A stretch of 64,000 nt of DNA, taken from assembly GCF_026712245.1 (NCBI RefSeq), contig NZ_JAPPUY010000002.1, positions 248,001-312,000 on the forward strand, read 5' to 3'. Numbering within the stretch: the stretch's first letter is position 1; each line of letters opens with the position of its first letter. Source of the stretch: Roseateles hydrophilus. Lineage in GTDB: Bacteria > Pseudomonadota > Gammaproteobacteria > Burkholderiales > Burkholderiaceae_C. The notes under the pieces were generated by a model. It was not told the origin of the DNA and did no database searches. It was given only the letters and a program-made list of their open reading frames with translations. The position numbers and the translations under genes are program-made. Below are positions 1 to 64,000 of this stretch, in pieces.

Positions 1-759
1 TTCGGCATCCTGAAGCTGGCGGCGGTGCTGGGCGGGTCCCTGGGCGGCATGCAGGCGCTGGACTGGGCGCTGCGCTACCCCGACCGCATGGCGCACTGCA
101 TCGCGATCGCGACGGCGCCCAACCTGTCGGCGCAGAACATCGCGTTCAACGAGGTGGCGCGCCGCGCCATCGTGACCGACCCCGACTTCCACGGCGGCCA
201 CTTCTACGAGCACGGCGTGGTGCCCAAGCGCGGCCTGCGCGTGGCGCGCATGATCGGCCACATCACCTACCTGTCCGACGACGTCATGGCCGAGAAGTTC
301 GGCCGCGAGCTCAAGACCGGCGAGTTGGGCTACACGACGCAGGACATCGAGTTCCAGATCGAGAGCTACCTGCGCTACCAGGGCGACAAGTTCAGCGACT
401 ACTTCGACGCCAACACCTATCTGCTCATCACCCGCGCGCTGGACTACTTCGACCCGGCCGCCGCGCATGGTGGCGACCTGACGCGCGCGTTCGCCGCGGC
501 CAAGGCCAAGTTCCTCGTCGCGAGCTTCACGACCGACTGGCGCTTCTCGCCGCAGCGCTCGCGCGAGATCGTCAAGGCATTGCTGGATAACCGGCTAGAC
601 GTGTCGTACGCGGAGATCGATGCGCCGCACGGCCATGACGCCTTCCTGCTGGACGACGCGCGCTACCACGGCGTGCTGCGCGCCTACTTCGAGCGCGTCG
701 CCGGCAACCTGTGCCCGGCGGCGCGGCCGTCGCTGCAGATCAAGGGGGTGGCCGTATGA
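1..759 (+). CDS. metX: homoserine O-acyltransferase MetX, 5' end cut by window edge
   Basis: Alpha/beta-hydrolase that acylates homoserine (acetyl- or succinyl-CoA) in methionine synthesis. The reading frame is open from base 1, so the gene enters from the left; 252 residues are visible of a family of about 370-380, so roughly the first third is missing. Seen: the nucleophile elbow [13 protein letters not shown] with Ser13 of the visible part, the acid in [10 protein letters not shown] (Asp179) and the catalytic His in HGHDAFL (His212). The stop overlaps the metW start as ATGA, the usual metX-metW arrangement of proteobacteria. Which acyl donor is used cannot be read here. Confidence 0.95.
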
Positions 760-1331
760 GCTTCGATCCCGCCATTGCGGCGCTGGTGCCGCCTGGCTCC
801 CGCGTGCTGGACCTGGGCTGCGGCACCGGCGAGCTGCTGGAGCACCTCATCAAGCACAAGGGCTGCACCGGCTACGGCGTGGAGCTGGATGACGCCAACC
901 TGCTGGCCTGCGTGAAGCGTGGCGTCAACGTCATCCAGCGCAACCTGGAAGAAGGCCTGTCCATCTTCGAGGACCAGAGCTTCGACGTCGTGCTGCAACT
1001 GGAAACGCTGCAGCACCTGCGCAATGCCGAGCAGATGCTCAAGGAGACGGCGCGCGTCGGCAAGATCGGCATCGTCAGCTTCCCCAACTTCGCACACTGG
1101 CCCAATCGGCTGCAGGTGGCGCTGGGCCGCATGCCCGTGACGCGCGCGCTGCCCTACGAGTGGTACGACACGCCCAACATCCGCGTCGGCACCTTCGCCG
1201 ACTTCGGCGTGCTGGCGCGCAAGAACCGGCTCAAGATCCTGGACAGCTTCGGCCTGCAGAACGGTCAGGTGCACCGCACACTGCCCAACCTCACCGCCAG
1301 CGTGGCGGTGTTCAAGTTCGAAAGGGAATAG
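756..1331 (+). CDS. metW: methionine biosynthesis protein MetW
   Basis: 191-residue Rossmann-fold methyltransferase-like protein that accompanies MetX. The SAM-binding glycine motif [15 protein letters not shown] lies at about residues 17-31, and the family stretch [12 protein letters not shown] is near residue 130. The ATG at 756 overlaps the metX stop by four bases; an in-frame start 45 bases upstream would lie inside metX and is less likely. In known systems MetW is needed for, or strongly supports, MetX activity, so coupled translation fits. Length and context match the family; no anomalies were seen. Confidence 0.95.
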
Positions 1332-1385
1332 GCGCGCCTCGTCCGGTCCGCCGTGCCTGAACGCGCGGCGGCCCGGCGGCGGGGG

Positions 1386-1613
1386 TCAGCCCTTGCGGGC
1401 GGCCTTCTTGCCGGCCTTCTTGTGCTTGGCCTTGGCGCCCGCCTTCTTGGCGTTCTTCTTCAGGGCCTTCTTGCCCGTTTTGGCTGCCTTGGCGGCCTTG
1501 GCCTTGACGGTGGCGCTGGTGTGGGGCTGGCCGTGGGTCGGGCTGACGCGGGCCTCGGCGGGCACGGCCAGGAAGGCGATGGCCAGGGCAGCGGCGATGA
1601 GCAGGTGTTTCAT
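1386..1613 (-). CDS. small exported Lys/Ala-rich basic protein
   Basis: 75 residues. The first ~21 residues look like a cleavable signal peptide (MKHLLIAAALAIAFLAVPA followed by EA). The rest is low-complexity, dominated by Lys and Ala, with KKA/KKN/KAK motifs resembling the C-terminal tail of histone H1 or AlgP-like proteins, and ends KKAARKG. The predicted mature part is strongly basic. I cannot assign a function; a periplasmic polycation or acid-shock-like peptide are possibilities. It stands alone between metW (convergent) and the MORN gene. Confidence 0.6.
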   Translation of the reverse strand: MKHLLIAAALAIAFLAVPAEARVSPTHGQPHTSATVKAKAAKAAKTGKKALKKNAKKAGAKAKHKKAGKKAARKG

Positions 1614-1660
1614 GGGGTCCTTGGTCTCAGGGGTTCACAGTATCCCGGGCTGCGCCGGCC

Positions 1661-3472
1661 TCAGCCGCCCTTGCGGATGGTGTGGCCGTCGTCAGTGCGT
1701 TCGTCGTCCTTGAACACACCCTCCCAGCGGTCGCCGCTGGGCCAGTGGAAGGTGCCCTGGCCGTGCTTGAGGCCGCGGGCCCAGGCGCCTTCGTAGCGCT
1801 CGCCGCCCTTCCACGCGTACTTGCCCGTGCCGTGCGCCTTGCCGGCCTCGAACTCGCCCTCGTAGACGTCCCCGCTCGGGAAGACCATGCGGCCCTTGCC
1901 GTGCGGCAGGCCGGCGCTGAGCTGGCCCTCGTACTGGTTGCCGTTGGCAAAGCGCATCTTGCCGTTGCCTTGCGGCTTGTCCTGCACCCAGTCGCCCTCG
2001 TAGCGCTGGCCGCTGACCCAGGCATAGCTGCCCCGCCCGTGCGGCTGGCCCTGCTTGATCTGGCCGGTGTAGACGTCGCCGGACGCGTAGGTCATCTTGC
2101 CCTCGCCCTCGGGCTGGCCATCCACCAGGCTGCCCTCGAACTGGTTGCCGTTGGCGAAGGCCATCAGCCCCTTGCCGGTGGCGCGGTCATCCACCCAGTC
2201 GCCCTTGTAGCGTTGGCCGTTGGCCCAGCGGATTTCCCCCACGCCGTGGCGGCGGCTGCGCGTCAGCGGGCCTTCGTAGACGTCGCCGTTCTTCCATTCG
2301 ACGCGGCCGGTGCCGCTGACCGTGTCGTCGTCCTCGCGCACGAACCGGCCGACGTAGCGCGTGTCGCCGGCCGTGCGGTCGAAGAGCTTGGGCTCGGGCG
2401 CCGCCGCAGCAGCAGCCGGCGGCGCGGCGGCCACCGGCGGCGTGGCGGTGGGTGCGGGCGCGTTCACGCTCGGGCGCGCGGCAGGCGTGGTTGCTGCGGC
2501 CGCAGTTGCCGCCACGGTGGCTGCGGTGGTTGCGGCCGTGGCCGTGGCGGGGCGCGCCCCCGGCGCAGCGGCAGGCGTCGCTGGCTTGCCGGCCGGGGCC
2601 GCGGCTGCGGTGGCCGGCGCCGGTGCTGCCTTGGGGGCGGGCGGCGCGCCGGGCAGTGGCGTGGACACCCAGGGCGTGCCGCGCTCGCGGGCCAGCGCGA
2701 GCGCGTTGTTCATCGCCAGTTCCTGCGCGTTGCCGCGGCACTGCGCAGCGGTGTCGCGCCACAGCGTCTCGCCGATCTGGCTTTGCGTCTGGCGTTCGGC
2801 CAGCGGCAGCGCGGCGGCACTGTTGCGCAGCTTGCCGGAGAACTCCCGCGCCCGCTCGAAGGGCGGCGCGCAGAACTCTGCGTTGTGGCCGTCCACTTCG
2901 CTCTGCTCGCGGCGTCGTTGCGCGGTCTGCTGCTGGCTGCCGCTGCATTGCTCGGCGGCCAGCTCCCACATGCCCTCGGCCTTGCGGTAGAGGCTGGCGG
3001 CGTCGGCGAAGCGGCGCTCGCTGAAGGCGGTGCCGGCCAATTCCTGCAGCGCGCTGGCGTCACGGTGGGCGCCTTCGCACTGGCTGCCGGCCTGCAGCTT
3101 CTCGACCAGCGCGTCATGGGCCTTTTGGCTGTCGGCGAGGTTGCGCTGGGCACGGTCGCGGGCGCGGCCGTCGCAGGCCGCGATGGCTGCGCCCCACTGC
3201 GCCACGGCCTCGTCGTAGAGCTTGACCTGGGTCTGCAGCGGCTGGTTCTGCGACTGGGCCGTGGCAGCCTTCAGGTCGGCCGACAGTGCGCGGCTGGTGA
3301 GCTGGGCGCAGCTGGGCGGCGGCGGGGCCGGCGTGGGGACGGGCTCGGGCAGGGAAGGCGCGGAGGCGGCCGGCTCCGGCGCGGACGCCGCAGGCTCGGG
3401 CGGTGTCTGGGCCTGCGCGGGCGCGGTCGCAGCGAGCGCCAGGCACAGCAGGGCAGCGAGTCGGACAGTCAT
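1661..3472 (-). CDS. secreted MORN-repeat protein
   Basis: 603 residues. A signal peptide (MTVRLAALLCLALAATAPAQ) is followed by a Pro/Ala/Glu-rich stretch and an alpha-helical, Gln/Arg/Ala-rich region with several Cys. Next comes a long Ala/Pro/Thr linker and then about nine to ten consecutive 23-residue MORN repeats of the type YEGxxxxGxxHGxGxxxxxxGD. The MORN array fills about the last 230 residues. The start at 3472 overlaps the stop of the upstream lipoprotein gene (ATGA), so the two are probably translationally coupled. The frame is open far upstream, but this start supplies the signal peptide. MORN repeats often form elongated beta scaffolds; role and partner are unknown. Confidence 0.85.
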   Translation of the reverse strand: MTVRLAALLCLALAATAPAQAQTPPEPAASAPEPAASAPSLPEPVPTPAPPPPSCAQLTSRALSADLKAATAQSQNQPLQTQVKLYDEAVAQWGAAIAACDGRARDRAQRNLADSQKAHDALVEKLQAGSQCEGAHRDASALQELAGTAFSERRFADAASLYRKAEGMWELAAEQCSGSQQQTAQRRREQSEVDGHNAEFCAPPFERAREFSGKLRNSAAALPLAERQTQSQIGETLWRDTAAQCRGNAQELAMNNALALARERGTPWVSTPLPGAPPAPKAAPAPATAAAAPAGKPATPAAAPGARPATATAATTAATVAATAAAATTPAARPSVNAPAPTATPPVAAAPPAAAAAAPEPKLFDRTAGDTRYVGRFVREDDDTVSGTGRVEWKNGDVYEGPLTRSRRHGVGEIRWANGQRYKGDWVDDRATGKGLMAFANGNQFEGSLVDGQPEGEGKMTYASGDVYTGQIKQGQPHGRGSYAWVSGQRYEGDWVQDKPQGNGKMRFANGNQYEGQLSAGLPHGKGRMVFPSGDVYEGEFEAGKAHGTGKYAWKGGERYEGAWARGLKHGQGTFHWPSGDRWEGVFKDDERTDDGHTIRKGG

Positions 3473-4815
3473 TTCTTGCGTCGGCCCGATTCGGCGGGCA
3501 TGTCGAGCATGGCGTCCACCAGGCCGCGCGAGAAGCGGCCGGCGCCGGGGTCGTCGGGGCTGTCGAACGAGAAGGCGGTCTGCGTGGAGGCCAGCGGCAT
3601 GGCGCCGATCTGGGCCGCCAGCGTGTCGGCGCGGAAGCCACCCAGGATGGCCGTCACTTCGCCCTCGAAGCCGCGCCCGGCGGCCAGCTTGTTCAGCGCG
3701 GTCAGGCGGTCGGCGTCGAACAGCAGCGCGTTCTGCGCCAGGCTGCGTTCGATGAGCTTCTGGTGCAGCGTGAAACCGGCCAGTGGCGGCGCGCCGAGAG
3801 CGGCCATGCGCGTGAAGGCCCAGGCGTCGGCGCGCTCGAAGGCGGTGGCGGCGATGCGCGAGATGCCCGACAGCGAGCCGCGGTTGGCGGCCGCCGCCTG
3901 CATGACGTTGAGCACCTGCTGGCGGGTCAGGTTTTGCGCGGCATCCATCAGGCCTTCGCGCAGCTTCTGCGCGGCCAGCGCCCGGCCCTGCTCGATGAGC
4001 TGGTTTTTCAGGAACTCGCTGGCCACGTTCGCGGCCGCGCTCTTGGCGGCGCTGAGCGCTGCGTCGGCCGCCAGCGCGGCGGCCTTGACGCCCGAGGCCA
4101 GCGTGGCCAGGTTGTAGAGCGTGCCGGCGATCTTGACCGCGTAGTGGTAGGTCTTCATGCGCGCGCCGCCCTCCTCGGACAGGCCCTGCGTCCACAGCAC
4201 CGCCCACAGGGCCTCGTCGGGCGTGGGCTCGGCCTGGATGACCTCCAGCGGGTGCAGGCTGAGCAGCCAGTGGTAGTCCTGCATCTGCGGCGTGTTGGGC
4301 GGCGCGAAGCGCGTGTAGCCGCGGCAGACCTCGAAGGGGTGGATCAGCACGGTCTTGCCGGCGGCCGTGCCGACGTTGAAGGGCTGGCCGGCGTCGCGCA
4401 CCTCGGCCAGCCATTCCAGCAGTTGCTCGCCGTCGTCGCTGGCGCGCCCGGCAATGTTGACGAGGCGGGTGCCGGCGGGCAGCGGCGAGTCCTGTGTGAC
4501 GGCGATGACGGTGAGGCGCTCATCCACCTGCAGCGCGCGCGCCCAGGCCACGCGGTCGTTGTCGCTCCAGCCGGCGCTGGTGGCCACCGCGAAGGGCAGC
4601 TCCCACTGCTTGTCGCAGTCCTTGTCCTTCAGCGCGGCGCTGCGGGCGATGGCCGGGCGGATGAGGCGTTCTCCGGCCCCGTAGGCCCGCATGCCGGCCA
4701 GCAGCTGCTCGTTGACCGGGCGGCCATCGTCCACGGTGAACTTGGGGCCGGAGGCGCAACCTGCCAGCAGCAGGCTGATGAGGGCGAGCAGGGCATGCAG
4801 CAGCTGACGTGTCAT
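3469..4815 (-). CDS. outer-membrane-type lipoprotein with PDZ-like segment, unknown function
   Basis: 448 residues. The N-terminus MTRQLLHALLALISLLLAGC carries a lipobox (LAGC, Cys20), so it should be lipidated. Residues about 95-150 (AVTQDSPLPAGTRLVNIAGR and onward) look like a short PDZ-like beta module: a substrate-proximal 'gets in, how do we define it' loop with GTRLVNIAG. The middle and C-terminal parts are helical and Ala-rich (for example AALAADAALSAAKSAAANVA). I recognise no catalytic motif. It ends in four overlapping bases with the MORN-protein gene, implying that the two products work at the same site in the envelope. Confidence 0.8.
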   Translation of the reverse strand: MTRQLLHALLALISLLLAGCASGPKFTVDDGRPVNEQLLAGMRAYGAGERLIRPAIARSAALKDKDCDKQWELPFAVATSAGWSDNDRVAWARALQVDERLTVIAVTQDSPLPAGTRLVNIAGRASDDGEQLLEWLAEVRDAGQPFNVGTAAGKTVLIHPFEVCRGYTRFAPPNTPQMQDYHWLLSLHPLEVIQAEPTPDEALWAVLWTQGLSEEGGARMKTYHYAVKIAGTLYNLATLASGVKAAALAADAALSAAKSAAANVASEFLKNQLIEQGRALAAQKLREGLMDAAQNLTRQQVLNVMQAAAANRGSLSGISRIAATAFERADAWAFTRMAALGAPPLAGFTLHQKLIERSLAQNALLFDADRLTALNKLAAGRGFEGEVTAILGGFRADTLAAQIGAMPLASTQTAFSFDSPDDPGAGRFSRGLVDAMLDMPAESGRRKK

Positions 4816-4891
4816 CGTGACCGGAGACTAAGTGGCGACTCTGCGGCCCTGGGCCGTCGTTTTCCCCGATCTTGCCGCAGGCTTGATGACG

Positions 4892-6673
4892 CTAGCCCGC
4901 TTCCCGCAGCGGCTGTGGTGGCGGGTCTGCACAGCGCACCTGGTTGCGGCCGTCTGACTTGGCGGCGTAGAGCGCGCGGTCGGCGTTGCGGTAGAGCTCG
5001 TCCAGCTCGACCGGCTGGCGCGCTTCCACCCAGGCCAGGCCGAAGCTGGCGGTGATCTGCAGTGGCGTGCCGTCGGGCAGCTGCACGGGCTGCGTGGCCA
5101 GGGCCAGGCGCAGCCGTTCGGCCAGCTGGCGGGCTTCGTCGGGCCGGCAGCCCACGGCCAGCAGGATGAACTCCTCGCCGCCGTGGCGCGCCAGCAGTTC
5201 CCCCTGGCGCACCTGGCCGCGCGCAATCTCGGCGGCCGCGCACAGCACCGCGTCACCGGCCGGGTGGCCGTGCTCGTCGTTGATGCGCTTGAAGTGGTCC
5301 ATGTCGAACACGATGAGGGCCACCGGCCACCCGTGGCGGCGTGCCTGGGCGAGCAGCCGTGCCGCCTGCTCGCTGAAGGCGCGGCGATTGAGCAGGCCGG
5401 TCAGGAAGTCGGTGTCGCTGGCCTGGCGCAGCTGCGCGATGAGCTGCTCGCGCTCGGCCTCGAGCGCGCGGCTGCGCTGGGTGGCCTCCTGCAGCGCGGT
5501 GACCGCCCGCGCCATGTCGCCGATCTCGTCGGTGCGCAACATGGTGGCGGAGTTGGCCGCGGGCTGGATGTGTTCGCCACGCATCACGGCGTTCATGGCG
5601 CGCGTGCTGCGCAGCAGTGGCAGCAGCACACGGTGGCGGATCAGCAGGAACACCGTCAGCTCGATGCACAGCACCGCCAGCCCCAGCCCGGCATTGATCG
5701 CCATGCGCAGGCGCGCCGCAGCGACACGCTCGGTGGCGCTGTCGCGCGCGGCGGCGAACAGCGCATCGCGCAGCGCGACGATGCTCTTCATCGGCGGCAC
5801 GTAGCGGGCGACAAACGCGGCCGAGTCCAGGCCATAGGGCTGGCCGGTGATGCCGCGCTCGGTGAGCTGCTCGATGAAGGGCAGGTCGGCGGCGAAGTAC
5901 TGCGCCTCCATCGCGGCGATGGCGGCCTGCAGCGGTGCCGGCGTGTGGCCCGCGCGGGCCTGCAGCTCGATGAGCTTGCGCAGTTGCTCGATGCGCCCCA
6001 GCAGCAGTGGAATCTCGCGCTGTTCCTCGCGGCCCAGTGGCTGGCCGGTGGCCAGTGGGGCGGTGAACTGCGAGCCCAGCCGGCCGGCGTACTCGCGCAG
6101 CTCGGCCGCGTAGCGCGCGCCGACCAGCGGCATGGCCAGTTCGGGGTAGACCGCCTCGGCGGCGGCGGACTGCGTGGTGACGCCGGCCAGCACCGTGTCG
6201 ATGACGGCAAACATCAGGTCGATGGGCGCGCGCGTCAGCCGCTGGCCCGGTGCGCTGCGCCGGGCGTGGGGCAGCGCGGCGACGCGGTCGACCTCCACGC
6301 GCGCATGCGCCAGCTCCCGCCGCGCCTTCTGCAGCTGGGCCAGTGTGGACAGCGAGGCGGCGTCGCTCAGGCCGGTGAGCGCGGTCAGCGCTTCGTCGAA
6401 GGCGGCGTCGGTGGTGTGGCGGAAGGCCTGCAGCCGCTCGCGTTTGGCGGGGTCGGCAGGCTCGGTGTCGTTGAGCACCGGGATGGCCGGCCCGCGCTCG
6501 GCAGAGGCCTTCTCGGCCACCTTCATCACCAGATAGGCGCGCTCCATGGCGGCCAGCCCCAGCTCCGCGGCCGCCACCTGCCGCCCATCCATCCAGATGG
6601 AGCGCAGCAGCAGCGCGGAGACGAGCGCCAGCAGCAGGCCGGTCGTCAGCAGGAACAGGCGGGTCAGGCGCAT
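4892..6673 (-). CDS. membrane-bound diguanylate cyclase (GGDEF) with periplasmic sensor
   Basis: 593 residues. TM1 is at about residues 5-25. A roughly 300-residue, helix-rich periplasmic region follows, then TM2 (about 325-350, GLGLAVLCIELTVFLLI), a HAMP-like linker, and a C-terminal GGDEF domain beginning at SDTDFLTGLLNRRAF. The active-site loop reads GGEEF, the functional variant, and the DMDHFKRINDEHGH metal-binding strand is intact. The product-inhibition site normally RxxD five residues before the loop is RQGE here, so feedback inhibition may be weak. Divergent from the M20 peptidase gene. The signal sensed is unknown. Confidence 0.92.
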   Translation of the reverse strand: MRLTRLFLLTTGLLLALVSALLLRSIWMDGRQVAAAELGLAAMERAYLVMKVAEKASAERGPAIPVLNDTEPADPAKRERLQAFRHTTDAAFDEALTALTGLSDAASLSTLAQLQKARRELAHARVEVDRVAALPHARRSAPGQRLTRAPIDLMFAVIDTVLAGVTTQSAAAEAVYPELAMPLVGARYAAELREYAGRLGSQFTAPLATGQPLGREEQREIPLLLGRIEQLRKLIELQARAGHTPAPLQAAIAAMEAQYFAADLPFIEQLTERGITGQPYGLDSAAFVARYVPPMKSIVALRDALFAAARDSATERVAAARLRMAINAGLGLAVLCIELTVFLLIRHRVLLPLLRSTRAMNAVMRGEHIQPAANSATMLRTDEIGDMARAVTALQEATQRSRALEAEREQLIAQLRQASDTDFLTGLLNRRAFSEQAARLLAQARRHGWPVALIVFDMDHFKRINDEHGHPAGDAVLCAAAEIARGQVRQGELLARHGGEEFILLAVGCRPDEARQLAERLRLALATQPVQLPDGTPLQITASFGLAWVEARQPVELDELYRNADRALYAAKSDGRNQVRCADPPPQPLREAG

Positions 6674-6753
6674 GGGTGAGGGTGTAACAGCCCATTATGG
6701 GAGCGCCTAAACTGGCCGGCGCGCGCCACAAGCGCCGACACAGGAGTTCCGCC

Positions 6754-8229
6754 ATGAATGCACGAGATCCCCACCTGCCCCTGCAGGCCGACGAGGCCAC
6801 CGCGCTCGGCGCGTTTGCCGCCCAGGTCTGGGACGACGAGATCGTCCCCGCGCTGACCGACTACATCGCCATCCCCGCCAAGAGCCCCATGTTCGACGCC
6901 GACTGGGCGGCCAATGGCCACCTGGAGAAGGTGTTGACCCAGGCCGCGGCGTGGGTGGAGAGCAAGAAGGTCGCGGGCCTGACGCTGGAGGTGGTGCGCA
7001 TCCCGGGTCGCACGCCGGTGATCTTTTTCGAGGTGCCGTCCACCAAGCCGGGCAGCGACGACACCATCGTGCTGTACGGCCACCTGGACAAGCAGCCCGA
7101 GTTCAGCGGCTGGCGCAACGACCTCGGCCCCTGGACGCCCAAGTACGAGAACGGCCTGCTCTATGGCCGCGGCGGTGCGGACGACGGCTACGCGGTCTAC
7201 GCCTCGCTCACCGCCATCATGGCGCTGGACCAGCAGGGCATTCCGCGCCCGCGCTGCGTGGGCATCATCGAGACCTGCGAGGAAAGCGGCTCCTACGACC
7301 TGCCGGCCTACATCGACATCCTCAAGCCGCGCCTGGGCAATGTGTCTTTGGTGGTCTGCCTGGACTCCGGCGCCGGCAACTACGACCAGCTGTGGCTCAC
7401 CACCTCGCTGCGCGGCATGGTGTCGGGCGTGCTCAAGGTCGAGGTGCTGAGCGAGGGCATCCACAGCGGTGATGCGTCAGGCTGCGTGCCGTCCTCCTTC
7501 CGCATCCTGCGCCAGGTGCTGGACCGGCTGGAAGACAGCAAGACCGGCCGCCTGCTGCCCGAGAGCTTCCACTGCGAGATCCCCGGCGCACGCCTGGAAC
7601 AGGCCCAGGCCACCGCGGCCATCCTGAAGGACGAGGTCTACAAGCGCATGCCCTGGGCCTGCGGCGCCGATGGCGGACCGGTGCTGCCGGTGACGACCGA
7701 CCCGGTGGAAGTGCTGCTCAACCGCACCTGGCGGCCGACGCTGTCGGTGGTGGGCGTGGACGGCTTCCCCGAGCTGAAGAACGCCGGCAATGTGTTGCGC
7801 CCTTACACCGCCTTCAAGCTCAGCCTGCGCCTGCCGCCGCTGATCGACGGCAACGAGGCCGCACTCAAGCTCAAGGCGCTGCTGGAAGACAACGCGCCGT
7901 ACAACGCCAAGGTCACCTTCGTGCCCGACGGCCGCGCCGGGGCCTTCGGCGCCACTGGCTGGAACACGCCCGACCTGTCGCCTTGGCTCAGCCAGGCGCT
8001 GAACGACGCCAGCCAGACGCACTTCGGCGCGCCGGTGGGCTACATCGGCCAGGGCGGCACCATCCCGCTGATGAGCATGCTGCAAAAGGGCTTCCCGAGC
8101 GCGCAGATGATGGTGTGCGGCGTGCTGGGCCCCAAGAGCAACGCCCACGGCCCCAACGAGTTCCTGCACGTGCCCTACGGCAAGCGGCTGACCGCTGCAG
8201 TCGCGCAGGTGATGGCCGCCCATCCCTGA
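6754..8229 (+). CDS. M20-family metallopeptidase (dipeptidase-like)
   Basis: 491 residues, cytosolic. Zinc ligands of the M20 family are visible: YGHLDKQPEFSGW (His-Asp), GRGGADDGYAVYA (Asp) and the ETCEESGSYDL pair with the catalytic Glu-Glu. The lid/dimerisation part carries SEGIHSGDASGCVPS, and a C-terminal HGPNEFLHV segment supplies the last His. Start chosen at 6754 because CAGGAG lies about 8 bases upstream; an in-frame ATG at 6697 would add an unlikely basic leader. Substrate probably a dipeptide or related amide; specificity cannot be fixed. A LysR regulator follows 13 bases later in the same direction. Confidence 0.9.
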   Translation: MNARDPHLPLQADEATALGAFAAQVWDDEIVPALTDYIAIPAKSPMFDADWAANGHLEKVLTQAAAWVESKKVAGLTLEVVRIPGRTPVIFFEVPSTKPGSDDTIVLYGHLDKQPEFSGWRNDLGPWTPKYENGLLYGRGGADDGYAVYASLTAIMALDQQGIPRPRCVGIIETCEESGSYDLPAYIDILKPRLGNVSLVVCLDSGAGNYDQLWLTTSLRGMVSGVLKVEVLSEGIHSGDASGCVPSSFRILRQVLDRLEDSKTGRLLPESFHCEIPGARLEQAQATAAILKDEVYKRMPWACGADGGPVLPVTTDPVEVLLNRTWRPTLSVVGVDGFPELKNAGNVLRPYTAFKLSLRLPPLIDGNEAALKLKALLEDNAPYNAKVTFVPDGRAGAFGATGWNTPDLSPWLSQALNDASQTHFGAPVGYIGQGGTIPLMSMLQKGFPSAQMMVCGVLGPKSNAHGPNEFLHVPYGKRLTAAVAQVMAAHP

Positions 8230-8242
8230 TCGCCCGCGCCGG

Positions 8243-9190
8243 ATGGACCAGCTCCGGGCCATCAAGGTCTTCGTCCGCGTCATCGATGAGGGCAGCTTTG
8301 CCGGCGCGGCGCGGGCGCTGGACCTGGCGCCGGCCGTCGTCACGCGGCTGGTGGCCGAGCTGGAGGAGCACCTCGGCACGCGGCTGCTGAACCGCACGAC
8401 GCGACGGCTGGCGCTGACCGAGATCGGCGAGGCCTACCTGGAGCGCGCGCGGCGCATCCTGGCCGATGTGGACGAGGCGGCGGCGCTGGCCGCGTCGGCC
8501 ACGCAGGAGGTGCGCGGGCTGCTGCGCATCCTGTGCCCGCCGGCCATCGCGGTGCACCAGCTCGCCAAGCACCTGCCGCGCTTTCACCGCGACTACCCGG
8601 CCGTGACGCTGGAGATCACGTCGCCCGGGCCGGTGGAGACGGTGGACGATGGCTACGACCTCACCATCTTCCTGACCCGCGACCTGCCCGACGGTGACTT
8701 CATCGCCCGCCGCCTGGCGCGCAGCGAGTTCATCATGTGCGCGTCGCCGGACTACCTGGACCAGCGCGGCCGCCCGCAACACCCGCTGCAGCTTAAGGAG
8801 CATGACGCGCTGCTGCCGCCCACGTCCATCCTGATGCGCGGGCTGACGTTGCAGCGCGGCGACGGGGCCGAGGAGGTCACGCTGCCCATCGTGCCGTCGC
8901 GCGCGGCGCTGTCCACCACGCACATGGACACCAACTACGCCGCCGCCCTGCACGGCCTGGGCGTGGCCGGCCTGCCCAGCTTCATGGTGGAAGACGCGCT
9001 GCTGGAGCAGGCGCTGGAGCGCGTCATGCCGCAGTGGCGGCTGTTCAGCACCACGCTGTGGGCCGGCATGCCCACGCGCAAGTACGTGCCGGCGCGCACG
9101 CGCGCCTTTCTGGACTTCCTGCTGCAGGTCTTCGGCGGCGAGGACCGCGACCCCTGGCTGGTGGCAGCCGGCTGCGCGACCTGCCCCTGA
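8243..9190 (+). CDS. LysR-family transcriptional regulator
   Basis: 315 residues. The N-terminal winged helix-turn-helix is typical (MDQLRAIKVFVRVIDEGSF, then AARALDLAPAVVTRLVAELE and LGTRLLNRTTRRLALTEIG). A two-lobed effector-binding domain follows, with the usual LLRILCPPAIAVHQLAKHLP start. It belongs to the CrgA/AaeR-like group by look (inference). It follows the M20 peptidase gene with 13 bases between, so it may be cotranscribed; its target is unknown. Its stop directly abuts the stop of the convergent gene at 9191, leaving no room for a terminator. Confidence 0.92.
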   Translation: MDQLRAIKVFVRVIDEGSFAGAARALDLAPAVVTRLVAELEEHLGTRLLNRTTRRLALTEIGEAYLERARRILADVDEAAALAASATQEVRGLLRILCPPAIAVHQLAKHLPRFHRDYPAVTLEITSPGPVETVDDGYDLTIFLTRDLPDGDFIARRLARSEFIMCASPDYLDQRGRPQHPLQLKEHDALLPPTSILMRGLTLQRGDGAEEVTLPIVPSRAALSTTHMDTNYAAALHGLGVAGLPSFMVEDALLEQALERVMPQWRLFSTTLWAGMPTRKYVPARTRAFLDFLLQVFGGEDRDPWLVAAGCATCP

Positions 9191-9709
9191 CTACCTGAGG
9201 CTGAAGCCCAGCTCGAAAAACTCGGGGAAGCGCGCCTCCATCGCGCGCTTCAGCGCGCCCAGCGCCACGTAGCGCGAGGCCGTCTTGACGATGTAGGCCA
9301 GCAGCCGGCGTTCCTCGGCATGGCCCTGGCCCAGCAGCGTCAGGTGGTGGCGCAGCGCGCTCCATTCCAGGCGTCGCCAGTACTCGCCGAAGTCGGCGGC
9401 CAGCTCGTCGTGCAGTTGCCCGGCGGCGCGGCAGGCCTCCCAGTGGCGCACGGCGACGTCGATCTCCTCGGCCTCGTCCCGGCTCTGCGTGGCCGGGCGC
9501 AGCAGGGCGGCGATGCCGTCGGTGGGCGAGCCCTGCGGCGCCTCGTCGATCAGGCGCTGCAGCACGGTGTCCAGCCCGGCCTCGGCGATGCGCGCCAGGC
9601 CGGCCTGCAGCGCGGCCGCGTCGGGCGGCAGCCGGGCCGGCGGCTGCGCGCGCAGGGCGGCGCAGGCGTCGCGCAGGAGGGTGTCGGCGGAGGTGGCTGG
9701 GGAGGTCAT
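9191..9709 (-). pseudogene. C-terminal remnant of an AmgK-like aminoglycoside/sugar phosphotransferase
   Basis: 172 residues from the ATG at 9709. From about residue 62 onward the sequence matches, from memory, the C-lobe of AmgK-type cell-wall sugar kinases. The stretches are IAALLRPATQSRDEAEEIDV, VRHWEACRAAG, then DFGEYWRRLEWSALRHHLTL and KTASRYVALGALKRAM; AmgK has LLRDAF, RYWEKARKAG, EWMGLQRHLKVLG and a RY.L.PL end. The catalytic HxDxxxxN and DFQDA motifs are absent: where DFQDA should be there is IDEAPQG. In related genomes amgK-murU sits divergent to lptD, exactly this position. Only 73 bases separate it from lptD, so the kinase half cannot be nearby. It could still be an expressed short protein. 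The family link is inference. Confidence 0.5.
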
Positions 9710-9782
9710 GGGCAGGAAAGGGCTCGTGGATAATGAAATTCTAAGAAGCCGGCCCCGGCAAACCCACTGACTTCGTGCCCCC

Positions 9783-12158
9783 TTGCCGCCTGTGCCGCGC
9801 CTGCCCCGAACGCCCCACCCCCGCCCGCTGTCCGCGCTGATCGCCCTGGCCCTGTGTGCCTGGGGGCCGGTGTCGGCCCGGCCGGCCGAGGAGGCCGTGA
9901 CGCTGCGCGGCAGCCGGCTGCTGACGGCGCCGGCCAAGCCGACCACCAAGCCGGCCATGGTCATCACGGCCGGCAAGCTCACGGCCCAGACCGACCAGGA
10001 TGCCCAGGCCGAGGACGGCGTGGAGCTGCGCTATGGCGAGCTGCTGCTGAATGCCGACAAGCTGAGCTACCGCGTCGTCGAGGACCTGGCGCGCGCCGAG
10101 GGCAACGTCCGCATCCAGCACAACGGCAACCTGTTCACCGGCCCGCTGCTGCAGATGTATGTGAACCGCTTCGAGGGCGAGTTCCTGACCCCGAGCTTCT
10201 TCCTGGCGACGACCGGCGGCGCCGGCAAGGCGCAGGTGGTGCGCTTCCACGACAGCAACCGCTTCAGCGCCACACAGGCCAGCTACAGCAGCTGCCCGGT
10301 TGTGGAAGATCAGGAGCCTGCCTGGCAGATCACCGCCAAGCAGCTGCGCCTGGACATGGCCGGCAACGAGGGCCAGGCCGATGGCGCCGTGCTGCGCTTC
10401 CTCGGCGTGCCGCTGCTGGCCGCGCCGGCACTGAGCTTCCCGCTGAGCTCGGCCCGCAAGTCGGGCTGGCTGCCGCCCAACATCTTCCTGGACAACCGCT
10501 CCGGCCTGGAGCTGGGCGTGCCCTACTACTGGAACATCGCGCCCAACCGCGATGCCACGGTGGCGCCGTTCGCGATGACCAAGCGCGGTGTGGGCGTGGA
10601 CGCCGAGTTCCGCTACCTGGAGCCCGGCCACGCCGGCCGTATCAACGTCGACCTGCTGCCCGGCGACCGCGTCTACGGCAACTCGCGCTGGAGCCTCAAG
10701 CTCGAGAACGACGGCACGCTGGGCGACTGGCGCTACCGCCTCAAGAGCGAGCGCGTGTCCGACGACGACTACTGGAAGGACTTGTCGCGCCGTGTCGAGA
10801 GCCAGACGCCGCGGCTGCTGGCCAACGACTTCTCGCTGCAGCGCCACCGCGAGCTGTCCTGGGGCGTCATCGACAGCTACGCCCGCGTGCAGCGCTGGCA
10901 GACGCTGCAGGGCAGCGACGCGCTGTCGCGCTTCGACTCGCCCTACCAGCGCAGCCCGCAGCTGGGCGTGCGCGTGTCCACCGCCGCCGACGAGGCCGTG
11001 CTGGACAGCTTCCGCCCCTGGGGCCGCAAGGCGCGGCTGGAGGGCGGGCTGGAGCTGGAATACAACCGCTTCGACCTGCCGGGCTCGGCACTGGCCGGCC
11101 AGGCGCAGGGCGGCCAGCGCATGCACGCGCTGGGGCATGTGGCGGCGCCCGTGGGTGGCGAGGCCTGGTGGCTGATCCCGCGCGTGTCCGTCAACGCGGC
11201 GGCCTATGACCTGGATCAGCCGCTGGCCGATGGCCGCCGTCGCATGAGCCGGCTGATCCCGACGCTCAGTGTCGATCACGGCTGGGTGTTCGAGCGCGAC
11301 ACCAAGCTGTTCGGCCGCGCGATGCGCCAGAGCCTGGAGCCGCGCCTGCTGTACGTGAACACGCCGTACCGCGACCAGCTGAGCCTGCCCAACTTCGACT
11401 CGGCGCCCAAGGACTTCAACTTCGACTCCATCTACACCGACAACCAGTTCTCGGGCGTGGACCGGGTGTCGGACATGCATGCGCTGAGCTTCGGCGCCAC
11501 CAGCCGCTGGATCAGTGCGTCGCAGGGCGAGGAGATCCTGCGCGTGGGCGCCGTGCAGCGCGTGCTGTTCCGCGACCAGCGCGTCACGCCCGATGGCCAG
11601 CCGGTCACGCAGCGCTTCTCCGACCTGCTGCTGGCCGCCGCCGCGCGCCTGGACGAGCGCTGGTGGGCCGACAGCACGCTGGAGTTCAACCCTGAGACCA
11701 ACCGCTACGTGCGCTCGGTGGTGCGAGCCCGCTACTCGCCGGGGCCGTTCAAGACCTTGAGCGTCGCCTACCGGCTGGCGCGCGCGCAGAGCGAGCAGGT
11801 CGAGCTGGCCTGGCAGTGGCCCATCTACGGCCAGCCCGTCACCCAGCGCGGCGCCAACAGCCAGAGCTGCGGCGGTGCGTGGTACAGCGCCGGGCGCGTG
11901 CAGTACTCGCTGCGCGACAAGCGGCTGACCGACTCCGTGGCCGGCTTCGAGTACGACGCCGGCTGCTGGCTGCTGCGCTTCGGCGTCGAGCGGCTGTCGA
12001 CCGGCCGGGCCGAGACCAACACCCGGCTCATGCTGCAGCTGGAGCTCGTGGGCCTCAGCCAGCTGGGCTCCAATGCCCTGAAGGTCTTGAAGGACAATGT
12101 GCCCGGTTACCGCCGGCTGAGTTCCGACCGTTCGCCGAGTTCAGACTTCCTCCCATGA
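9783..12158 (+). CDS. lptD: LPS-assembly outer-membrane protein LptD
   Basis: About 790 residues. A signal peptide (ALIALALCAWGPVSA) is followed by an N-terminal OstA/LptA-like beta-jellyroll (about residues 60-180: VELRYGELLLNADKLSYRVV, GNVRIQHNGNLFTGP). A large 26-strand-type beta-barrel follows, starting around FFLDNRSGLELGVPYYW-like text and containing the conserved SFPLSSARKSGWLPP segment. It inserts LPS into the outer leaflet together with LptE. The start codon is unusual: TTG at 9783 or GTG at 9792; no ATG gives the signal peptide. The stop overlaps surA by four bases, so the barrel and its chaperone are coupled. Confidence 0.95.
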   Translation: MPPVPRLPRTPHPRPLSALIALALCAWGPVSARPAEEAVTLRGSRLLTAPAKPTTKPAMVITAGKLTAQTDQDAQAEDGVELRYGELLLNADKLSYRVVEDLARAEGNVRIQHNGNLFTGPLLQMYVNRFEGEFLTPSFFLATTGGAGKAQVVRFHDSNRFSATQASYSSCPVVEDQEPAWQITAKQLRLDMAGNEGQADGAVLRFLGVPLLAAPALSFPLSSARKSGWLPPNIFLDNRSGLELGVPYYWNIAPNRDATVAPFAMTKRGVGVDAEFRYLEPGHAGRINVDLLPGDRVYGNSRWSLKLENDGTLGDWRYRLKSERVSDDDYWKDLSRRVESQTPRLLANDFSLQRHRELSWGVIDSYARVQRWQTLQGSDALSRFDSPYQRSPQLGVRVSTAADEAVLDSFRPWGRKARLEGGLELEYNRFDLPGSALAGQAQGGQRMHALGHVAAPVGGEAWWLIPRVSVNAAAYDLDQPLADGRRRMSRLIPTLSVDHGWVFERDTKLFGRAMRQSLEPRLLYVNTPYRDQLSLPNFDSAPKDFNFDSIYTDNQFSGVDRVSDMHALSFGATSRWISASQGEEILRVGAVQRVLFRDQRVTPDGQPVTQRFSDLLLAAAARLDERWWADSTLEFNPETNRYVRSVVRARYSPGPFKTLSVAYRLARAQSEQVELAWQWPIYGQPVTQRGANSQSCGGAWYSAGRVQYSLRDKRLTDSVAGFEYDAGCWLLRFGVERLSTGRAETNTRLMLQLELVGLSQLGSNALKVLKDNVPGYRRLSSDRSPSSDFLP

Positions 12159-13468
12159 TCCATCGCCTTGCTCCCACTTTCCTCGCAGTGACGCTGGCCC
12201 TGGCCGCCCTCGGCGCCACGGCCCAGACGGCTCCCACGCTGCAGCCGGGGGACTACATCGCCGCCGTCGTCAACCAGGACGTCGTGGCCGCCAGCGAGGT
12301 CATCGCCCGCACGGAGCGGCTGCGCCAGGAGGCCCGCCAGAAGGGCGAGGTCATGCCCGAGACGGCTGGCCTGCGCAAGCAGGCGCTGGAGGCGCTGATC
12401 GAGGATCGCGTGCTCGTGACCCATGCGCGCGAGACCGGCAACAAGGTGGACGAGGCTGAGCTGGACCGCGTCGTTGCCAACGTGGCCGCGCAGAACAAGC
12501 TGACCATGCCGCAGCTGCTGCAGCGCCTCAAGCAGGACGGCACCGACTACAAGAGCTTTCGCGAGAACCTGCGCGACCAGATGATGACCGAGCGCGTGCG
12601 TGAGCGCGAGGTGCAGGGCCGCATCAAGGTCAGCGATGCCGAGATCGACGCCTGGCTGGACAAGAAGCGCCAGGCGCTGGAGCAGGGCGGGCAGGTCAAC
12701 CTGGCGCAGGTGCTGGTGACGGTGCCCGACGGCGCCGCCGAGGCCGTCGTCGCTGAGCGGCGCGCGATTGCCGAGGCGGCGCTGGCCCGTGTCCAGGGCG
12801 GTGAGGATTTCGCCAAGGTCGCGCGCGAGGTCTCGGAGGACGGCAACAAGGCCCGTGGCGGCGAGATCGGCCTGCGCCCGGTCGACCGCCTGCCTGACAT
12901 CTTCGTCAGCGCCGTCAAGGACCTGAAGAGCGGCCAGGTCGCCCCGGCCCTGCTGCGCAGCGGCGCGGGCTTCCACATCCTCAAGGTCGTTGAGCGCCAG
13001 GGCGCCGGGTCCATGACGCAGAGCCTGCAGACGCGCGCCCGCCACATCCTGCTGCGCCCCTCGGCCCAGCTGACCGCCGAGGTCGCCGCGCGCCGCCTGG
13101 CCGAGATGAAGCGTCAGATCGAGGCCGGCCAGGCCAAGTTCGAGGACCTCGCCAAGGCCAACTCCGAGGACGGCAGCGCCGAAGGCGGTGGTGACCTGGG
13201 CTGGATGGGCGCGGGTGGCTTCGTGCCCGAGTTCGAGGAGGCCATGAACGCGCTGGCGCTGAACGGCATCTCCGGCCCCGTCATGTCGCGTTTTGGCGTG
13301 CACCTGATCCAGGTGCTGGAGCGTCGCACCGTCGAGGTGGACCCCAAGGTGCTCCGCGACCAGGCCCGCGGTGCGCTGCGCGAGCAGAAGTACGACGAGG
13401 TCTACCAGGACTGGGTCAAGGAACTGCGCGCCAAGGCCTTCGTCGAAGTGCGTGAGTGGCTGGATTGA
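12155..13468 (+). CDS. surA: periplasmic chaperone/peptidyl-prolyl isomerase SurA
   Basis: 437 residues. A signal peptide ([20 protein letters not shown]) is followed by the SurA N-terminal chaperone domain ([35 protein letters not shown]). Two parvulin-type PPIase domains follow, at roughly residues 180-280 and 290-390; the second is recognised by [13 protein letters not shown] and [21 protein letters not shown]-terminal helix ends the protein. SurA escorts outer-membrane beta-barrel proteins, including LptD, through the periplasm. ATG at 12155 overlaps the lptD stop. Standard length and order. Confidence 0.96.
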
Positions 13469-14247
13469 AGAGCCACATCCCCCGCAAGCGCTTCGGTCAG
13501 CACTTTCTGACCGACACGGCGCTGATCGACGCCATCATCGACCTCATCGCGCCGCAGGCCGGCGAGACGCTGGTGGAGATCGGCCCGGGCCTGGGCGCGA
13601 TGACGCTGCCGCTGCTGGCGCGCATCCCGGCCGAGTCGCCCAAGCTGACCGTCATCGAGCTGGACCGCGACCTCGCCGCGCGCCTGCGCAAGCGTGACGA
13701 CGTGGAGGTCATCGAGAGCGACGTGCTCAAGGTCGACTTCCGCGCGCTGGCCGTGGCCAAGGGTGCGAAGCTGCGCGTTGTCGGCAACCTGCCCTACAAC
13801 ATCTCCACGCCCATCCTGTTTCACCTGCTGGACGCGGTGGACGATGTCGTCGACCAGCACTTCATGCTGCAGAAGGAAGTCGTCGACCGCATGGCCGCCG
13901 GCCCTGGCAGCAAGGACTACGGGCGCCTCAGCGTCATGCTGCAGTGGCGCTACGACATCGAGTCGGTGCTGGATGTGCCGCCCGAGGCGTTCGATCCACC
14001 GCCGCGCGTGGACTCGGCCATCGTGCGCATGCAGCCGCTCAAGGCCCCGCCGGCGCTGGACCCGGCGCTGCTGGGCGAACTCGTCGCCAGCGCGTTCTCG
14101 CAGCGCCGCAAGCTGCTGCGCCACAGCCTGGGCAAATGGCTGGCCGAGCGCGGCTACCAGGGCCGCTTCGACCTGCAGCGCCGGGCCGAGGAAGTGCCGG
14201 TGCACGAGTTCGTCGCGCTGGCGCTGGAAGTGGCGCCGCCGCAATGA
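13456..14247 (+). CDS. rsmA: 16S rRNA dimethyladenosine transferase RsmA (KsgA)
   Basis: 263 residues from GTG at 13456, or 260 from TTG at 13465, which would give a four-base TTGA overlap with surA; I cannot choose between them. It dimethylates two adjacent adenines in helix 45 of 16S rRNA. Seen: the [10 protein letters not shown] start, SAM motif [16 protein letters not shown], acidic motif [11 protein letters not shown], and the catalytic NLPYNISTP motif IV. Third gene of the lptD-surA-rsmA operon; pdxA, often found between surA and rsmA elsewhere, is absent here. A strong terminator follows. Confidence 0.96.
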
Positions 14248-14250
14248 CAA

Positions 14251-14278
14251 ACGGGACCCAAGGGTCCCGTTTTCTTTT
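14251..14278 (+). terminator. Rho-independent terminator after rsmA
   Basis: Perfect stem ACGGGACC / GGTCCCGT with a four-base CAAG loop, starting three bases after the rsmA stop, followed by a T-rich run (TTTTCTTTT). It should end the lptD-surA-rsmA transcript. Confidence 0.92.
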
Positions 14279-14324
14279 GGCTGGCGTTCGGCGCGTCAGG
14301 CCGCCGAACGTGACGTACGCGCGG

Positions 14325-14453
14325 TCAGGCCGCGCTCAGCCACATCGACGTGTCGAAGGCGCTGCACATCATCGGCATGTTCACGCCGAAGTTGGGGTTG
14401 CCAATTGTCGACTTCGCGCTTTTCGGCGCAGGCTTTTCAACCACCGGGGCCAC
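14325..14453 (-). CDS. possible small protein downstream of barstar gene
   Basis: A 42-residue frame from a GTG at 14453, ending NMPMMCSAFDTSMWLSAA. Codons after the start have mostly G or C in the third position, as in neighbouring real genes, whereas the in-frame extension upstream (into the barstar gene) does not. No ribosome-binding site is clear, no family is recognised, and the opposite strand is also open here. It could be a fragment or chance. The rest of 14279-14494 shows only short inverted repeats. Confidence 0.22.
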   Translation of the reverse strand: MAPVVEKPAPKSAKSTIGNPNFGVNMPMMCSAFDTSMWLSAA

Positions 14454-14459
14454 CTCAGC

Positions 14460-14496
14460 AGCCCGCTCCCATGACCCGTTTTCTTGGGAGCGGGCT
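14460..14496. repeat. 12-bp inverted repeat at the 3' end of the barstar gene
   Basis: Arms AGCCCGCTCCCA (14460-14471) and TGGGAGCGGGCT (14485-14496) around a 13-base loop. The right arm reaches into the stop codon of the barstar-like gene. Neither side is followed by a T-run, so it is a stable hairpin that could act as an mRNA 3' end or weak bidirectional terminator, not a classic one. Confidence 0.6.
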
Positions 14497-14890
14497 ACTG
14501 AAAAGAATAGAAGCACCGGAAGGGGATCTTCCTGTCGGCCCAGTAGTCGGCCGTGTCGCGGAAGACGTCGAGCAGCTGCTCGCGGGCCTCGCGATCGAAA
14601 CGCACGTTGTCGGGCAACTGCTCCAGCACCACGACGAAGCCCGGCTGGCTGCCGGCCTTGTGGACGAGGTCGGTCATGCAGTCATGCAGGGCGTCCAGGT
14701 TCTTGCCGAAGTGAGCAGGGAAGAGGAAGGCCTGCGCGATGCCGTCCAGCACGTCCTGCTTGGACTGCGCCTCCGACAGATTGGCGTACAGGAAATGCTG
14801 GCCCGCCTCTTGAGCGGCCTGCATCAAGTCCTCGACCCGGTAGGCCCGTATGGCCTGCACGATATTGGGACGGACGGTCTGCAAAAGCAT
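14495..14890 (-). CDS. barstar-family ribonuclease inhibitor
   Basis: 131 residues, no signal peptide, so cytoplasmic. The core FPAHFGKNLDALHDCMTDL aligns by eye with the barnase-binding helix of barstar (YYGENLDALWDCLTG). Asp66 and Asp70 sit where barstar Asp35 and Asp39 contact the ribonuclease active site. It lies directly downstream of, and in the same direction as, a secreted guanyl-specific ribonuclease gene (46 bases apart), the expected toxin-then-antidote order. It would protect the cell from ribonuclease that folds before export. The family call is from motif recognition; the pairing is inferred from adjacency. Confidence 0.88.
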   Translation of the reverse strand: MLLQTVRPNIVQAIRAYRVEDLMQAAQEAGQHFLYANLSEAQSKQDVLDGIAQAFLFPAHFGKNLDALHDCMTDLVHKAGSQPGFVVVLEQLPDNVRFDREAREQLLDVFRDTADYWADRKIPFRCFYSFQ

Positions 14891-14935
14891 GGTCGCGTTC
14901 CTCCTTTCAAGTCACAAAACAGCTGAACCTTGGCT

Positions 14936-15358
14936 TCACCGGCCGGCCCCGGCGCGAATGCGCTGGAAGCTGGCGTAGTGGTCACCGGTGTAATAACAGA
15001 CCTCGGGCGACGTGGGCGGTGTGCCGCCACAGACGAGGCGGCGAGCGCCCCGGTTGCGTGCGCCAGGGGTCTTGACCGTGTATTCGCGATAGAAGCCGCG
15101 CGCCTTGCGGGGCAGCAGTCGTTCGCGATTGCCGAACACCGTGCCGTCCTTGCTGTAGGGAAATGGGCCGCCGGCCAACACGAGCCGGTGGGTTTCCTGA
15201 GCCTGGGCGGGCAGCTCGCTCAGCGATATTTCAGCCAGAGCGGGCGAGTCGGTGGGGGCTGCTTCCCTGGCCTGCACACCTCCGGCGAGGCCGGAAAGCA
15301 GCAGGGCGGTGGTGACCGCCGAGGCGCCGGAGCGCGCCAGCCACGAGAGCAAAGACAC
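14936..15358 (-). CDS. secreted guanyl-specific ribonuclease (RNase Sa/barnase superfamily)
   Basis: 140 residues. An N-terminal signal peptide runs to about residue 30 (GLAGGVQA). The mature part resembles Streptomyces RNase Sa: LPAQAQETHRLV, GGPFPYSKDGTVFGNRE, LLPRKARGFYREYTVKTPGA, then TGDHYASFQRI. Catalytic residues by analogy are Glu92 (REYTV), Arg103 and Arg107 (RNRGARR) and His127 (GDHY), all present. It should cleave RNA after guanosine. Two Cys (110, 121) flank a loop and may pair. The barstar-like inhibitor gene lies immediately downstream. Confidence 0.9.
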   Translation of the reverse strand: MSLLSWLARSGASAVTTALLLSGLAGGVQAREAAPTDSPALAEISLSELPAQAQETHRLVLAGGPFPYSKDGTVFGNRERLLPRKARGFYREYTVKTPGARNRGARRLVCGGTPPTSPEVCYYTGDHYASFQRIRAGAGR

Positions 15359-15508
15359 GGGTTTACCCTTGATTCGAAACCGATATGGTACCGAAGCGAC
15401 CCCGAAAGCTCAAGCCGGCTCGGGGTGCCGGAGTTCCGCGCAAGGGCATGTGAGCCCGTGCTTACATGCGCGCAAGTGCTTGTTCTGAAAAGAGTTGTGA
15501 CGGGGCGG

Positions 15509-15540
15509 TGACAGAAATTTTGGAATGAAAACTTCTGTCA
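15509..15540. promoter_or_regulatory. 32-bp AT-rich dyad between maeB and the ribonuclease gene
   Basis: TGACAGAA...TTCTGTCA with a further inner pair TTTT/AAAA: TGACAGAA-a-TTTT-ggaatg-AAAA-c-TTCTGTCA, one mismatch. It lies in the 233-base AT-richer gap (15359-15591), about 150 bases upstream of the ribonuclease start and 52 bases past the maeB stop. Too AT-rich and lacking a T-run for a normal terminator; could be an operator. Elsewhere in the gap I see nothing definite. Confidence 0.4.
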
Positions 15541-15591
15541 ATTGGGGGAGTCCGGGCGAGCTTGTCCGGCCCGTCCCAAGCCCAGCGCCCC

Positions 15592-17889
<2,298 letters not shown>

Positions 17890-17994
17890 GGCGGAACGGG
17901 CAGAACGGAGGCGCAAGGCCGGCGGGGTGGGAATCATGCCACCGCCATCCGGGCGTGGTCGCTGCGGATGTCCACACGCAAGACAATCGCGGCG

Positions 17995-18933
17995 ATGGGT
18001 GAATTCGATCTGATCCGGCGCTACTTCCAGCGCCCTGCGGCTGCCGGCGTGGATGTCGGCGTGGGCGACGACTGCGCGGTGCTGGCGCCCACGCCGGGCG
18101 CACGCTGGCTGGTGTCCAGCGACATGCTGGTGGAAGGGCGGCATTTCCTGTCGACTGTCGATCCGGCGCGGCTGGGCCACAAGGCGCTGGCCGTCAACCT
18201 CAGCGACCTGGCCGCCTGCGGCGCCGCGCCGCGAGGCTTCACTTTGGCGCTGGCGCTGCCGCGCGTTGACGAAGCCTGGCTGGCCGGTTTCTCGCGCGGG
18301 CTGCTCGCGCTGGCCGATGCACACGGCTGCCCGCTGGTGGGCGGCGACACGACGCAGGGCCCGCTGAACCTGTGCATCACCGTGTTCGGCGAGGCGCCGG
18401 GCGGCCAGGCGCTGCTGCGCAGCGGCGCGCGGGTGGGCGACGAGATCTGGGTGTCCGGCATGCTGGGCGATGCGCGGCTGGCACTGGAGGTGTTCCGCGG
18501 CACGGTGGCGCTGGCCGGCGATGCCTTCGAGCGCGTGCGCCTGGCGATGGAATGCCCCACGCCGCGCGTCGCGCTGGGCCAGGCGCTGCGCGGCGTCGCC
18601 ACGGCGGCGCTGGACCTCTCCGACGGCCTGCTGGGCGACCTGGGCCACCTGCTGGCCGCGTCCGGCGTCGGCGCGCGCCTCGATGTCGACGCGTTGCCGC
18701 GCAGCGCCGTGCTGGCCGCGCAGCCCGCCGCGCTGCAGCACACCTGCGTGCTCGCCGGTGGCGACGACTACGAGCTGGTGTTCACCGCGCCGCCCGGCGC
18801 CCGGCTGCCGGACGTGGGCGTGCCGCTGACGCGTGTCGGCGTCATCGAGGCCGCGCCGGGCCTGCGCGTGGTGGACGCCCAGGGCCGCGACCTCGCGCAT
18901 GGCCTGCGCAGCTTCGACCATTTCGCCGCATGA
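17995..18933 (+). CDS. thiL: thiamine-monophosphate kinase
   Basis: 312 residues. Phosphorylates thiamine monophosphate to thiamine diphosphate, the last step of cofactor synthesis. PurM-like fold: GEFDLIRRYF start, VGVGDDCAVL (nucleotide/metal Asp pair), SSDMLVEGRHF, the AVNLSDLAACGA motif, LVGGDTTQG, ALDLSDGLLGDLGHL and GGDDYELVF. Start at ATG 17995. A GACAAT hexamer 10-12 bases upstream could be a -10 box, giving a very short leader (inference). The stop overlaps pgpA by four bases. Confidence 0.95.
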   Translation: MGEFDLIRRYFQRPAAAGVDVGVGDDCAVLAPTPGARWLVSSDMLVEGRHFLSTVDPARLGHKALAVNLSDLAACGAAPRGFTLALALPRVDEAWLAGFSRGLLALADAHGCPLVGGDTTQGPLNLCITVFGEAPGGQALLRSGARVGDEIWVSGMLGDARLALEVFRGTVALAGDAFERVRLAMECPTPRVALGQALRGVATAALDLSDGLLGDLGHLLAASGVGARLDVDALPRSAVLAAQPAALQHTCVLAGGDDYELVFTAPPGARLPDVGVPLTRVGVIEAAPGLRVVDAQGRDLAHGLRSFDHFAA

Positions 18934-19475
18934 GCGCCGCGCCGTTCGAGCCGCAAGCGCCCGTGCGTCCCACGCTGGGCTTCATGGTGCGCCACCCGGC
19001 GCGCTGGATCGCGTTGGGCTTTGGCAGCGGCCTGGCGCCGCGCGCGCCTGGCACCGTCGGCACGCTGTGGGCCTGGGCCGCGTTCAGCCTGTTGTCGATC
19101 TGGCTGGGCGACGCCGGCTGGGCGCTGCTGATCGGCCTGGGCACGCTGGTCGGCTGGTGGGCCTGCACGCGCTGCGCCCAGCACCTGCACACGCCCGACC
19201 CGGGGTCCATCGTCTGGGACGAGGTGCTGGCCTTCTGGCTGGTGCTGTGGCTGATCGCGCCAAGCGGCCTGCTGGCCCAGGCCGTGGCCTTCGGCCTGTT
19301 TCGCTTCTTTGACGCGGCCAAGCCCGGCCCGGTGGGCTGGGCGGACCGTCTCTTCAAGGCCGAGCGCGGTGCGCCCATCGGCTGGGCGCAGGGGCTTGGC
19401 ATCCTGGTGGACGATTTCGTGGCGGCCGGCTGCACGCTGGTCGTCGTGGCGCTGTATCGCGTGCTGATGGGGTGA
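18930..19475 (+). CDS. pgpA: phosphatidylglycerophosphatase A
   Basis: 181 residues, integral inner-membrane protein with about four hydrophobic segments. It dephosphorylates phosphatidylglycerophosphate to phosphatidylglycerol. Family signatures: ALGFGSGLAPRAPGTVGTL near the start, DPGSIVWDEVLAFWL, FRFFDAAKPGPVGWAD and GILVDDFVAAG; the repeated acidic residues are the catalytic/metal set. The ATG overlaps the thiL stop (ATGA), a common proteobacterial pairing. Confidence 0.95.
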   Translation: MSAAPFEPQAPVRPTLGFMVRHPARWIALGFGSGLAPRAPGTVGTLWAWAAFSLLSIWLGDAGWALLIGLGTLVGWWACTRCAQHLHTPDPGSIVWDEVLAFWLVLWLIAPSGLLAQAVAFGLFRFFDAAKPGPVGWADRLFKAERGAPIGWAQGLGILVDDFVAAGCTLVVVALYRVLMG

Positions 19476-19479
19476 GGCG

Positions 19480-19983
19480 ATGGATGAACGGATGGACCGC
19501 ATTGCGGCCGGCCTGCTGCGCCGTGGCGAGCGCCTGGGCACGGCGGAGAGTTGCACGGGCGGGCTGATCGCCGCGGCCTGCACGGACATGGCCGGCTCCA
19601 GCCAGTGGTTCGAGCGCGGCATCGTCAGCTACAGCAACGCGGCCAAGGCCGAGCTGCTCGGCGTGCCGCCTGCGCTGATCGAGGCGCACGGCGCCGTCAG
19701 CGCCGCGGTGGCCGAGGCCATGGCGCTCGGGTTGCTGGCGCGCGCGCCCGTGGACTGGGCGCTGGCGGTCACCGGCATTGCCGGGCCTACGGGCGGCAGC
19801 CCGGCCAAGCCGGTCGGCACCGTGTGGCTGTCGCTGGCGCGGGCCGGCGGCGCCGTGCGGGTGTGGCGCGAGCGCTTCGACGGTGATCGCCAGGCCGTGC
19901 GCGCGCAGACCGTGGCGTCGGGGCTGGCGGCGCTGGATGCCGCCTTGGACGCCGCCACGAACGCTGCGTTGGGCGACGCCTAA
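19480..19983 (+). CDS. pncC: nicotinamide-nucleotide amidohydrolase (CinA C-terminal type)
   Basis: 167 residues, the stand-alone CinA C-terminal domain. Deamidates NMN to nicotinate mononucleotide, recycling pyridine nucleotide. Seen: GTAESCTGGLIAAACTDMAG with the catalytic Ser (residue 24), GIVSYSNAAKAELLGV and TGIAGPTGGSPAKPVGTVW. Follows pgpA by four bases, so thiL-pgpA-pncC forms one operon. Its end overlaps the convergent ABC permease gene by four bases. Confidence 0.94.
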   Translation: MDERMDRIAAGLLRRGERLGTAESCTGGLIAAACTDMAGSSQWFERGIVSYSNAAKAELLGVPPALIEAHGAVSAAVAEAMALGLLARAPVDWALAVTGIAGPTGGSPAKPVGTVWLSLARAGGAVRVWRERFDGDRQAVRAQTVASGLAALDAALDAATNAALGDA

Positions 19984-20759
19984 GCCGCCTGCCGCAGGCG
20001 CCATAGCGCCACGCCGCTGCACAGCACCGTGAAGCCCAGCAGCACGGCGAAGGCCATCTCGGGCGGGATCCAGCGGAACTTGGCGACGCCGCCGGCCGCG
20101 AACACCAGCTGGTCCAGGTGGAACTGCGGCCACAGCACGGTCTGGAAGTGCATGGACTTGGGCAGCGGGAAGAACAGCCCCGACAGGTAGATGCCCGGCA
20201 GGTAGACCAGGTTGGCGTAGGCCGGTGCGGCCGAGCCGCTGGTCAACGAGCCCAGCATGACACCCAGCGCGCAGAACGGCAGGGCGCCGGCCAGCAGCAC
20301 GGCGCTCATGGCCGCGAGCTGCATGCCGCTCAGATGCGCCTGGCCGGTGCAGGCGGCCAGCACGAGGATGGGCAGGTAGGCGATGGCACCGCTCACCAGG
20401 CCGGCGACGATCTTGGCCGCCAGCCAGGCGCCGGGCGGTGCGGGCTGGGCGCGCTTGAGGGTCAGCAGGCCCTGCTCGCGCTCCAGGGCCAGGTGGGGGG
20501 CGGTGGCGAACAGCGCGGCCATGGTGACGGCCATCACCGAGAAGCCGGCGAACATGAAGCGGCCGGTGTCGGGGTCCTTGGCCACCGCCTCGCCCGCGAC
20601 CGCGAATGCGAACAGCAGGTAGGTGCCCACCGGCAGCAGGAACATCGGCAGCGCGAAGGCCGGCGAGCGCAGCAGGCGCAGCAACTCCAGCCGCATCTCC
20701 ACGGCGTAGGGTGACGTGCGGCGCGCGGGCGCCGCGAGCGGGTGGGTCAGGGTGCTCAT
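19980..20759 (-). CDS. ABC-2 type transporter permease
   Basis: 259 residues with six hydrophobic segments and the ABC-2 layout: cytoplasmic N-terminus (YAVEMRLELLRLLRSPAFAL), TM1, a central helix with LEREQGLLTLKRAQPAPPGAW, then the SGSAAPAYANLVYLPGIYLSG segment and FFPLPKSM. Resembles the drug/antibiotic exporter permeases (DrrB/NatB-like). It is the last gene of the GntR-headed operon and overlaps the stop of the acyltransferase-ATPase fusion by four bases, so that fusion is its likely ATPase partner. Substrate unknown. Confidence 0.88.
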   Translation of the reverse strand: MSTLTHPLAAPARRTSPYAVEMRLELLRLLRSPAFALPMFLLPVGTYLLFAFAVAGEAVAKDPDTGRFMFAGFSVMAVTMAALFATAPHLALEREQGLLTLKRAQPAPPGAWLAAKIVAGLVSGAIAYLPILVLAACTGQAHLSGMQLAAMSAVLLAGALPFCALGVMLGSLTSGSAAPAYANLVYLPGIYLSGLFFPLPKSMHFQTVLWPQFHLDQLVFAAGGVAKFRWIPPEMAFAVLLGFTVLCSGVALWRLRQAA

Positions 20760-22852
20760 GCGGCCTCCCGGGTCAGTTGATGGAAGGCCTCGTTGAGGCC
20801 GGCCTGCTTCACTTCCAGGCGGGACAGCTGAGGGTCGGCCGCCAGCAAGCGGCGCACGACGGCCTCGGCGTCGGTGGTGACGATGGACAGCTGGGTCGGG
20901 TCGCCGGCCACGTCGACGACGCCCGGCCAGCGCCGCACCTCGCCCTGGGGCAGCGTCGTCGCGCAGCGGATGTGGCGGCGCGACACCAGCGTGCGCATCG
21001 CGTCCACGCTGCCCGAGGCGATGACGCGGCCCTGGGCCAGCACGGCCACGCGCGTGGCCAGCGCCTCGGCTTCCTCCAGGTAATGCGTGGTCAGCAGGAT
21101 GGAGCAGCCCTCGTCCAGCAGCGCGCGGATGCGGGCCCACAGGGCCTCGCGGGCCGGCAGGTCCAGGCCGACGGTGGGCTCGTCCAGGAACAGCACGCGC
21201 GGCCGGCCGCACAAGGCCAGCGCGAACTGCACCTGGCGCTTCTGGCCGCCTGAGAGCTGGCCGTAGCGGCGCTCCGCCAGCGCGGCGATGCCGGCGCGGT
21301 CCAGCGCCTGCGGCACCGTCAACGGCTGCGGGTAGTAGCTGCACGACAGCGCCACCAGCTCACGCACCTTCAGGTCCTTGGGGCACTCGACGTCCTGCAG
21401 CATGACGCCCAGGCCCTGCCGGCGCGCGATGTCCTGCGGCGGGCCGCCCAGCAGCTGCACGCGGCCCGCGTCGGCTTCCTGCAGGCCCAGCCACAGCGCG
21501 ATGGCCGTGGACTTGCCGGCGCCGTTGGGGCCCAGCAGCGCGAGCAGCTCGCCGCGGCGCAGCTGCAAGTCCACATCGCACAGGGCTTGCAGCGTGCCGT
21601 AGCGCTTGGACACGCCGGTCAGCGACGCGACGACACTGTCGCCGTCGAGCACCGGCGTGGCTGCTGGGGGCGCTGCACGGCGCGGGTGGGCGCGGCCGTT
21701 GAGCACCCGGCCGATGACGGTTGGGCGCACGAGCAGGTGGTAGCTCGCCAGCAGCAGCGCCAGCGTGGCGGCGACGACGAACGGGTACTTCAGCCCCCAG
21801 GGCAGCGGCCAGTGGCCCACCCAGACCTGCAGCGCCGCGACGACGGGCAGGTGCGCGAGGTAGATCCAGTAGGACGCGTCCGCCACGTAGCGCACGGCGG
21901 CGTTGGGCGTCGACAGCCAGCGCAGCGCCAGGCCGGTGAGCGCCAGGGACCAGGCCCAGCTGGACGTGACGAAGGCCAGCGTGAAGGCGAGCCTGGGTGC
22001 GTCGGGCATGCCCAGCGGCGGCTGCGTCTTCATGAGGTACAGGCAGATGGCCGACGACGCGACGGCCAGCGCTGCCTGCAGCAGCCCGCTGCGGCGCAGC
22101 GCGGCCAGCGCGCCGGGCGCTCGCTGCACCAGCCAGCCGAACACGAAGGCCACGCCATAGGCGACCGTGGCGGGCAGCTGGGGGATCAGCGAGCGGTCGG
22201 GCGTCGGGATGCCGCCCCAGGGAAACCAGGCAGGCGTGGCCAGCAGCACGGCCGCCAGCGGCAGGCCCAGCAGCAGTGTGGCGGCCGGCCCGCGCAGTGC
22301 GCCGGTGACGGCGCGGTCCAGCAGGCTGCGCAAGGCCTGGCCCCGGTCCAGCCGCACGATCACGCCGCGCGCCAGCAGCGTGCCGGCATACAGCCACAGC
22401 AGCTGGTAGAGGAACCACAGGTGCGTCAGCGGGAAGGCGCCGGGCGCCTGGGGCAGTGCGGGCAGGGCCGGCGGCGCGCCGTGGAAGACCTTCTGCAGGC
22501 CCAGGTGCCACACGAATGCGATGGCCGGGAACAGCAGCAGCCAGCCGACGATCAGTGGCAGGGCGATGCGCTGGCCGCGGTTTGCCCAGAAGCCGCGCGT
22601 GCCCAGCCGCTGGTGCAGCAGGCGGCCGAAGAACCCGGCGATGAAGAAGAACAGCGTCATGCGGAAGCTGTGCGCGACGAAGCTCGCATCGCCGAGGAAG
22701 GCGCTGGGCGAGTGGTCCGTCATTGCCCACAGGCCCGGGGGCAGGCCGGGGATGAAGGACAGTGCCGCGTGGAAGGCCACGCCCAGCAACAGGGCAAAGC
22801 TCCGCACGGCGTCGAGGGCATGGAGCCGCTCGGCGTTGGGGTGGGTGGACAT
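20756..22852 (-). CDS. acyltransferase-3 membrane domain fused to ABC transporter ATPase
   Basis: 698 residues in one uninterrupted frame. Residues about 1-375 are an acyltransferase-3 (OafA/OpgC-like) membrane domain with about ten TM helices. It starts LHALDAVRSFALLLGVAFHA, with Arg17 and His28 forming the R-x10-H motif of this family. After a 25-residue Pro/Ala/Arg linker, residues about 402-698 form an ABC ATPase: Walker A GPNGAGKST (Lys447), Q-loop LQD, signature LSGGQKRQ, Walker B VLFLDEPTVGLD and switch His TTHYLEEAEAL. The stop overlaps the permease gene. This is probably an exporter ATPase physically tied to a membrane acyl-transfer step. The domain calls are solid; the joint function is inference. 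Confidence 0.9.
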   Translation of the reverse strand: MSTHPNAERLHALDAVRSFALLLGVAFHAALSFIPGLPPGLWAMTDHSPSAFLGDASFVAHSFRMTLFFFIAGFFGRLLHQRLGTRGFWANRGQRIALPLIVGWLLLFPAIAFVWHLGLQKVFHGAPPALPALPQAPGAFPLTHLWFLYQLLWLYAGTLLARGVIVRLDRGQALRSLLDRAVTGALRGPAATLLLGLPLAAVLLATPAWFPWGGIPTPDRSLIPQLPATVAYGVAFVFGWLVQRAPGALAALRRSGLLQAALAVASSAICLYLMKTQPPLGMPDAPRLAFTLAFVTSSWAWSLALTGLALRWLSTPNAAVRYVADASYWIYLAHLPVVAALQVWVGHWPLPWGLKYPFVVAATLALLLASYHLLVRPTVIGRVLNGRAHPRRAAPPAATPVLDGDSVVASLTGVSKRYGTLQALCDVDLQLRRGELLALLGPNGAGKSTAIALWLGLQEADAGRVQLLGGPPQDIARRQGLGVMLQDVECPKDLKVRELVALSCSYYPQPLTVPQALDRAGIAALAERRYGQLSGGQKRQVQFALALCGRPRVLFLDEPTVGLDLPAREALWARIRALLDEGCSILLTTHYLEEAEALATRVAVLAQGRVIASGSVDAMRTLVSRRHIRCATTLPQGEVRRWPGVVDVAGDPTQLSIVTTDAEAVVRRLLAADPQLSRLEVKQAGLNEAFHQLTREAA

Positions 22853-22862
22853 GGAGTTCCTT

Positions 22863-23531
22863 CTAGAGGGCGTCTCGCCGTCGCGCGGCGACGAACAGCG
22901 GCAGGCACAGGGCCAGCAGGGTGGCGGCCAGCTCGGCGGCCAGCAGCAGCCAGAACGTGGCCGTCCACACGGGCGCGGCGGCGCCCATGTGCTCGCCGAT
23001 GCCGGGCAGGCGGCCGACGCCGGCCAGGAACAGCGACACCGACATGTTGGTCAGGATGATCACGCCGCCCATGCCGGCCTCGGACGCGATGTGCAGCGCC
23101 GCGCTCAGCACCACCGCGTAGTTCAGCAGCAGGTAGACGCACAGCAGCACGGTGTAGGGCAGCAGGCCGTCGGCCAGGCCCGGCAGCGCCACCACCAGCA
23201 CCACGGCGCCCGCGCTCAACACGGCCCAGGGCAGCGCGAAGCAGGCCACCAGCCCGAGCAGCTTGATGCGCACGTAGTCGAGCGGCGACAGCGGCAGGCT
23301 GAGCACGAACAGGCGCGCGCGCTCCTTGCGCTCGTTGCTGACGCCGAACATCGCCAGCATCACGCCCAGCGCGATGACCGCCGTGAGCCACACGACGAAG
23401 GCCACATGAAAGCCGCCGCCTCCGGTGAGCGCCAGTGGCAGCGCGGCCAGGCCGGCGGCGGTGGCGGCGGCCATCAGCGCGCGGTGTTGTTGGAACTCCT
23501 TGGCGAGCAGCCGGGTGGTGAGGGCGTTCAT
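22863..23531 (-). CDS. integral membrane protein, ABC-2-like permease subunit
   Basis: 222 residues with about six hydrophobic helices (for example VAFVVWLTAVIALGVMLAMF, LPYTVLLCVYLLLNYAVVLS). The NERKERARLFVLSLPLSPLDY stretch after TM2 is typical of ABC-2 permeases that handle gliding/bacitracin-type exporters. It overlaps the upstream ATPase gene by four bases and is followed 10 bases later by the acyltransferase fusion. Likely the permease of the ATPase encoded at 23528-24427. No catalytic motif seen. Confidence 0.75.
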   Translation of the reverse strand: MNALTTRLLAKEFQQHRALMAAATAAGLAALPLALTGGGGFHVAFVVWLTAVIALGVMLAMFGVSNERKERARLFVLSLPLSPLDYVRIKLLGLVACFALPWAVLSAGAVVLVVALPGLADGLLPYTVLLCVYLLLNYAVVLSAALHIASEAGMGGVIILTNMSVSLFLAGVGRLPGIGEHMGAAAPVWTATFWLLLAAELAATLLALCLPLFVAARRRDAL

Positions 23532-24427
23532 GCGGCGAGGCCTTCCTGGACGTGGCGGCTGTGCATGACGGCGGCGACGAAGATCTCCTCCAGGCTCATG
23601 CGCTGCACGGCCTGCACCGGGGCGCCCAGCCGGGCCAGCCAGGCCTCGCTGAAGCCGTCCACGGTCAGGGTGGCGAGGCCGCCGTCGCGCTCGCAGTGCA
23701 CCACCTCGGGCAGCGTCGCCAGGCCCTGCCCGGGCGGCAGGCGCAGCTGCACGCGGCGCCAGCGTTCGAGGAAGTCCGCCGTGTCGCTGGCCGCCACCAC
23801 GCGACCGCGGTCGATGAAGGCGAGGCGGTCGGAGATGCGCTCCACGTCCAGCGTGTTGTGGGACGAGAACAGGATGGCGCGGTCCTCGTCGCGCAGCACG
23901 TCCATGAACTCGGTCAGCAGCTCGTGGCGGGCGACGGGGTCCATGCCCGATGTGGGCTCATCCAGCACCAGCAGGCGCGGGCGGCGTGCCAGCGCCAGCA
24001 GCAGCAGCGCCTTGCCATGCTCGCCGGTGGACAGGCCCTTGACCGGCTGCTCGGCGCGCAGGCCGAAGCGCTTGAGCAGCTGCGCGGCGTAGGCCGCGTC
24101 CCAGCCCGGGTAGATGGCCGCGGTGAAGTCCATGTGCCAGGCCAGCGTGGCGTGCGGGAACAGTCGCATGTCGTCGCTGACGAAGCCCACGTCGGCCTTG
24201 GCGGCGGCCTGCTCGCGCGGCATGGCGCGGCCCAGCAGCCGCACCTCGCCAGCGTCGGCCGTCAGCAGCCCCATCAGCAGCCGGATGGTGGTGCTCTTGC
24301 CGGCGCCATTGGGGCCCACCAGTCCCATGATCTGGCCGGGCGCCAGGCGCAGCGACACGTCGTTCAGCGTGAAGAAGGGGAAGGCCTTGCTCACGCCGGT
24401 CATCTCGAAAACGGGGGACGCGCTCAT
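23528..24427 (-). CDS. ABC transporter ATP-binding protein (YtrB-like)
   Basis: 299 residues. One nucleotide-binding domain: Walker A GPNGAGKSTTIRLLMG, Q-loop GFVSDDMRLF, a variant signature LSTGEHGKALLLLALA (instead of LSGGQ), Walker B LLVLDEPTSGMD and switch FSSHNTLDVERISD. The LSTGE-type signature and long C-terminal extension (about residues 215-299) resemble YtrB/CcmA-like exporters regulated by GntR proteins. Start and stop overlap both neighbours by four bases, so stoichiometric translation with the membrane subunit is likely. Confidence 0.92.
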   Translation of the reverse strand: MSASPVFEMTGVSKAFPFFTLNDVSLRLAPGQIMGLVGPNGAGKSTTIRLLMGLLTADAGEVRLLGRAMPREQAAAKADVGFVSDDMRLFPHATLAWHMDFTAAIYPGWDAAYAAQLLKRFGLRAEQPVKGLSTGEHGKALLLLALARRPRLLVLDEPTSGMDPVARHELLTEFMDVLRDEDRAILFSSHNTLDVERISDRLAFIDRGRVVAASDTADFLERWRRVQLRLPPGQGLATLPEVVHCERDGGLATLTVDGFSEAWLARLGAPVQAVQRMSLEEIFVAAVMHSRHVQEGLAA

Positions 24428-24813
24428 GCCGCGGGCTCCTGGGTGGTCAGCGCATGGCGCAGTCGGTCGAGCAGCTCCTGCTCGGGCAGGGCCAGCGAAC
24501 GGGCGATCTCGGCGGCCGCGCCCAGGTGCTCGTCCAGCTGCGCCAGCCGCATGTCCACGGCCAGCCCCTGGGCGTCGGCGACGAAGGAGCCCTTGCCGTG
24601 CCGGGTCACGATGACGCCCTCGGCCTCCAGGTCCAGGTAGGCCCGCTTCACCGTGATGACGCTGACCTTCAGGTCCGCCGCCAGCGCACGGATGGACGGC
24701 AGCTCCTTGCCCGGCGGCCAGTCTCCGGCGGCCACGCGCTGGCGGATCTGCTCGGTGATCTGCAGATACATCGGCCGCGCGTCGGCCTGGGAGATGAGGA
24801 GACTGCTGTGCAT
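24424..24813 (-). CDS. GntR-family (YtrA subfamily) transcriptional regulator
   Basis: 129 residues from ATG at 24813. N-terminal winged helix of the GntR family: MYLQITEQIRQRVAAGDWPP, GKELPSIRALAADLKVSVIT and VKRAYLDLEAEG, then GKGSFV. Only a short C-terminal helical region follows, which marks the YtrA subfamily that controls adjacent ABC exporters. First gene of the operon reaching to 19980. A palindrome TGTGTATACACA lies just upstream of its start and is the likely autoregulatory operator. An upstream in-frame ATG (24855) would place the operator inside the gene and is rejected. Confidence 0.92.
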   Translation of the reverse strand: MHSSLLISQADARPMYLQITEQIRQRVAAGDWPPGKELPSIRALAADLKVSVITVKRAYLDLEAEGVIVTRHGKGSFVADAQGLAVDMRLAQLDEHLGAAAEIARSLALPEQELLDRLRHALTTQEPAA

Positions 24814-24815
24814 AT

Positions 24816-24827
24816 TGTGTATACACA
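24816..24827. promoter_or_regulatory. palindromic operator of the GntR/YtrA-type regulator
   Basis: Perfect 12-base palindrome TGTGTATACACA, in an AT-rich island (ATATTGTGTATACACAGAATAT is a near-palindrome) that stands out from the GC-rich surroundings. It begins three bases upstream of the regulator's ATG, so bound protein would block transcription or translation initiation. YtrA-type proteins are known to bind GT-rich inverted repeats at their own promoters; the binding here is inferred. Confidence 0.7.
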
Positions 24828-24899
24828 GAATATATGCCCGGCCGTGCGAACGCAAGCCCGCGGGCGGATGGGGCCGAGCGCCCGGCAGCTGGGCGAGGG

Positions 24900-26102
24900 C
24901 TACAGCTTCAGCAACGCGTCCAGGTTGACCCGCAGCCTCAGCTCCACCGGCGCGAGGCTGGCGGCGATGGCCTGCGTGGCCAGGCGGGTGTCGCGCGGCA
25001 CGGGCGCCGACAGCGGGCTGCCGCTCTTGCCGATCAGGGCCGCCACCAGCGGCTCGTTGGCGCTGTAGCCGCGCTTGAACACCATGCCCACCTCGCCGTT
25101 GGTCAGCCGCACCAGGGTGCCCGGCGGGTACAGGCCGACGGCCTTGATGAGGGCGGCGCCGGCCTCGTCGGGCTGGCCCAGCTCGTCCAGGAACACGGCG
25201 CGGGCCGCAGAGGCGCCGCTCATGGCCGTGCGGCTGCGGCGCGGGGACAGACGGGCGCCGAACAGGTCGATGCGGCGCAGCAGCCGCGCGAGCTTCTCGC
25301 CGTCGCCGCGCGCTGCCAGCGGGCCGGGGCCGGCGTCGTGGTGCAGGCGCACGGCCGTCAGCCAGACCTCGTCGGTCACGCCGGCCTGGGCCAGCCGCTG
25401 CGCGGCGCGTTCGCCGTGGGCGCTGAGCGCGTGGCGCTGGGCGGGCGTGGCGCGGTCGACCTGGTTGGCCAGGCGGTCATGGGCGGCGCTGGCGCCGAGG
25501 TTCATCGTCAGCGCGGCGTTGTGCAGCGTCTCGCGCAGCGGCGCGGCCAGCTGCAGTTGCTGGGCGACAAGGTCGCACAGCGCCAGTGTCAGCAGCGCAT
25601 GGCGGGCGCTGTAGTCCTCGAAGGCCTGGCTGGTCTCGAACACCAGCAGCATCAGCGTGGCATCGGGCTGGGCGTGCAGGCGCTTCAGTGCGGCGTCGCG
25701 CAGCTGGGCCACGCGGGCGGGGAAGTCGTCGTGCTCGCCGTCGCGCAGCAGGTGGTGGGTGTGCAGCAGCAGGTCCGACCAGGCCTCCCGCGGCCCCACC
25801 TCCGGGCGGGGCGGGGCCGGCGGCTCCAGGCGGAAGCTGGCGTCGGCCTTGGCGATGTCGGCGATGGGCACGTCCTGCATCACCAGCGTGTCCAGCCGGT
25901 GCGCGCGGGCGCGCTGGTATTCCACGGTGTCGGCCGCGTTGACCCACGCACCGCCGGCCATGAGGCTGCGCACCAGCGGCGAGTCGCGCAGCACCTGGCC
26001 ACGGGCGAACAGCAGCTTGCCGCCGGCGTCGAACAGGTCGTAGGGCAGCGTCATGCCCAGGCGCAGCGTGTGGGCGGGCAGGGGGATGAGGTCGGCAGCC
26101 AT
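24900..26102 (-). CDS. degenerate HD-GYP-like protein
   Basis: 400 residues. The overall plan matches proteins with a DUF3391-like N-terminus and an HD-GYP region: LPAHTLRLGMTLPYDLFDAG at the start, SARHALLTLALCDLVAQQL, LRLHHDAG, the RIDLFGARLSPRRSRTAM helix and the tail LYPPGTLVRLTNGEVGMVF. The metal-binding HD pair is missing: where LLHDIGK is expected there is ALTMNLGA. The GYP loop is also gone (HHDAGPGP). Thus probably not an active c-di-GMP phosphodiesterase; a sensor or scaffold role is possible. Divergent from the metH riboswitch leader. Confidence 0.75.
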   Translation of the reverse strand: MAADLIPLPAHTLRLGMTLPYDLFDAGGKLLFARGQVLRDSPLVRSLMAGGAWVNAADTVEYQRARAHRLDTLVMQDVPIADIAKADASFRLEPPAPPRPEVGPREAWSDLLLHTHHLLRDGEHDDFPARVAQLRDAALKRLHAQPDATLMLLVFETSQAFEDYSARHALLTLALCDLVAQQLQLAAPLRETLHNAALTMNLGASAAHDRLANQVDRATPAQRHALSAHGERAAQRLAQAGVTDEVWLTAVRLHHDAGPGPLAARGDGEKLARLLRRIDLFGARLSPRRSRTAMSGASAARAVFLDELGQPDEAGAALIKAVGLYPPGTLVRLTNGEVGMVFKRGYSANEPLVAALIGKSGSPLSAPVPRDTRLATQAIAASLAPVELRLRVNLDALLKL

Positions 26103-26185
26103 GGCGCCGCGGATTCTGCGGGGCCTTCGGGGCCTGCGACCTGCTCTTGAACCCTGGCGAAGGCCCCGCTGCGTAGAATTCCCGG

Positions 26186-26255
26186 CTCTCCGAGGAGCGC
26201 TGCGACGGGTGTTCGGCCCGCCAGGCTCGGATACCGACGAACGGCGCTCATCGAC
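26186..26255 (+). promoter_or_regulatory. S-adenosylhomocysteine (SAH) riboswitch upstream of metH
   Basis: The leader contains the conserved SAH-riboswitch core: CCGAGGAGCGCTGCGAC, then CCAGGCTCGG and GAACGGCGCTCA. The outer helix pairs GAGCGC with GCGCTC and the inner helix pairs CCGAG with CTCGG. It ends about 20 bases before the metH ATG. A TAGAAT hexamer at 26174-26179 could be the -10 box, placing the transcript start at the riboswitch 5' edge. SAH riboswitches turn on expression when SAH builds up, which fits homocysteine remethylation. Confidence 0.93.
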
Positions 26256-26275
26256 CCTCAGCCCGAGCCGCCTCG

Positions 26276-28969
<2,694 letters not shown>

Positions 28970-29085
28970 TCCCGCTCCCGAAGCATCTGCTTACCTTGCG
29001 GCCGGCGGGCCGGGGCGCTGTCCTACAGGGGCGCCCGGCGGCGCTGGGCATGCTGACGGCATCTCAAGAACCGTTGGAGCTCCGC

Positions 29086-29688
29086 ATGTCCACTGCCCCC
29101 ATCAAGGCCCCCCAGATCGTTGCCGGCGTTGCCGTCGTGATGGCGCTGCTCGGCGGCGCCTACGCGGTGGGCCGCTCGCAAGGCGTCGACAGCCCGCCGC
29201 CGGCCGAACTCGCCGACAGCCCCGCCGCCACCGCCAATGCCGGCCCGCAGCGGCAGGCAGCGGCTGAGTTGCCGCGTGAACACCGCCGCGAAGACGCCTC
29301 GCGCGAGCCGGCGCGCACCGCGCCCATCGCCGCCAAGCCCGTGGCCGCGGCGCTGTGCCAGGGCTGCGCCCGCGTGACCGCCGTGCACACCGAGACCCGC
29401 CGCGGCGAAGCCAGCGGCGTGGGTGCCGTGGGCGGCGCCGTCGTCGGCGGCCTGCTGGGCAACATGGTGGGTGGCGGCAACGGCAAGAAGCTGGCCACCG
29501 TGGCCGGCGCCGTGGGCGGCGGCTATGCCGGCAACGAGATCGAGAAGAACCAGACGAGCTACACGGTCTGGGTGCTGCAGATGGAAGACCGCGACGGCCG
29601 CACGCGCCGCTTCGAGCGCCGCGCTGACCCGGGTCTGCGCGTGGGTGACGAGGTGCGCCTGAGCGAGAACGGCTTCAGCCGGCTGTGA
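29086..29688 (+). CDS. glycine-zipper 2TM-domain envelope protein
   Basis: 200 residues. A membrane anchor/signal segment at about residues 8-27 (QIVAGVAVVMALLGGAYAVG), then a disordered Ala/Pro/Arg stretch. A CQGCARV motif follows, then the glycine zipper VGAVGGAVVGGLLGNMVGG with AGAVGGGYAGNEIEKN, and a small basic C-terminal beta region (RRFERRADPGLRVGDEVRL). This is the Rick_17kDa/SlyB-like pattern; such proteins sit in the envelope and are often stress related. ATG at 29086 chosen; an in-frame ATG 36 bases upstream is possible. Confidence 0.85.
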   Translation: MSTAPIKAPQIVAGVAVVMALLGGAYAVGRSQGVDSPPPAELADSPAATANAGPQRQAAAELPREHRREDASREPARTAPIAAKPVAAALCQGCARVTAVHTETRRGEASGVGAVGGAVVGGLLGNMVGGGNGKKLATVAGAVGGGYAGNEIEKNQTSYTVWVLQMEDRDGRTRRFERRADPGLRVGDEVRLSENGFSRL

Positions 29689-29695
29689 CGGGCGC

Positions 29696-30352
29696 TCAGT
29701 ACAGCGTCTTGCGGTAGGCGTCCTCGAGCGCGTCGTCCAGCCTGCGCATCTCGGCCTCGGCCGGGGCGCCGGTGGTCTCGTCCAGGATGATCTTCACCAG
29801 CGAGGGCATGTCGCGCCGGTTCTGGAAATGCGCCGGATCCCAGAGGTGGGAGCGCCGGAAGGCCTTGGCGCAGTGCATGAACACCTCGGTCACCCGCACC
29901 ACGATGGCCAGCGTGGGAATGCGGTCCTGCACCGCCATGCTGCGCAGCAGGGACGGCTCGGTGACCAGCGTGGCCTGGCCGTTCACGCGCAGGGTCTCGT
30001 CATAGCCGGGAATGATGAAGATGAGCCCCACGCTGGGGTTGGCCAGGATGTTGGACAGGCTGTCCAACCGGTTGTTGCCGGGGCGGTCGGGAATGGCCAG
30101 CGTGCGCTCGTCCAGCACCTTGACGAAGCCGGGAGGGTCGCCGCGCGGACTCACGTCGGCTCGGCCGTCGCGGTGCTGGGTGCCGATGCACAGGAAGGGC
30201 GAGCGGCGCACGAAGTCCTGCGCATGCCGGCCCAGCCGGTCCTGGCATTTCTGCAGCGCCAGCGCGTGCGTGGGTTCGAACAGGCCGCGCAGGGTCGCTT
30301 CGTCGGCGATGACGTGCGCCGGGTCGACGGCATAAGGCGTCGTGGTGTCCAA
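29696..30352 (-). CDS. pyridoxamine 5'-phosphate oxidase-family FMN-binding protein
   Basis: 218 residues. Split-barrel flavin fold: FLCIGTQHRDGRADVSPRGD, a FVKVLDERTLAIPDRPGNNR segment, LSNILANPSVGLIFIIPGYD and LRVNGQATLVTEP, then a helical C-terminus with AKAFRRSHLWDP. This pattern matches the MSMEG_1061-type subgroup of FMN-dependent pyridoxamine-phosphate-oxidase-like proteins. Substrate unknown; a general reductase/oxidase is likely. Stop is convergent with the glycine-zipper gene. Confidence 0.88.
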   Translation of the reverse strand: MDTTTPYAVDPAHVIADEATLRGLFEPTHALALQKCQDRLGRHAQDFVRRSPFLCIGTQHRDGRADVSPRGDPPGFVKVLDERTLAIPDRPGNNRLDSLSNILANPSVGLIFIIPGYDETLRVNGQATLVTEPSLLRSMAVQDRIPTLAIVVRVTEVFMHCAKAFRRSHLWDPAHFQNRRDMPSLVKIILDETTGAPAEAEMRRLDDALEDAYRKTLY

Positions 30353-30442
30353 GTGCTGTGCCTCCCGCTGTCAGGCCCGCAGCCTGCGGGCGCGCGGATT
30401 TCAGCCGTTCGCTGCGCGGCTGTCGAGCCGCCTTTTTCCGGC

Positions 30443-31960
30443 TCAGGCCGCCAGCGCGCCGGGCAGCGCGCGGCGCAGCTGGATGGCTTCGGCCACATGG
30501 GCTGTGCCGATGAGCTCGGCGCCCGCCAGGTCGGCCACGGTGCGCGCCACGCGCAGCACGCGGTGGAAGCTGCGGGCCGACCAGCCCAGCTTCTCCGCCG
30601 AGCGTTCCAGCAGCGCCTTGGCTGCGGGCTCCAGCACGGCGTGCTCGGCCAGGTCCTGTGCCAGGAGCAGCGCGTTGGCCACGCCCTGTCGCGCCATCGC
30701 CCGCTCGCGCGCCGCCGCCACGCGCCGCGCCACCACGGCGCTGGGTTCGCCGGGGGCGAGGTCCTGCAGTTCGCGCGGCGGGATGACCGGCACTTCAATC
30801 AGCAGGTCCAGCCGGTCCAGGAACGGCCCGCTGAGCCGTGCCTGATAGCGCGCGATCTGGTCCGGCGAGCAGCGGCAGGCGCGCAAGGGGTTGCCCAGGT
30901 GGCCGCAAGGGCAGGGGTTCATCGCTGCGATGAGTTGGAAGCGCGCCGGGAACTCCGCCTGCCGCGCGGCGCGAGAGATGAGGATGCGGCCGGTCTCCAG
31001 CGGCTCGCGCAGGGCTTCGAGGGCTTGCCGGTTGAACTCGGTCAGCTCGTCGAGGAACAAGACCCCATGCTGGGCCAGCGAGATCTCGCCCGGCCGTGGC
31101 GGCGATCCCCCGCCCACCAGCGCGACGCTGGAGGCCGAGTGGTGCGGTGCGCGAAATGACCGCAGCCCCCAGCGCGCGATGTCGAACTGGCCGGTCAGGC
31201 TCAGGACGGCCGCGGACTCGAGGGCTTCGCTGTCGTCCAGCGGTGGCAGCAGGCCGGCCAGGCGTTGCGCGAGCATCGATTTGCCGGTGCCGGGAGGCCC
31301 GCTCATCAGCAGCGAATGCCCGCCCGCCGCGGCAATCTCCAGCGCCCGCTTCGGCGCGGCCTGGCCTTTGATGTCGGCCAGGTCGGGCAGGCCGGCCTGT
31401 GCCTCGCGCGGCAGCGCCGCCGCGCGGGGCAGGGCCTCGCCCTCGGGCTGCAGCGCGGCCACGACGTCCAGCAGGTGGTTGGCCCGGCGCACCACCAGGC
31501 CGTCGACGAGCGCGGCCTCGGCGGCGCTGGCCTCGGGCAGCAGCAGCTCGCGCCCCGCACCAGCCTGGCGCAACGCCAGGGCCATCGCCAGTGCGCCGCG
31601 CACCGGGCGCAGCTCGCCGGCCAGTGACAGCTCGCCCGCGCACTCCAGCCCGGCCAGCCGGGCCGGGTCGATCTGGCCGTTGGCGGCCAGCAGGCCCAGG
31701 GCCATGGGCAGGTCGAAGCGGCCGCCTTCCTTGGGCAGGTCGGCCGGGGCGAGATTGACCGTGATCCTTTTATTGCCCGGGAAGCCCAGTCCGCTGTTGG
31801 CCAGCGCGGCGCGCACGCGCTCGCGGGCTTCCTTGACCTCGGTGTCCGCCAGGCCCACGACCGTGAAGGACGGCAGGCCGTTGGCGAGATGCACCTCCAC
31901 GGTGACCGGCGCAGCCGCCAGGCCGTCGAGGGCGCGGGAGTGGACGGTAGCCAGGCTCAT
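30443..31960 (-). CDS. comM: ComM/YifB-family Mg-chelatase-like AAA+ ATPase
   Basis: 505 residues. N-terminal Lon-protease-like fold (SLATVHSRALDGLAAAPVTV, GLADTEVKEARERVRAAL), then the AAA+ module: Walker A GPPGTGKSMLAQRL, Walker B LFLDELTEF, sensor FQLIAAMNPCPCGHLG, and the Mg_chelatase C-terminal part with RLSGPFLDRLDLLIEVP and ARSFHRVLRVARTVADL. In naturally transformable bacteria ComM is a hexameric helicase that extends recombination joints; the family is otherwise widely conserved. Single gene; the 5' side opens onto the nitrogen-regulated intergenic region. Confidence 0.93.
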   Translation of the reverse strand: MSLATVHSRALDGLAAAPVTVEVHLANGLPSFTVVGLADTEVKEARERVRAALANSGLGFPGNKRITVNLAPADLPKEGGRFDLPMALGLLAANGQIDPARLAGLECAGELSLAGELRPVRGALAMALALRQAGAGRELLLPEASAAEAALVDGLVVRRANHLLDVVAALQPEGEALPRAAALPREAQAGLPDLADIKGQAAPKRALEIAAAGGHSLLMSGPPGTGKSMLAQRLAGLLPPLDDSEALESAAVLSLTGQFDIARWGLRSFRAPHHSASSVALVGGGSPPRPGEISLAQHGVLFLDELTEFNRQALEALREPLETGRILISRAARQAEFPARFQLIAAMNPCPCGHLGNPLRACRCSPDQIARYQARLSGPFLDRLDLLIEVPVIPPRELQDLAPGEPSAVVARRVAAARERAMARQGVANALLLAQDLAEHAVLEPAAKALLERSAEKLGWSARSFHRVLRVARTVADLAGAELIGTAHVAEAIQLRRALPGALAA

Positions 31961-32067
31961 CGATAGCGGGAGTGGATGGTGCTGGGCAGCTCGATTTGGT
32001 TGCGGGCCAGTCTAGCGGGGGCTTGCGGGCCTGTCCGCAGCGTCGGGCGTGTGCTTTTTGCACACGG

Positions 32068-32084
32068 CGCACCGACAAGGTGCG
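32068..32084 (+). promoter_or_regulatory. probable NtrC enhancer site
   Basis: CGCACCGACAAGGTGCG matches the NtrC consensus TGCACC-N5-GGTGCA in spacing and ten of twelve arm bases. It lies about 95 bases upstream of the sigma-54 -24 element, a normal enhancer distance. A second palindrome TGTGCTTTTTGCACA lies just upstream at 32050-32064. Both are in the 286-base gap 31961-32246, which otherwise shows no gene. Confidence 0.7.
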
Positions 32085-32177
32085 AAATTGGGCATCAGGG
32101 CGCTGCCCTGGTGCGGCCGCCTGGGTTGTGGGCGTGCGGCGCCCAGATTTGTGCGGCTGCGCCCGTGGCGTGACGCT

Positions 32178-32193
32178 TGGCACGGAAGCTGCA
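32178..32193 (+). promoter_or_regulatory. sigma-54 (-24/-12) promoter for the porin-glnK-amtB operon
   Basis: TGGCACGGAAGCTGCA matches the sigma-54 consensus TGGCACG-N4-TTGCA at all positions but one. It is 54 bases upstream of the first ATG (32247). Together with the NtrC-like palindrome upstream it indicates transcription under nitrogen limitation. Confidence 0.9.
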
Positions 32194-32246
32194 ATGAAGG
32201 GCTGGAGTACCCCCTACCTTGACCAACTTGAACTAGGAGCCCCGCC

Positions 32247-32966
32247 ATGAAGTTTTCCCCGTCGCTGATCGCCCTGGCACTGTCTACGGCGCTGCCGGCC
32301 TTTGCTCAGGAGGCCTCGCCGCTGACCTTCAATGCCAGCGTCGTCAGCGATTACCGCTATCGCGGCATCTCGCAGACCCGCGTGAAGCCGGCGCTGCAGG
32401 GCGGCCTGGACTACGCGGCACCGGCCGGTTTCTACATCGGCGCTTGGGCGTCAACGATCAAGTGGATCAAGGACTTCGGTGGCAAGTCCGACGTCGAGAT
32501 CGACGTCTACGGCGGCTGGAAGGGCGAGGTCGCCCCGGGCCTGACGCTGGACGTCGGCGGCCTGCAGTACTACTACCCCAGCAACAACCTGAACCCCAGC
32601 GCCAACACCTTCGAGCTGTATGGCGCGCTGAGCTACGGCCCGGTCACGGTGAAGTACTCGCACGCGCTGACCGACACCTTCGGCAACGCCGACAGCAAGG
32701 GCAGCGGCTACCTGGACGTGTCGGCCAGCTTTGAAGTGACGGACGGCTGGATGCTGGCGCCGCACGTCGGCCACCAGAAGATCAAGGGCCCGCTGAGCGG
32801 CGCCGCCACCTACACGGACTACTCGCTGACGCTGTCCAAGTCCTTCGGCGCCCTGACGCCCAGCATCGCCGTCGTCGGCACCGACGCGGACAAGGGCTTC
32901 TACACCGTCAAGGACAAGTTCCTGGGCAAGACCTCGGTCGTCGTCGGCCTGAAGTACGCCTTCTGA
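32247..32966 (+). CDS. TorF-family putative outer-membrane porin
   Basis: 239 residues. A signal peptide (MKFSPSLIALALSTALPAFA) is followed by a beta-barrel-type sequence of alternating aromatic and polar residues, starting FNASVVSDYRYRGISQTRVK, the marker of this family, and ending VVVGLKYAF with the terminal Phe of outer-membrane proteins. It shares a sigma-54 promoter with glnK-amtB, so it probably lets ammonium or another small nitrogen compound cross the outer membrane (inference). AGGAG lies 8 bases before the ATG. Confidence 0.9.
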   Translation: MKFSPSLIALALSTALPAFAQEASPLTFNASVVSDYRYRGISQTRVKPALQGGLDYAAPAGFYIGAWASTIKWIKDFGGKSDVEIDVYGGWKGEVAPGLTLDVGGLQYYYPSNNLNPSANTFELYGALSYGPVTVKYSHALTDTFGNADSKGSGYLDVSASFEVTDGWMLAPHVGHQKIKGPLSGAATYTDYSLTLSKSFGALTPSIAVVGTDADKGFYTVKDKFLGKTSVVVGLKYAF

Positions 32967-33326
<360 letters not shown>

Positions 33327-33361
33327 GGCGCCGTCACTCACAACGTCTGGAGAAACCTCAC

Positions 33362-34891
33362 ATGAAGAAACTCCTCGCCGGCCTCGCGCTTGCCGCCGGC
33401 CTGCTCGCGCCGGCCGCCTGGGCCCAGGACGCCGCCTCGGCGCCTGCTGCCGTGGCCGCTTCGGCTGCTCCTGCCGCTGATGCGGCCTCCGCGGCCGCGC
33501 CGGCTGCACCCGCGGTCGCTGCGGAAGCCGCGTCCGCCGCAGCCGCGCCCGCCCCGGTGCCCAACAAGGGCGACACCGCCTGGATGATGGTCTCGACGCT
33601 GCTCGTCATCCTGATGACGCTGCCGGGCCTGGCCCTGTTCTACGGCGGCCTGGTGCGCAGCAAGAACATGCTGTCGGTGCTGATGCAGGTGATGGTCGGC
33701 TTCTCGCTGATCGTCGTGCTGTGGTTCCTGTACGGCTACAGCTTCGCGTTCACCGAGGGCAACAAGTTCATCGGGGGCACGGATCGCCTGTTCATGAAGG
33801 GCATCTGGGACAACGCTGCGGGCACCTTCGCGAACGCCGCCACCTTCTCCAAGGGTGTGGTGATTCCCGAGATCGTGTTCGCGGCCTTCCAGGCCACCTT
33901 CGCCGGCATCACCGCCTGCCTGATCATTGGCGCCTTTGCCGAGCGCATCAAGTTCGCCGCCGTGCTGGCCTTCCTGGTGCTGTGGTTCACGTTCAGCTAC
34001 CTGCCCATCGCGCACATGGTCTGGTACTGGATGGGCCCGGATGCCTACACCTCGGCCGCTGTGGCTGAAGAGATGACCGCCAAGGCGGGTCTGATCTGGC
34101 AGTGGGGCGCGCTGGACTTCGCCGGCGGCACCGTGGTGCACATCAACGCCGCTGTGGCGGGCCTGGTGGGTGCCTACATGGTGGGCAAGCGCGTGGGCTA
34201 CGGCCGTGAGGCGTTCACGCCGCACAGCCTGACGCTGACCATGGTGGGCGCTTCGCTGCTGTGGGTGGGCTGGTTCGGCTTCAACGCCGGCTCTGCGCTG
34301 GAAGCCAACGGCTTCGCCGCGCTGGCCTTCATCAACACCTTCGCTGCAACGGCCGCTGCCGTGCTGGCCTGGTGCGTGGGTGAGGCGCTGCTCAAGGGCA
34401 AGGCCTCCATGCTGGGTGCCGCCTCGGGTGCTGTCGCCGGCCTCGTGGCCATCACGCCGGCCGCCGGCAACGTCGGCATCGGCGGTGCGCTGGTCATCGG
34501 TGTGGTCGCGGGCTTCGCCTGCCTGTGGGGTGTGTCCGGCCTGAAGAAGCTGCTGGGCGCGGATGACTCGCTGGACGTCTTCGGCGTCCACGGCGTGGGC
34601 GGCATCGTCGGTGCCATCCTGACCGGCGTGTTCAACAGCCCCAGCCTGGGCGGCCCCAGCGCCGTCGGCGACTGGGTCACCGTTGCGATGATCGCGCCGG
34701 ATGCCTACTCCATCGCCACCCAGGTCTGGACGCAGACCAAGGCCGTGCTGCTGACCCTGGTGTGGTCGGGCGTGGTCTCGGTCATCGCCTTCAAGCTGGT
34801 CGATCTGACCATCGGCCTGCGCGTGACCGAAGAGGAAGAGCGCGAAGGTCTGGACATCTCGTCCCACGGCGAGACCGCGTACCACAAGTGA
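33362..34891 (+). CDS. amtB: ammonium transporter AmtB with long Ala-rich N-terminus
   Basis: 509 residues. An N-terminal signal sequence ([20 protein letters not shown]) precedes a roughly 50-residue Ala/Pro/Val low-complexity stretch, then the eleven-helix Amt core. Core features: DTAWMMVSTLLVILMTLPGL, FYGGLVRSKNMLSVLMQ, the twin-His pore region GGTVVHINAAVAGLVGA with the second His in DVFGVHGVGGIVGAILTG, and a cytoplasmic C-tail (RVTEEEEREGLDISSHGE) that contacts GlnK. The outside stretch is longer than in E. coli AmtB. Last gene of the operon, terminator downstream. Confidence 0.95.
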   Translation: MKKLLAGLALAAGLLAPAAWAQDAASAPAAVAASAAPAADAASAAAPAAPAVAAEAASAAAAPAPVPNKGDTAWMMVSTLLVILMTLPGLALFYGGLVRSKNMLSVLMQVMVGFSLIVVLWFLYGYSFAFTEGNKFIGGTDRLFMKGIWDNAAGTFANAATFSKGVVIPEIVFAAFQATFAGITACLIIGAFAERIKFAAVLAFLVLWFTFSYLPIAHMVWYWMGPDAYTSAAVAEEMTAKAGLIWQWGALDFAGGTVVHINAAVAGLVGAYMVGKRVGYGREAFTPHSLTLTMVGASLLWVGWFGFNAGSALEANGFAALAFINTFAATAAAVLAWCVGEALLKGKASMLGAASGAVAGLVAITPAAGNVGIGGALVIGVVAGFACLWGVSGLKKLLGADDSLDVFGVHGVGGIVGAILTGVFNSPSLGGPSAVGDWVTVAMIAPDAYSIATQVWTQTKAVLLTLVWSGVVSVIAFKLVDLTIGLRVTEEEEREGLDISSHGETAYHK

Positions 34892-34930
34892 TGCGCCGGC
34901 CGGCCTCGCGCCGGCCTCCCGCTCGCGAGC

Positions 34931-34957
34931 AAGCCGCCCTTCACGGGCGGCTTTTTT
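34931..34957 (+). terminator. Rho-independent terminator after amtB
   Basis: Stem AGCCGCCC / GGGCGGCT with a TTCAC loop followed by six T. It ends the porin-glnK-amtB transcript and lies just before the promoter region of the diguanylate cyclase gene. Confidence 0.9.
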
Positions 34958-34981
34958 CATGGGCGCACCCAGGGCGCCGGT

Positions 34982-36118
34982 ATGCTGGGCCGCATGGATG
35001 TCATCACCCTGTTGGTGGCCGTGCTGGTCAATGCGCTGCTGATGAGCCTGGCGCTGGTGGTCTGTGTGGGCATGCGCGTGCGCAGCGGCTTGCAGGCCTG
35101 GCAGTTCATGCTGCTGGGGCAGGCCGTGGGCTTCGGGCTGCTCATCGTCTCGACGCGCGCGGCGCCCGGTCTGCTGTCCACGCTGGGCGTCATGGTGCTG
35201 AGTGCCTCGGCCTCGGCCATGGTGGTGGCGGTATGCCGCTTTCTGGGCACCACGGTGCCGCCGCTGTGGCTGCTGGTGCCACCGCTGGTACTGGGCGCGG
35301 TGCACGCATTTGTGTATGACAAGCAGGTGCTGGCGACCGGCGCCACCAATGTCGTCATCGGCCTGCAGATCCTGTGGGGCAGCGCGCTGCTGTTGCGCGG
35401 TGCGCGCCGCGTGCGCTGGCGCTGGCTGTGCGGCATGGCCGGCGTGGCCAACGGCGTGCTGACGCTCGCGCGGGCGCTGCTCGTGCTGGGCTGGCCCGAG
35501 GTGTACCCGCGCTTCATCGCGCCCCACCCGCTGAACTTCGCCTCGCTGATGGTGCTGAACGCCACGATGGTGCTGGGCACCATGGGCTTTCTGCTGGCGC
35601 ACCGCGACGAGGCGGAGCAGGCGCTCGTGAAGCTGGCCTCGCTGGACATGCTGACCGGCCTGCTCAACCGCCGCGAATGGATGCAGCGCGCGGGCCGGGC
35701 GCTGGGGCAGGCCGACGGCAGCGCGGTGTTGCTGATGCTGGATCTGGATCATTTCAAGCGCATCAACGACGAGCGTGGGCACCCGGTGGGTGATGAGGTG
35801 CTGCGCCTGACTGGCGAGGTGCTGCGCGGCGAACTGCGCGCGCGTGACCTCGTGGGCCGCTACGGCGGCGAGGAGTTCTGCCTTCTGCTGCGGCATTGCG
35901 AGCCCGAGGCCTTCGGTCGGCTCGACGCCCGGTTGCACCAGGCGCTGAGGCGCCGCTGCGAGACCAGCCTGGGGTTCCCGGTCGACTTCAGCGGCGGCGC
36001 CGTGCGCGTGCTGCCGGGCGAGACGCTGGCCACCGCCATCCAGCGCGCCGACGACGAGCTCTACCGCGCCAAGGACGCCGGCCGAGGCTGCACGCTGTGC
36101 GCAGACGGCGTCTTGTGA
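34982..36118 (+). CDS. membrane-bound diguanylate cyclase (GGDEF)
   Basis: Up to 378 residues. About six to seven N-terminal TM helices (residues 5-205), then a GGDEF domain starting LASLDMLTGLLNRREWM. The active loop is GGEEF within LVGRYGGEEFCLLLRHC; the metal strand LDLDHFKRINDERGHPVGD is intact. The inhibitory I-site RARD five residues ahead of the loop is present, unlike the other cyclase in this window. The start may be the ATG at 34994 (MDVITLL): the sequence TATGCTGGGCCGC before it looks like a -10 box, giving a leaderless message. Signal unknown. Confidence 0.92.
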   Translation: MLGRMDVITLLVAVLVNALLMSLALVVCVGMRVRSGLQAWQFMLLGQAVGFGLLIVSTRAAPGLLSTLGVMVLSASASAMVVAVCRFLGTTVPPLWLLVPPLVLGAVHAFVYDKQVLATGATNVVIGLQILWGSALLLRGARRVRWRWLCGMAGVANGVLTLARALLVLGWPEVYPRFIAPHPLNFASLMVLNATMVLGTMGFLLAHRDEAEQALVKLASLDMLTGLLNRREWMQRAGRALGQADGSAVLLMLDLDHFKRINDERGHPVGDEVLRLTGEVLRGELRARDLVGRYGGEEFCLLLRHCEPEAFGRLDARLHQALRRRCETSLGFPVDFSGGAVRVLPGETLATAIQRADDELYRAKDAGRGCTLCADGVL

Positions 36119-36171
36119 ATTGCGCTGGCGCCCACAGATGGTGCCGGCTGCGCATCTGAGATCATTCCGCC

Positions 36172-37437
36172 ATGGTTCCCCATCTGATCACCGCCCTGAA
36201 CGGCCCCATCAACGAGTTGGAGGCCCGCGTCCTGGAGTCCATGCCGGCCACCGAGCGATGGTTTCGGCTGGAATGGATGGAGCACACGCCCACCTTCTAT
36301 GCGTCGGTGGACCTGCGCAATGCCGGCTTCAAGCTGGCGCCGGTGGACACCAACCTCTTCCCCAGCGGGTTCAATCACCTCACGCCGCAGATGCTGCCGC
36401 AGGCCGTGCAGGCGGCCATGGCAGCCATCGAGAAGATCTGCCCTGAAGCGCGCAACCTGCTGCTCATCCCCGAGCCTGGCGCGCGTTGCAGTTTCTACCT
36501 GGACCATCTCGCCACGCTGGTGCGCGTGTTCACGCAGGCTGGCCTGAACGTACGTCTGGGCGCGCTGGACCCGGCGCAGACCGCGCCCGAGGAACTGCCG
36601 CTGGCCAGCGGCGGCAGCCTCGTCATCGAGCCCGTGGTGCGCAAGCGCGGCCGGCTGATGATCAAGGGCTTCGACCCCTGCACCATCCTGCTCAACAGCG
36701 ACCTGGCCGCCGGCACGCCGCCGCAGCTGATGGGCCTGCACGAGCAATACCTGCTGCCGCCGCTGCATGCCGGTTGGGGCGTGCGGCGCAAGAGCCGCCA
36801 CTTCGAGGCCTACGACGAGGTGGCCAAGCGCTTCGGCAAGCTGTTGGGCATGGACCCCTGGCTCATCACGCCCATGTTCCAGAGCGTGGACATGCGCGGC
36901 AAGAAGGGCGTGGAGGCGCTGCAGACGGCCGCTGACGCACAACTCACCAAGGTGCGCCGCAAGTACAAGGAATACGGCATCAACGAGAAGCCCTTCGTCA
37001 TCATCAAGAGCGACGTGGGCAGCAACGGCCGCAGCATCATGACCGTGCGCGACGCGCGCGACATCGAGGCCCTGGCCCAGGGCCTGCCCGACAGCCTGGG
37101 GGCCGAGGTCATCGTGCAGGAGGGGGTGCCCACGCACGAGCGCGTGCACCAGGCCGTGGCCGAGCCGGTGGTCTACATGATGGACCGCTACGTGGTGGGC
37201 GGCTTCTACCGCGTGCATGCCGACCGCGGCATCGACGAGAACCTCAACGCCCCCGGCGCCAGCTACGTGCCGCTGGCCTTTGCCGACTCACCGGTGCTGC
37301 CGCGCCTGGGCGAGAAGCCCGGCGCCAGCGCGCCCAACCGCTTCTACATGTACGGCGTCATCGCGCGCCTGGCCATGCTGGCGGCCAGCTACGAGCTGGA
37401 GGCCACCGACCCGCAGGCAGAAGTCGAGGCGGCCTGA
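36172..37437 (+). CDS. gshA: glutamate-cysteine ligase (proteobacterial GshA, non-E. coli type)
   Basis: 421 residues. First step of glutathione synthesis, ATP-dependent gamma-glutamylcysteine formation. It matches the short GshA group first recognised in Acidithiobacillus (TIGR02049-type) by HLITALNGPINELEARVLE, TFYASVDLRNAGFKLAPVDT, NLFPSGFNHLTPQ and FVIIKSDVGSNGRSIMTVRD. It is shorter than and not evidently similar to the roughly 518-residue E. coli enzyme. Partner gshB lies 11 kb away (48561-49505). Followed by a weak terminator. Confidence 0.9.
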   Translation: MVPHLITALNGPINELEARVLESMPATERWFRLEWMEHTPTFYASVDLRNAGFKLAPVDTNLFPSGFNHLTPQMLPQAVQAAMAAIEKICPEARNLLLIPEPGARCSFYLDHLATLVRVFTQAGLNVRLGALDPAQTAPEELPLASGGSLVIEPVVRKRGRLMIKGFDPCTILLNSDLAAGTPPQLMGLHEQYLLPPLHAGWGVRRKSRHFEAYDEVAKRFGKLLGMDPWLITPMFQSVDMRGKKGVEALQTAADAQLTKVRRKYKEYGINEKPFVIIKSDVGSNGRSIMTVRDARDIEALAQGLPDSLGAEVIVQEGVPTHERVHQAVAEPVVYMMDRYVVGGFYRVHADRGIDENLNAPGASYVPLAFADSPVLPRLGEKPGASAPNRFYMYGVIARLAMLAASYELEATDPQAEVEAA

Positions 37438-37445
37438 CGCCTGAA

Positions 37446-37480
37446 CCCGCTCCCCTCGGAGCGGGAAATGTTGCTTTTTT
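37446..37480 (+). terminator. weak Rho-independent terminator after gshA
   Basis: Stem CCCGCTCC / GGAGCGGG with loop CCTC, then nine bases before a run of six T. The gap between hairpin and T-run makes it weaker than the other terminators here. The rest of 37481-37601 shows no clear promoter. Confidence 0.6.
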
Positions 37481-37601
37481 GTTTCTGGACGCTCAGGGTA
37501 AACGCGGCTTTTGATGTCTGACCTTCGGCGGCCGGCGGGTGCGCCAGTAGGGTGGTGGCTTCGTTGTTTCTCAGCCTACCGGCTGTTCTCGGAGCTCCAC
37601 C

Positions 37602-40550
37602 ATGCCACGAATCCGCCCGATGCGACCGCATTGGTTTGCCGCCGCCTTCGCCCTGCTTGCCGCCCAGGCGCAGGCCCAGACCGCCACCGAGCCGGTCAAC
37701 AAAATTGAGCGCGTTGAAGTCACCGGCTCGCTGATCAAGCGCATCGACCGCGCGACGCCGTCGGTGGTGCAGTCCATCACCCGCGAAGACATCCGCAGCT
37801 CCGGCTACGCGACCATCGACGAGATGCTGCGCGCCAACAGCGCGGTGGACGCCAGCTCCATCCAGGACGGCGCGGCCACCGGCTTCGTGGGCGGCCTGTC
37901 CACCATCTCGCTGCGCGGCTTCGGCTCACAAGGCACGCTGGTGCTGATCAACGGCCGGCGCATCGCCCCGGTCGGCGCCGTCGACATCAACTTCGGCCGC
38001 GGCTCGCTGATCAACACCAACACCATCCCCAAGGGCGCGATCGATCGCATCGACATCCTGAAGGACGGCGCGTCCGCGCTGTACGGCTCCGACGCCATGG
38101 CCGGCGTCGTCAACTACGTGCTGCGCAAGGACTTCCAGGGCGTGGAAGGCAATGTGGCCTACAGCGCCAACGACCAGGGCGTGGGCGTGCAGAAGACCGG
38201 CGGTCTGACCTTCGGCTTCGGCAACATCGACACGCAGCGCTTCAACGTCTTCGGCGGCATTGACGTCGCCAAGCGTGACTCGGTCATGCACTCGGAGCTG
38301 AAGGACCGCGGCGATCAGGCGGCCTATGACCGCTACCTCAACGCCACCGCGTCGGGCACCACCAACGGCCTGACCCGCTTCACGCCGGACTCGGTCGCCT
38401 CGATGTACAGCAGCTACTACCGCGTGCCGACCAGCACCGCGGGCAGCTCCACGGTCAACGGCGCCTCGGTGGCCAACAACAGCCCCTTCGGCGCCAACTA
38501 CCTGGGCACGCTGCCCGGCTGCCCGGCGGAGCTCACCGTCGGCAAGGGCGTGCCGCTGCGCCCGGTGGGCCTGGGCCCGACCGGCCCCAGCCTGCGCGAC
38601 GGCCAGTGCCGCTTCAACCTGGACAACGCCGATGAGGCCATCTCCGCCCAGGAGCGCGTCAGCGGCATGCTGCACGGCACCTTCGCGCTGAGCAACGACC
38701 TGACGGTCTACGCCGACGTCATGGTCTCCAAGACCAAGACCACCGAGCGCGGCGTGCCGCGTGTGCTGACCACTGGCATCTTCAGCGCGGCCACCGCACC
38801 GACCGCCGTGACCTGGCCCAAGCTGGATGGCACCTTCCTGCGCCAGAGCGCCATCGTGCTGCCCGTCGGCCACCCGGACAACCCGACCAACGGCACTGCC
38901 AACGCGCAACCCGTGCAGCTGATCCACCGCTTCGAGGATGTGCCGGCGAACGACATCTCCACGCTGCAGTCCGGCCGCTTCCTGCTCGGCATCGAGGGCG
39001 TCATCGCCGGCTGGGACGTCGATGCCGCTGTCATGCACAGCAAGCAGGAGAACGAGCGCGTGCAGCAGAACCGCCTGCGCTCTTCCAAGCTGACCGCCTC
39101 CATCGCGTCGGGCACCTACCGTTTCGGCAAGGTCAACACGCCTGAAGCCATCGCCAGCATCGGCTCCGACGCCATCAACACCGGTGACTCCACGATCACC
39201 AGCGTTGACGCCCGCGCCAGCCGCGAGCTGTTCAGCCTGCCTGGCGGCCGTGCCGCCATTGCGCTGGGCGCCGAGTACCGCCAGGAAGAGCTGAACTCCA
39301 CACCCGACGCCAACTACCTGGCTGGCGACTACATCGGCCTGGTGGCCAACGGTGCCAGCGGCAAGCGCAAGGCCAGCGCCGCCTTCAGCGAGCTGAGCCT
39401 GCCGGTGCTAAAGGACCTGGAGCTGCAAGCCGCACTGCGCTTTGAGCACTACAGCGACTTCGGCAACTCCACCACCGGCAAGCTGGGCTTCAAGTGGGCG
39501 GCCATCCCGTCCATGCTGGCCGTGCGCGGCACCGCCGCCACCGGCTTCCGTGCGCCGTCGATCTCGCAGATCGGCGACTCCTACCTCGCGTCCTTCCACA
39601 GCTTCCAGGACTACGCGGTCGTCGACAACCTGCGCTGCAACAACGGCGTCAGCCGTGCCGACCCGCCGGTGCTGCGCGACTGCAACGTGCTGGGCCGCAC
39701 GACCACCAACGCCGCCGGCAGCATCCCGACCGTCGTCAGCGCCAACCGCAACCTCAAGCCCGAGGAGTCCAAGTCCTTCACCTTCGGCGTGCTGATCTCG
39801 CCGAGCAAGGAGATCGACCTGAGCCTGGACGCCTGGTACTTCCGCCGCAACCAGGAAATCCGCGTGCAGCGCGGTGTGGACCTGATGGAGCGCTTCAACG
39901 CCGATCCGGTGGCCAACGCCGCCAGCGTCATCCGCGATCCCAACCCGGCAACCTGGCTGCCGGGCGTGCAGAACAGCGGCCCCATCCTGGCGCTGATCCG
40001 CCAGTACGGCAACTTCCAGTACACCAAGACCGCGGGCCTGGACTACGAGCTCAACGTGCGCCTGCCGGCCGGCAACTGGGGCAAGTTCGGCGGCAAGCTC
40101 AGCGGCACCTACACCCAGCGCTTTGACCAGCTGGTGCTCGCGGGCGGCACCGTCGACCGCCTGGCCGGCACGGCCACGGCCGACTTGCCCAAGACCAAGG
40201 CGACGCTGGAGGTGAACTGGAAGGGCGAAACGCTGTCCGCCTGGACGCGCTACAACCACCAGGACGCCCTGTGGCGCACCACCACGGCCGGTTGCCTGAG
40301 CTCCACGACGGCCGCCAACGTGCTGCTTCAGCAGGACAACGGCTGCTTCGTCGGCCGTGAGGGCACGCTGGACTTCGGCGGCGCCTACCGTGGCATCAAG
40401 GACCTGGTCATCTCGGCCAGCCTGCTCAACGTCACCAACAGCTACCGCCGCGCCATCAACATCCCGTCGGCCTTCACCTTCTGGGATGCGGGCACCACCG
40501 CCCAGCTGGGCCGCCGGTTCAACGTGTCGGTGGACTACGTGTTCAAGTGA
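37602..40550 (+). CDS. TonB-dependent outer-membrane receptor
   Basis: 982 residues. A signal peptide ([16 protein letters not shown]) precedes [20 protein letters not shown], the TonB-box/plug start; the plug domain (about 50-170) has [20 protein letters not shown] and [20 protein letters not shown]. The 22-strand barrel then runs to a C-terminal [10 protein letters not shown], ending in Lys rather than the more usual aromatic residue. The long plug and Asn/Thr-rich loops resemble the large carbohydrate/peptide-type receptors of this order; the substrate cannot be read. Single gene with a strong terminator. Confidence 0.93.
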
Positions 40551-40588
40551 TCTGCCACCGCCGGGCCACCCGGCGGGCGGCCTGCCAG

Positions 40589-40611
40589 CGGCGCCTTCGG
40601 GCGCCGTTTTT
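40589..40611 (+). terminator. Rho-independent terminator after the TonB-dependent receptor gene
   Basis: Stem CGGCGCC / GGCGCCG closed by a stable TTCG tetraloop, followed by five T. It separates the receptor gene from kup. Confidence 0.92.
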
Positions 40612-40722
40612 CGTTGTCAAGGGTGGACGCCCGAAGATTGTTGCGCTGCACAAATCCCCAAAACCGGGCGCAGAATCGCGGCTTTCGAACAAACGCCACC
40701 CCAAGCCGGTGGCTTCCGCGAC

Positions 40723-42606
40723 GTGAGTTCTTCCCACGCGGCCCGCAGCCCCTCGGCAACAGCAGGCCTGACCCTTGGCGCCCTGGGCGTCGTCTACGGC
40801 GACATCGGCACCAGCCCGCTCTATGCGCTGAAAGAGGTGTTCCACGGCGGCCATGTGGCCACCACCCCGGACAACATCCTCGGCGTGCTCTCCCTGCTGT
40901 TCTGGACGATGACCGTCGTCGTCTCGTTCAAGTACGTGCTGCTCATCCTGCGCGCCGACAACAACGGCGAGGGCGGCCTGATCGCCATGCTGGCGCTGGC
41001 CACCAACGCCGTGAACGACAAGCCGCCGCTGCGCCGCGTGCTGATGCTGGTGGGCCTGTTCGGCACGGCCATCTTCTTCGGCGACGCCGTCATCACACCG
41101 GCCATGACGGTGCTGGGCGCCATCGAGGGCATCGAGGTCTACGCGCCGCAGTACCACGACGCCGTGCTGCCCGTCACGCTGCTGGTGCTGGCCGGGCTGT
41201 TCGCGGTGCAGCGCTTCGGCACCGGCGGCATCGGCAAGGCCTTCGGGCCCGTGATGCTGGCCTGGTTCGTGAGCCTGGCGGCGCTGGGCCTGCCCTACAT
41301 CCTCGACAACCCGCGCGTGCTCGCGGCCGTCAACCCGGTCTATGCGCTGAACTTCTGCCTGGAATACCGCTGGGTGGCCTTCGTCGCCCTGGGCGCCGTG
41401 GTGCTGGTGGTCACCGGCGGCGAGGCGCTCTACGCCGACCTGGGCCACTTCGGCAAGAAGCCCATCCGCATTGCCTGGTACGGCATCGTCATGCCCGCGC
41501 TGGTCATCAACTACTTCGGCCAGGGCGCCATGCTGCTGAACAACCCGGAGGCCATCAAGAACCCGTTCTACCTGCTGGCGCCGGACTGGGCCGAGATCCC
41601 GCTGTTCCTGCTCGCCATGGCGGCTGCCACGGTGGCCTCGCAGGCGCTGATCACGGCGGCCTTCTCGGTCACCAAGCAGGCCATCCAGCTGGGCATCATG
41701 CCGCGCCTGCGCATCCTGCACACCAGCGTGCGCGACACCGGCCAGATCTACGTGCCCTTCATCAACTGGAGCCTGTTCGCGCTGGTGGTGGTGGCCGTGG
41801 TGTTCTTCGGCTCGTCCAGCAAGCTGGCCGGGGCCTACGGCGTGGCGGTCACCATCGACATGACCATCACCACCGTGATGACCTTCTTCGTCATCCGCTA
41901 CGGCTGGAAGTACCCGCTGGCGCTGTGCATCGCCGCCACGGGCATCTTCTTCGTCATCGACGTCACCTTCCTCGCCTCCAACCTGCTCAAGCTGGGCCAC
42001 GGCGGCTGGTTCCCGCTGCTGATCGGCGTCTGCGTGTTCACGCTGATGCTGACCTGGAAGCAGGGCCGGCGCCTGCTGTCCGACAAGCTGCGCCAGGACG
42101 CCATCGAGCTGCCCGCCTTCCTGGAGGCCGTGTTCATCAACCCGCCCACGCGTGTGTCGGGCACGGCGGTGTTCCTGTCGGCCGAGCGCGGCAGCACGCC
42201 CAACGCGCTGCTGCACAACCTCAAGCACAACAAGGTGCTGCACGAGCAGAACATCTTCGTCACCGTGAAGCACCACGAGGTGCCCTTCATCGGCTTCGAG
42301 AAGCGCTGCGAGGTCGAATCGCTGGGCAACAAGTGTTGGCAGGTGTCGCTGCACTTCGGCTTCAAGAACGAGCCCGACGTGCCCGAGGCGCTGGCGCTGC
42401 TGAAGACGCATGGCGTGCAGCTGGACGACATGGAGACCAGCTACTTCCTGAGCCGCGACATCATCATCCCGACCATCGGCTCGGGCATGTCGCTGTGGCG
42501 CGAGAAGCTGTTCGCCAGCATGCACCGCAACGCGTCGGCGGCGGCGGACTTCCTGCACCTGCCGACCAACCGCATCGTGGAGCTGGGCAGCAAGGTCGAG
42601 ATCTGA
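40723..42606 (+). CDS. kup: low-affinity potassium transporter Kup
   Basis: 627 residues, the normal Kup length. About twelve TM helices in the first 430 residues, with the family starts [37 protein letters not shown] and [19 protein letters not shown], then a cytoplasmic C-terminal domain ([31 protein letters not shown]). It imports K+ with protons. Start is GTG at 40723; no ATG gives the right N-terminus and no clear ribosome-binding site is seen. Confidence 0.95.
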
Positions 42607-42670
42607 GCCTGTGCCCTGCGAAATCGCCGCAGCCGAGAGCGGCTTCGGGTCGACAGCAGGCCACCAACAG

Positions 42671-42697
42671 AAAACGGCCCCTCGGGGCCGTTGTTCA
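42671..42697. terminator. bidirectional terminator between kup and nitroreductase genes
   Basis: Stem ACGGCCC / GGGCCGT with a CTCG loop, flanked by AAAA on the left and TTGTT on the right, so it can work on both strands for the two convergent genes. Confidence 0.75.
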
Positions 42698-42711
42698 TGC
42701 AGCGCTGAAGT

Positions 42712-43347
42712 TCAGATCGTCGAGACGAACTGGTCCTTCGCGCGGCGCACCTTCTTCAGGTTCACCAGCCAGTCGCCGTCCGCCTGGCGGTAGCCCAGGG
42801 GCAGCAGCAGCACGGAGCGCAGGCCGCGGGCCTGGAGGCCCAGGATCTCGTCGACCTGGGCGGGGTCGAAGCCTTCCATCGGCGTGGCGTCGACCTGCTC
42901 TTCAGCCGCGGCGATCAGCGCCGTGCCCAGGCCGATGTAGGCCTGGCGGGCGGCGTGCTGGAAGTTCTCTTCGGCGCTGCGGTTCGGGTAGACCGACAGC
43001 AGCTTCTGGCGGTAGGCCTCCCAGCCGTCGTTCTTGAAGCCGCGCACCTCGTTCGTCAGGTCGAACATCTGGTTGATGCGCTCGGCCGTGTAGTTGTCCC
43101 AGGCGGCGAACACCAGCAGGTGCGACGCATCGGTGACCTGGGCCTGGTTCCACGCGTGCTCGCGGATGCGGGCGCGCAGCGCCGGGTCCTGGACGATCAG
43201 CACTTCATAAGGCTGCAGGCCGCTGGAGGTGGCGGTCAGGCGCACGGCTTCCAGGATGCGGTCCAGCTTGTCCTGCGGCAGGGGCAGGGCGGGGTTCATC
43301 TTCTTGGTGGCGTAGCGCCACTGGAGCTTGTCGATCAGGGTGGTCAT
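42712..43347 (-). CDS. NAD(P)H nitroreductase family protein
   Basis: 211 residues. FMN-dependent fold: KLQWRYATKKMNPALPLPQD and LEAVRLTATSSGLQPYEVLI at the start, VDATPMEGFDPAQVDEILGL with the flavin-contacting PMEGF motif, and LRSVLLLPLGYRQADGDWL. It resembles NfnB/YfkO-type oxygen-insensitive nitroreductases or dihydropteridine reductase. The true substrate is unknown. ATG at 43347 gives a normal length. A long inverted repeat GCCAAGGCC...GGCCTTGGC lies upstream at 43381-43427. Confidence 0.92.
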   Translation of the reverse strand: MTTLIDKLQWRYATKKMNPALPLPQDKLDRILEAVRLTATSSGLQPYEVLIVQDPALRARIREHAWNQAQVTDASHLLVFAAWDNYTAERINQMFDLTNEVRGFKNDGWEAYRQKLLSVYPNRSAEENFQHAARQAYIGLGTALIAAAEEQVDATPMEGFDPAQVDEILGLQARGLRSVLLLPLGYRQADGDWLVNLKKVRRAKDQFVSTI

Positions 43348-43448
43348 GGGAGGGGCAAACAACGCAAGGGGCGGCATGGTGCCAAGGCCGGCCTGCGGCT
43401 GCAGCGGGCCGCCGGCTTGGCCTTGGCGCGGCCCGGGATTGAGGGACG

Positions 43449-45830
43449 TCAGAAGTTCAGGCGGGCGCGGGCGTAGTAATACGCGCCGTTGAAGCCCACC
43501 GGCGACAGCACGTCGTACGGGAAGTTGCCGAAGTAGCTGATGTCGGCGATGGAGCGCGTCGGGTATTTGTCCGTCGCGTTGATGGCGCCCAGGCTCAGCG
43601 CCAGCGTCTTCGTGACCTGCACCTGGGCTTCCAGATCCAGCTGCCAGACAGCCGCGTAGGTCTGCGTCGGCACGAAGCCGTCGCCGAAGTCGAACACCCG
43701 CGTCGTGCTGCCGTGGCGCGTGGCGCGCGCCTGCAGGCCCCAGAGGCCGCCCTGCCAGTTGGCGCTGAGGATGTGGCGCTGGCGCGGCGACGCGTCGGTC
43801 AGCGTGTTGATCTCCTCCAGCCCGACGCTGCCGCCGCCGCGCACCGTGGTGCGGTTGACGGAGGCCGTCCAGCCCAGGCTCAGCTCGCCGCCCAGCGCGG
43901 CGCCGCGCCACTGCGTGACGAGGTCGGCGCCGCGGGTGCGGGTGTCCAGCGCATTGGTGAAGAAGTTGACGCCGTCGATGCCGCTCGCGCCGAACTTCGC
44001 GGCCAGCTCGCCGGCCAGGCCGTCGCGGCTGATGCGCTGCGACAGCGTGATGCGGTTCTTCACGCGGATCGCGTACGCGTCCAGCGTGGTGGACCACGCC
44101 TTGCCCGGCTGCCAGGAGACGCCCACGCTCGCGTTGCGCGAGGTCTCGGCCTTCAGGTCCTGCGCGCCGAGGTAGCGGGCGATCGGATGGTCCACCGGCA
44201 GCGTGCGCACCTGGCTCAGCGTGCCGCCGTCGCCGCGGTCGGTCACCGTGAACGCGAAGCCCTGCTGCGCGAGCGACGGCGCGCGGAAGTTGCTCGATAC
44301 GGCGCCGCGCAGCGCCAGCGTGCGGTCCAGCGCCAGGCGCGTGGACAGCTTGGCGGTCGTCGCGCCGCCGAAGTCGCTGTAGTGGTCGTGCCGCAGCGCG
44401 AGGTTGGCCTGCCAGTCGCGCGTCAGGTCGGCGCTGAGGTCCAGGTACGCGCCGGCCACGCTGCGGTGGCGCGTCGTCGCGTCGCCCGCCTGCAGGCCCG
44501 GGCCGGCCTGCGCGCCGGCCGGCGCGTCGAAGGTGCCGACCGCGTACGACGCCGCGTCGCCCGCGCCGGTCACGAAGCCGTCGCGGCGCAGGTCCAGCCC
44601 CGCGGCCAGTGTCAGCGGCCGTGCGATGCCGGCGACGTTGATCTCATGGCTCAGGTCCAGTGTGACGCCGGTGAGCCGGCTGCCGAAGTCGGCCAGGTGG
44701 AACTCGCGCGGGCTGGTGGCGCCCAGCGACGCGTTGATCGTGCGGCGCACGCCGTAGTCGAAGTCGTTGCGACCGTGGTTCAGCGCCACGTCCACGTCCC
44801 AGTCGGCCCAGCTCGTCTTCAGGCCGGCCACCAGCTGCAGGTCGCGGTTGTCGCCGGTGGTCTGCGGGCGGTAGCCGTCGGGGTAGACAGCCTTCACGTT
44901 GGCCCCGCTGTCCGGGTAGCGGAAATAGGCCGCGCCCAGCGAGCGGCGCTGCTGCCAGGTGCCGAAGGCATAGGCGCGCGTGCCGGGCGCCACGTCCGCC
45001 GCGCCGTTGAACCAGGCCTGCCACTGGTGGGTTTGCGGCTCGCCCGGCGCGTAGTTGCGCTGGCCGATGGTGGCGAGGTTGGCGGCGCTCTGGTCTTCCC
45101 ACGGCGGCAGCTCGTCCAGGCCGGCGCGGTTGGTGGCGTTGCGGTGCAGGCCTTCCAGGCCAGCGCGCAGGAAGCCGTTGCCGCCCAGCGCCCAGCCCTG
45201 CGTGACGCGGGCGGATTGCGTCTGCCCGTCGGTCAGCGTGCGGCCGATGGGCTCGAACTTCGTGTGGAAGGCGCCGAGCTCGGTGGTCAGCTCGCCGCCC
45301 GCCTTGCGCTCGTCCAGGATGATGTTGACGACACCGGCGATCGCGTCCGAGCCGTACTGCGCGCCGGCGCCATCGCGCAGCACCTCGATGCGGGCCACGG
45401 CCGACAGCGGGAGGGTGTTGAAGTCCACCGGGTTGGTGCCCTTGCCGGTCTTGGACTCCAGGTTCACGACGGCCGACGTGTGGCGGCGCTTGCCGTTGAC
45501 GAGCACCAGCACCTGGTCGGGCGACAGGCCGCGCAGCTGCGCGGCGCGCACGTGGTCGCCGCCGCCGGAGTTGGACTGGCGCGGGAAGTTGAACGACGGC
45601 AGCAGCGCCTGCAGCGCGGCGGCGAGGTTGCCGTCGGCACCGGCGGCGCGCAGCACATCGTCGCGGCTCAGCACGTCCACCGGCACGGCGGTGTCGGCCA
45701 GCGTGCGGTCCTTGGCGCGGGTGCCGGTCACGACGACGGCGTCCAGCGCGGTGGGCGAGGCCTGGGCGAAGGCGGCGCTGGCAAGCAGGGCCTGCGAGGC
45801 GGCGAGGGCGATGTGGCGGAGGGTGGGCAT
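43449..45830 (-). CDS. TonB-dependent outer-membrane receptor
   Basis: 793 residues. A signal peptide (MPTLRHIALAASQALLASAA) precedes LDAVVVTGTRAKDRTLADTA, the TonB-box region; plug domain (about 45-165) with LRGLSPDQVLVLVNGKRRHT, LPLSAVARIEVLRDGAGAQY and GSDAIAGVVNIIL. The barrel ends YYYARARLNF with the C-terminal Phe typical of outer-membrane proteins. Substrate unknown; no iron-, cobalamin- or heme-specific motif was recognised and there is no riboswitch in the 131 bases upstream. Divergent from the APC permease gene. Confidence 0.93.
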   Translation of the reverse strand: MPTLRHIALAASQALLASAAFAQASPTALDAVVVTGTRAKDRTLADTAVPVDVLSRDDVLRAAGADGNLAAALQALLPSFNFPRQSNSGGGDHVRAAQLRGLSPDQVLVLVNGKRRHTSAVVNLESKTGKGTNPVDFNTLPLSAVARIEVLRDGAGAQYGSDAIAGVVNIILDERKAGGELTTELGAFHTKFEPIGRTLTDGQTQSARVTQGWALGGNGFLRAGLEGLHRNATNRAGLDELPPWEDQSAANLATIGQRNYAPGEPQTHQWQAWFNGAADVAPGTRAYAFGTWQQRRSLGAAYFRYPDSGANVKAVYPDGYRPQTTGDNRDLQLVAGLKTSWADWDVDVALNHGRNDFDYGVRRTINASLGATSPREFHLADFGSRLTGVTLDLSHEINVAGIARPLTLAAGLDLRRDGFVTGAGDAASYAVGTFDAPAGAQAGPGLQAGDATTRHRSVAGAYLDLSADLTRDWQANLALRHDHYSDFGGATTAKLSTRLALDRTLALRGAVSSNFRAPSLAQQGFAFTVTDRGDGGTLSQVRTLPVDHPIARYLGAQDLKAETSRNASVGVSWQPGKAWSTTLDAYAIRVKNRITLSQRISRDGLAGELAAKFGASGIDGVNFFTNALDTRTRGADLVTQWRGAALGGELSLGWTASVNRTTVRGGGSVGLEEINTLTDASPRQRHILSANWQGGLWGLQARATRHGSTTRVFDFGDGFVPTQTYAAVWQLDLEAQVQVTKTLALSLGAINATDKYPTRSIADISYFGNFPYDVLSPVGFNGAYYYARARLNF

Positions 45831-45961
45831 GCGGGGCAGCGGTACAGCGGAAAGGGCCGAGAGCCTAGGGCCTGTTGGCCCCTTCGCTTCAGACAAGTTG
45901 CGCATATGCACATGCCAGGTCGCGTGCCGCTAGCATCGCGCCCTTTGCCCCGCGCTCCTTC

Positions 45962-47299
45962 ATGACCGCCACATCCTCCGCCCAGCCCGAACGCCGCCTC
46001 GACGTGCAGCATGCCGGCGCGCTGTGCGTGGGCATGGTCATCGGCGCCGGCATCTTCAAGACCTCACCCATGGCCGCGCAGGCGCTGGGCGACCCGACGC
46101 AGCTGCTGCTGGCCTGGGCGCTGGGCGGCGTGCTGTCGCTCATCGGCGGCCTGTGCTTTGCCGAGCTGGCGGCGGCTTTCCCCGACACCGGCGGCGACTA
46201 CCACTTCCTGCGCCGCGCCTATGGCCACCGGCTGGGCTTCCTGTTCGCGTGGTCGCGCTTCGCCGTCATCCACACGGGCTCGATGGCGCTGCTGGGCTTC
46301 GTCTTCGGCGACTACCTCGCGCAGGTGGTGGACCTGACGCCCTGGCTGGGCCCGCATGCCAGCGCGCTGATGGCGGCCGGGCTCATCGTGGGCCTCACGG
46401 CGCTGAACCTGCTGGGTGTGCGCGTGGGCCTGGGCACGCAGCTGGGCCTGAGTGCGGCCGTGCTGCTGGGCCTGCTGCTGCTGGGCCTGGGCGCGGGCGC
46501 ACAGGTGCTGGCCGGCCACGCGCCCGCCACGCCGCCGCCGGCCGTGCCGGGCACGGACTGGGGGCTGGCGCTGGTGTTCGTGTTCCTGGCCTACGGCGGC
46601 TGGAGCGACGCGGCCACGCTGTCTGCCGAAATGCGCGACCCGCAGCGCGGCATCCCGCGCGCGCTGCTGCTGGGCCTGGGCCTGGTGATGGGCCTGTACC
46701 TGCTGGCCAACTGGGCCTACCTGCGCGTGCTGGGCGTGGCCGGCCTGGCCGCCAGCGACGCCCCGGCGGCCGACCTGATGCGCATCGCCTTCGGCCGCGG
46801 CGCCGAGCTGCTGATGGTCGGCGTCGTCACGCTGACCGCGCTGTCGGTGATGAACGCGCTGCTGATTGCCGGCCCGCGCACCACCTACGCCGCCGCGCGC
46901 GACCTGGCCACCGAATGGCACCTCGCCCGCTGGAACCATGCCCGCGGCACGCCCACCGGTGCCGTGCTGGCCACGGCCGGCGTGGCGCTGGCGCTGGTGG
47001 CCTTCGGCGCGTTCACGCGTGGCGGCTTCTCGACCATGGTGGACTACCTGTCGCCGGTGTACTGGTTCTTCATGACGCTGAGCGCGCTGGCCGTCATCGT
47101 GCTGCGCCGCCGCGAGCCGGAGGTGCCGCGGCCGGTGCGCGTGCCGCTGTACCCGTGGCTGCCGCTGCTGTTCGCGGGCAGCAGTGCTTACGTGCTGTGG
47201 TCCAGCGTCGTCTACGTGAAGGCCGGCGCCGTCGTCGGCGTGGTGGTGCTGGCCGTGGGTGCGCTGCTGCTGTGGGGGCACGGCCGGCGCTCGCGCTGA
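45962..47299 (+). CDS. APC-superfamily amino-acid permease
   Basis: 445 residues, about twelve TM helices. The substrate-binding GMVIGAGIFKTSP of TM1 and FAELAAAFPDTGGDYHFLRR of TM2-3 are characteristic of APC transporters; a central VFVFLAYGGWSDAATLSAEM (TM6 region) is also clear. Amino acid or amine/H+ symport or exchange is likely. ATG at 45962 selected; an in-frame start 87 bases upstream would give an odd leader. The BenE-type transporter gene follows 10 bases after the stop. Confidence 0.9.
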   Translation: MTATSSAQPERRLDVQHAGALCVGMVIGAGIFKTSPMAAQALGDPTQLLLAWALGGVLSLIGGLCFAELAAAFPDTGGDYHFLRRAYGHRLGFLFAWSRFAVIHTGSMALLGFVFGDYLAQVVDLTPWLGPHASALMAAGLIVGLTALNLLGVRVGLGTQLGLSAAVLLGLLLLGLGAGAQVLAGHAPATPPPAVPGTDWGLALVFVFLAYGGWSDAATLSAEMRDPQRGIPRALLLGLGLVMGLYLLANWAYLRVLGVAGLAASDAPAADLMRIAFGRGAELLMVGVVTLTALSVMNALLIAGPRTTYAAARDLATEWHLARWNHARGTPTGAVLATAGVALALVAFGAFTRGGFSTMVDYLSPVYWFFMTLSALAVIVLRRREPEVPRPVRVPLYPWLPLLFAGSSAYVLWSSVVYVKAGAVVGVVVLAVGALLLWGHGRRSR

Positions 47300-47309
47300 C
47301 CCCGCCGCT

Positions 47310-48494
47310 ATGCTGGGCCGCATGCGCCCGTTGCTGAAAGACTTTTCCCCCGCCACCGTCGTCGCCGGCTTCGTCGCCGTGCTGGTGGGCTACACCAGCT
47401 CGGTGGCCATCATCTTCCAGGCTACGGTGGCATTAGGGGCGACACCTGCGCAGACCGCTTCTTGGTTGTGGGCACTGGGCCTGGGCATGGGGCTGACCAG
47501 CCTGGCCCTGAGCCTGTGGACGCGCCAGCCGGTGCTCACCGCCTGGTCCACGCCCGGCGCGGCGCTGCTGGCGTCCACGTCCGGCGTAGCCATGCCCGAG
47601 GCCATCGGGGCCTTCATCGTCTGCGGCCTGCTCATCGTGGCGGCCGGCGCCAGCGGCGGGTTCGAAAAGCTGATGGACCGCATCCCGGTGGCGATTGCGT
47701 CCGCGCTGCTGGCCGGCGTGCTGGCGCGCTTCGGGCTGGACGCCGTGGCCAGCGTGAAGACCGACCCCGGCCTCGTGCTCGCGATGGCTGCGGCCTACTT
47801 GGCCGGCCGCCGCTGGTGGGCGCGCTATGCCGTGCCCGGCGTGCTGGCGGTCGGCATCGCCTACGCGCTGGGCGAGGGGCGTCTGAGCTTCGCCGGGCTG
47901 GACACGTCGCAGCTGTGGGCGCTGCCGGTGTGGACCTCGCCCACGTTCACGTGGCATGCCGCCATCGGCATCGCGCTGCCGCTGTTCATCGTCACGATGG
48001 CCTCGCAGAACCTGCCCGGCGTGGCGGCCCAGCGGGCCAATGGCTACCAGACGCCGGTGTCGGCCTCCATCACCGTCACCGGCGCCGCCACCACGCTGCT
48101 GGCGCCCTTTGGCGGCTATGCGTTCAACCTGGCGGCCATCACGGCGGCCATCTGCATGGGCCGCGAGGCGCATGAAGACCCGGCCCGGCGCTACACGGCG
48201 TCCATCGCCGCCGGCCTGTTCTACGTGCTGCTGGGCCTGGCCGGCGGCGCCGTGGCGCTGCTGCTGGGCGCCTTCCCGCGCGAGTTGGTGGTCGCCATCG
48301 CGGGCCTGGCCCTGCTGGGCACCATCGCCGGGGCGCTGGGCACGGCACTGAAGGACGAGGCCCACCGCGATGCTGCCATCCTGACCTTCCTGGTGTGCCT
48401 GTCGGGCGTCAGCGCCTTCGGCATCGGCGCGGCCTTCTGGGGCGTGGTGGCCGGTGGCGTCGCCACGGCGGTGGCCGCGTGGCGGCGGCCCTAG
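47310..48494 (+). CDS. BenE-family benzoate/H+ symporter-like transporter
   Basis: 394 residues from ATG 47310 (390 from the ATG at 47322, perhaps the true start). About twelve hydrophobic segments. Family marks: FSPATVVAGFVAVLVGYTSS, LSLWTRQPVLTAWSTPGAAL, ASQNLPGVAAQRANGYQTPV and LLAPFGGYAFNLAAITAAIC. BenE members import aromatic acids such as benzoate, but no aromatic catabolic genes are next to it, so the substrate stays open. The start region carries TATGCTGGGCCGCATG, the same as before the second diguanylate cyclase gene. Confidence 0.88.
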   Translation: MLGRMRPLLKDFSPATVVAGFVAVLVGYTSSVAIIFQATVALGATPAQTASWLWALGLGMGLTSLALSLWTRQPVLTAWSTPGAALLASTSGVAMPEAIGAFIVCGLLIVAAGASGGFEKLMDRIPVAIASALLAGVLARFGLDAVASVKTDPGLVLAMAAAYLAGRRWWARYAVPGVLAVGIAYALGEGRLSFAGLDTSQLWALPVWTSPTFTWHAAIGIALPLFIVTMASQNLPGVAAQRANGYQTPVSASITVTGAATTLLAPFGGYAFNLAAITAAICMGREAHEDPARRYTASIAAGLFYVLLGLAGGAVALLLGAFPRELVVAIAGLALLGTIAGALGTALKDEAHRDAAILTFLVCLSGVSAFGIGAAFWGVVAGGVATAVAAWRRP

Positions 48495-48560
48495 CTGGGC
48501 AGGGCTGAGGGCCCTGTGCAACACTGGCCGGACTGCACTGCGCTCACTGCACCGCCGACC

Positions 48561-49505
48561 ATGAAGCTGCTTTTCGTTGCCGACCCGCTCGCCACCTTCA
48601 AGACCTACAAGGACTCCACCTTCGCGATGATGCGCGAGGCCGCCAAGCGCGGGCACACGCTGCTGGCCTGCGAGCCGCAGCAGCTGGTGTGGCTGCGCGG
48701 CGGCCGCGTGACGGCGCGGGCTGCCGTCGAGATTGCGCTGACCGGGGATGCCGACAACTGGTACACCGTGACCGCCACGGCCGACGTGGCGCTGGCCGAC
48801 GTCGACGCGGTGCTGATGCGCAAGGACCCGCCCTTCGACCCCGAGTTCTTCTACGCCACCCACCTGCTCAGCCAGGCCGAGCGGGAGGGCGCGCGTGTGT
48901 TCAACAAGGCTGCCGCGCTGCGCGAGCATCCGGAGAAGCTCGCGATCATGGAGTTCCCCGAGTTCATCGCGCCGACGCTGATCACGCGCGACGCGGCCGA
49001 GATCCGCGCCTTCCACGCCGAGCACCGCGACATCATCCTGAAGCCGCTGGACGGCATGGGCGGCATGGGCATCTTCCGCGTCAAGGACGACGGCCTGAAC
49101 CTCGGCGCCATCATCGAGACGCTGAACAAGGACGGCGCGCAGACGGTGATGGTGCAGCGCTTCATCCCGGCGATTGCCGAGGGCGACAAGCGCATCCTCA
49201 TCATCGGCGGCAAGCCGGTGCCGCACTGCCTGGCGCGCATCCCGCAGGGCGGCGAGGTGCGTGGCAACCTGGCGGCCGGCGGCAAGGGCGTGGCCCGGCC
49301 GCTGACTGCGCGGGACCGCGAGATTGCCGAGTACCTGGGCCCCATCCTGGCCGCGCGCGGCCTGCTGCTGGTGGGCCTGGACGTCATCGGCGAGAACGTC
49401 ACCGAGATCAACGTGACCAGCCCGACCTGCTTCCAGGAGATCACCGACCAGACCGGCTTCGACGTGGCCCAGATGTTCGTCGATGCGCTGGAGGCCGCGC
49501 TGTGA
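48561..49505 (+). CDS. gshB: glutathione synthetase
   Basis: 314 residues. Adds glycine to gamma-glutamylcysteine. ATP-grasp enzyme: MKLLFVADPLATFKTYKDST start, DAVLMRKDPPFDPEFFYATH, DIILKPLDGMGGMGIFRVK (ATP-binding loop), ILIIGGKPVPHCLARIPQGG and VTEINVTSPTCFQEI. Start at 48561 (an upstream in-frame ATG at 48516 gives a non-homologous leader). The stop overlaps the DUF885 gene (GTGA). Acts with gshA at 36172 to supply the glutathione used by the frmA/fghA pathway. Confidence 0.96.
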   Translation: MKLLFVADPLATFKTYKDSTFAMMREAAKRGHTLLACEPQQLVWLRGGRVTARAAVEIALTGDADNWYTVTATADVALADVDAVLMRKDPPFDPEFFYATHLLSQAEREGARVFNKAAALREHPEKLAIMEFPEFIAPTLITRDAAEIRAFHAEHRDIILKPLDGMGGMGIFRVKDDGLNLGAIIETLNKDGAQTVMVQRFIPAIAEGDKRILIIGGKPVPHCLARIPQGGEVRGNLAAGGKGVARPLTARDREIAEYLGPILAARGLLLVGLDVIGENVTEINVTSPTCFQEITDQTGFDVAQMFVDALEAAL

Positions 49506-51196
49506 AGCGGCGTGAGTTTGTCGCGCTGGGTGTGGCCAGCGCCGCTCTGCCGGCATGGGCAAAGACCGCCGGGTTCGATGCCCAGGCCGAGGCCTTCCTC
49601 GAAGCCCTGTGGCAGCAGGATGCGGACGCCGCCGTCATGTCCGGCCGCTTCGAGTTTGCCGGGCGCATCCGCCTGCCCGGTGCCGCGCAGCGGGCCGCGA
49701 TGCGCGGTTTCCTGGCCGGCTGGCGCCAGCGCTTCCAGGCCGTGCCCGAGGCCAGCCTGTCCACCGCCCAGCGCATGGACCGCGCGATGCTGCTCGCCAA
49801 GATCGAGAGCGATCTGTGGCGGCTGGACACCTTGCGCGAATGGGCCTGGAACCCCGCTGAGCACAACCCCGCCGCGCCCATCGACCTGACGCTGAACACC
49901 GACTGGGCCCCCGTGCAGCAGCGCGTCAAGGCGCTGCATGCGCGCATCCGGCAACTGCCGGCCTTCTACGCCGAGGCGCGCAAGAGCCTGGCCGGCGTCA
50001 CGCGCGAGCACACCGAGCTGGCGCTGCAGCAGGCGCCGGGCGTGCTGGCGGTGCTGGAGGACCTGGAGTCCCACGCCCAGCAGGTGGGCCTGGGCGCGCT
50101 GATGCAGCCCGACCTCGACAAAGCGCGCCGTGCCGTGGCGGGCTACCAGGCACACCTGAACACGCTGCTGCCCGGGGCCAAGCGCAGCTTCCGCCTCGGC
50201 GCGGCGCTGTACGAACCCAAGTTCCGGCACGACATCCAGTCCGCCCGCACGGCGCGCGACACCTACGAGGCCGCGCTGGCCCGCCGCGAGGCCGTGCTGG
50301 CCAGCATGCAGACGCAGGCCACGGCGCTGTGGCCCCGCGTGATCGGCAGCGAGCCGCTGCCGGCCGACCGTTTCGCGCTGATCGGCCGCGTCATCGACAA
50401 GCTCAGCGTGCGGCACGTGGCGCGCGAGAAGTTCGTCGACGAGATCCGTGCGCAGATCCCGCAGCTGGAGGCCTGGATACGCCAGCACGACCTGCTGACG
50501 CTGGACCCCGCCAAGCCGCTGGTGGTGCGCGAGACCCCGGTCTACCAGCGCGGCATTGCCGGCGCCAGCATCGAGGCGCCCGGCCCCTACCGTCCGCAGG
50601 ACAGCACGTACTACAACGTCACGCCGCTGGACGACCTGACGCCCGAGCAGGCCGAGAGCACGCTGCGCGAGTACAACCACTGGATCCTGCAGATCCTCAA
50701 CATCCACGAGGCCATCCCGGGCCACTACACGCAGCTGGTCTATGCCAACCAGGCGCCCAGCAAGGTCAAGGCCTTGTTCGGCAGCGGCTCCATGGTGGAG
50801 GGCTGGGCCGTCTACGGTGAGCTGATGATGCTGGAGAGCGGCTATGGCGCCTCACCGGAGATGACGCTGATGTGGGGCAAGTGGCACCTGCGCTCGGTCA
50901 CCAACACCATCCTCGACTACAGCGTGCACGTGCTGGGCATGAGCGAAGCGGACGCGCTGGACCTGCTGACCCGACAGGCCTTCCAGACCGAGCGCGAAGC
51001 CAAGGAAAAGTGGCGTCGCGTGCAGCTCACCTCGGTGCAGCTGACGAGCTATTTCAGCGGCTTCAGCGAGATCCACGCGCTGCGTGAGCAGCTGAAGGCC
51101 CAGCCGGGCTTCCAGCTCAAGGCCTTCCATGAGAAGTTCCTGAGCTACGGCAGCGCGCCGGTGCGCTTGATTGCGGCGGAGATGGGCAAGGCCTGA
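49502..51196 (+). CDS. DUF885-family exported protein, putative metallopeptidase
   Basis: 564 residues. A Tat-like N-terminus (MKRREFVALGVASAALPAWA, twin Arg at residues 3-4) suggests export. The DUF885 hallmark NIHEAIPGHYTQLVYANQAP carries HExxxGH, a metal-binding signature, followed by GSMVEGWAVYGELMMLESGY, which supplies a further Glu. A peptidase is likely but the substrate is unknown. Start is GTG at 49502, overlapping the gshB stop, so it may be translated together with glutathione synthetase. Confidence 0.88.
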   Translation: MKRREFVALGVASAALPAWAKTAGFDAQAEAFLEALWQQDADAAVMSGRFEFAGRIRLPGAAQRAAMRGFLAGWRQRFQAVPEASLSTAQRMDRAMLLAKIESDLWRLDTLREWAWNPAEHNPAAPIDLTLNTDWAPVQQRVKALHARIRQLPAFYAEARKSLAGVTREHTELALQQAPGVLAVLEDLESHAQQVGLGALMQPDLDKARRAVAGYQAHLNTLLPGAKRSFRLGAALYEPKFRHDIQSARTARDTYEAALARREAVLASMQTQATALWPRVIGSEPLPADRFALIGRVIDKLSVRHVAREKFVDEIRAQIPQLEAWIRQHDLLTLDPAKPLVVRETPVYQRGIAGASIEAPGPYRPQDSTYYNVTPLDDLTPEQAESTLREYNHWILQILNIHEAIPGHYTQLVYANQAPSKVKALFGSGSMVEGWAVYGELMMLESGYGASPEMTLMWGKWHLRSVTNTILDYSVHVLGMSEADALDLLTRQAFQTEREAKEKWRRVQLTSVQLTSYFSGFSEIHALREQLKAQPGFQLKAFHEKFLSYGSAPVRLIAAEMGKA

Positions 51197-52411
51197 TCAG
51201 GCCCGCTGCACCTGGTGCCCGGCAGCGGCCTTGTAGGCGTTGACCTCGGCCGCCACCTCGGCCGGGCTGATCACGTCAGCCAGCCGGGCGAAGCCTTCGG
51301 GGGCCAGCGCCTCCACTCGGTCCAGGATGGCGTCCAGCCCCTCGAGGCGGTTCATCTCGACGATGCGGGCGCACAGCGGCCGGCGCTCGTTTTCGTAGGT
51401 GGCCAGCGCCGCAGCCAGCTCGGTGTGGCGCGTCAACGCGTCGGCCAGTGCCTGCGCATCCATGATGGCCTGCGTGGCCCCGTTGGAGCCGATGGGGTAC
51501 ATCGGATGCGCCGCATCGCCCAGCAGCGTGGTGGGGCCCAGGCGCCAACGCGGCAGCGGGTCGCGGTCCACCATGGGCCATTCCAGCATCTGCTCGGCGC
51601 GGGTGATGAGGCCGGGCACGTCCAGCCAGTCGAAGCGCCAGGTGCCGAAGGTCGGCAGCAGGTCGTCCAGCTGACCCGGGCGGCTCCAGTCGGCGCGGTC
51701 GGGTGCGGTGAGGCCGGGCACCGGCTCGCGCACGCGGCGGTCGGCAATCCAGTTGATGAGCTGCAGCCCGTCGGCGCGCGGCGCGCTGAGCGGGTAGACA
51801 ACGAACTTGGCCTGGCTGTGGCCGGCCTGCACCATGGTGCGGCCGTCAAGGAAGGGCGGCGCCCAGGTCGTGCCGCGCCACATCATGACGCCGCGCCAGC
51901 AGGGCGTGCCCTCGTCGGGCGCGAGTCGCTTGCGCAGCGCGGAGTGGATGCCGTCGGCGCCGACGATGAGGTCGGCCGCCTGCTCGCGCGGGCCGTCGGT
52001 GGTCTCGATCAGGGCCACGTGGCCGTCGCGCACGCCCACCACGCGCTGGCCGCTCAGCACCGTCAGCCGGGCGCAGGCCTCGCGCCACAGCAGCATCTGC
52101 AGCTCGCCGCGGTGGACGCTGAACTGCGGGTGGCTGTAGCCGCCATACACGCCGCGTGCATCGCGGTGGATGGTCTGGCCGTGCTTGTTGGCGAACACCA
52201 GGGCCGAGGTTTCCACCGCCATGGCGCGCAGCGCCGGCAGCAGGCCCAGGCCCTCCAGCACGCCCACCGCATGCGGCAGCAGGTTGATGCCCACGCCCAG
52301 CGGCCGCGGCTCGCGCACGGCCTCCAGCACCGTGACGGCATGGCCGCGTTGGTGCAGCGCCAGCGCCGCCGTCAGCCCGCCGATGCCGCCGCCCGCGATC
52401 AGGATGTTCAT
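51197..52411 (-). CDS. FAD-dependent aromatic-ring-type monooxygenase
   Basis: 404 residues. FAD-binding N-terminus ILIAGGGIGGLTAALALHQR (GxGxxG), then the DGADGIHS-like motif LIVGADGIHSALRK and the second FAD motif LLGDAAHPMYPIGSNGATQA of the salicylate-hydroxylase/UbiH class. It probably hydroxylates an aromatic or heteroaromatic compound with NAD(P)H and O2. Divergent from a MarR gene whose operator region lies between them, so induction by the substrate is plausible (inference). Confidence 0.9.
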   Translation of the reverse strand: MNILIAGGGIGGLTAALALHQRGHAVTVLEAVREPRPLGVGINLLPHAVGVLEGLGLLPALRAMAVETSALVFANKHGQTIHRDARGVYGGYSHPQFSVHRGELQMLLWREACARLTVLSGQRVVGVRDGHVALIETTDGPREQAADLIVGADGIHSALRKRLAPDEGTPCWRGVMMWRGTTWAPPFLDGRTMVQAGHSQAKFVVYPLSAPRADGLQLINWIADRRVREPVPGLTAPDRADWSRPGQLDDLLPTFGTWRFDWLDVPGLITRAEQMLEWPMVDRDPLPRWRLGPTTLLGDAAHPMYPIGSNGATQAIMDAQALADALTRHTELAAALATYENERRPLCARIVEMNRLEGLDAILDRVEALAPEGFARLADVISPAEVAAEVNAYKAAAGHQVQRA

Positions 52412-52415
52412 GGAT

Positions 52416-52461
52416 TCAGGGTAAGCGAGATAGTTGCGCTACGCAACAAAAACTACCCTGA
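52416..52461. promoter_or_regulatory. nested inverted repeats between the monooxygenase and MarR genes
   Basis: Outer arms TCAGGGTA (52416-52423) and TACCCTGA (52454-52461) enclose an inner palindrome GTTGCG-CTA-CGCAAC (52433-52447), with almost the same centre. They fill the 54-base divergent promoter region, a fitting place for a MarR operator that controls both genes. Confidence 0.65.
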
Positions 52462-52465
52462 GTGC

Positions 52466-52999
52466 ATGAGCAAGACCGACAGCGCTGCGGCGCCTGCGCC
52501 CGAGGGGCTGATGCTGCCCGTGCCCGGCGTGGACTATGGGCTGCTGGACGGTCTGCTGGGCTATGCGCTGCGCCGCGCGCAGAACGCGCTGTACCTGGAC
52601 TTCCACCGTGCCACGGCCGCCTGGGACGTCAGCCCGCAGCGCTTTGCGGCGCTGGTGCTCATCGCCCGCAACCCGGGCATGCGGCAGGGGCTGTTGGGCC
52701 AGGCCATGGGCCTGCATCGCAGCGGCGCGCTGCGCCTGACCGATTGGCTCACCGCGCAAGGCTGGGCCGAGCGCCGCGACGCGCCCGACGACGCCCGGGC
52801 CTGGGGCCTGCACCTCACCGCCGCCGGCAAGCGGCGCCTGGCGCAGCTGGAAGCCGCCGTCGCCGCGCATGACCGCACACTGTTGGCCGGCCTCGGCGAG
52901 CAGGGGCCCGCATTGAAGGCGGCACTCGACCGCCTGGCCTGGGTGGCCACCGCCCAGAGCACGACACCGCAGAACAAACCCAGGAGACAGACACCATGA
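52466..52999 (+). CDS. MarR-family transcriptional regulator
   Basis: 177 residues. Winged helix domain: LDGLLGYALRRAQNALYLDF, SPQRFAALVLIARNPGMRQG, LLGQAMGLHRSGALRLTDWL and the wing RRDAPDDARAWGLHLTAAGK. MarR proteins usually repress and release DNA on binding phenolic ligands. Divergent from the FAD monooxygenase and followed, with a four-base overlap, by a Bug-type binding-protein gene, so the three probably form one catabolic or sensing unit. Confidence 0.92.
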   Translation: MSKTDSAAAPAPEGLMLPVPGVDYGLLDGLLGYALRRAQNALYLDFHRATAAWDVSPQRFAALVLIARNPGMRQGLLGQAMGLHRSGALRLTDWLTAQGWAERRDAPDDARAWGLHLTAAGKRRLAQLEAAVAAHDRTLLAGLGEQGPALKAALDRLAWVATAQSTTPQNKPRRQTP

Positions 53000-53958
53000 T
53001 GGATCGCCGCCACGTTCTTGCCTCACTCGCGGCGCTGCCGCTGGCCGCCCGCGCACAGGGCCAGCCGCCGCGCCTCCTCGTCGGCTTCCCGGCCGGCGGT
53101 TCGGTGGACGCCACCGCGCGCCGGCTGGCCGAGTTCGCGCGCGGCAAGCTGGCCGACAGCGTGCTCGTGGAGCAGCGCGTGGGAGCCGGTGGCCGCATCG
53201 CCATTGCGGCACTGAAGGATGCCGCGCCCGACGGCCAGACGCTGCTCGTCAGCCCGTCGTCCATGTTCACCATCTACCCGCACGCCTACCGCAAGCTGGC
53301 CTACCACCCGGCCAACGACGTCATCGCCGTCGCGCCGCTGGCGCTGTCCACCTGCGGCTTCGGCGTCGGGCCCATGGTGCCGGCCACGGTCAGGACGCTG
53401 GCCCAGTTCGCCGACTGGGCCAAGGCCAACCCCGACAAGGCCGCCTACGCGTCGCCTGCGGCCGGCGCCATGCCGCACTTTCTGGGCAACCAGTTCGAGC
53501 GCGCCGCCGGCCTGGCCCTCACGCATGCACCCTACCGCGGCGCCGCGCCGGGCATGCAGGACCTGATGGGCGGCCAGATCGCGTCGGGCTGCTTCTCGGT
53601 GGGCGACTTCCTGCCCCACCTTGCCGCCGGCCGCGTGCGCCTGCTGGGCGTGACGGACAAGGCCCGCTCGCGCTTCGCGCCCGATGTGCCCACCTTCGAG
53701 GAGCAGGGCTTCAAGGGCATCGTGGGCGTGGAGACCTACGGCCTGTTCGTGCCCGCCCGCACGCCGCAGGCCGTGGTGGACAAGCTGTCCGACGTGGCCC
53801 GCGCTGCGGTGCGCGAGCCGGCCGTGGTGGAGGCGCTGGCCAAGCTGGGCTTCGAGCCGCTGAGCCAGGCGCCGGCCGACTACGCCCGCCGCCTGGCCGC
53901 CGAGCGCGACTACTGGGGCCCGGTGGTCAAGGCCTCGGGCTTCTCGTCGGACGACTGA
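52996..53958 (+). CDS. Bug-family periplasmic binding protein (tripartite tricarboxylate type)
   Basis: 320 residues. A Tat-like/Sec leader (MDRRHVLASLAALPLAARAQ) is followed by the Bug fold: LLVGFPAGGSVDATARRLAE, VEQRVGAGGRIAIAALKDAA, LVSPSSMFTIYPHAYRKLAY, YRGAAPGMQDLMGGQIASGC and LLGVTDKARSRFAPDVPTFE. Family members bind carboxylates or amides, but no TctA/TctB membrane partners are near. Overlaps the MarR gene (ATGA) and sits beside an aromatic-type monooxygenase, so an aromatic acid ligand is a reasonable guess. Confidence 0.9.
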   Translation: MMDRRHVLASLAALPLAARAQGQPPRLLVGFPAGGSVDATARRLAEFARGKLADSVLVEQRVGAGGRIAIAALKDAAPDGQTLLVSPSSMFTIYPHAYRKLAYHPANDVIAVAPLALSTCGFGVGPMVPATVRTLAQFADWAKANPDKAAYASPAAGAMPHFLGNQFERAAGLALTHAPYRGAAPGMQDLMGGQIASGCFSVGDFLPHLAAGRVRLLGVTDKARSRFAPDVPTFEEQGFKGIVGVETYGLFVPARTPQAVVDKLSDVARAAVREPAVVEALAKLGFEPLSQAPADYARRLAAERDYWGPVVKASGFSSDD

Positions 53959-54001
53959 GCGGGCGCTGCCGACAAGCGCTTGCTCCGCTGCTGACGCGCG
54001 C

Positions 54002-54832
54002 TCAGGCCGACGCCGCCAGGCGGGCGCCCAGCAGGCCCAGGCCGAACAGCAGCCAGTCGTTGAGGATGTGGGCGCCGGTGGACACCCAGATGTTCTTGGT
54101 CAGCAGCCAGGGCAGCGTGAGCACCAGGCGCGCCGAGCCGATGATGACGATGCACTGCACGAGGTTCCAGCCGTAGGTGGGCAGGTGGATGAGCCCGAAC
54201 AGCAGCGACGACACGCCCCAGGCCAGCAGCACGGCCTGTCGGCGCCCCAGCCCGAAGCGCTGTGTCAGCAGCGCCATCAGGGCCAGGAAGGGCAGCAGCG
54301 TGATCAGTTCCTCGCCCAGCAGCTGCGGCAAGGTCTTCGCAAAGAACGTGAGGCGCTCGGTCGTGTCCATGGCGAGCAGCTGGCCGGCGGCGGCGTTGTT
54401 CGTCACGTCGCTGAAGCTGCGCACCAGGCTGCCGATGCTCATGCTGATGACCACATTGAGCAGCGCAAAGCCCACCATCAGGCGCAACTCGCGCGCGCCG
54501 ACTCGCCCGAACACGGTCCGCCAGTGGTGCGGCGCAACGCGGGCCAGCGCGGCCAGCGGCAGCGCGACGAACAGCACCGCCGGTGCCAGCGTGCCGGCCA
54601 CGCCGGCCGGCCAGGGCAGGGGCGCGATCAGCGCCGCAAAGCCGGCCACCACGCCAGCCATGACGAGCAGCCATTGGGCGGCGGACAGCGCCACCGGCCG
54701 GCCGTTGTAGAACGGAAAGTCGCCGCTCCTGCCTTCCAGCCGCAGGCGTTGTGAGGGCGGGAGGGGGTGAGGGGCGTGCTGGGTCACGGGGGCCTTTGTG
54801 GCAGAGGGGGGCGGGGCGCAACGGGCCCGCAT
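54002..54832 (-). CDS. CPBP-family intramembrane protein (Abi/CAAX protease-like)
   Basis: About 276 residues, eight hydrophobic helices. The family motif pairs are seen: GEELITLLPFLALM (EE; the usual Arg four residues on is Leu), FGLIHLPTYGWN (FxxxH) and GAHILNDWLLFG (HxxN). These are the putative catalytic residues of CPBP/Rce1-like proteases. Substitution of the Arg may reduce activity. The start is uncertain; a GTG at about 54787 (VTQHAPH) would remove a proline-rich leader. Convergent with the Bug-protein gene. Confidence 0.75.
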   Translation of the reverse strand: MRARCAPPPSATKAPVTQHAPHPLPPSQRLRLEGRSGDFPFYNGRPVALSAAQWLLVMAGVVAGFAALIAPLPWPAGVAGTLAPAVLFVALPLAALARVAPHHWRTVFGRVGARELRLMVGFALLNVVISMSIGSLVRSFSDVTNNAAAGQLLAMDTTERLTFFAKTLPQLLGEELITLLPFLALMALLTQRFGLGRRQAVLLAWGVSSLLFGLIHLPTYGWNLVQCIVIIGSARLVLTLPWLLTKNIWVSTGAHILNDWLLFGLGLLGARLAASA

Positions 54833-54908
54833 GATGGCCCGGCCGCGTCGCGGCAGGCAAGCCTGCCGGCAGGGCTAGCATGCGCCCCTCATCAATGGAG
54901 TTGATCTC

Positions 54909-57320
54909 ATGCCCTGGCGCCGCCTGGCCGTTGGCCTCGCAGTCTGTCTCTCGCTGCACACCGCCGCGCTGGCGGCCACCGACACCGCCCGGCTGCACAC
55001 GCTGCTGACCGCGCAGCGCTATGCGCAAGCCCGGCCCGCGCTGGACGCGCTGCTGCGCGTGCGCCAGCCCGACGCCGCCGAGCGCGCCGTGCTCTACCAA
55101 TGGCTGTTCGCGCGGGATGACACCGCTGCGGTCGCACGTCGCACCCGCCAGGTGCTGACCGACGCGCGGGCCGAGGCCGTGGACCTGCTGGCCGCCGGGC
55201 GGCTGGCGCTGTCGCTGCAGGACCATGAGCGCGCGCGCCAGTGCTTCGAGCGCGCGCTGCGCCAGGCCACGCGCCCGGCCGAGCGGGCCGAGGCGCTGCG
55301 CGGCCTGGGCCAGCGGCACTACCAGCTGCGCGAGTTCGACGCCTCGCTCGCGCAACTGGAGCAGGGCCTGGCCGCCGAGCGCACGGCCGACGGCCTGAGC
55401 GCGCTGGCTGACACGCTGATCCGCCTGGGCCGTACCGAGGACGCCATCGCCGCCGCCGAGGCTGCCGTGGCGCTCAACCCGCATCACGAAGCCGCCCACT
55501 ACCTGCTGGGCAACGGCTATGTGCGCGAGAACTACACGCAGCTCGCCGCGCGGCTGGGCGGCGAGCTGGCGCCGCTGCTGGCCGAGGTGCGGCGTGCGTC
55601 CGACGCCTTCGAGCAGGGCCGTTTCGACGAGGCGCTCGCGCTCAGCCTGGCCGTGCTGCAGCGCTGCCCGCAGCTGGGCCGCGCGCATGCCATCGCGGCC
55701 AAGGCGCTGGAGTCGCAGCGCTTTGCCATCGACGTGCGCCGCGCCGACTACGAGCGCCGCTTTGCCGCCACGCCCATGCCGGTCATCCCCGGCATCGAGC
55801 GCTATGTGCTGAACTGGCAAGACCTGTCCCCGCGCCACCGCAAGCGCGTGGCGCTGTCGGTCGCGCCGTGGAAGGCCTTCATCCCGGTGCTGGTGGAGGG
55901 CGGGGCGACGCACTTCATCAAGCCGATGTGGATGCGCCTGTCCGAGACGCCGCAGGCGCAGGCGCTGAAGGACGCGCGCATCGACTACGACTCGCGCCTG
56001 TGGGACGACGTGCGCGGCATGGGCGGCCACTTCACCGTCACCGGCATCGAGGACGTGGAGCGCAGCATCTTCGACAAGTACAACACCGTGCTGCACGAGC
56101 TGACGCACCAGGTGCACGGCGTGCTGACGGCCGACCAGGCGCGCGAGATCCAGGCGCTGTACGCCCGCGCCAAGGCCCGCGACGCGAAGACGCGCCAGGC
56201 CTTCCTGTCGCGCTATGCGGGCGGCTCGGTGTGGGAGTACTTCGCCGAGGGGGCCAACGCCGAGATGTCGCCGCGCCGTGACGCCTTCGACGGCCGCGAG
56301 ATCGTGCGCGAGCGCCTCGTCGCGACCGACCCGGCCCTGCGCGCGCTGGTGCGCCGGCTGTTCGCGCTGCGCGACACGCGGGCCAGCCTGCCGGTGGCGC
56401 TGGTCAAGGCCGGCCAGCAGAAGCTGGAGGACGGCAAGCTGGCCGAGGCCACGCCGCTGTTCGAGCGCGCGCTGGCGCTGGCCCCGGCCGACGAGGACGC
56501 GCTCGGCGCCCGGCTCTACGCGCTGGCGCTGGCCGGCGAGGGCGACGCGGCCCGCGCGCTGGCGGGCCGCGCGCTGGCCCGCCACCCGCGCAGCGGTGCG
56601 CTGCATGTCACGGCGGCCGATGCGCTGTGGCATGGCGGCGCCTCGCTCGCGGCCGACGTGGTGCCGGCGCTGGCCCGCGCCGCCGCCGGGCTGCAGGGCG
56701 AGGACGCCTTCCGCGTGAACCTCGCGCTGGCCGACCACCACCGCCGCCTGGGCCAGGTGGCGCCCGCGCTGGCCGCCTACCAGGCCGTGCTGGCCTACCA
56801 GGGCGACCAGCCCGAGGCGCTATGGGGCCGCGCCGCCACGCTGGCGCTGGACGGCCGCTGGGACGCCGCCTTTGCGCAGTACGAGGCCGTGCTGCGGCTG
56901 CGCACGGGCCTGGTGCCGCTGCGCCGTGACTACGCGCTGGACCTGCTGCGCGCCGGCCGCGTGGACGCTGCCCGCGTGCAGCTGCGCGAGGCCCTGCTGC
57001 TGGACCCGCGCGACCCCGACACGCTGGCGCTGCAGGGCTGGCTGGCGCTGCAGGCGGGCGACGCGCCCGGCGCTCAGCGCATTGCCGAGCAGGCGCTGGC
57101 GCTGGGCGGCTGGAGCGACCTCGCCCGCATCGTGCAGGCCGGCGCGCTGCAGGCCCAGGGCCAACAGGACGCTGCGCAGCAGGCCATTGCGCCGCTGCGC
57201 CAGCGCATGGCTGACGGCAGCGCGCCACGCTACGTCTACCGCGCCGACAAGTCCGCCTGGTTCTCGGTGCATGAGCTGCCGGCCAGCGAGCGCCGCGTGC
57301 TGGCGCTGCTGGTGAAGTGA
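54909..57320 (+). CDS. exported TPR protein with HExxH...EYFAE zinc-peptidase signature
   Basis: 803 residues. Signal peptide (WRRLAVGLAVCLSLHTAALA), TPR-like repeats at about 30-270 (DALLRVRQPDAAERAVLY, ALRGLGQRHYQLREFDASLA), then a central domain (about 285-510) and more TPRs (about 510-790). The central domain carries VLHELTHQVHGVL (His396, Glu397, His400) and, 43 residues on, VWEYFAEGANAEM (Glu443, Glu447), a gluzincin-type arrangement. The HExxH...E(F/Y)FAE pattern resembles the anthrax lethal factor-like group, from memory. Overlaps the FUSC gene (GTGA). No close relative recognised; function unknown. Confidence 0.8.
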   Translation: MPWRRLAVGLAVCLSLHTAALAATDTARLHTLLTAQRYAQARPALDALLRVRQPDAAERAVLYQWLFARDDTAAVARRTRQVLTDARAEAVDLLAAGRLALSLQDHERARQCFERALRQATRPAERAEALRGLGQRHYQLREFDASLAQLEQGLAAERTADGLSALADTLIRLGRTEDAIAAAEAAVALNPHHEAAHYLLGNGYVRENYTQLAARLGGELAPLLAEVRRASDAFEQGRFDEALALSLAVLQRCPQLGRAHAIAAKALESQRFAIDVRRADYERRFAATPMPVIPGIERYVLNWQDLSPRHRKRVALSVAPWKAFIPVLVEGGATHFIKPMWMRLSETPQAQALKDARIDYDSRLWDDVRGMGGHFTVTGIEDVERSIFDKYNTVLHELTHQVHGVLTADQAREIQALYARAKARDAKTRQAFLSRYAGGSVWEYFAEGANAEMSPRRDAFDGREIVRERLVATDPALRALVRRLFALRDTRASLPVALVKAGQQKLEDGKLAEATPLFERALALAPADEDALGARLYALALAGEGDAARALAGRALARHPRSGALHVTAADALWHGGASLAADVVPALARAAAGLQGEDAFRVNLALADHHRRLGQVAPALAAYQAVLAYQGDQPEALWGRAATLALDGRWDAAFAQYEAVLRLRTGLVPLRRDYALDLLRAGRVDAARVQLREALLLDPRDPDTLALQGWLALQAGDAPGAQRIAEQALALGGWSDLARIVQAGALQAQGQQDAAQQAIAPLRQRMADGSAPRYVYRADKSAWFSVHELPASERRVLALLVK

Positions 57321-59425
57321 AGGCCTTCTTCCAGCGCCTGGAGGCGGCGCACCTCAACGGCCTGAGCGTCGCGCTCGGCGTGGCGGTGGTGCACCTGGGC
57401 GTGGACGCCGTGTTCGGCGACACCGCCGGCCTGGCCGCCGTGGGCGGCGCCGTCTGCGCCAGCCTGACCGATGTGCCCAACCCGCCGCAGCGGGTGCTGC
57501 CGCGCGTGCTGCCGGCAGCGTTCGCGGCCGGGCTGGTCACGCTGGGCGTGGGGCTGGCGCACGGCTCGCTGCCGCTGACGCTGGCCCTGGTGGCGGTGGT
57601 GGCCTTCCTGTCGCTGATGACGCTTGCCTGGGGGCTGCGCGCCGGGCCGCTGTCGTTCTCGCCAGTGCTGGCGCTGGTGTTCGCGATGGCCTGGGACCGC
57701 ACCGCCGGCGCGGCCTCGCCGGTCGAGCATGCGCTGTGGGTGGCGGTGGGCGGCTTTCTGTACGCCGGCTGGGCGCGTGGCGCGGCCGTGCTGCTGCGCC
57801 ACCGGCTGCGCGAGCTGGCGCTGGTGCAGGCGCTGCGCGCCACCGAGCAGCGCATGCGCTCGCGGGCCCAGCGCATTGCGCTGGCGGTGGGCGCCGAGGA
57901 GGCGCGAATCCGCGCCTCCATCGCCGACGACGTGGCGCTGGCCGACGCGCTGCAGGCCGCGCGCGACCAGGTGTTTGCCGCCCGGCGCTCGCCGCGCAGC
58001 CGCAAGCAGACCGACCTGGTGCTGGGCCTGATCGAGGTGCGCGACCTGCTGCTGGCCAGCCGGCTGGACACCGAGCTGCTGGGCCAGGACTTCCCCGGCC
58101 GCCAGTGGCGCGCGGCACTGGCCGACACACTGCGCCACCTGGCCGATGCGCTGGCCGCGCTGGCCGACACGCTGGCCTCGGGCGCGCCGCTGCCCGAGGT
58201 GTCGGCCGAGGCCTGGCGCGCGCAGCTGGCGGCGCGGCTGGCCGACGTCAGCGCGCCCGCCGGTGACTCGCGCGGCCACCTGGTGTCGGCGCTGCAGTCG
58301 CGGCTGGGTCACATGATCGACGACGTCTGCGCCATGGTGGCCCGCCAGGCCCGCACGGACGACCCGCCCAGCCCCTGGACGCCCGAGCGGCTGGCGCCCT
58401 TCCTGTCGCCCGAGGGCTGGCCGCTGGCCGCGCTGCGGCCGCACCTGACGCTGCAGTCCAGCGTCATGCGCCATGCGCTGCGCTCGGCCATGGCGCTCAC
58501 GCTGGCCTACGGCCTGGGTGCCGCGCTGCCCTGGGCGGCGCACCCGTTCTGGCTGCTCATCAGCGTGGCCGTGGTGCTGCGCGGCAACCTGGAGCAGACG
58601 CTGTCGCGCCGCAACGACCGCATCGCCGGCACGATGCTGGGCTGCCTGTTCGTGATGCTGCTGTCGCATGTGAGCTGGGTGCCGCTGCTGAGCCTGTGCT
58701 TCGTGGCGGCCGTGGGCACGGCGCATGCCTACGTGAACCGCCGCTACCGCGTGGCCGCCACGGCCGCCACGCTGATGGCGCTGCTGCAGCCGCTGATGCT
58801 GGACCCGAGCAGCGACCCCGCCATCGTCGAGCGCATCGCCGACACCTTCATCGGCGCCGGCCTGGCCTGGCTGTTCAGCTTCGTGCTGCCCAGCTGGGAG
58901 CGCGCCGCCGTGCCGCGGCTGGGCGCGCAGCTGCGCGGCGCGCTGGCGCGCCACGCCGGCAACATGCTGCAGTGGCGGCCCAGCGCCGAGGCGCAGCTGG
59001 CGCAGCGCGTGTCGCGCCAGCAGGCCTACACGGCGCTGGCCGGCCTGGCCGCGGCCGCGCAGCGCACGCGCGTGGAGCCCGAGAGCGTGCGCCTGCCGGA
59101 GGCCGACATCGAGGCCGCGCTCAGCCACGGCTACCGGCTGATGGCGCTGCTGGGCGCCGTGCAGCAGCTGACGCAGCGCCGCAGCGACCGGCTGGACGAG
59201 GCCCGCGCCCAGGCCGCACTGCCGCTGGCCCGCACCGCGTGCATGGACGTGCTGGGCGGCGCGCCCATGACAGGCACCGCCCCGGCCGACACGCCCGACG
59301 GCGATGCCGGCGCCTGGCCCGAGCACCTGGGCCAGCACGACCTGACCCCGTGGCTGCTGCGGCGGCTGCGGCTGTGCCGCCACGAGGCGCGCGAGTTCGT
59401 GGCGGCGCTGGAGCGGCTGCCGTAA
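57317..59425 (+). CDS. FUSC-family inner-membrane protein (YccS/AaeB-like)
   Basis: 702 residues. Two blocks of about five to six hydrophobic helices (about 15-155 and 385-510), each followed by a helical cytoplasmic region, the FUSC layout found in the aromatic-acid efflux protein AaeB and in YccS. Recognised pieces: HPFWLLISVAVVLRGNLEQT, LSRRNDRIAGTMLGCLFVML and VPLLSLCFVAAVGTAHAYVN. Start is GTG at 57317, overlapping the TPR-metallopeptidase stop. Transport substrate unknown. Confidence 0.87.
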   Translation: MKAFFQRLEAAHLNGLSVALGVAVVHLGVDAVFGDTAGLAAVGGAVCASLTDVPNPPQRVLPRVLPAAFAAGLVTLGVGLAHGSLPLTLALVAVVAFLSLMTLAWGLRAGPLSFSPVLALVFAMAWDRTAGAASPVEHALWVAVGGFLYAGWARGAAVLLRHRLRELALVQALRATEQRMRSRAQRIALAVGAEEARIRASIADDVALADALQAARDQVFAARRSPRSRKQTDLVLGLIEVRDLLLASRLDTELLGQDFPGRQWRAALADTLRHLADALAALADTLASGAPLPEVSAEAWRAQLAARLADVSAPAGDSRGHLVSALQSRLGHMIDDVCAMVARQARTDDPPSPWTPERLAPFLSPEGWPLAALRPHLTLQSSVMRHALRSAMALTLAYGLGAALPWAAHPFWLLISVAVVLRGNLEQTLSRRNDRIAGTMLGCLFVMLLSHVSWVPLLSLCFVAAVGTAHAYVNRRYRVAATAATLMALLQPLMLDPSSDPAIVERIADTFIGAGLAWLFSFVLPSWERAAVPRLGAQLRGALARHAGNMLQWRPSAEAQLAQRVSRQQAYTALAGLAAAAQRTRVEPESVRLPEADIEAALSHGYRLMALLGAVQQLTQRRSDRLDEARAQAALPLARTACMDVLGGAPMTGTAPADTPDGDAGAWPEHLGQHDLTPWLLRRLRLCRHEAREFVAALERLP

Positions 59426-59505
59426 CCCCGCCGCTGCACGCAGCAGCCGCCACGCGGTGTAATGCGGCAGGAATCAATGCGCCTGGCGCGCCAAGGAGTC
59501 ACCCC

Positions 59506-60612
<1,107 letters not shown>

Positions 60613-60613
60613 C

Positions 60614-61738
60614 GTGGTGCGGGCGCTGGCGCTGCTGGCTGCCTGGCTGCCGCTGGCCGTGATGGCCGAGACGCGGGTCTACATCGGCACCGACACCGGC
60701 GGCGACAGCCAGGGCATCTACGTCGCCACGCTGGACGAGGCCAGCGGCACGCTGTCGCCGCCCCGGCTGGCGGCGGCCGTCGGCAACCCGGGCTTCCTGG
60801 CGCTGCATCCGTCCCGGCCGTTCGTCTACGCGGTGAGCGCCAGCCGCGCGGCGGACGGCGCGTGGCGGGAGGAGGTCGCCGCGTTCGCGATGCAGCCGGA
60901 CGGCCGCCTGGCGCTGATCAACACACAGCCGTCGCAGGGCAGCGGCCCCTGCCACCTGGCGCTGGACGCGAGCGGGCGTGTGCTGCTGCTGGCCAACTAC
61001 AACGGTGGCAATGTCGTGTCCTACCCGGTGCGCGACGACGGCAGCCTGGGGCCGGCGGCGTCCACGCTGCAGCACGAGGGCGCCAGCGTCCACCCGCAGC
61101 GCCAGACGCGGCCGCACCCGCACGGCATCTACCCCGGCCCGACGCAGGCGCTGGCCTATGTGCCCGACCTGGGGCTGGACCAGGTGCTGATCTATCGGCT
61201 GGACGCCGGCACGGCCCGGCTGGCGCCGTCGGCCGCCGGGCGTGCGGCCACCGAGCCTGGCGGCGGGCCGCGCCACCTGGCCTTTGCGCCCGATGGCCGC
61301 CATGTCTATGTGGCGCTGGAGCTCAGCTCGCGCGTGGCGGCCTATCGCGTGGATGCCGTGAGCGGCGCGTTGCATCCGGTGCAGGCGCTGTCCAGCCTGC
61401 CGCCGGGCGCCGCGGCCGAGGGCAACACGGCGGCCGAGATCCTCGTGCACGAGAGCGGCCGCTTCCTCTACGTCTCCAACCGCGGGCATGACAGCCTGTC
61501 GGTGTTCGCGATCGACCCGCAGGACGGCACGCTGCGCTTCGTCGACAGCACACCCAGCGGCGGCCGCACGCCGCGCAGCTTCGGCCTCGTGCCGGGCGGG
61601 CGCTGGCTGGTGGTGGCCAACCAGGGCGGTGGCAGCGTCGCCGTGCTGCGCATCGACCCGGACCGCGGCACGCTGACGCGCACCGGCAGCGAACTGCGCA
61701 TCGACAGGCCCAAGCACGTGCGCATCCTGCGCCGCTGA
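60614..61738 (+). CDS. lactonase-family beta-propeller protein (6-phosphogluconolactonase-like)
   Basis: 374 residues. Begins with GTG at 60614, one base after the frmA stop. A hydrophobic leader (LALLAAWLPLAVMAE) suggests export. The rest shows about seven repeated blades with motifs like LALHPSRPFVYAVS, HLALDASGRVLLLANYNGGN, HLAFAPDGRHVYVALELSSR and FLYVSNRGHDSLSVFAIDP, the YbhE/Pgl-type seven-bladed propeller. Cytosolic Pgl hydrolyses 6-phosphogluconolactone; an exported copy must use another lactone or sugar. Function therefore open. Confidence 0.85.
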   Translation: MVRALALLAAWLPLAVMAETRVYIGTDTGGDSQGIYVATLDEASGTLSPPRLAAAVGNPGFLALHPSRPFVYAVSASRAADGAWREEVAAFAMQPDGRLALINTQPSQGSGPCHLALDASGRVLLLANYNGGNVVSYPVRDDGSLGPAASTLQHEGASVHPQRQTRPHPHGIYPGPTQALAYVPDLGLDQVLIYRLDAGTARLAPSAAGRAATEPGGGPRHLAFAPDGRHVYVALELSSRVAAYRVDAVSGALHPVQALSSLPPGAAAEGNTAAEILVHESGRFLYVSNRGHDSLSVFAIDPQDGTLRFVDSTPSGGRTPRSFGLVPGGRWLVVANQGGGSVAVLRIDPDRGTLTRTGSELRIDRPKHVRILRR

Positions 61739-61902
61739 GCGACGCGACGCTTTGCCGTGCGAGAACCGCGGCTTCGCGGCCCGCCGCCTTGCACGGCCGC
61801 GGCGCGGTTCGGATGTGGGAACACACAATCGCCACCGCCGGCCCCGGCCCCTAAGCTGACGGTTACAGCCAGTTCCAACCGCAGGACTGGACGGAGCCGT
61901 TC

Positions 61903-63237
61903 ATGCATCACACCCCCACATCCAGGCAGCCGCTGTACAAGTCGCTGTACGTCCAGGTCATCACCGCCATCGTCATCGGCGTGCTGGTGGGCCACTTCTT
62001 TCCGCACACCGGCGAGGCGCTCAAGCCGCTGGGTGACGGCTTCATCAAGCTGATCAAGATGATCATCGCGCCCATCATCTTCTGCACGGTGGTGGTGGGC
62101 ATCGCCGGCATGGAGGACATGAAGCGCGTGGGCAAGACCGGCGGCTACGCGCTGCTGTACTTCGAGATCGTGTCCACCATCGCGCTGGTGGTGGGCCTGG
62201 TGGTGGTGAATGTGCTGCAGCCGGGCGCCGGCATGCACGTGGACCCCGCCACGCTGGACACCAAGAGCATTGCCGCCTACACCGCGCCGGGCAAGATGCA
62301 GGGCACGGTGGACTTCCTGCTGGCCATCATCCCCACCACGGTGGTGGACGCCTTCGCCAAGGGCGAGATGCTGCAGGTGCTGCTGTTCTCGCTGATGTTC
62401 GGCTTTGCGCTGCACCGCTTCGGCGGCCGCGGCACGCTGATCTTCGACGGCATCGAGAAGACCTCGCACGTGCTGTTCGCCATCGTCGGCATGATCATGA
62501 AGCTGGCTCCCATCGGCGCGTTCGGCGCGATGGCCTTCACCATCGGCAAGTACGGCGTGGGCTCGCTGCTGTCGCTGGCCAAGCTGATGGGCGCGTTCTA
62601 CGCCACCTGCTTCTTCTTCGTGTTCATCGTGCTGGGCTTCATCACCCGTGTGCACGGCTTCTCGGTCTGGAAGTTCATCAAGTACATCAAGGAAGAGCTG
62701 TTCATCGTGCTGGGCACCTCGTCCAGCGAATCGGTGCTGCCGCGGATGATGGCCAAGCTGGAGAACCTGGGCGTGCGCAAGTCCACGGTGGGCCTGGTCA
62801 TCCCGACCGGCTACTCGTTCAACCTGGACGGCACGTCCATCTACCTGACCATGGCCGCCGTCTTCATCGCGCAGGCCACCGACACGCCCATGACGCTGAC
62901 GCAGCAGCTCACGCTGCTGGCCGTGCTGCTGCTGACGAGCAAGGGCGCGGCCGGCGTGACGGGCAGCGGCTTCATCGTCCTGGCGGCCACGCTGTCGGCC
63001 GTGGGCGAGGTGCCGGTGGCGGGCCTGGCCCTGATCCTGGGCATCGACCGCTTCATGTCCGAGGCGCGCGCGCTGACCAACCTCGTCGGCAACGGCGTGG
63101 CCACGGTGGTGGTGGGCAAGTGGACCGGCGACCTCGACACCGAGCGCCTGCAGGCCGTGCTGAACGAAGAAACCCCGGCGCAGGCCGACGAGCCCGAGGC
63201 CGTTCTCGATACAGTGGACCAACGCATGGCCACTTGA
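61903..63237 (+). CDS. dctA: C4-dicarboxylate/proton symporter DctA
   Basis: 444 residues. Imports succinate, fumarate and malate. DAACS family: [40 protein letters not shown], the serine-rich [14 protein letters not shown] loop, [20 protein letters not shown] and the [20 protein letters not shown] stretch. About eight TM helices plus two re-entrant loops. No sigma-54 promoter was seen in the 164-base gap upstream. Malate brought in could feed the malic enzyme MaeB encoded at 15592-17889. Confidence 0.95.
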
Positions 63238-63250
63238 GGGAAGGTTGAGG

Positions 63251-64000
63251 ATGGAACTGTTGTCTGAACACGGCTGCTTTGGCGGCACCCAGCGGTTCCA
63301 CCGCCACGCCTCGGCCGAGATCGGCCTGCCCATGCGCTTCGCGCTGTACCTGCCGCCGGCGCCCAAGGCGCTGCTGGTGTTCCTGGCCGGGCTGACCTGC
63401 ACCGAGGAGACCTTCACCATGAAGGCCGGTGCCCAGCGCCTGGCCTCGCAGCTGGGCCTGGCGCTGCTGATGCCCGACACCAGCCCGCGCGGGGCGAACG
63501 TGCCCGGCGAGGCCGAAGCCTGGGACTTCGGCGTCGGCGCGGGCTTCTACCTCGACGCCACACAAGCACCATGGGCCCGGCACTGGCGTACGGAGAGCTA
63601 CCTGTTGAACGAGCTGATCCCGCTGGTGCAGCGCGAGACCGGCCTCACCAAGACCGGCCTGTTCGGCCACTCCATGGGCGGCCACGGCGCGCTGACGTTG
63701 GCGCTGCGCCACCCGGGGCGCTTCCAGTCGCTGTCGGCCTTGGCGCCCATCGCGGCGCCTGCGCAATGCCCGTGGGGCCACAAGGCGTTTGCCGGTTATC
63801 TGGGTGACGACAAGGCCGCCTGGGCGGCGCACGACGCGAGCTTGCTGATGCGGGCGCAAGCGGCTGCGCCGTACCCGCAGGGCATCCTTATCGACCAGGG
63901 CCTGGCCGACAAGTTCCTGGCCGAGCAGCTGCACCCCGAGGCCTTCGAGGCCGCCTGCGCCGCCGCCGGCCAGCCGCTGACCTTGCGCCGCCACGCCGGG
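63251..64000 (+). CDS. fghA: S-formylglutathione hydrolase, 3' end cut by window edge
   Basis: 250 residues visible of about 280; the frame is still open at base 64000. Hydrolyses S-formylglutathione to formate and glutathione, the step after FrmA. Esterase-D type: LLVFLAGLTCTEETFTMKAG, nucleophile elbow FGHSMGGHGALTLAL, and the acid LIDQGLADKFL. The catalytic His should lie just beyond the edge. ATG 63251 follows GGTTGAGG, 13 bases after the dctA stop, so dctA-fghA may be cotranscribed. Confidence 0.95.
   Translation, partial: MELLSEHGCFGGTQRFHRHASAEIGLPMRFALYLPPAPKALLVFLAGLTCTEETFTMKAGAQRLASQLGLALLMPDTSPRGANVPGEAEAWDFGVGAGFYLDATQAPWARHWRTESYLLNELIPLVQRETGLTKTGLFGHSMGGHGALTLALRHPGRFQSLSALAPIAAPAQCPWGHKAFAGYLGDDKAAWAAHDASLLMRAQAAAPYPQGILIDQGLADKFLAEQLHPEAFEAACAAAGQPLTLRRHAG

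Follow-up and report, generated by a model that had tools for sequence, protein, structure and literature searches.

What does a protein do that is at once a membrane acyltransferase and the motor of an exporter, and is such a protein real? The question is raised by a gene in a 64,000-nucleotide stretch of Roseateles hydrophilus DNA (the window), in which an acyltransferase-3 (AT3) membrane domain and an ABC ATPase share one reading frame. How the acylation of envelope molecules is coupled to their export is mostly obscure, and AT3 enzymes and exporters have largely been investigated separately. A naturally occurring fusion sets the pairing and identifies the partner permease; it offers a two-gene system in which to ask whether the substrate of the exporter is the acceptor of the AT3, and a route to finding substrates for two orphans, an AT3 and an ABC-2 exporter.

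The fused gene and its operon

The first-pass annotation had described a 698-residue frame that joins an acyltransferase to a complete ABC ATPase, and this description holds. On the minus strand, which the first-pass annotation left unspecified, positions 22852-20756 form a single open frame without internal stops, and both domains score above their Pfam gathering cut-offs: residues 11-369 match PF01757 (Acyl_transf_3; E 2.4e-25, 89.7 bits against a cut-off of 31, profile positions 2-323 of 326), and residues 426-560 match PF00005 (ABC_tran; E 2.2e-25, 90.3 bits against 25, profile positions 3-136 of 137). With such a score over the whole profile, the N-terminal half is assigned by its sequence to PF01757 and the TmAT superfamily. 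The NCBIfam model nearest to the ATPase half is DrrA (TIGR01188), at 171.1 bits and under its cut-off of 312.45. The linker between the halves is 20 residues long in the window and 19-34 residues long in 16 copies of the fusion, and much longer in a diverged copy from genome G915. No Pfam match to an SGNH domain was found in the fusion. Read on the plus strand, the same interval contains an internal stop and lacks the features described here. An anti-phage defence identity was also rejected, the PADLOC matches (mad3, mad8 and AriA) being partial and all within the ATPase half.

The motifs noted at first pass, R17-x10-H28 in the acyltransferase and Walker A, LSGGQ, Walker B and the switch histidine in the ATPase, are all present (Table 1). 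As the motifs are defined in parts of PMC7448272 and PMC12423673, the AT3 half has DxxR and R/K-x10-H in predicted helix 1 and RxxR before helix 3; the ATPase half has the Walker A, signature, Walker B with glutamate and switch histidine expected from the sequence of an ABC ATPase. In OafA, as reported in part of PMC7448272, alanine at R14, H25, R69 or R72, which belong to the R-x10-H and RxxR motifs, reduces activity to less than 1%.

Table 1 Features of the operon and of the fused gene in the window (motif positions are residues of the fusion protein)
Feature	Coordinates	Strand	Fusion residues	Basis or remark
GntR-family regulator, small, YtrA/PmtR-like	24424..24813	-		Pfam GntR E 5.8e-18
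ABC1, the operon's second ABC ATPase	23528..24427	-		ABC_tran E 7.6e-28
perm1, ABC-2-like membrane protein	22863..23531	-		sub-threshold Pfam matches
AT3 (Acyltransferase-3) membrane domain of fusion	21692..22852	-	1-387	Pfam PF01757
Interdomain linker of fusion	21632..21691	-	388-407	Pro/Ala-rich, length varies among relatives
ABC-2-type exporter ATPase domain of fusion, with C-terminal extension	20759..21631	-	408-698	Pfam PF00005
perm2, ABC-2 permease	19980..20759	-		Pfam ABC2_membrane E 1.4e-13
AT3 motifs of fusion			D14xxR17; R17-x10-H28; R92xxR95	
ATPase motifs of fusion			Walker A 441-449; LSGGQ 533-537; Walker B to D557/E558; switch His H590	

The fused gene is the fourth of five on the minus strand, in the order GntR, ABC1, perm1, fusion and perm2. 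Four-base overlaps join GntR to ABC1, ABC1 to perm1 and the fusion to perm2, the last as first described; a gap of ten bases separates perm1 from the fusion. Whereas perm2 is an unambiguous ABC2_membrane protein (51.4 bits against a gathering cut-off of 26.9), perm1 falls short of ABC2_membrane_3 (26 bits against 31.6) and of ABC2_membrane_5 (24.5 against 25). The best NCBIfam models for the regulator and for ABC1 are PmtR and PmtA, at 78.5 and 160.7 bits and under cut-offs of 200 and 350, respectively. Among solved-structure chains, perm2 found one meaningless match (E 0.71) and the AT3 part none up to E 1. Judged by Pfam matches, none of the five genes serves the synthesis or attachment of a glycan or lipid, so the operon names no substrate.

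Hydropathy averaged over 16 aligned copies resolves ten hydrophobic cores in the AT3 domain, counted with neighbouring pieces merged by eye and the sixth of them weak, and no eleventh. In these copies lysine and arginine counts alternate from one AT3 loop to the next, in the pattern that a cytoplasmic position of both domain ends would produce. An AlphaFold2 model, for which the input alignment comprised only the window sequences and those from the homologue search, likewise has ten long AT3 helices, at low confidence and if a broken fifth helix is counted once. Its AT3 half, with pLDDT block means of 38-79, is too weak for a fold comparison; the ATPase part is mostly at 90 or above, and the linker region at residues 376-404 falls below 50. 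By prediction only, then, the fusion has the ten-helix AT3 arrangement with both ends in the cytoplasm, and its ATPase half is predicted to sit there as well. Experimental AT3 topology agrees with a ten-helix prediction, and SGNH fusions have an additional, eleventh helix that brings the SGNH domain into the periplasm, according to sections of PMC9833829 and PMC9558356; for an ATPase that would be cytoplasmic no such helix is required.

Distribution, conservation and origin of the join

The fusion is intact in one frame in 17 genomes, seven of them from the window's genus, one from another genus of the same family and nine from the Pseudoxanthomonas family, and two further copies are incomplete. 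A frameshift or assembly error at the domain junction, which the first-pass annotation had named as one event that would undo its claim, is ruled out by this persistence of one open frame across the junction. Full-length one-frame homologues elsewhere are 53-78% identical to the window protein, the G915 copy being more diverged. Within the window's genus the fusion protein is encoded in 8 of 20 genomes (seven in one frame; the eighth, in G011, is cut by contig ends) at 73-78% identity, with one G011 piece at 80%; the copy from the other genus, in G169, is 71% identical. The wider family has the fusion in 3 of 399 sampled genomes, the window and G013 included.

At least eight of 297 genomes of the Pseudoxanthomonas family, to which G616 probably belongs, have a full-length fusion at 53-65% identity, and G915 makes a ninth (at least 9 of 297). 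Initially matched over its ATPase half only, the G915 copy was recognised because that match lay inside a 745-residue frame. The genus of G1066 has the fusion in 4 of 17 genomes at E 1e-120 or better, and G1107, an assembly that is 57% complete, has a frame-broken copy, in five of six parts, that we did not count as intact. Scans of 369 genomes of the class, 389 of the order and 388 of the phylum, run at strict E-values with two to three candidates scored per genome so that diverged fusions can escape them, found no fusion beyond the window's own genome. Nine ABC matches in long open frames had no AT3 match, and a 1011-residue frame in G1776 proved to contain an AT3 gene standing alone. Viral contigs, scanned once with the AT3 part, yielded no relative; a plasmid origin was rejected, as no single stretch of any plasmid record covers 80% of the protein.

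Across the 17 intact copies, 192 alignment columns are invariant. D14, R17, H28, R92, R95 and H334 of the AT3 half and K447, Q486, S534, Q537, D557, E558 and H590 of the ATPase half are unchanged in every copy; the signature position G535 is serine in one copy and threonine in another. Counts by the simple Nei-Gojobori method, subject to distortion by codon bias, gave dN below dS for both halves in all nine pairs tested, with dN/dS from about 0.1 to 0.6, and in some of these pairs the AT3 half evolves faster than the ATPase half. The sequences, taken as a set, indicate that the fusion is genuine and old.

A comparison of neighbouring genes, suggested at first pass along with the search for further copies, identified perm2 as a constant companion: every one of the 17 intact copies has it as the adjacent gene, with a four-base overlap in 13 of them (gene starts from our own calling), and this cognate ABC2_membrane permease beside the ATPase is what the sequence of an ABC-2 exporter would lead one to expect. 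The full operon of GntR regulator, ATPase, permease, fusion and permease, perm1 included, is present at 15 of the 17 loci. Two 13-kb loci, L183 and L184, have only the fusion and perm2 among the operon genes detected, followed by a PadR regulator and then a 310-residue protein, for which a weak, sub-cut-off HAAS match was found in L184 and none in L183. Since these loci keep only that pair, beside PadR, the fusion and perm2 appear to be the constant unit while the regulator changes. In the window's genus the same two genes adjoin the operon in the window and in six other loci, as judged by eye from printed gene starts. The operon adjoins another gene in L177-L182 (six copies), which we take from the start of its protein to be GyrA-like and which the gene caller splits in two in L179.

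Each half also occurs by itself. In the Pseudoxanthomonas family an ATPase with perm2 but no AT3 is often encountered, and a search with the fusion at E 1e-58 gave a match of some kind in 185 of 297 genomes; among the matches listed, these ATPases are about 49-61% identical, and a perm2 relative lies beside them in the loci examined. At one such locus, genes for a HisKA_3 kinase and a LuxR-type regulator come after the pair. Stand-alone AT3 relatives, 43-49% identical and with no ATPase beside them, occur in several genomes, one of them following an ECF-type sigma factor gene. Neither half needs the other, since each occurs alone in relatives. The first-pass annotation had regarded separately encoded, non-interacting parts in relatives as evidence against its reading; separate halves do exist, yet no side-by-side two-gene case was found in the fetched loci. 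The search for adjacency took an AT3 match at E 1e-10 reaching past residue 300 and then an ABC match within 600 bases on one strand, and all 37 entries that it returned, repeat genomes and the two incomplete copies included, were in the same frame. The genomes of the two nearest stand-alone ABC relatives gave no AT3 match at E 1e-10, in a search that was run without a positive control.

In phylogenetic trees the fusions form two deep clades. Support for uniting them in the ATPase tree was 94/86 before G915 was added and is 51/6 with G915 included. The best AT3 tree also places the fusions in two clades, and a single origin is not rejected (p-AU 0.335).

A tentative mechanism and its alternatives

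Taken together, these observations lead us to a tentative model, to which we give a probability of roughly 0.45: the protein would be the ATPase subunit of an ABC-2 exporter or flippase that carries its own complete AT3 domain, and the envelope molecule that it moves would be acylated at the outer face. With perm2 as the steady partner, the ATPase half may be regarded as a normal ABC-2 motor, and two fusion chains would pair with two perm2 chains, (AT3-ATPase)2(perm2)2, because ABC transporters are built in this way. ATP hydrolysis would carry an envelope molecule, probably lipid-linked or amphipathic, to the outer side of the inner membrane. The AT3 domain would take an acyl group from cytoplasmic acyl-CoA, pass it through its own pore and attach it to the transported molecule as that molecule emerges. 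Passages of PMC9833829 and PMC12423673 model AT3 proteins in just this direction, from cytoplasmic acyl-CoA to an acceptor at the outer face. As a single chain carries both activities, it is simplest to suppose that perm2 moves the very molecule that the AT3 uses as acceptor; acylation of this molecule probably takes place at the outer face, and we infer its nature, its sharing by the two activities, their coupling and the order of the steps. Retention of the fusion by distant relatives suggests that it serves as a pump which puts a chemical tag on its cargo.

The YtrA/PmtR-like regulator and the second ABC unit (ABC1-perm1) point to a response to envelope stress or antimicrobials. By analogy, the regulator type and the ytr operon of Bacillus subtilis would suggest an envelope-stress role; the YtrA-regulated ytrGABCDEF genes are described in part of PMC8060467 as induced by cell-wall antibiotics. 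A precedent for acylation that affects transport is provided by TmaT: according to portions of the review PMC9558356, mycolate is not acetylated in a tmaT mutant and its outward targeting is defective, while the side of the membrane on which TmaT acts on trehalose mycolates is unsettled.

Several points count against the preferred model, namely that the halves occur alone, that the operon names no substrate, that the link could be mere tethering or co-expression, and that the AT3 model is poor (block means of pLDDT 38-79). A stricter form, in which fusion and permease work as a single complex, the permease passes the flipped molecule on to the AT3 site, the ATPase cycle times the transfer and only acylated molecules are released at the outer face, we consider unlikely. 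If true, this would to our knowledge be the first case of a membrane acyltransferase built into an ABC transporter.

Could the fusion simply hold two unrelated activities together? The AT3 would then acylate an envelope glycan, the ATPase and perm2 would export an antimicrobial or a lipid, and the join would fix their ratio and place. Regulators of the GntR and PadR types, and of the HisKA_3/LuxR type in one stand-alone ABC relative, suit generic envelope-stress exporters such as the antibiotic-induced ytr system; the occurrence of each half alone and a linker that is variable and predicted at low confidence also fit. However, a plain operon would suffice for this purpose, yet the adjacent two-gene version was not found in the fetched loci, and the junction persists in lineages with differing regulators and neighbours. 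We regard such tethering as possible but somewhat doubtful.

It is more doubtful still, and in our view improbable, that the ATPase gates or powers the AT3, with ATP-driven motion opening the acyl-CoA pore or resetting the enzyme and perm2 serving as a scaffold or presenting the acceptor. In favour of this reading, only a short linker separates the domains of the window protein, and AT3 function has been modelled, in a section of PMC9833829, to require movement of a pore-capping loop. Against this, known AT3 proteins, as surveyed in parts of PMC9558356, mostly stand alone with acyl-CoA as donor and no apparent requirement for ATP, and perm2 is a normal ABC2_membrane protein. Finally, an accidental join with one half idle is very improbable: the patchy spread (8 of 20 genomes in the genus, one of them with a copy truncated at contig ends, and 4 of 17 in that of G1066), the faster change of the AT3 half in some pairs and the signature residue that differs in two copies would fit it, but the invariant catalytic residues of both halves in all 17 copies, dN below dS for both halves in nine of nine pairs and the two deep clades do not.

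Relation to known systems

The window protein brings two known families into a joint arrangement that we found undescribed. The literature searched, mostly non-subscription, yielded no description of an AT3 and ABC ATPase system, and sequence annotators may list the architecture; the word ABC does not occur in the body text of PMC9558356, PMC7448272 or PMC12423673, nor the term ABC transporter in that of PMC9833829.

On the side of the ATPase, DrrA, NodI and NosF are of the same type and adjoin the same kind of permease, but are without an AT3. The same is true of the stand-alone ATPase and perm2 pairs of Rhodanobacter, Luteimonas and Pseudoxanthomonas, one scanned pair being accompanied instead by a histidine kinase and a response regulator. 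The operon itself resembles PmtR-PmtABCD and YtrA-YtrBCDEF, in which overlapping transporter genes likewise come after a small GntR regulator. The pmt genes of Staphylococcus aureus presumably run regulator, ATPase, permease, ATPase, permease, judging in part by the NCBIfam names. The overlap of pmtR and pmtA-D in that species is described in part of PMC5080381. The window operon differs in that its PmtA and PmtR scores lie below the cut-offs and the ATPase in second place bears an AT3, and there is no sign of a common substrate.

On the side of the acyltransferase, residues 6-395 of the fusion align to positions 5-381 of the 386-position profile of MdoC/OpgC, a stand-alone AT3, over nearly its whole length, at 128.1 bits and under the cut-off of 338 for the glucan succinyltransferase model (NF003014); unlike MdoC/OpgC, the fusion carries an ATPase, and the window operon is without a glucan gene. 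The AT3-SGNH proteins OafA, OafB and OatA share with it an AT3 with R-x10-H and RxxR and a second functional domain at the C terminus. Their partner is a periplasmic SGNH hydrolase reached through an eleventh helix, neither of which was found here, whereas the partner in the fusion is an ATPase predicted to be cytoplasmic. VanT also joins an AT3 to a C-terminal enzyme that is not an SGNH hydrolase; as portions of PMC9558356 describe it, the VanT partner is an alanine racemase, where the fusion has an ABC ATPase.

Fusion copies and their operon neighbors

Among copies of the acyltransferase–ATPase fusion (AT3 membrane domain plus ABC-2-type ATPase), the LSGGQ signature of the ATPase is replaced in two, by LSSGQ and LSTGQ. 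The operon copy of genome G1107 (locus L193; assembly 57% complete) has its reading frame disrupted in five of six parts, breaks that look like sequencing error; intact fusion copies are present in four further genomes of its genus. In the genus of the window, the gene adjoining the operon also adjoins it in six other loci read.

Features by locus
Feature	Position	Remark
Gene adjoining operon	window 24900-26102	Sole match HD_5, weak, under its cut-off
Fusions with LSSGQ and LSTGQ	L140:6229-8328; L198:4082-6310	
PadR regulator, 310-residue protein	L183:2755-4019; L184:8798-10077	After fusion and adjoining permease gene
ECF-type sigma factor, further protein, stand-alone AT3 relative	L187:4579-7138	Sigma factor Pfam-tested
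Distant stand-alone AT3, small membrane-like protein, small protein	L196:3892-6124; L197:3744-5909	

Regulatory genes beside fused and stand-alone relatives

The 310-residue protein of L184 gave a weak HAAS match, and the protein immediately upstream of the stand-alone ABC gene in L014 has a start that we take, by eye, to be HAAS-like. Gene order in L186 and L188 is similar to that of L187, the one locus of the three with a Pfam-tested sigma factor, and this arrangement suggests that AT3 enzymes in such loci are controlled by a sigma factor; the further protein of L187 had no Pfam match. Further afield, in two genomes from outside the window's class (L196 and L197), the small protein encoded after AT3 resembles a winged-helix regulator, as judged by eye.
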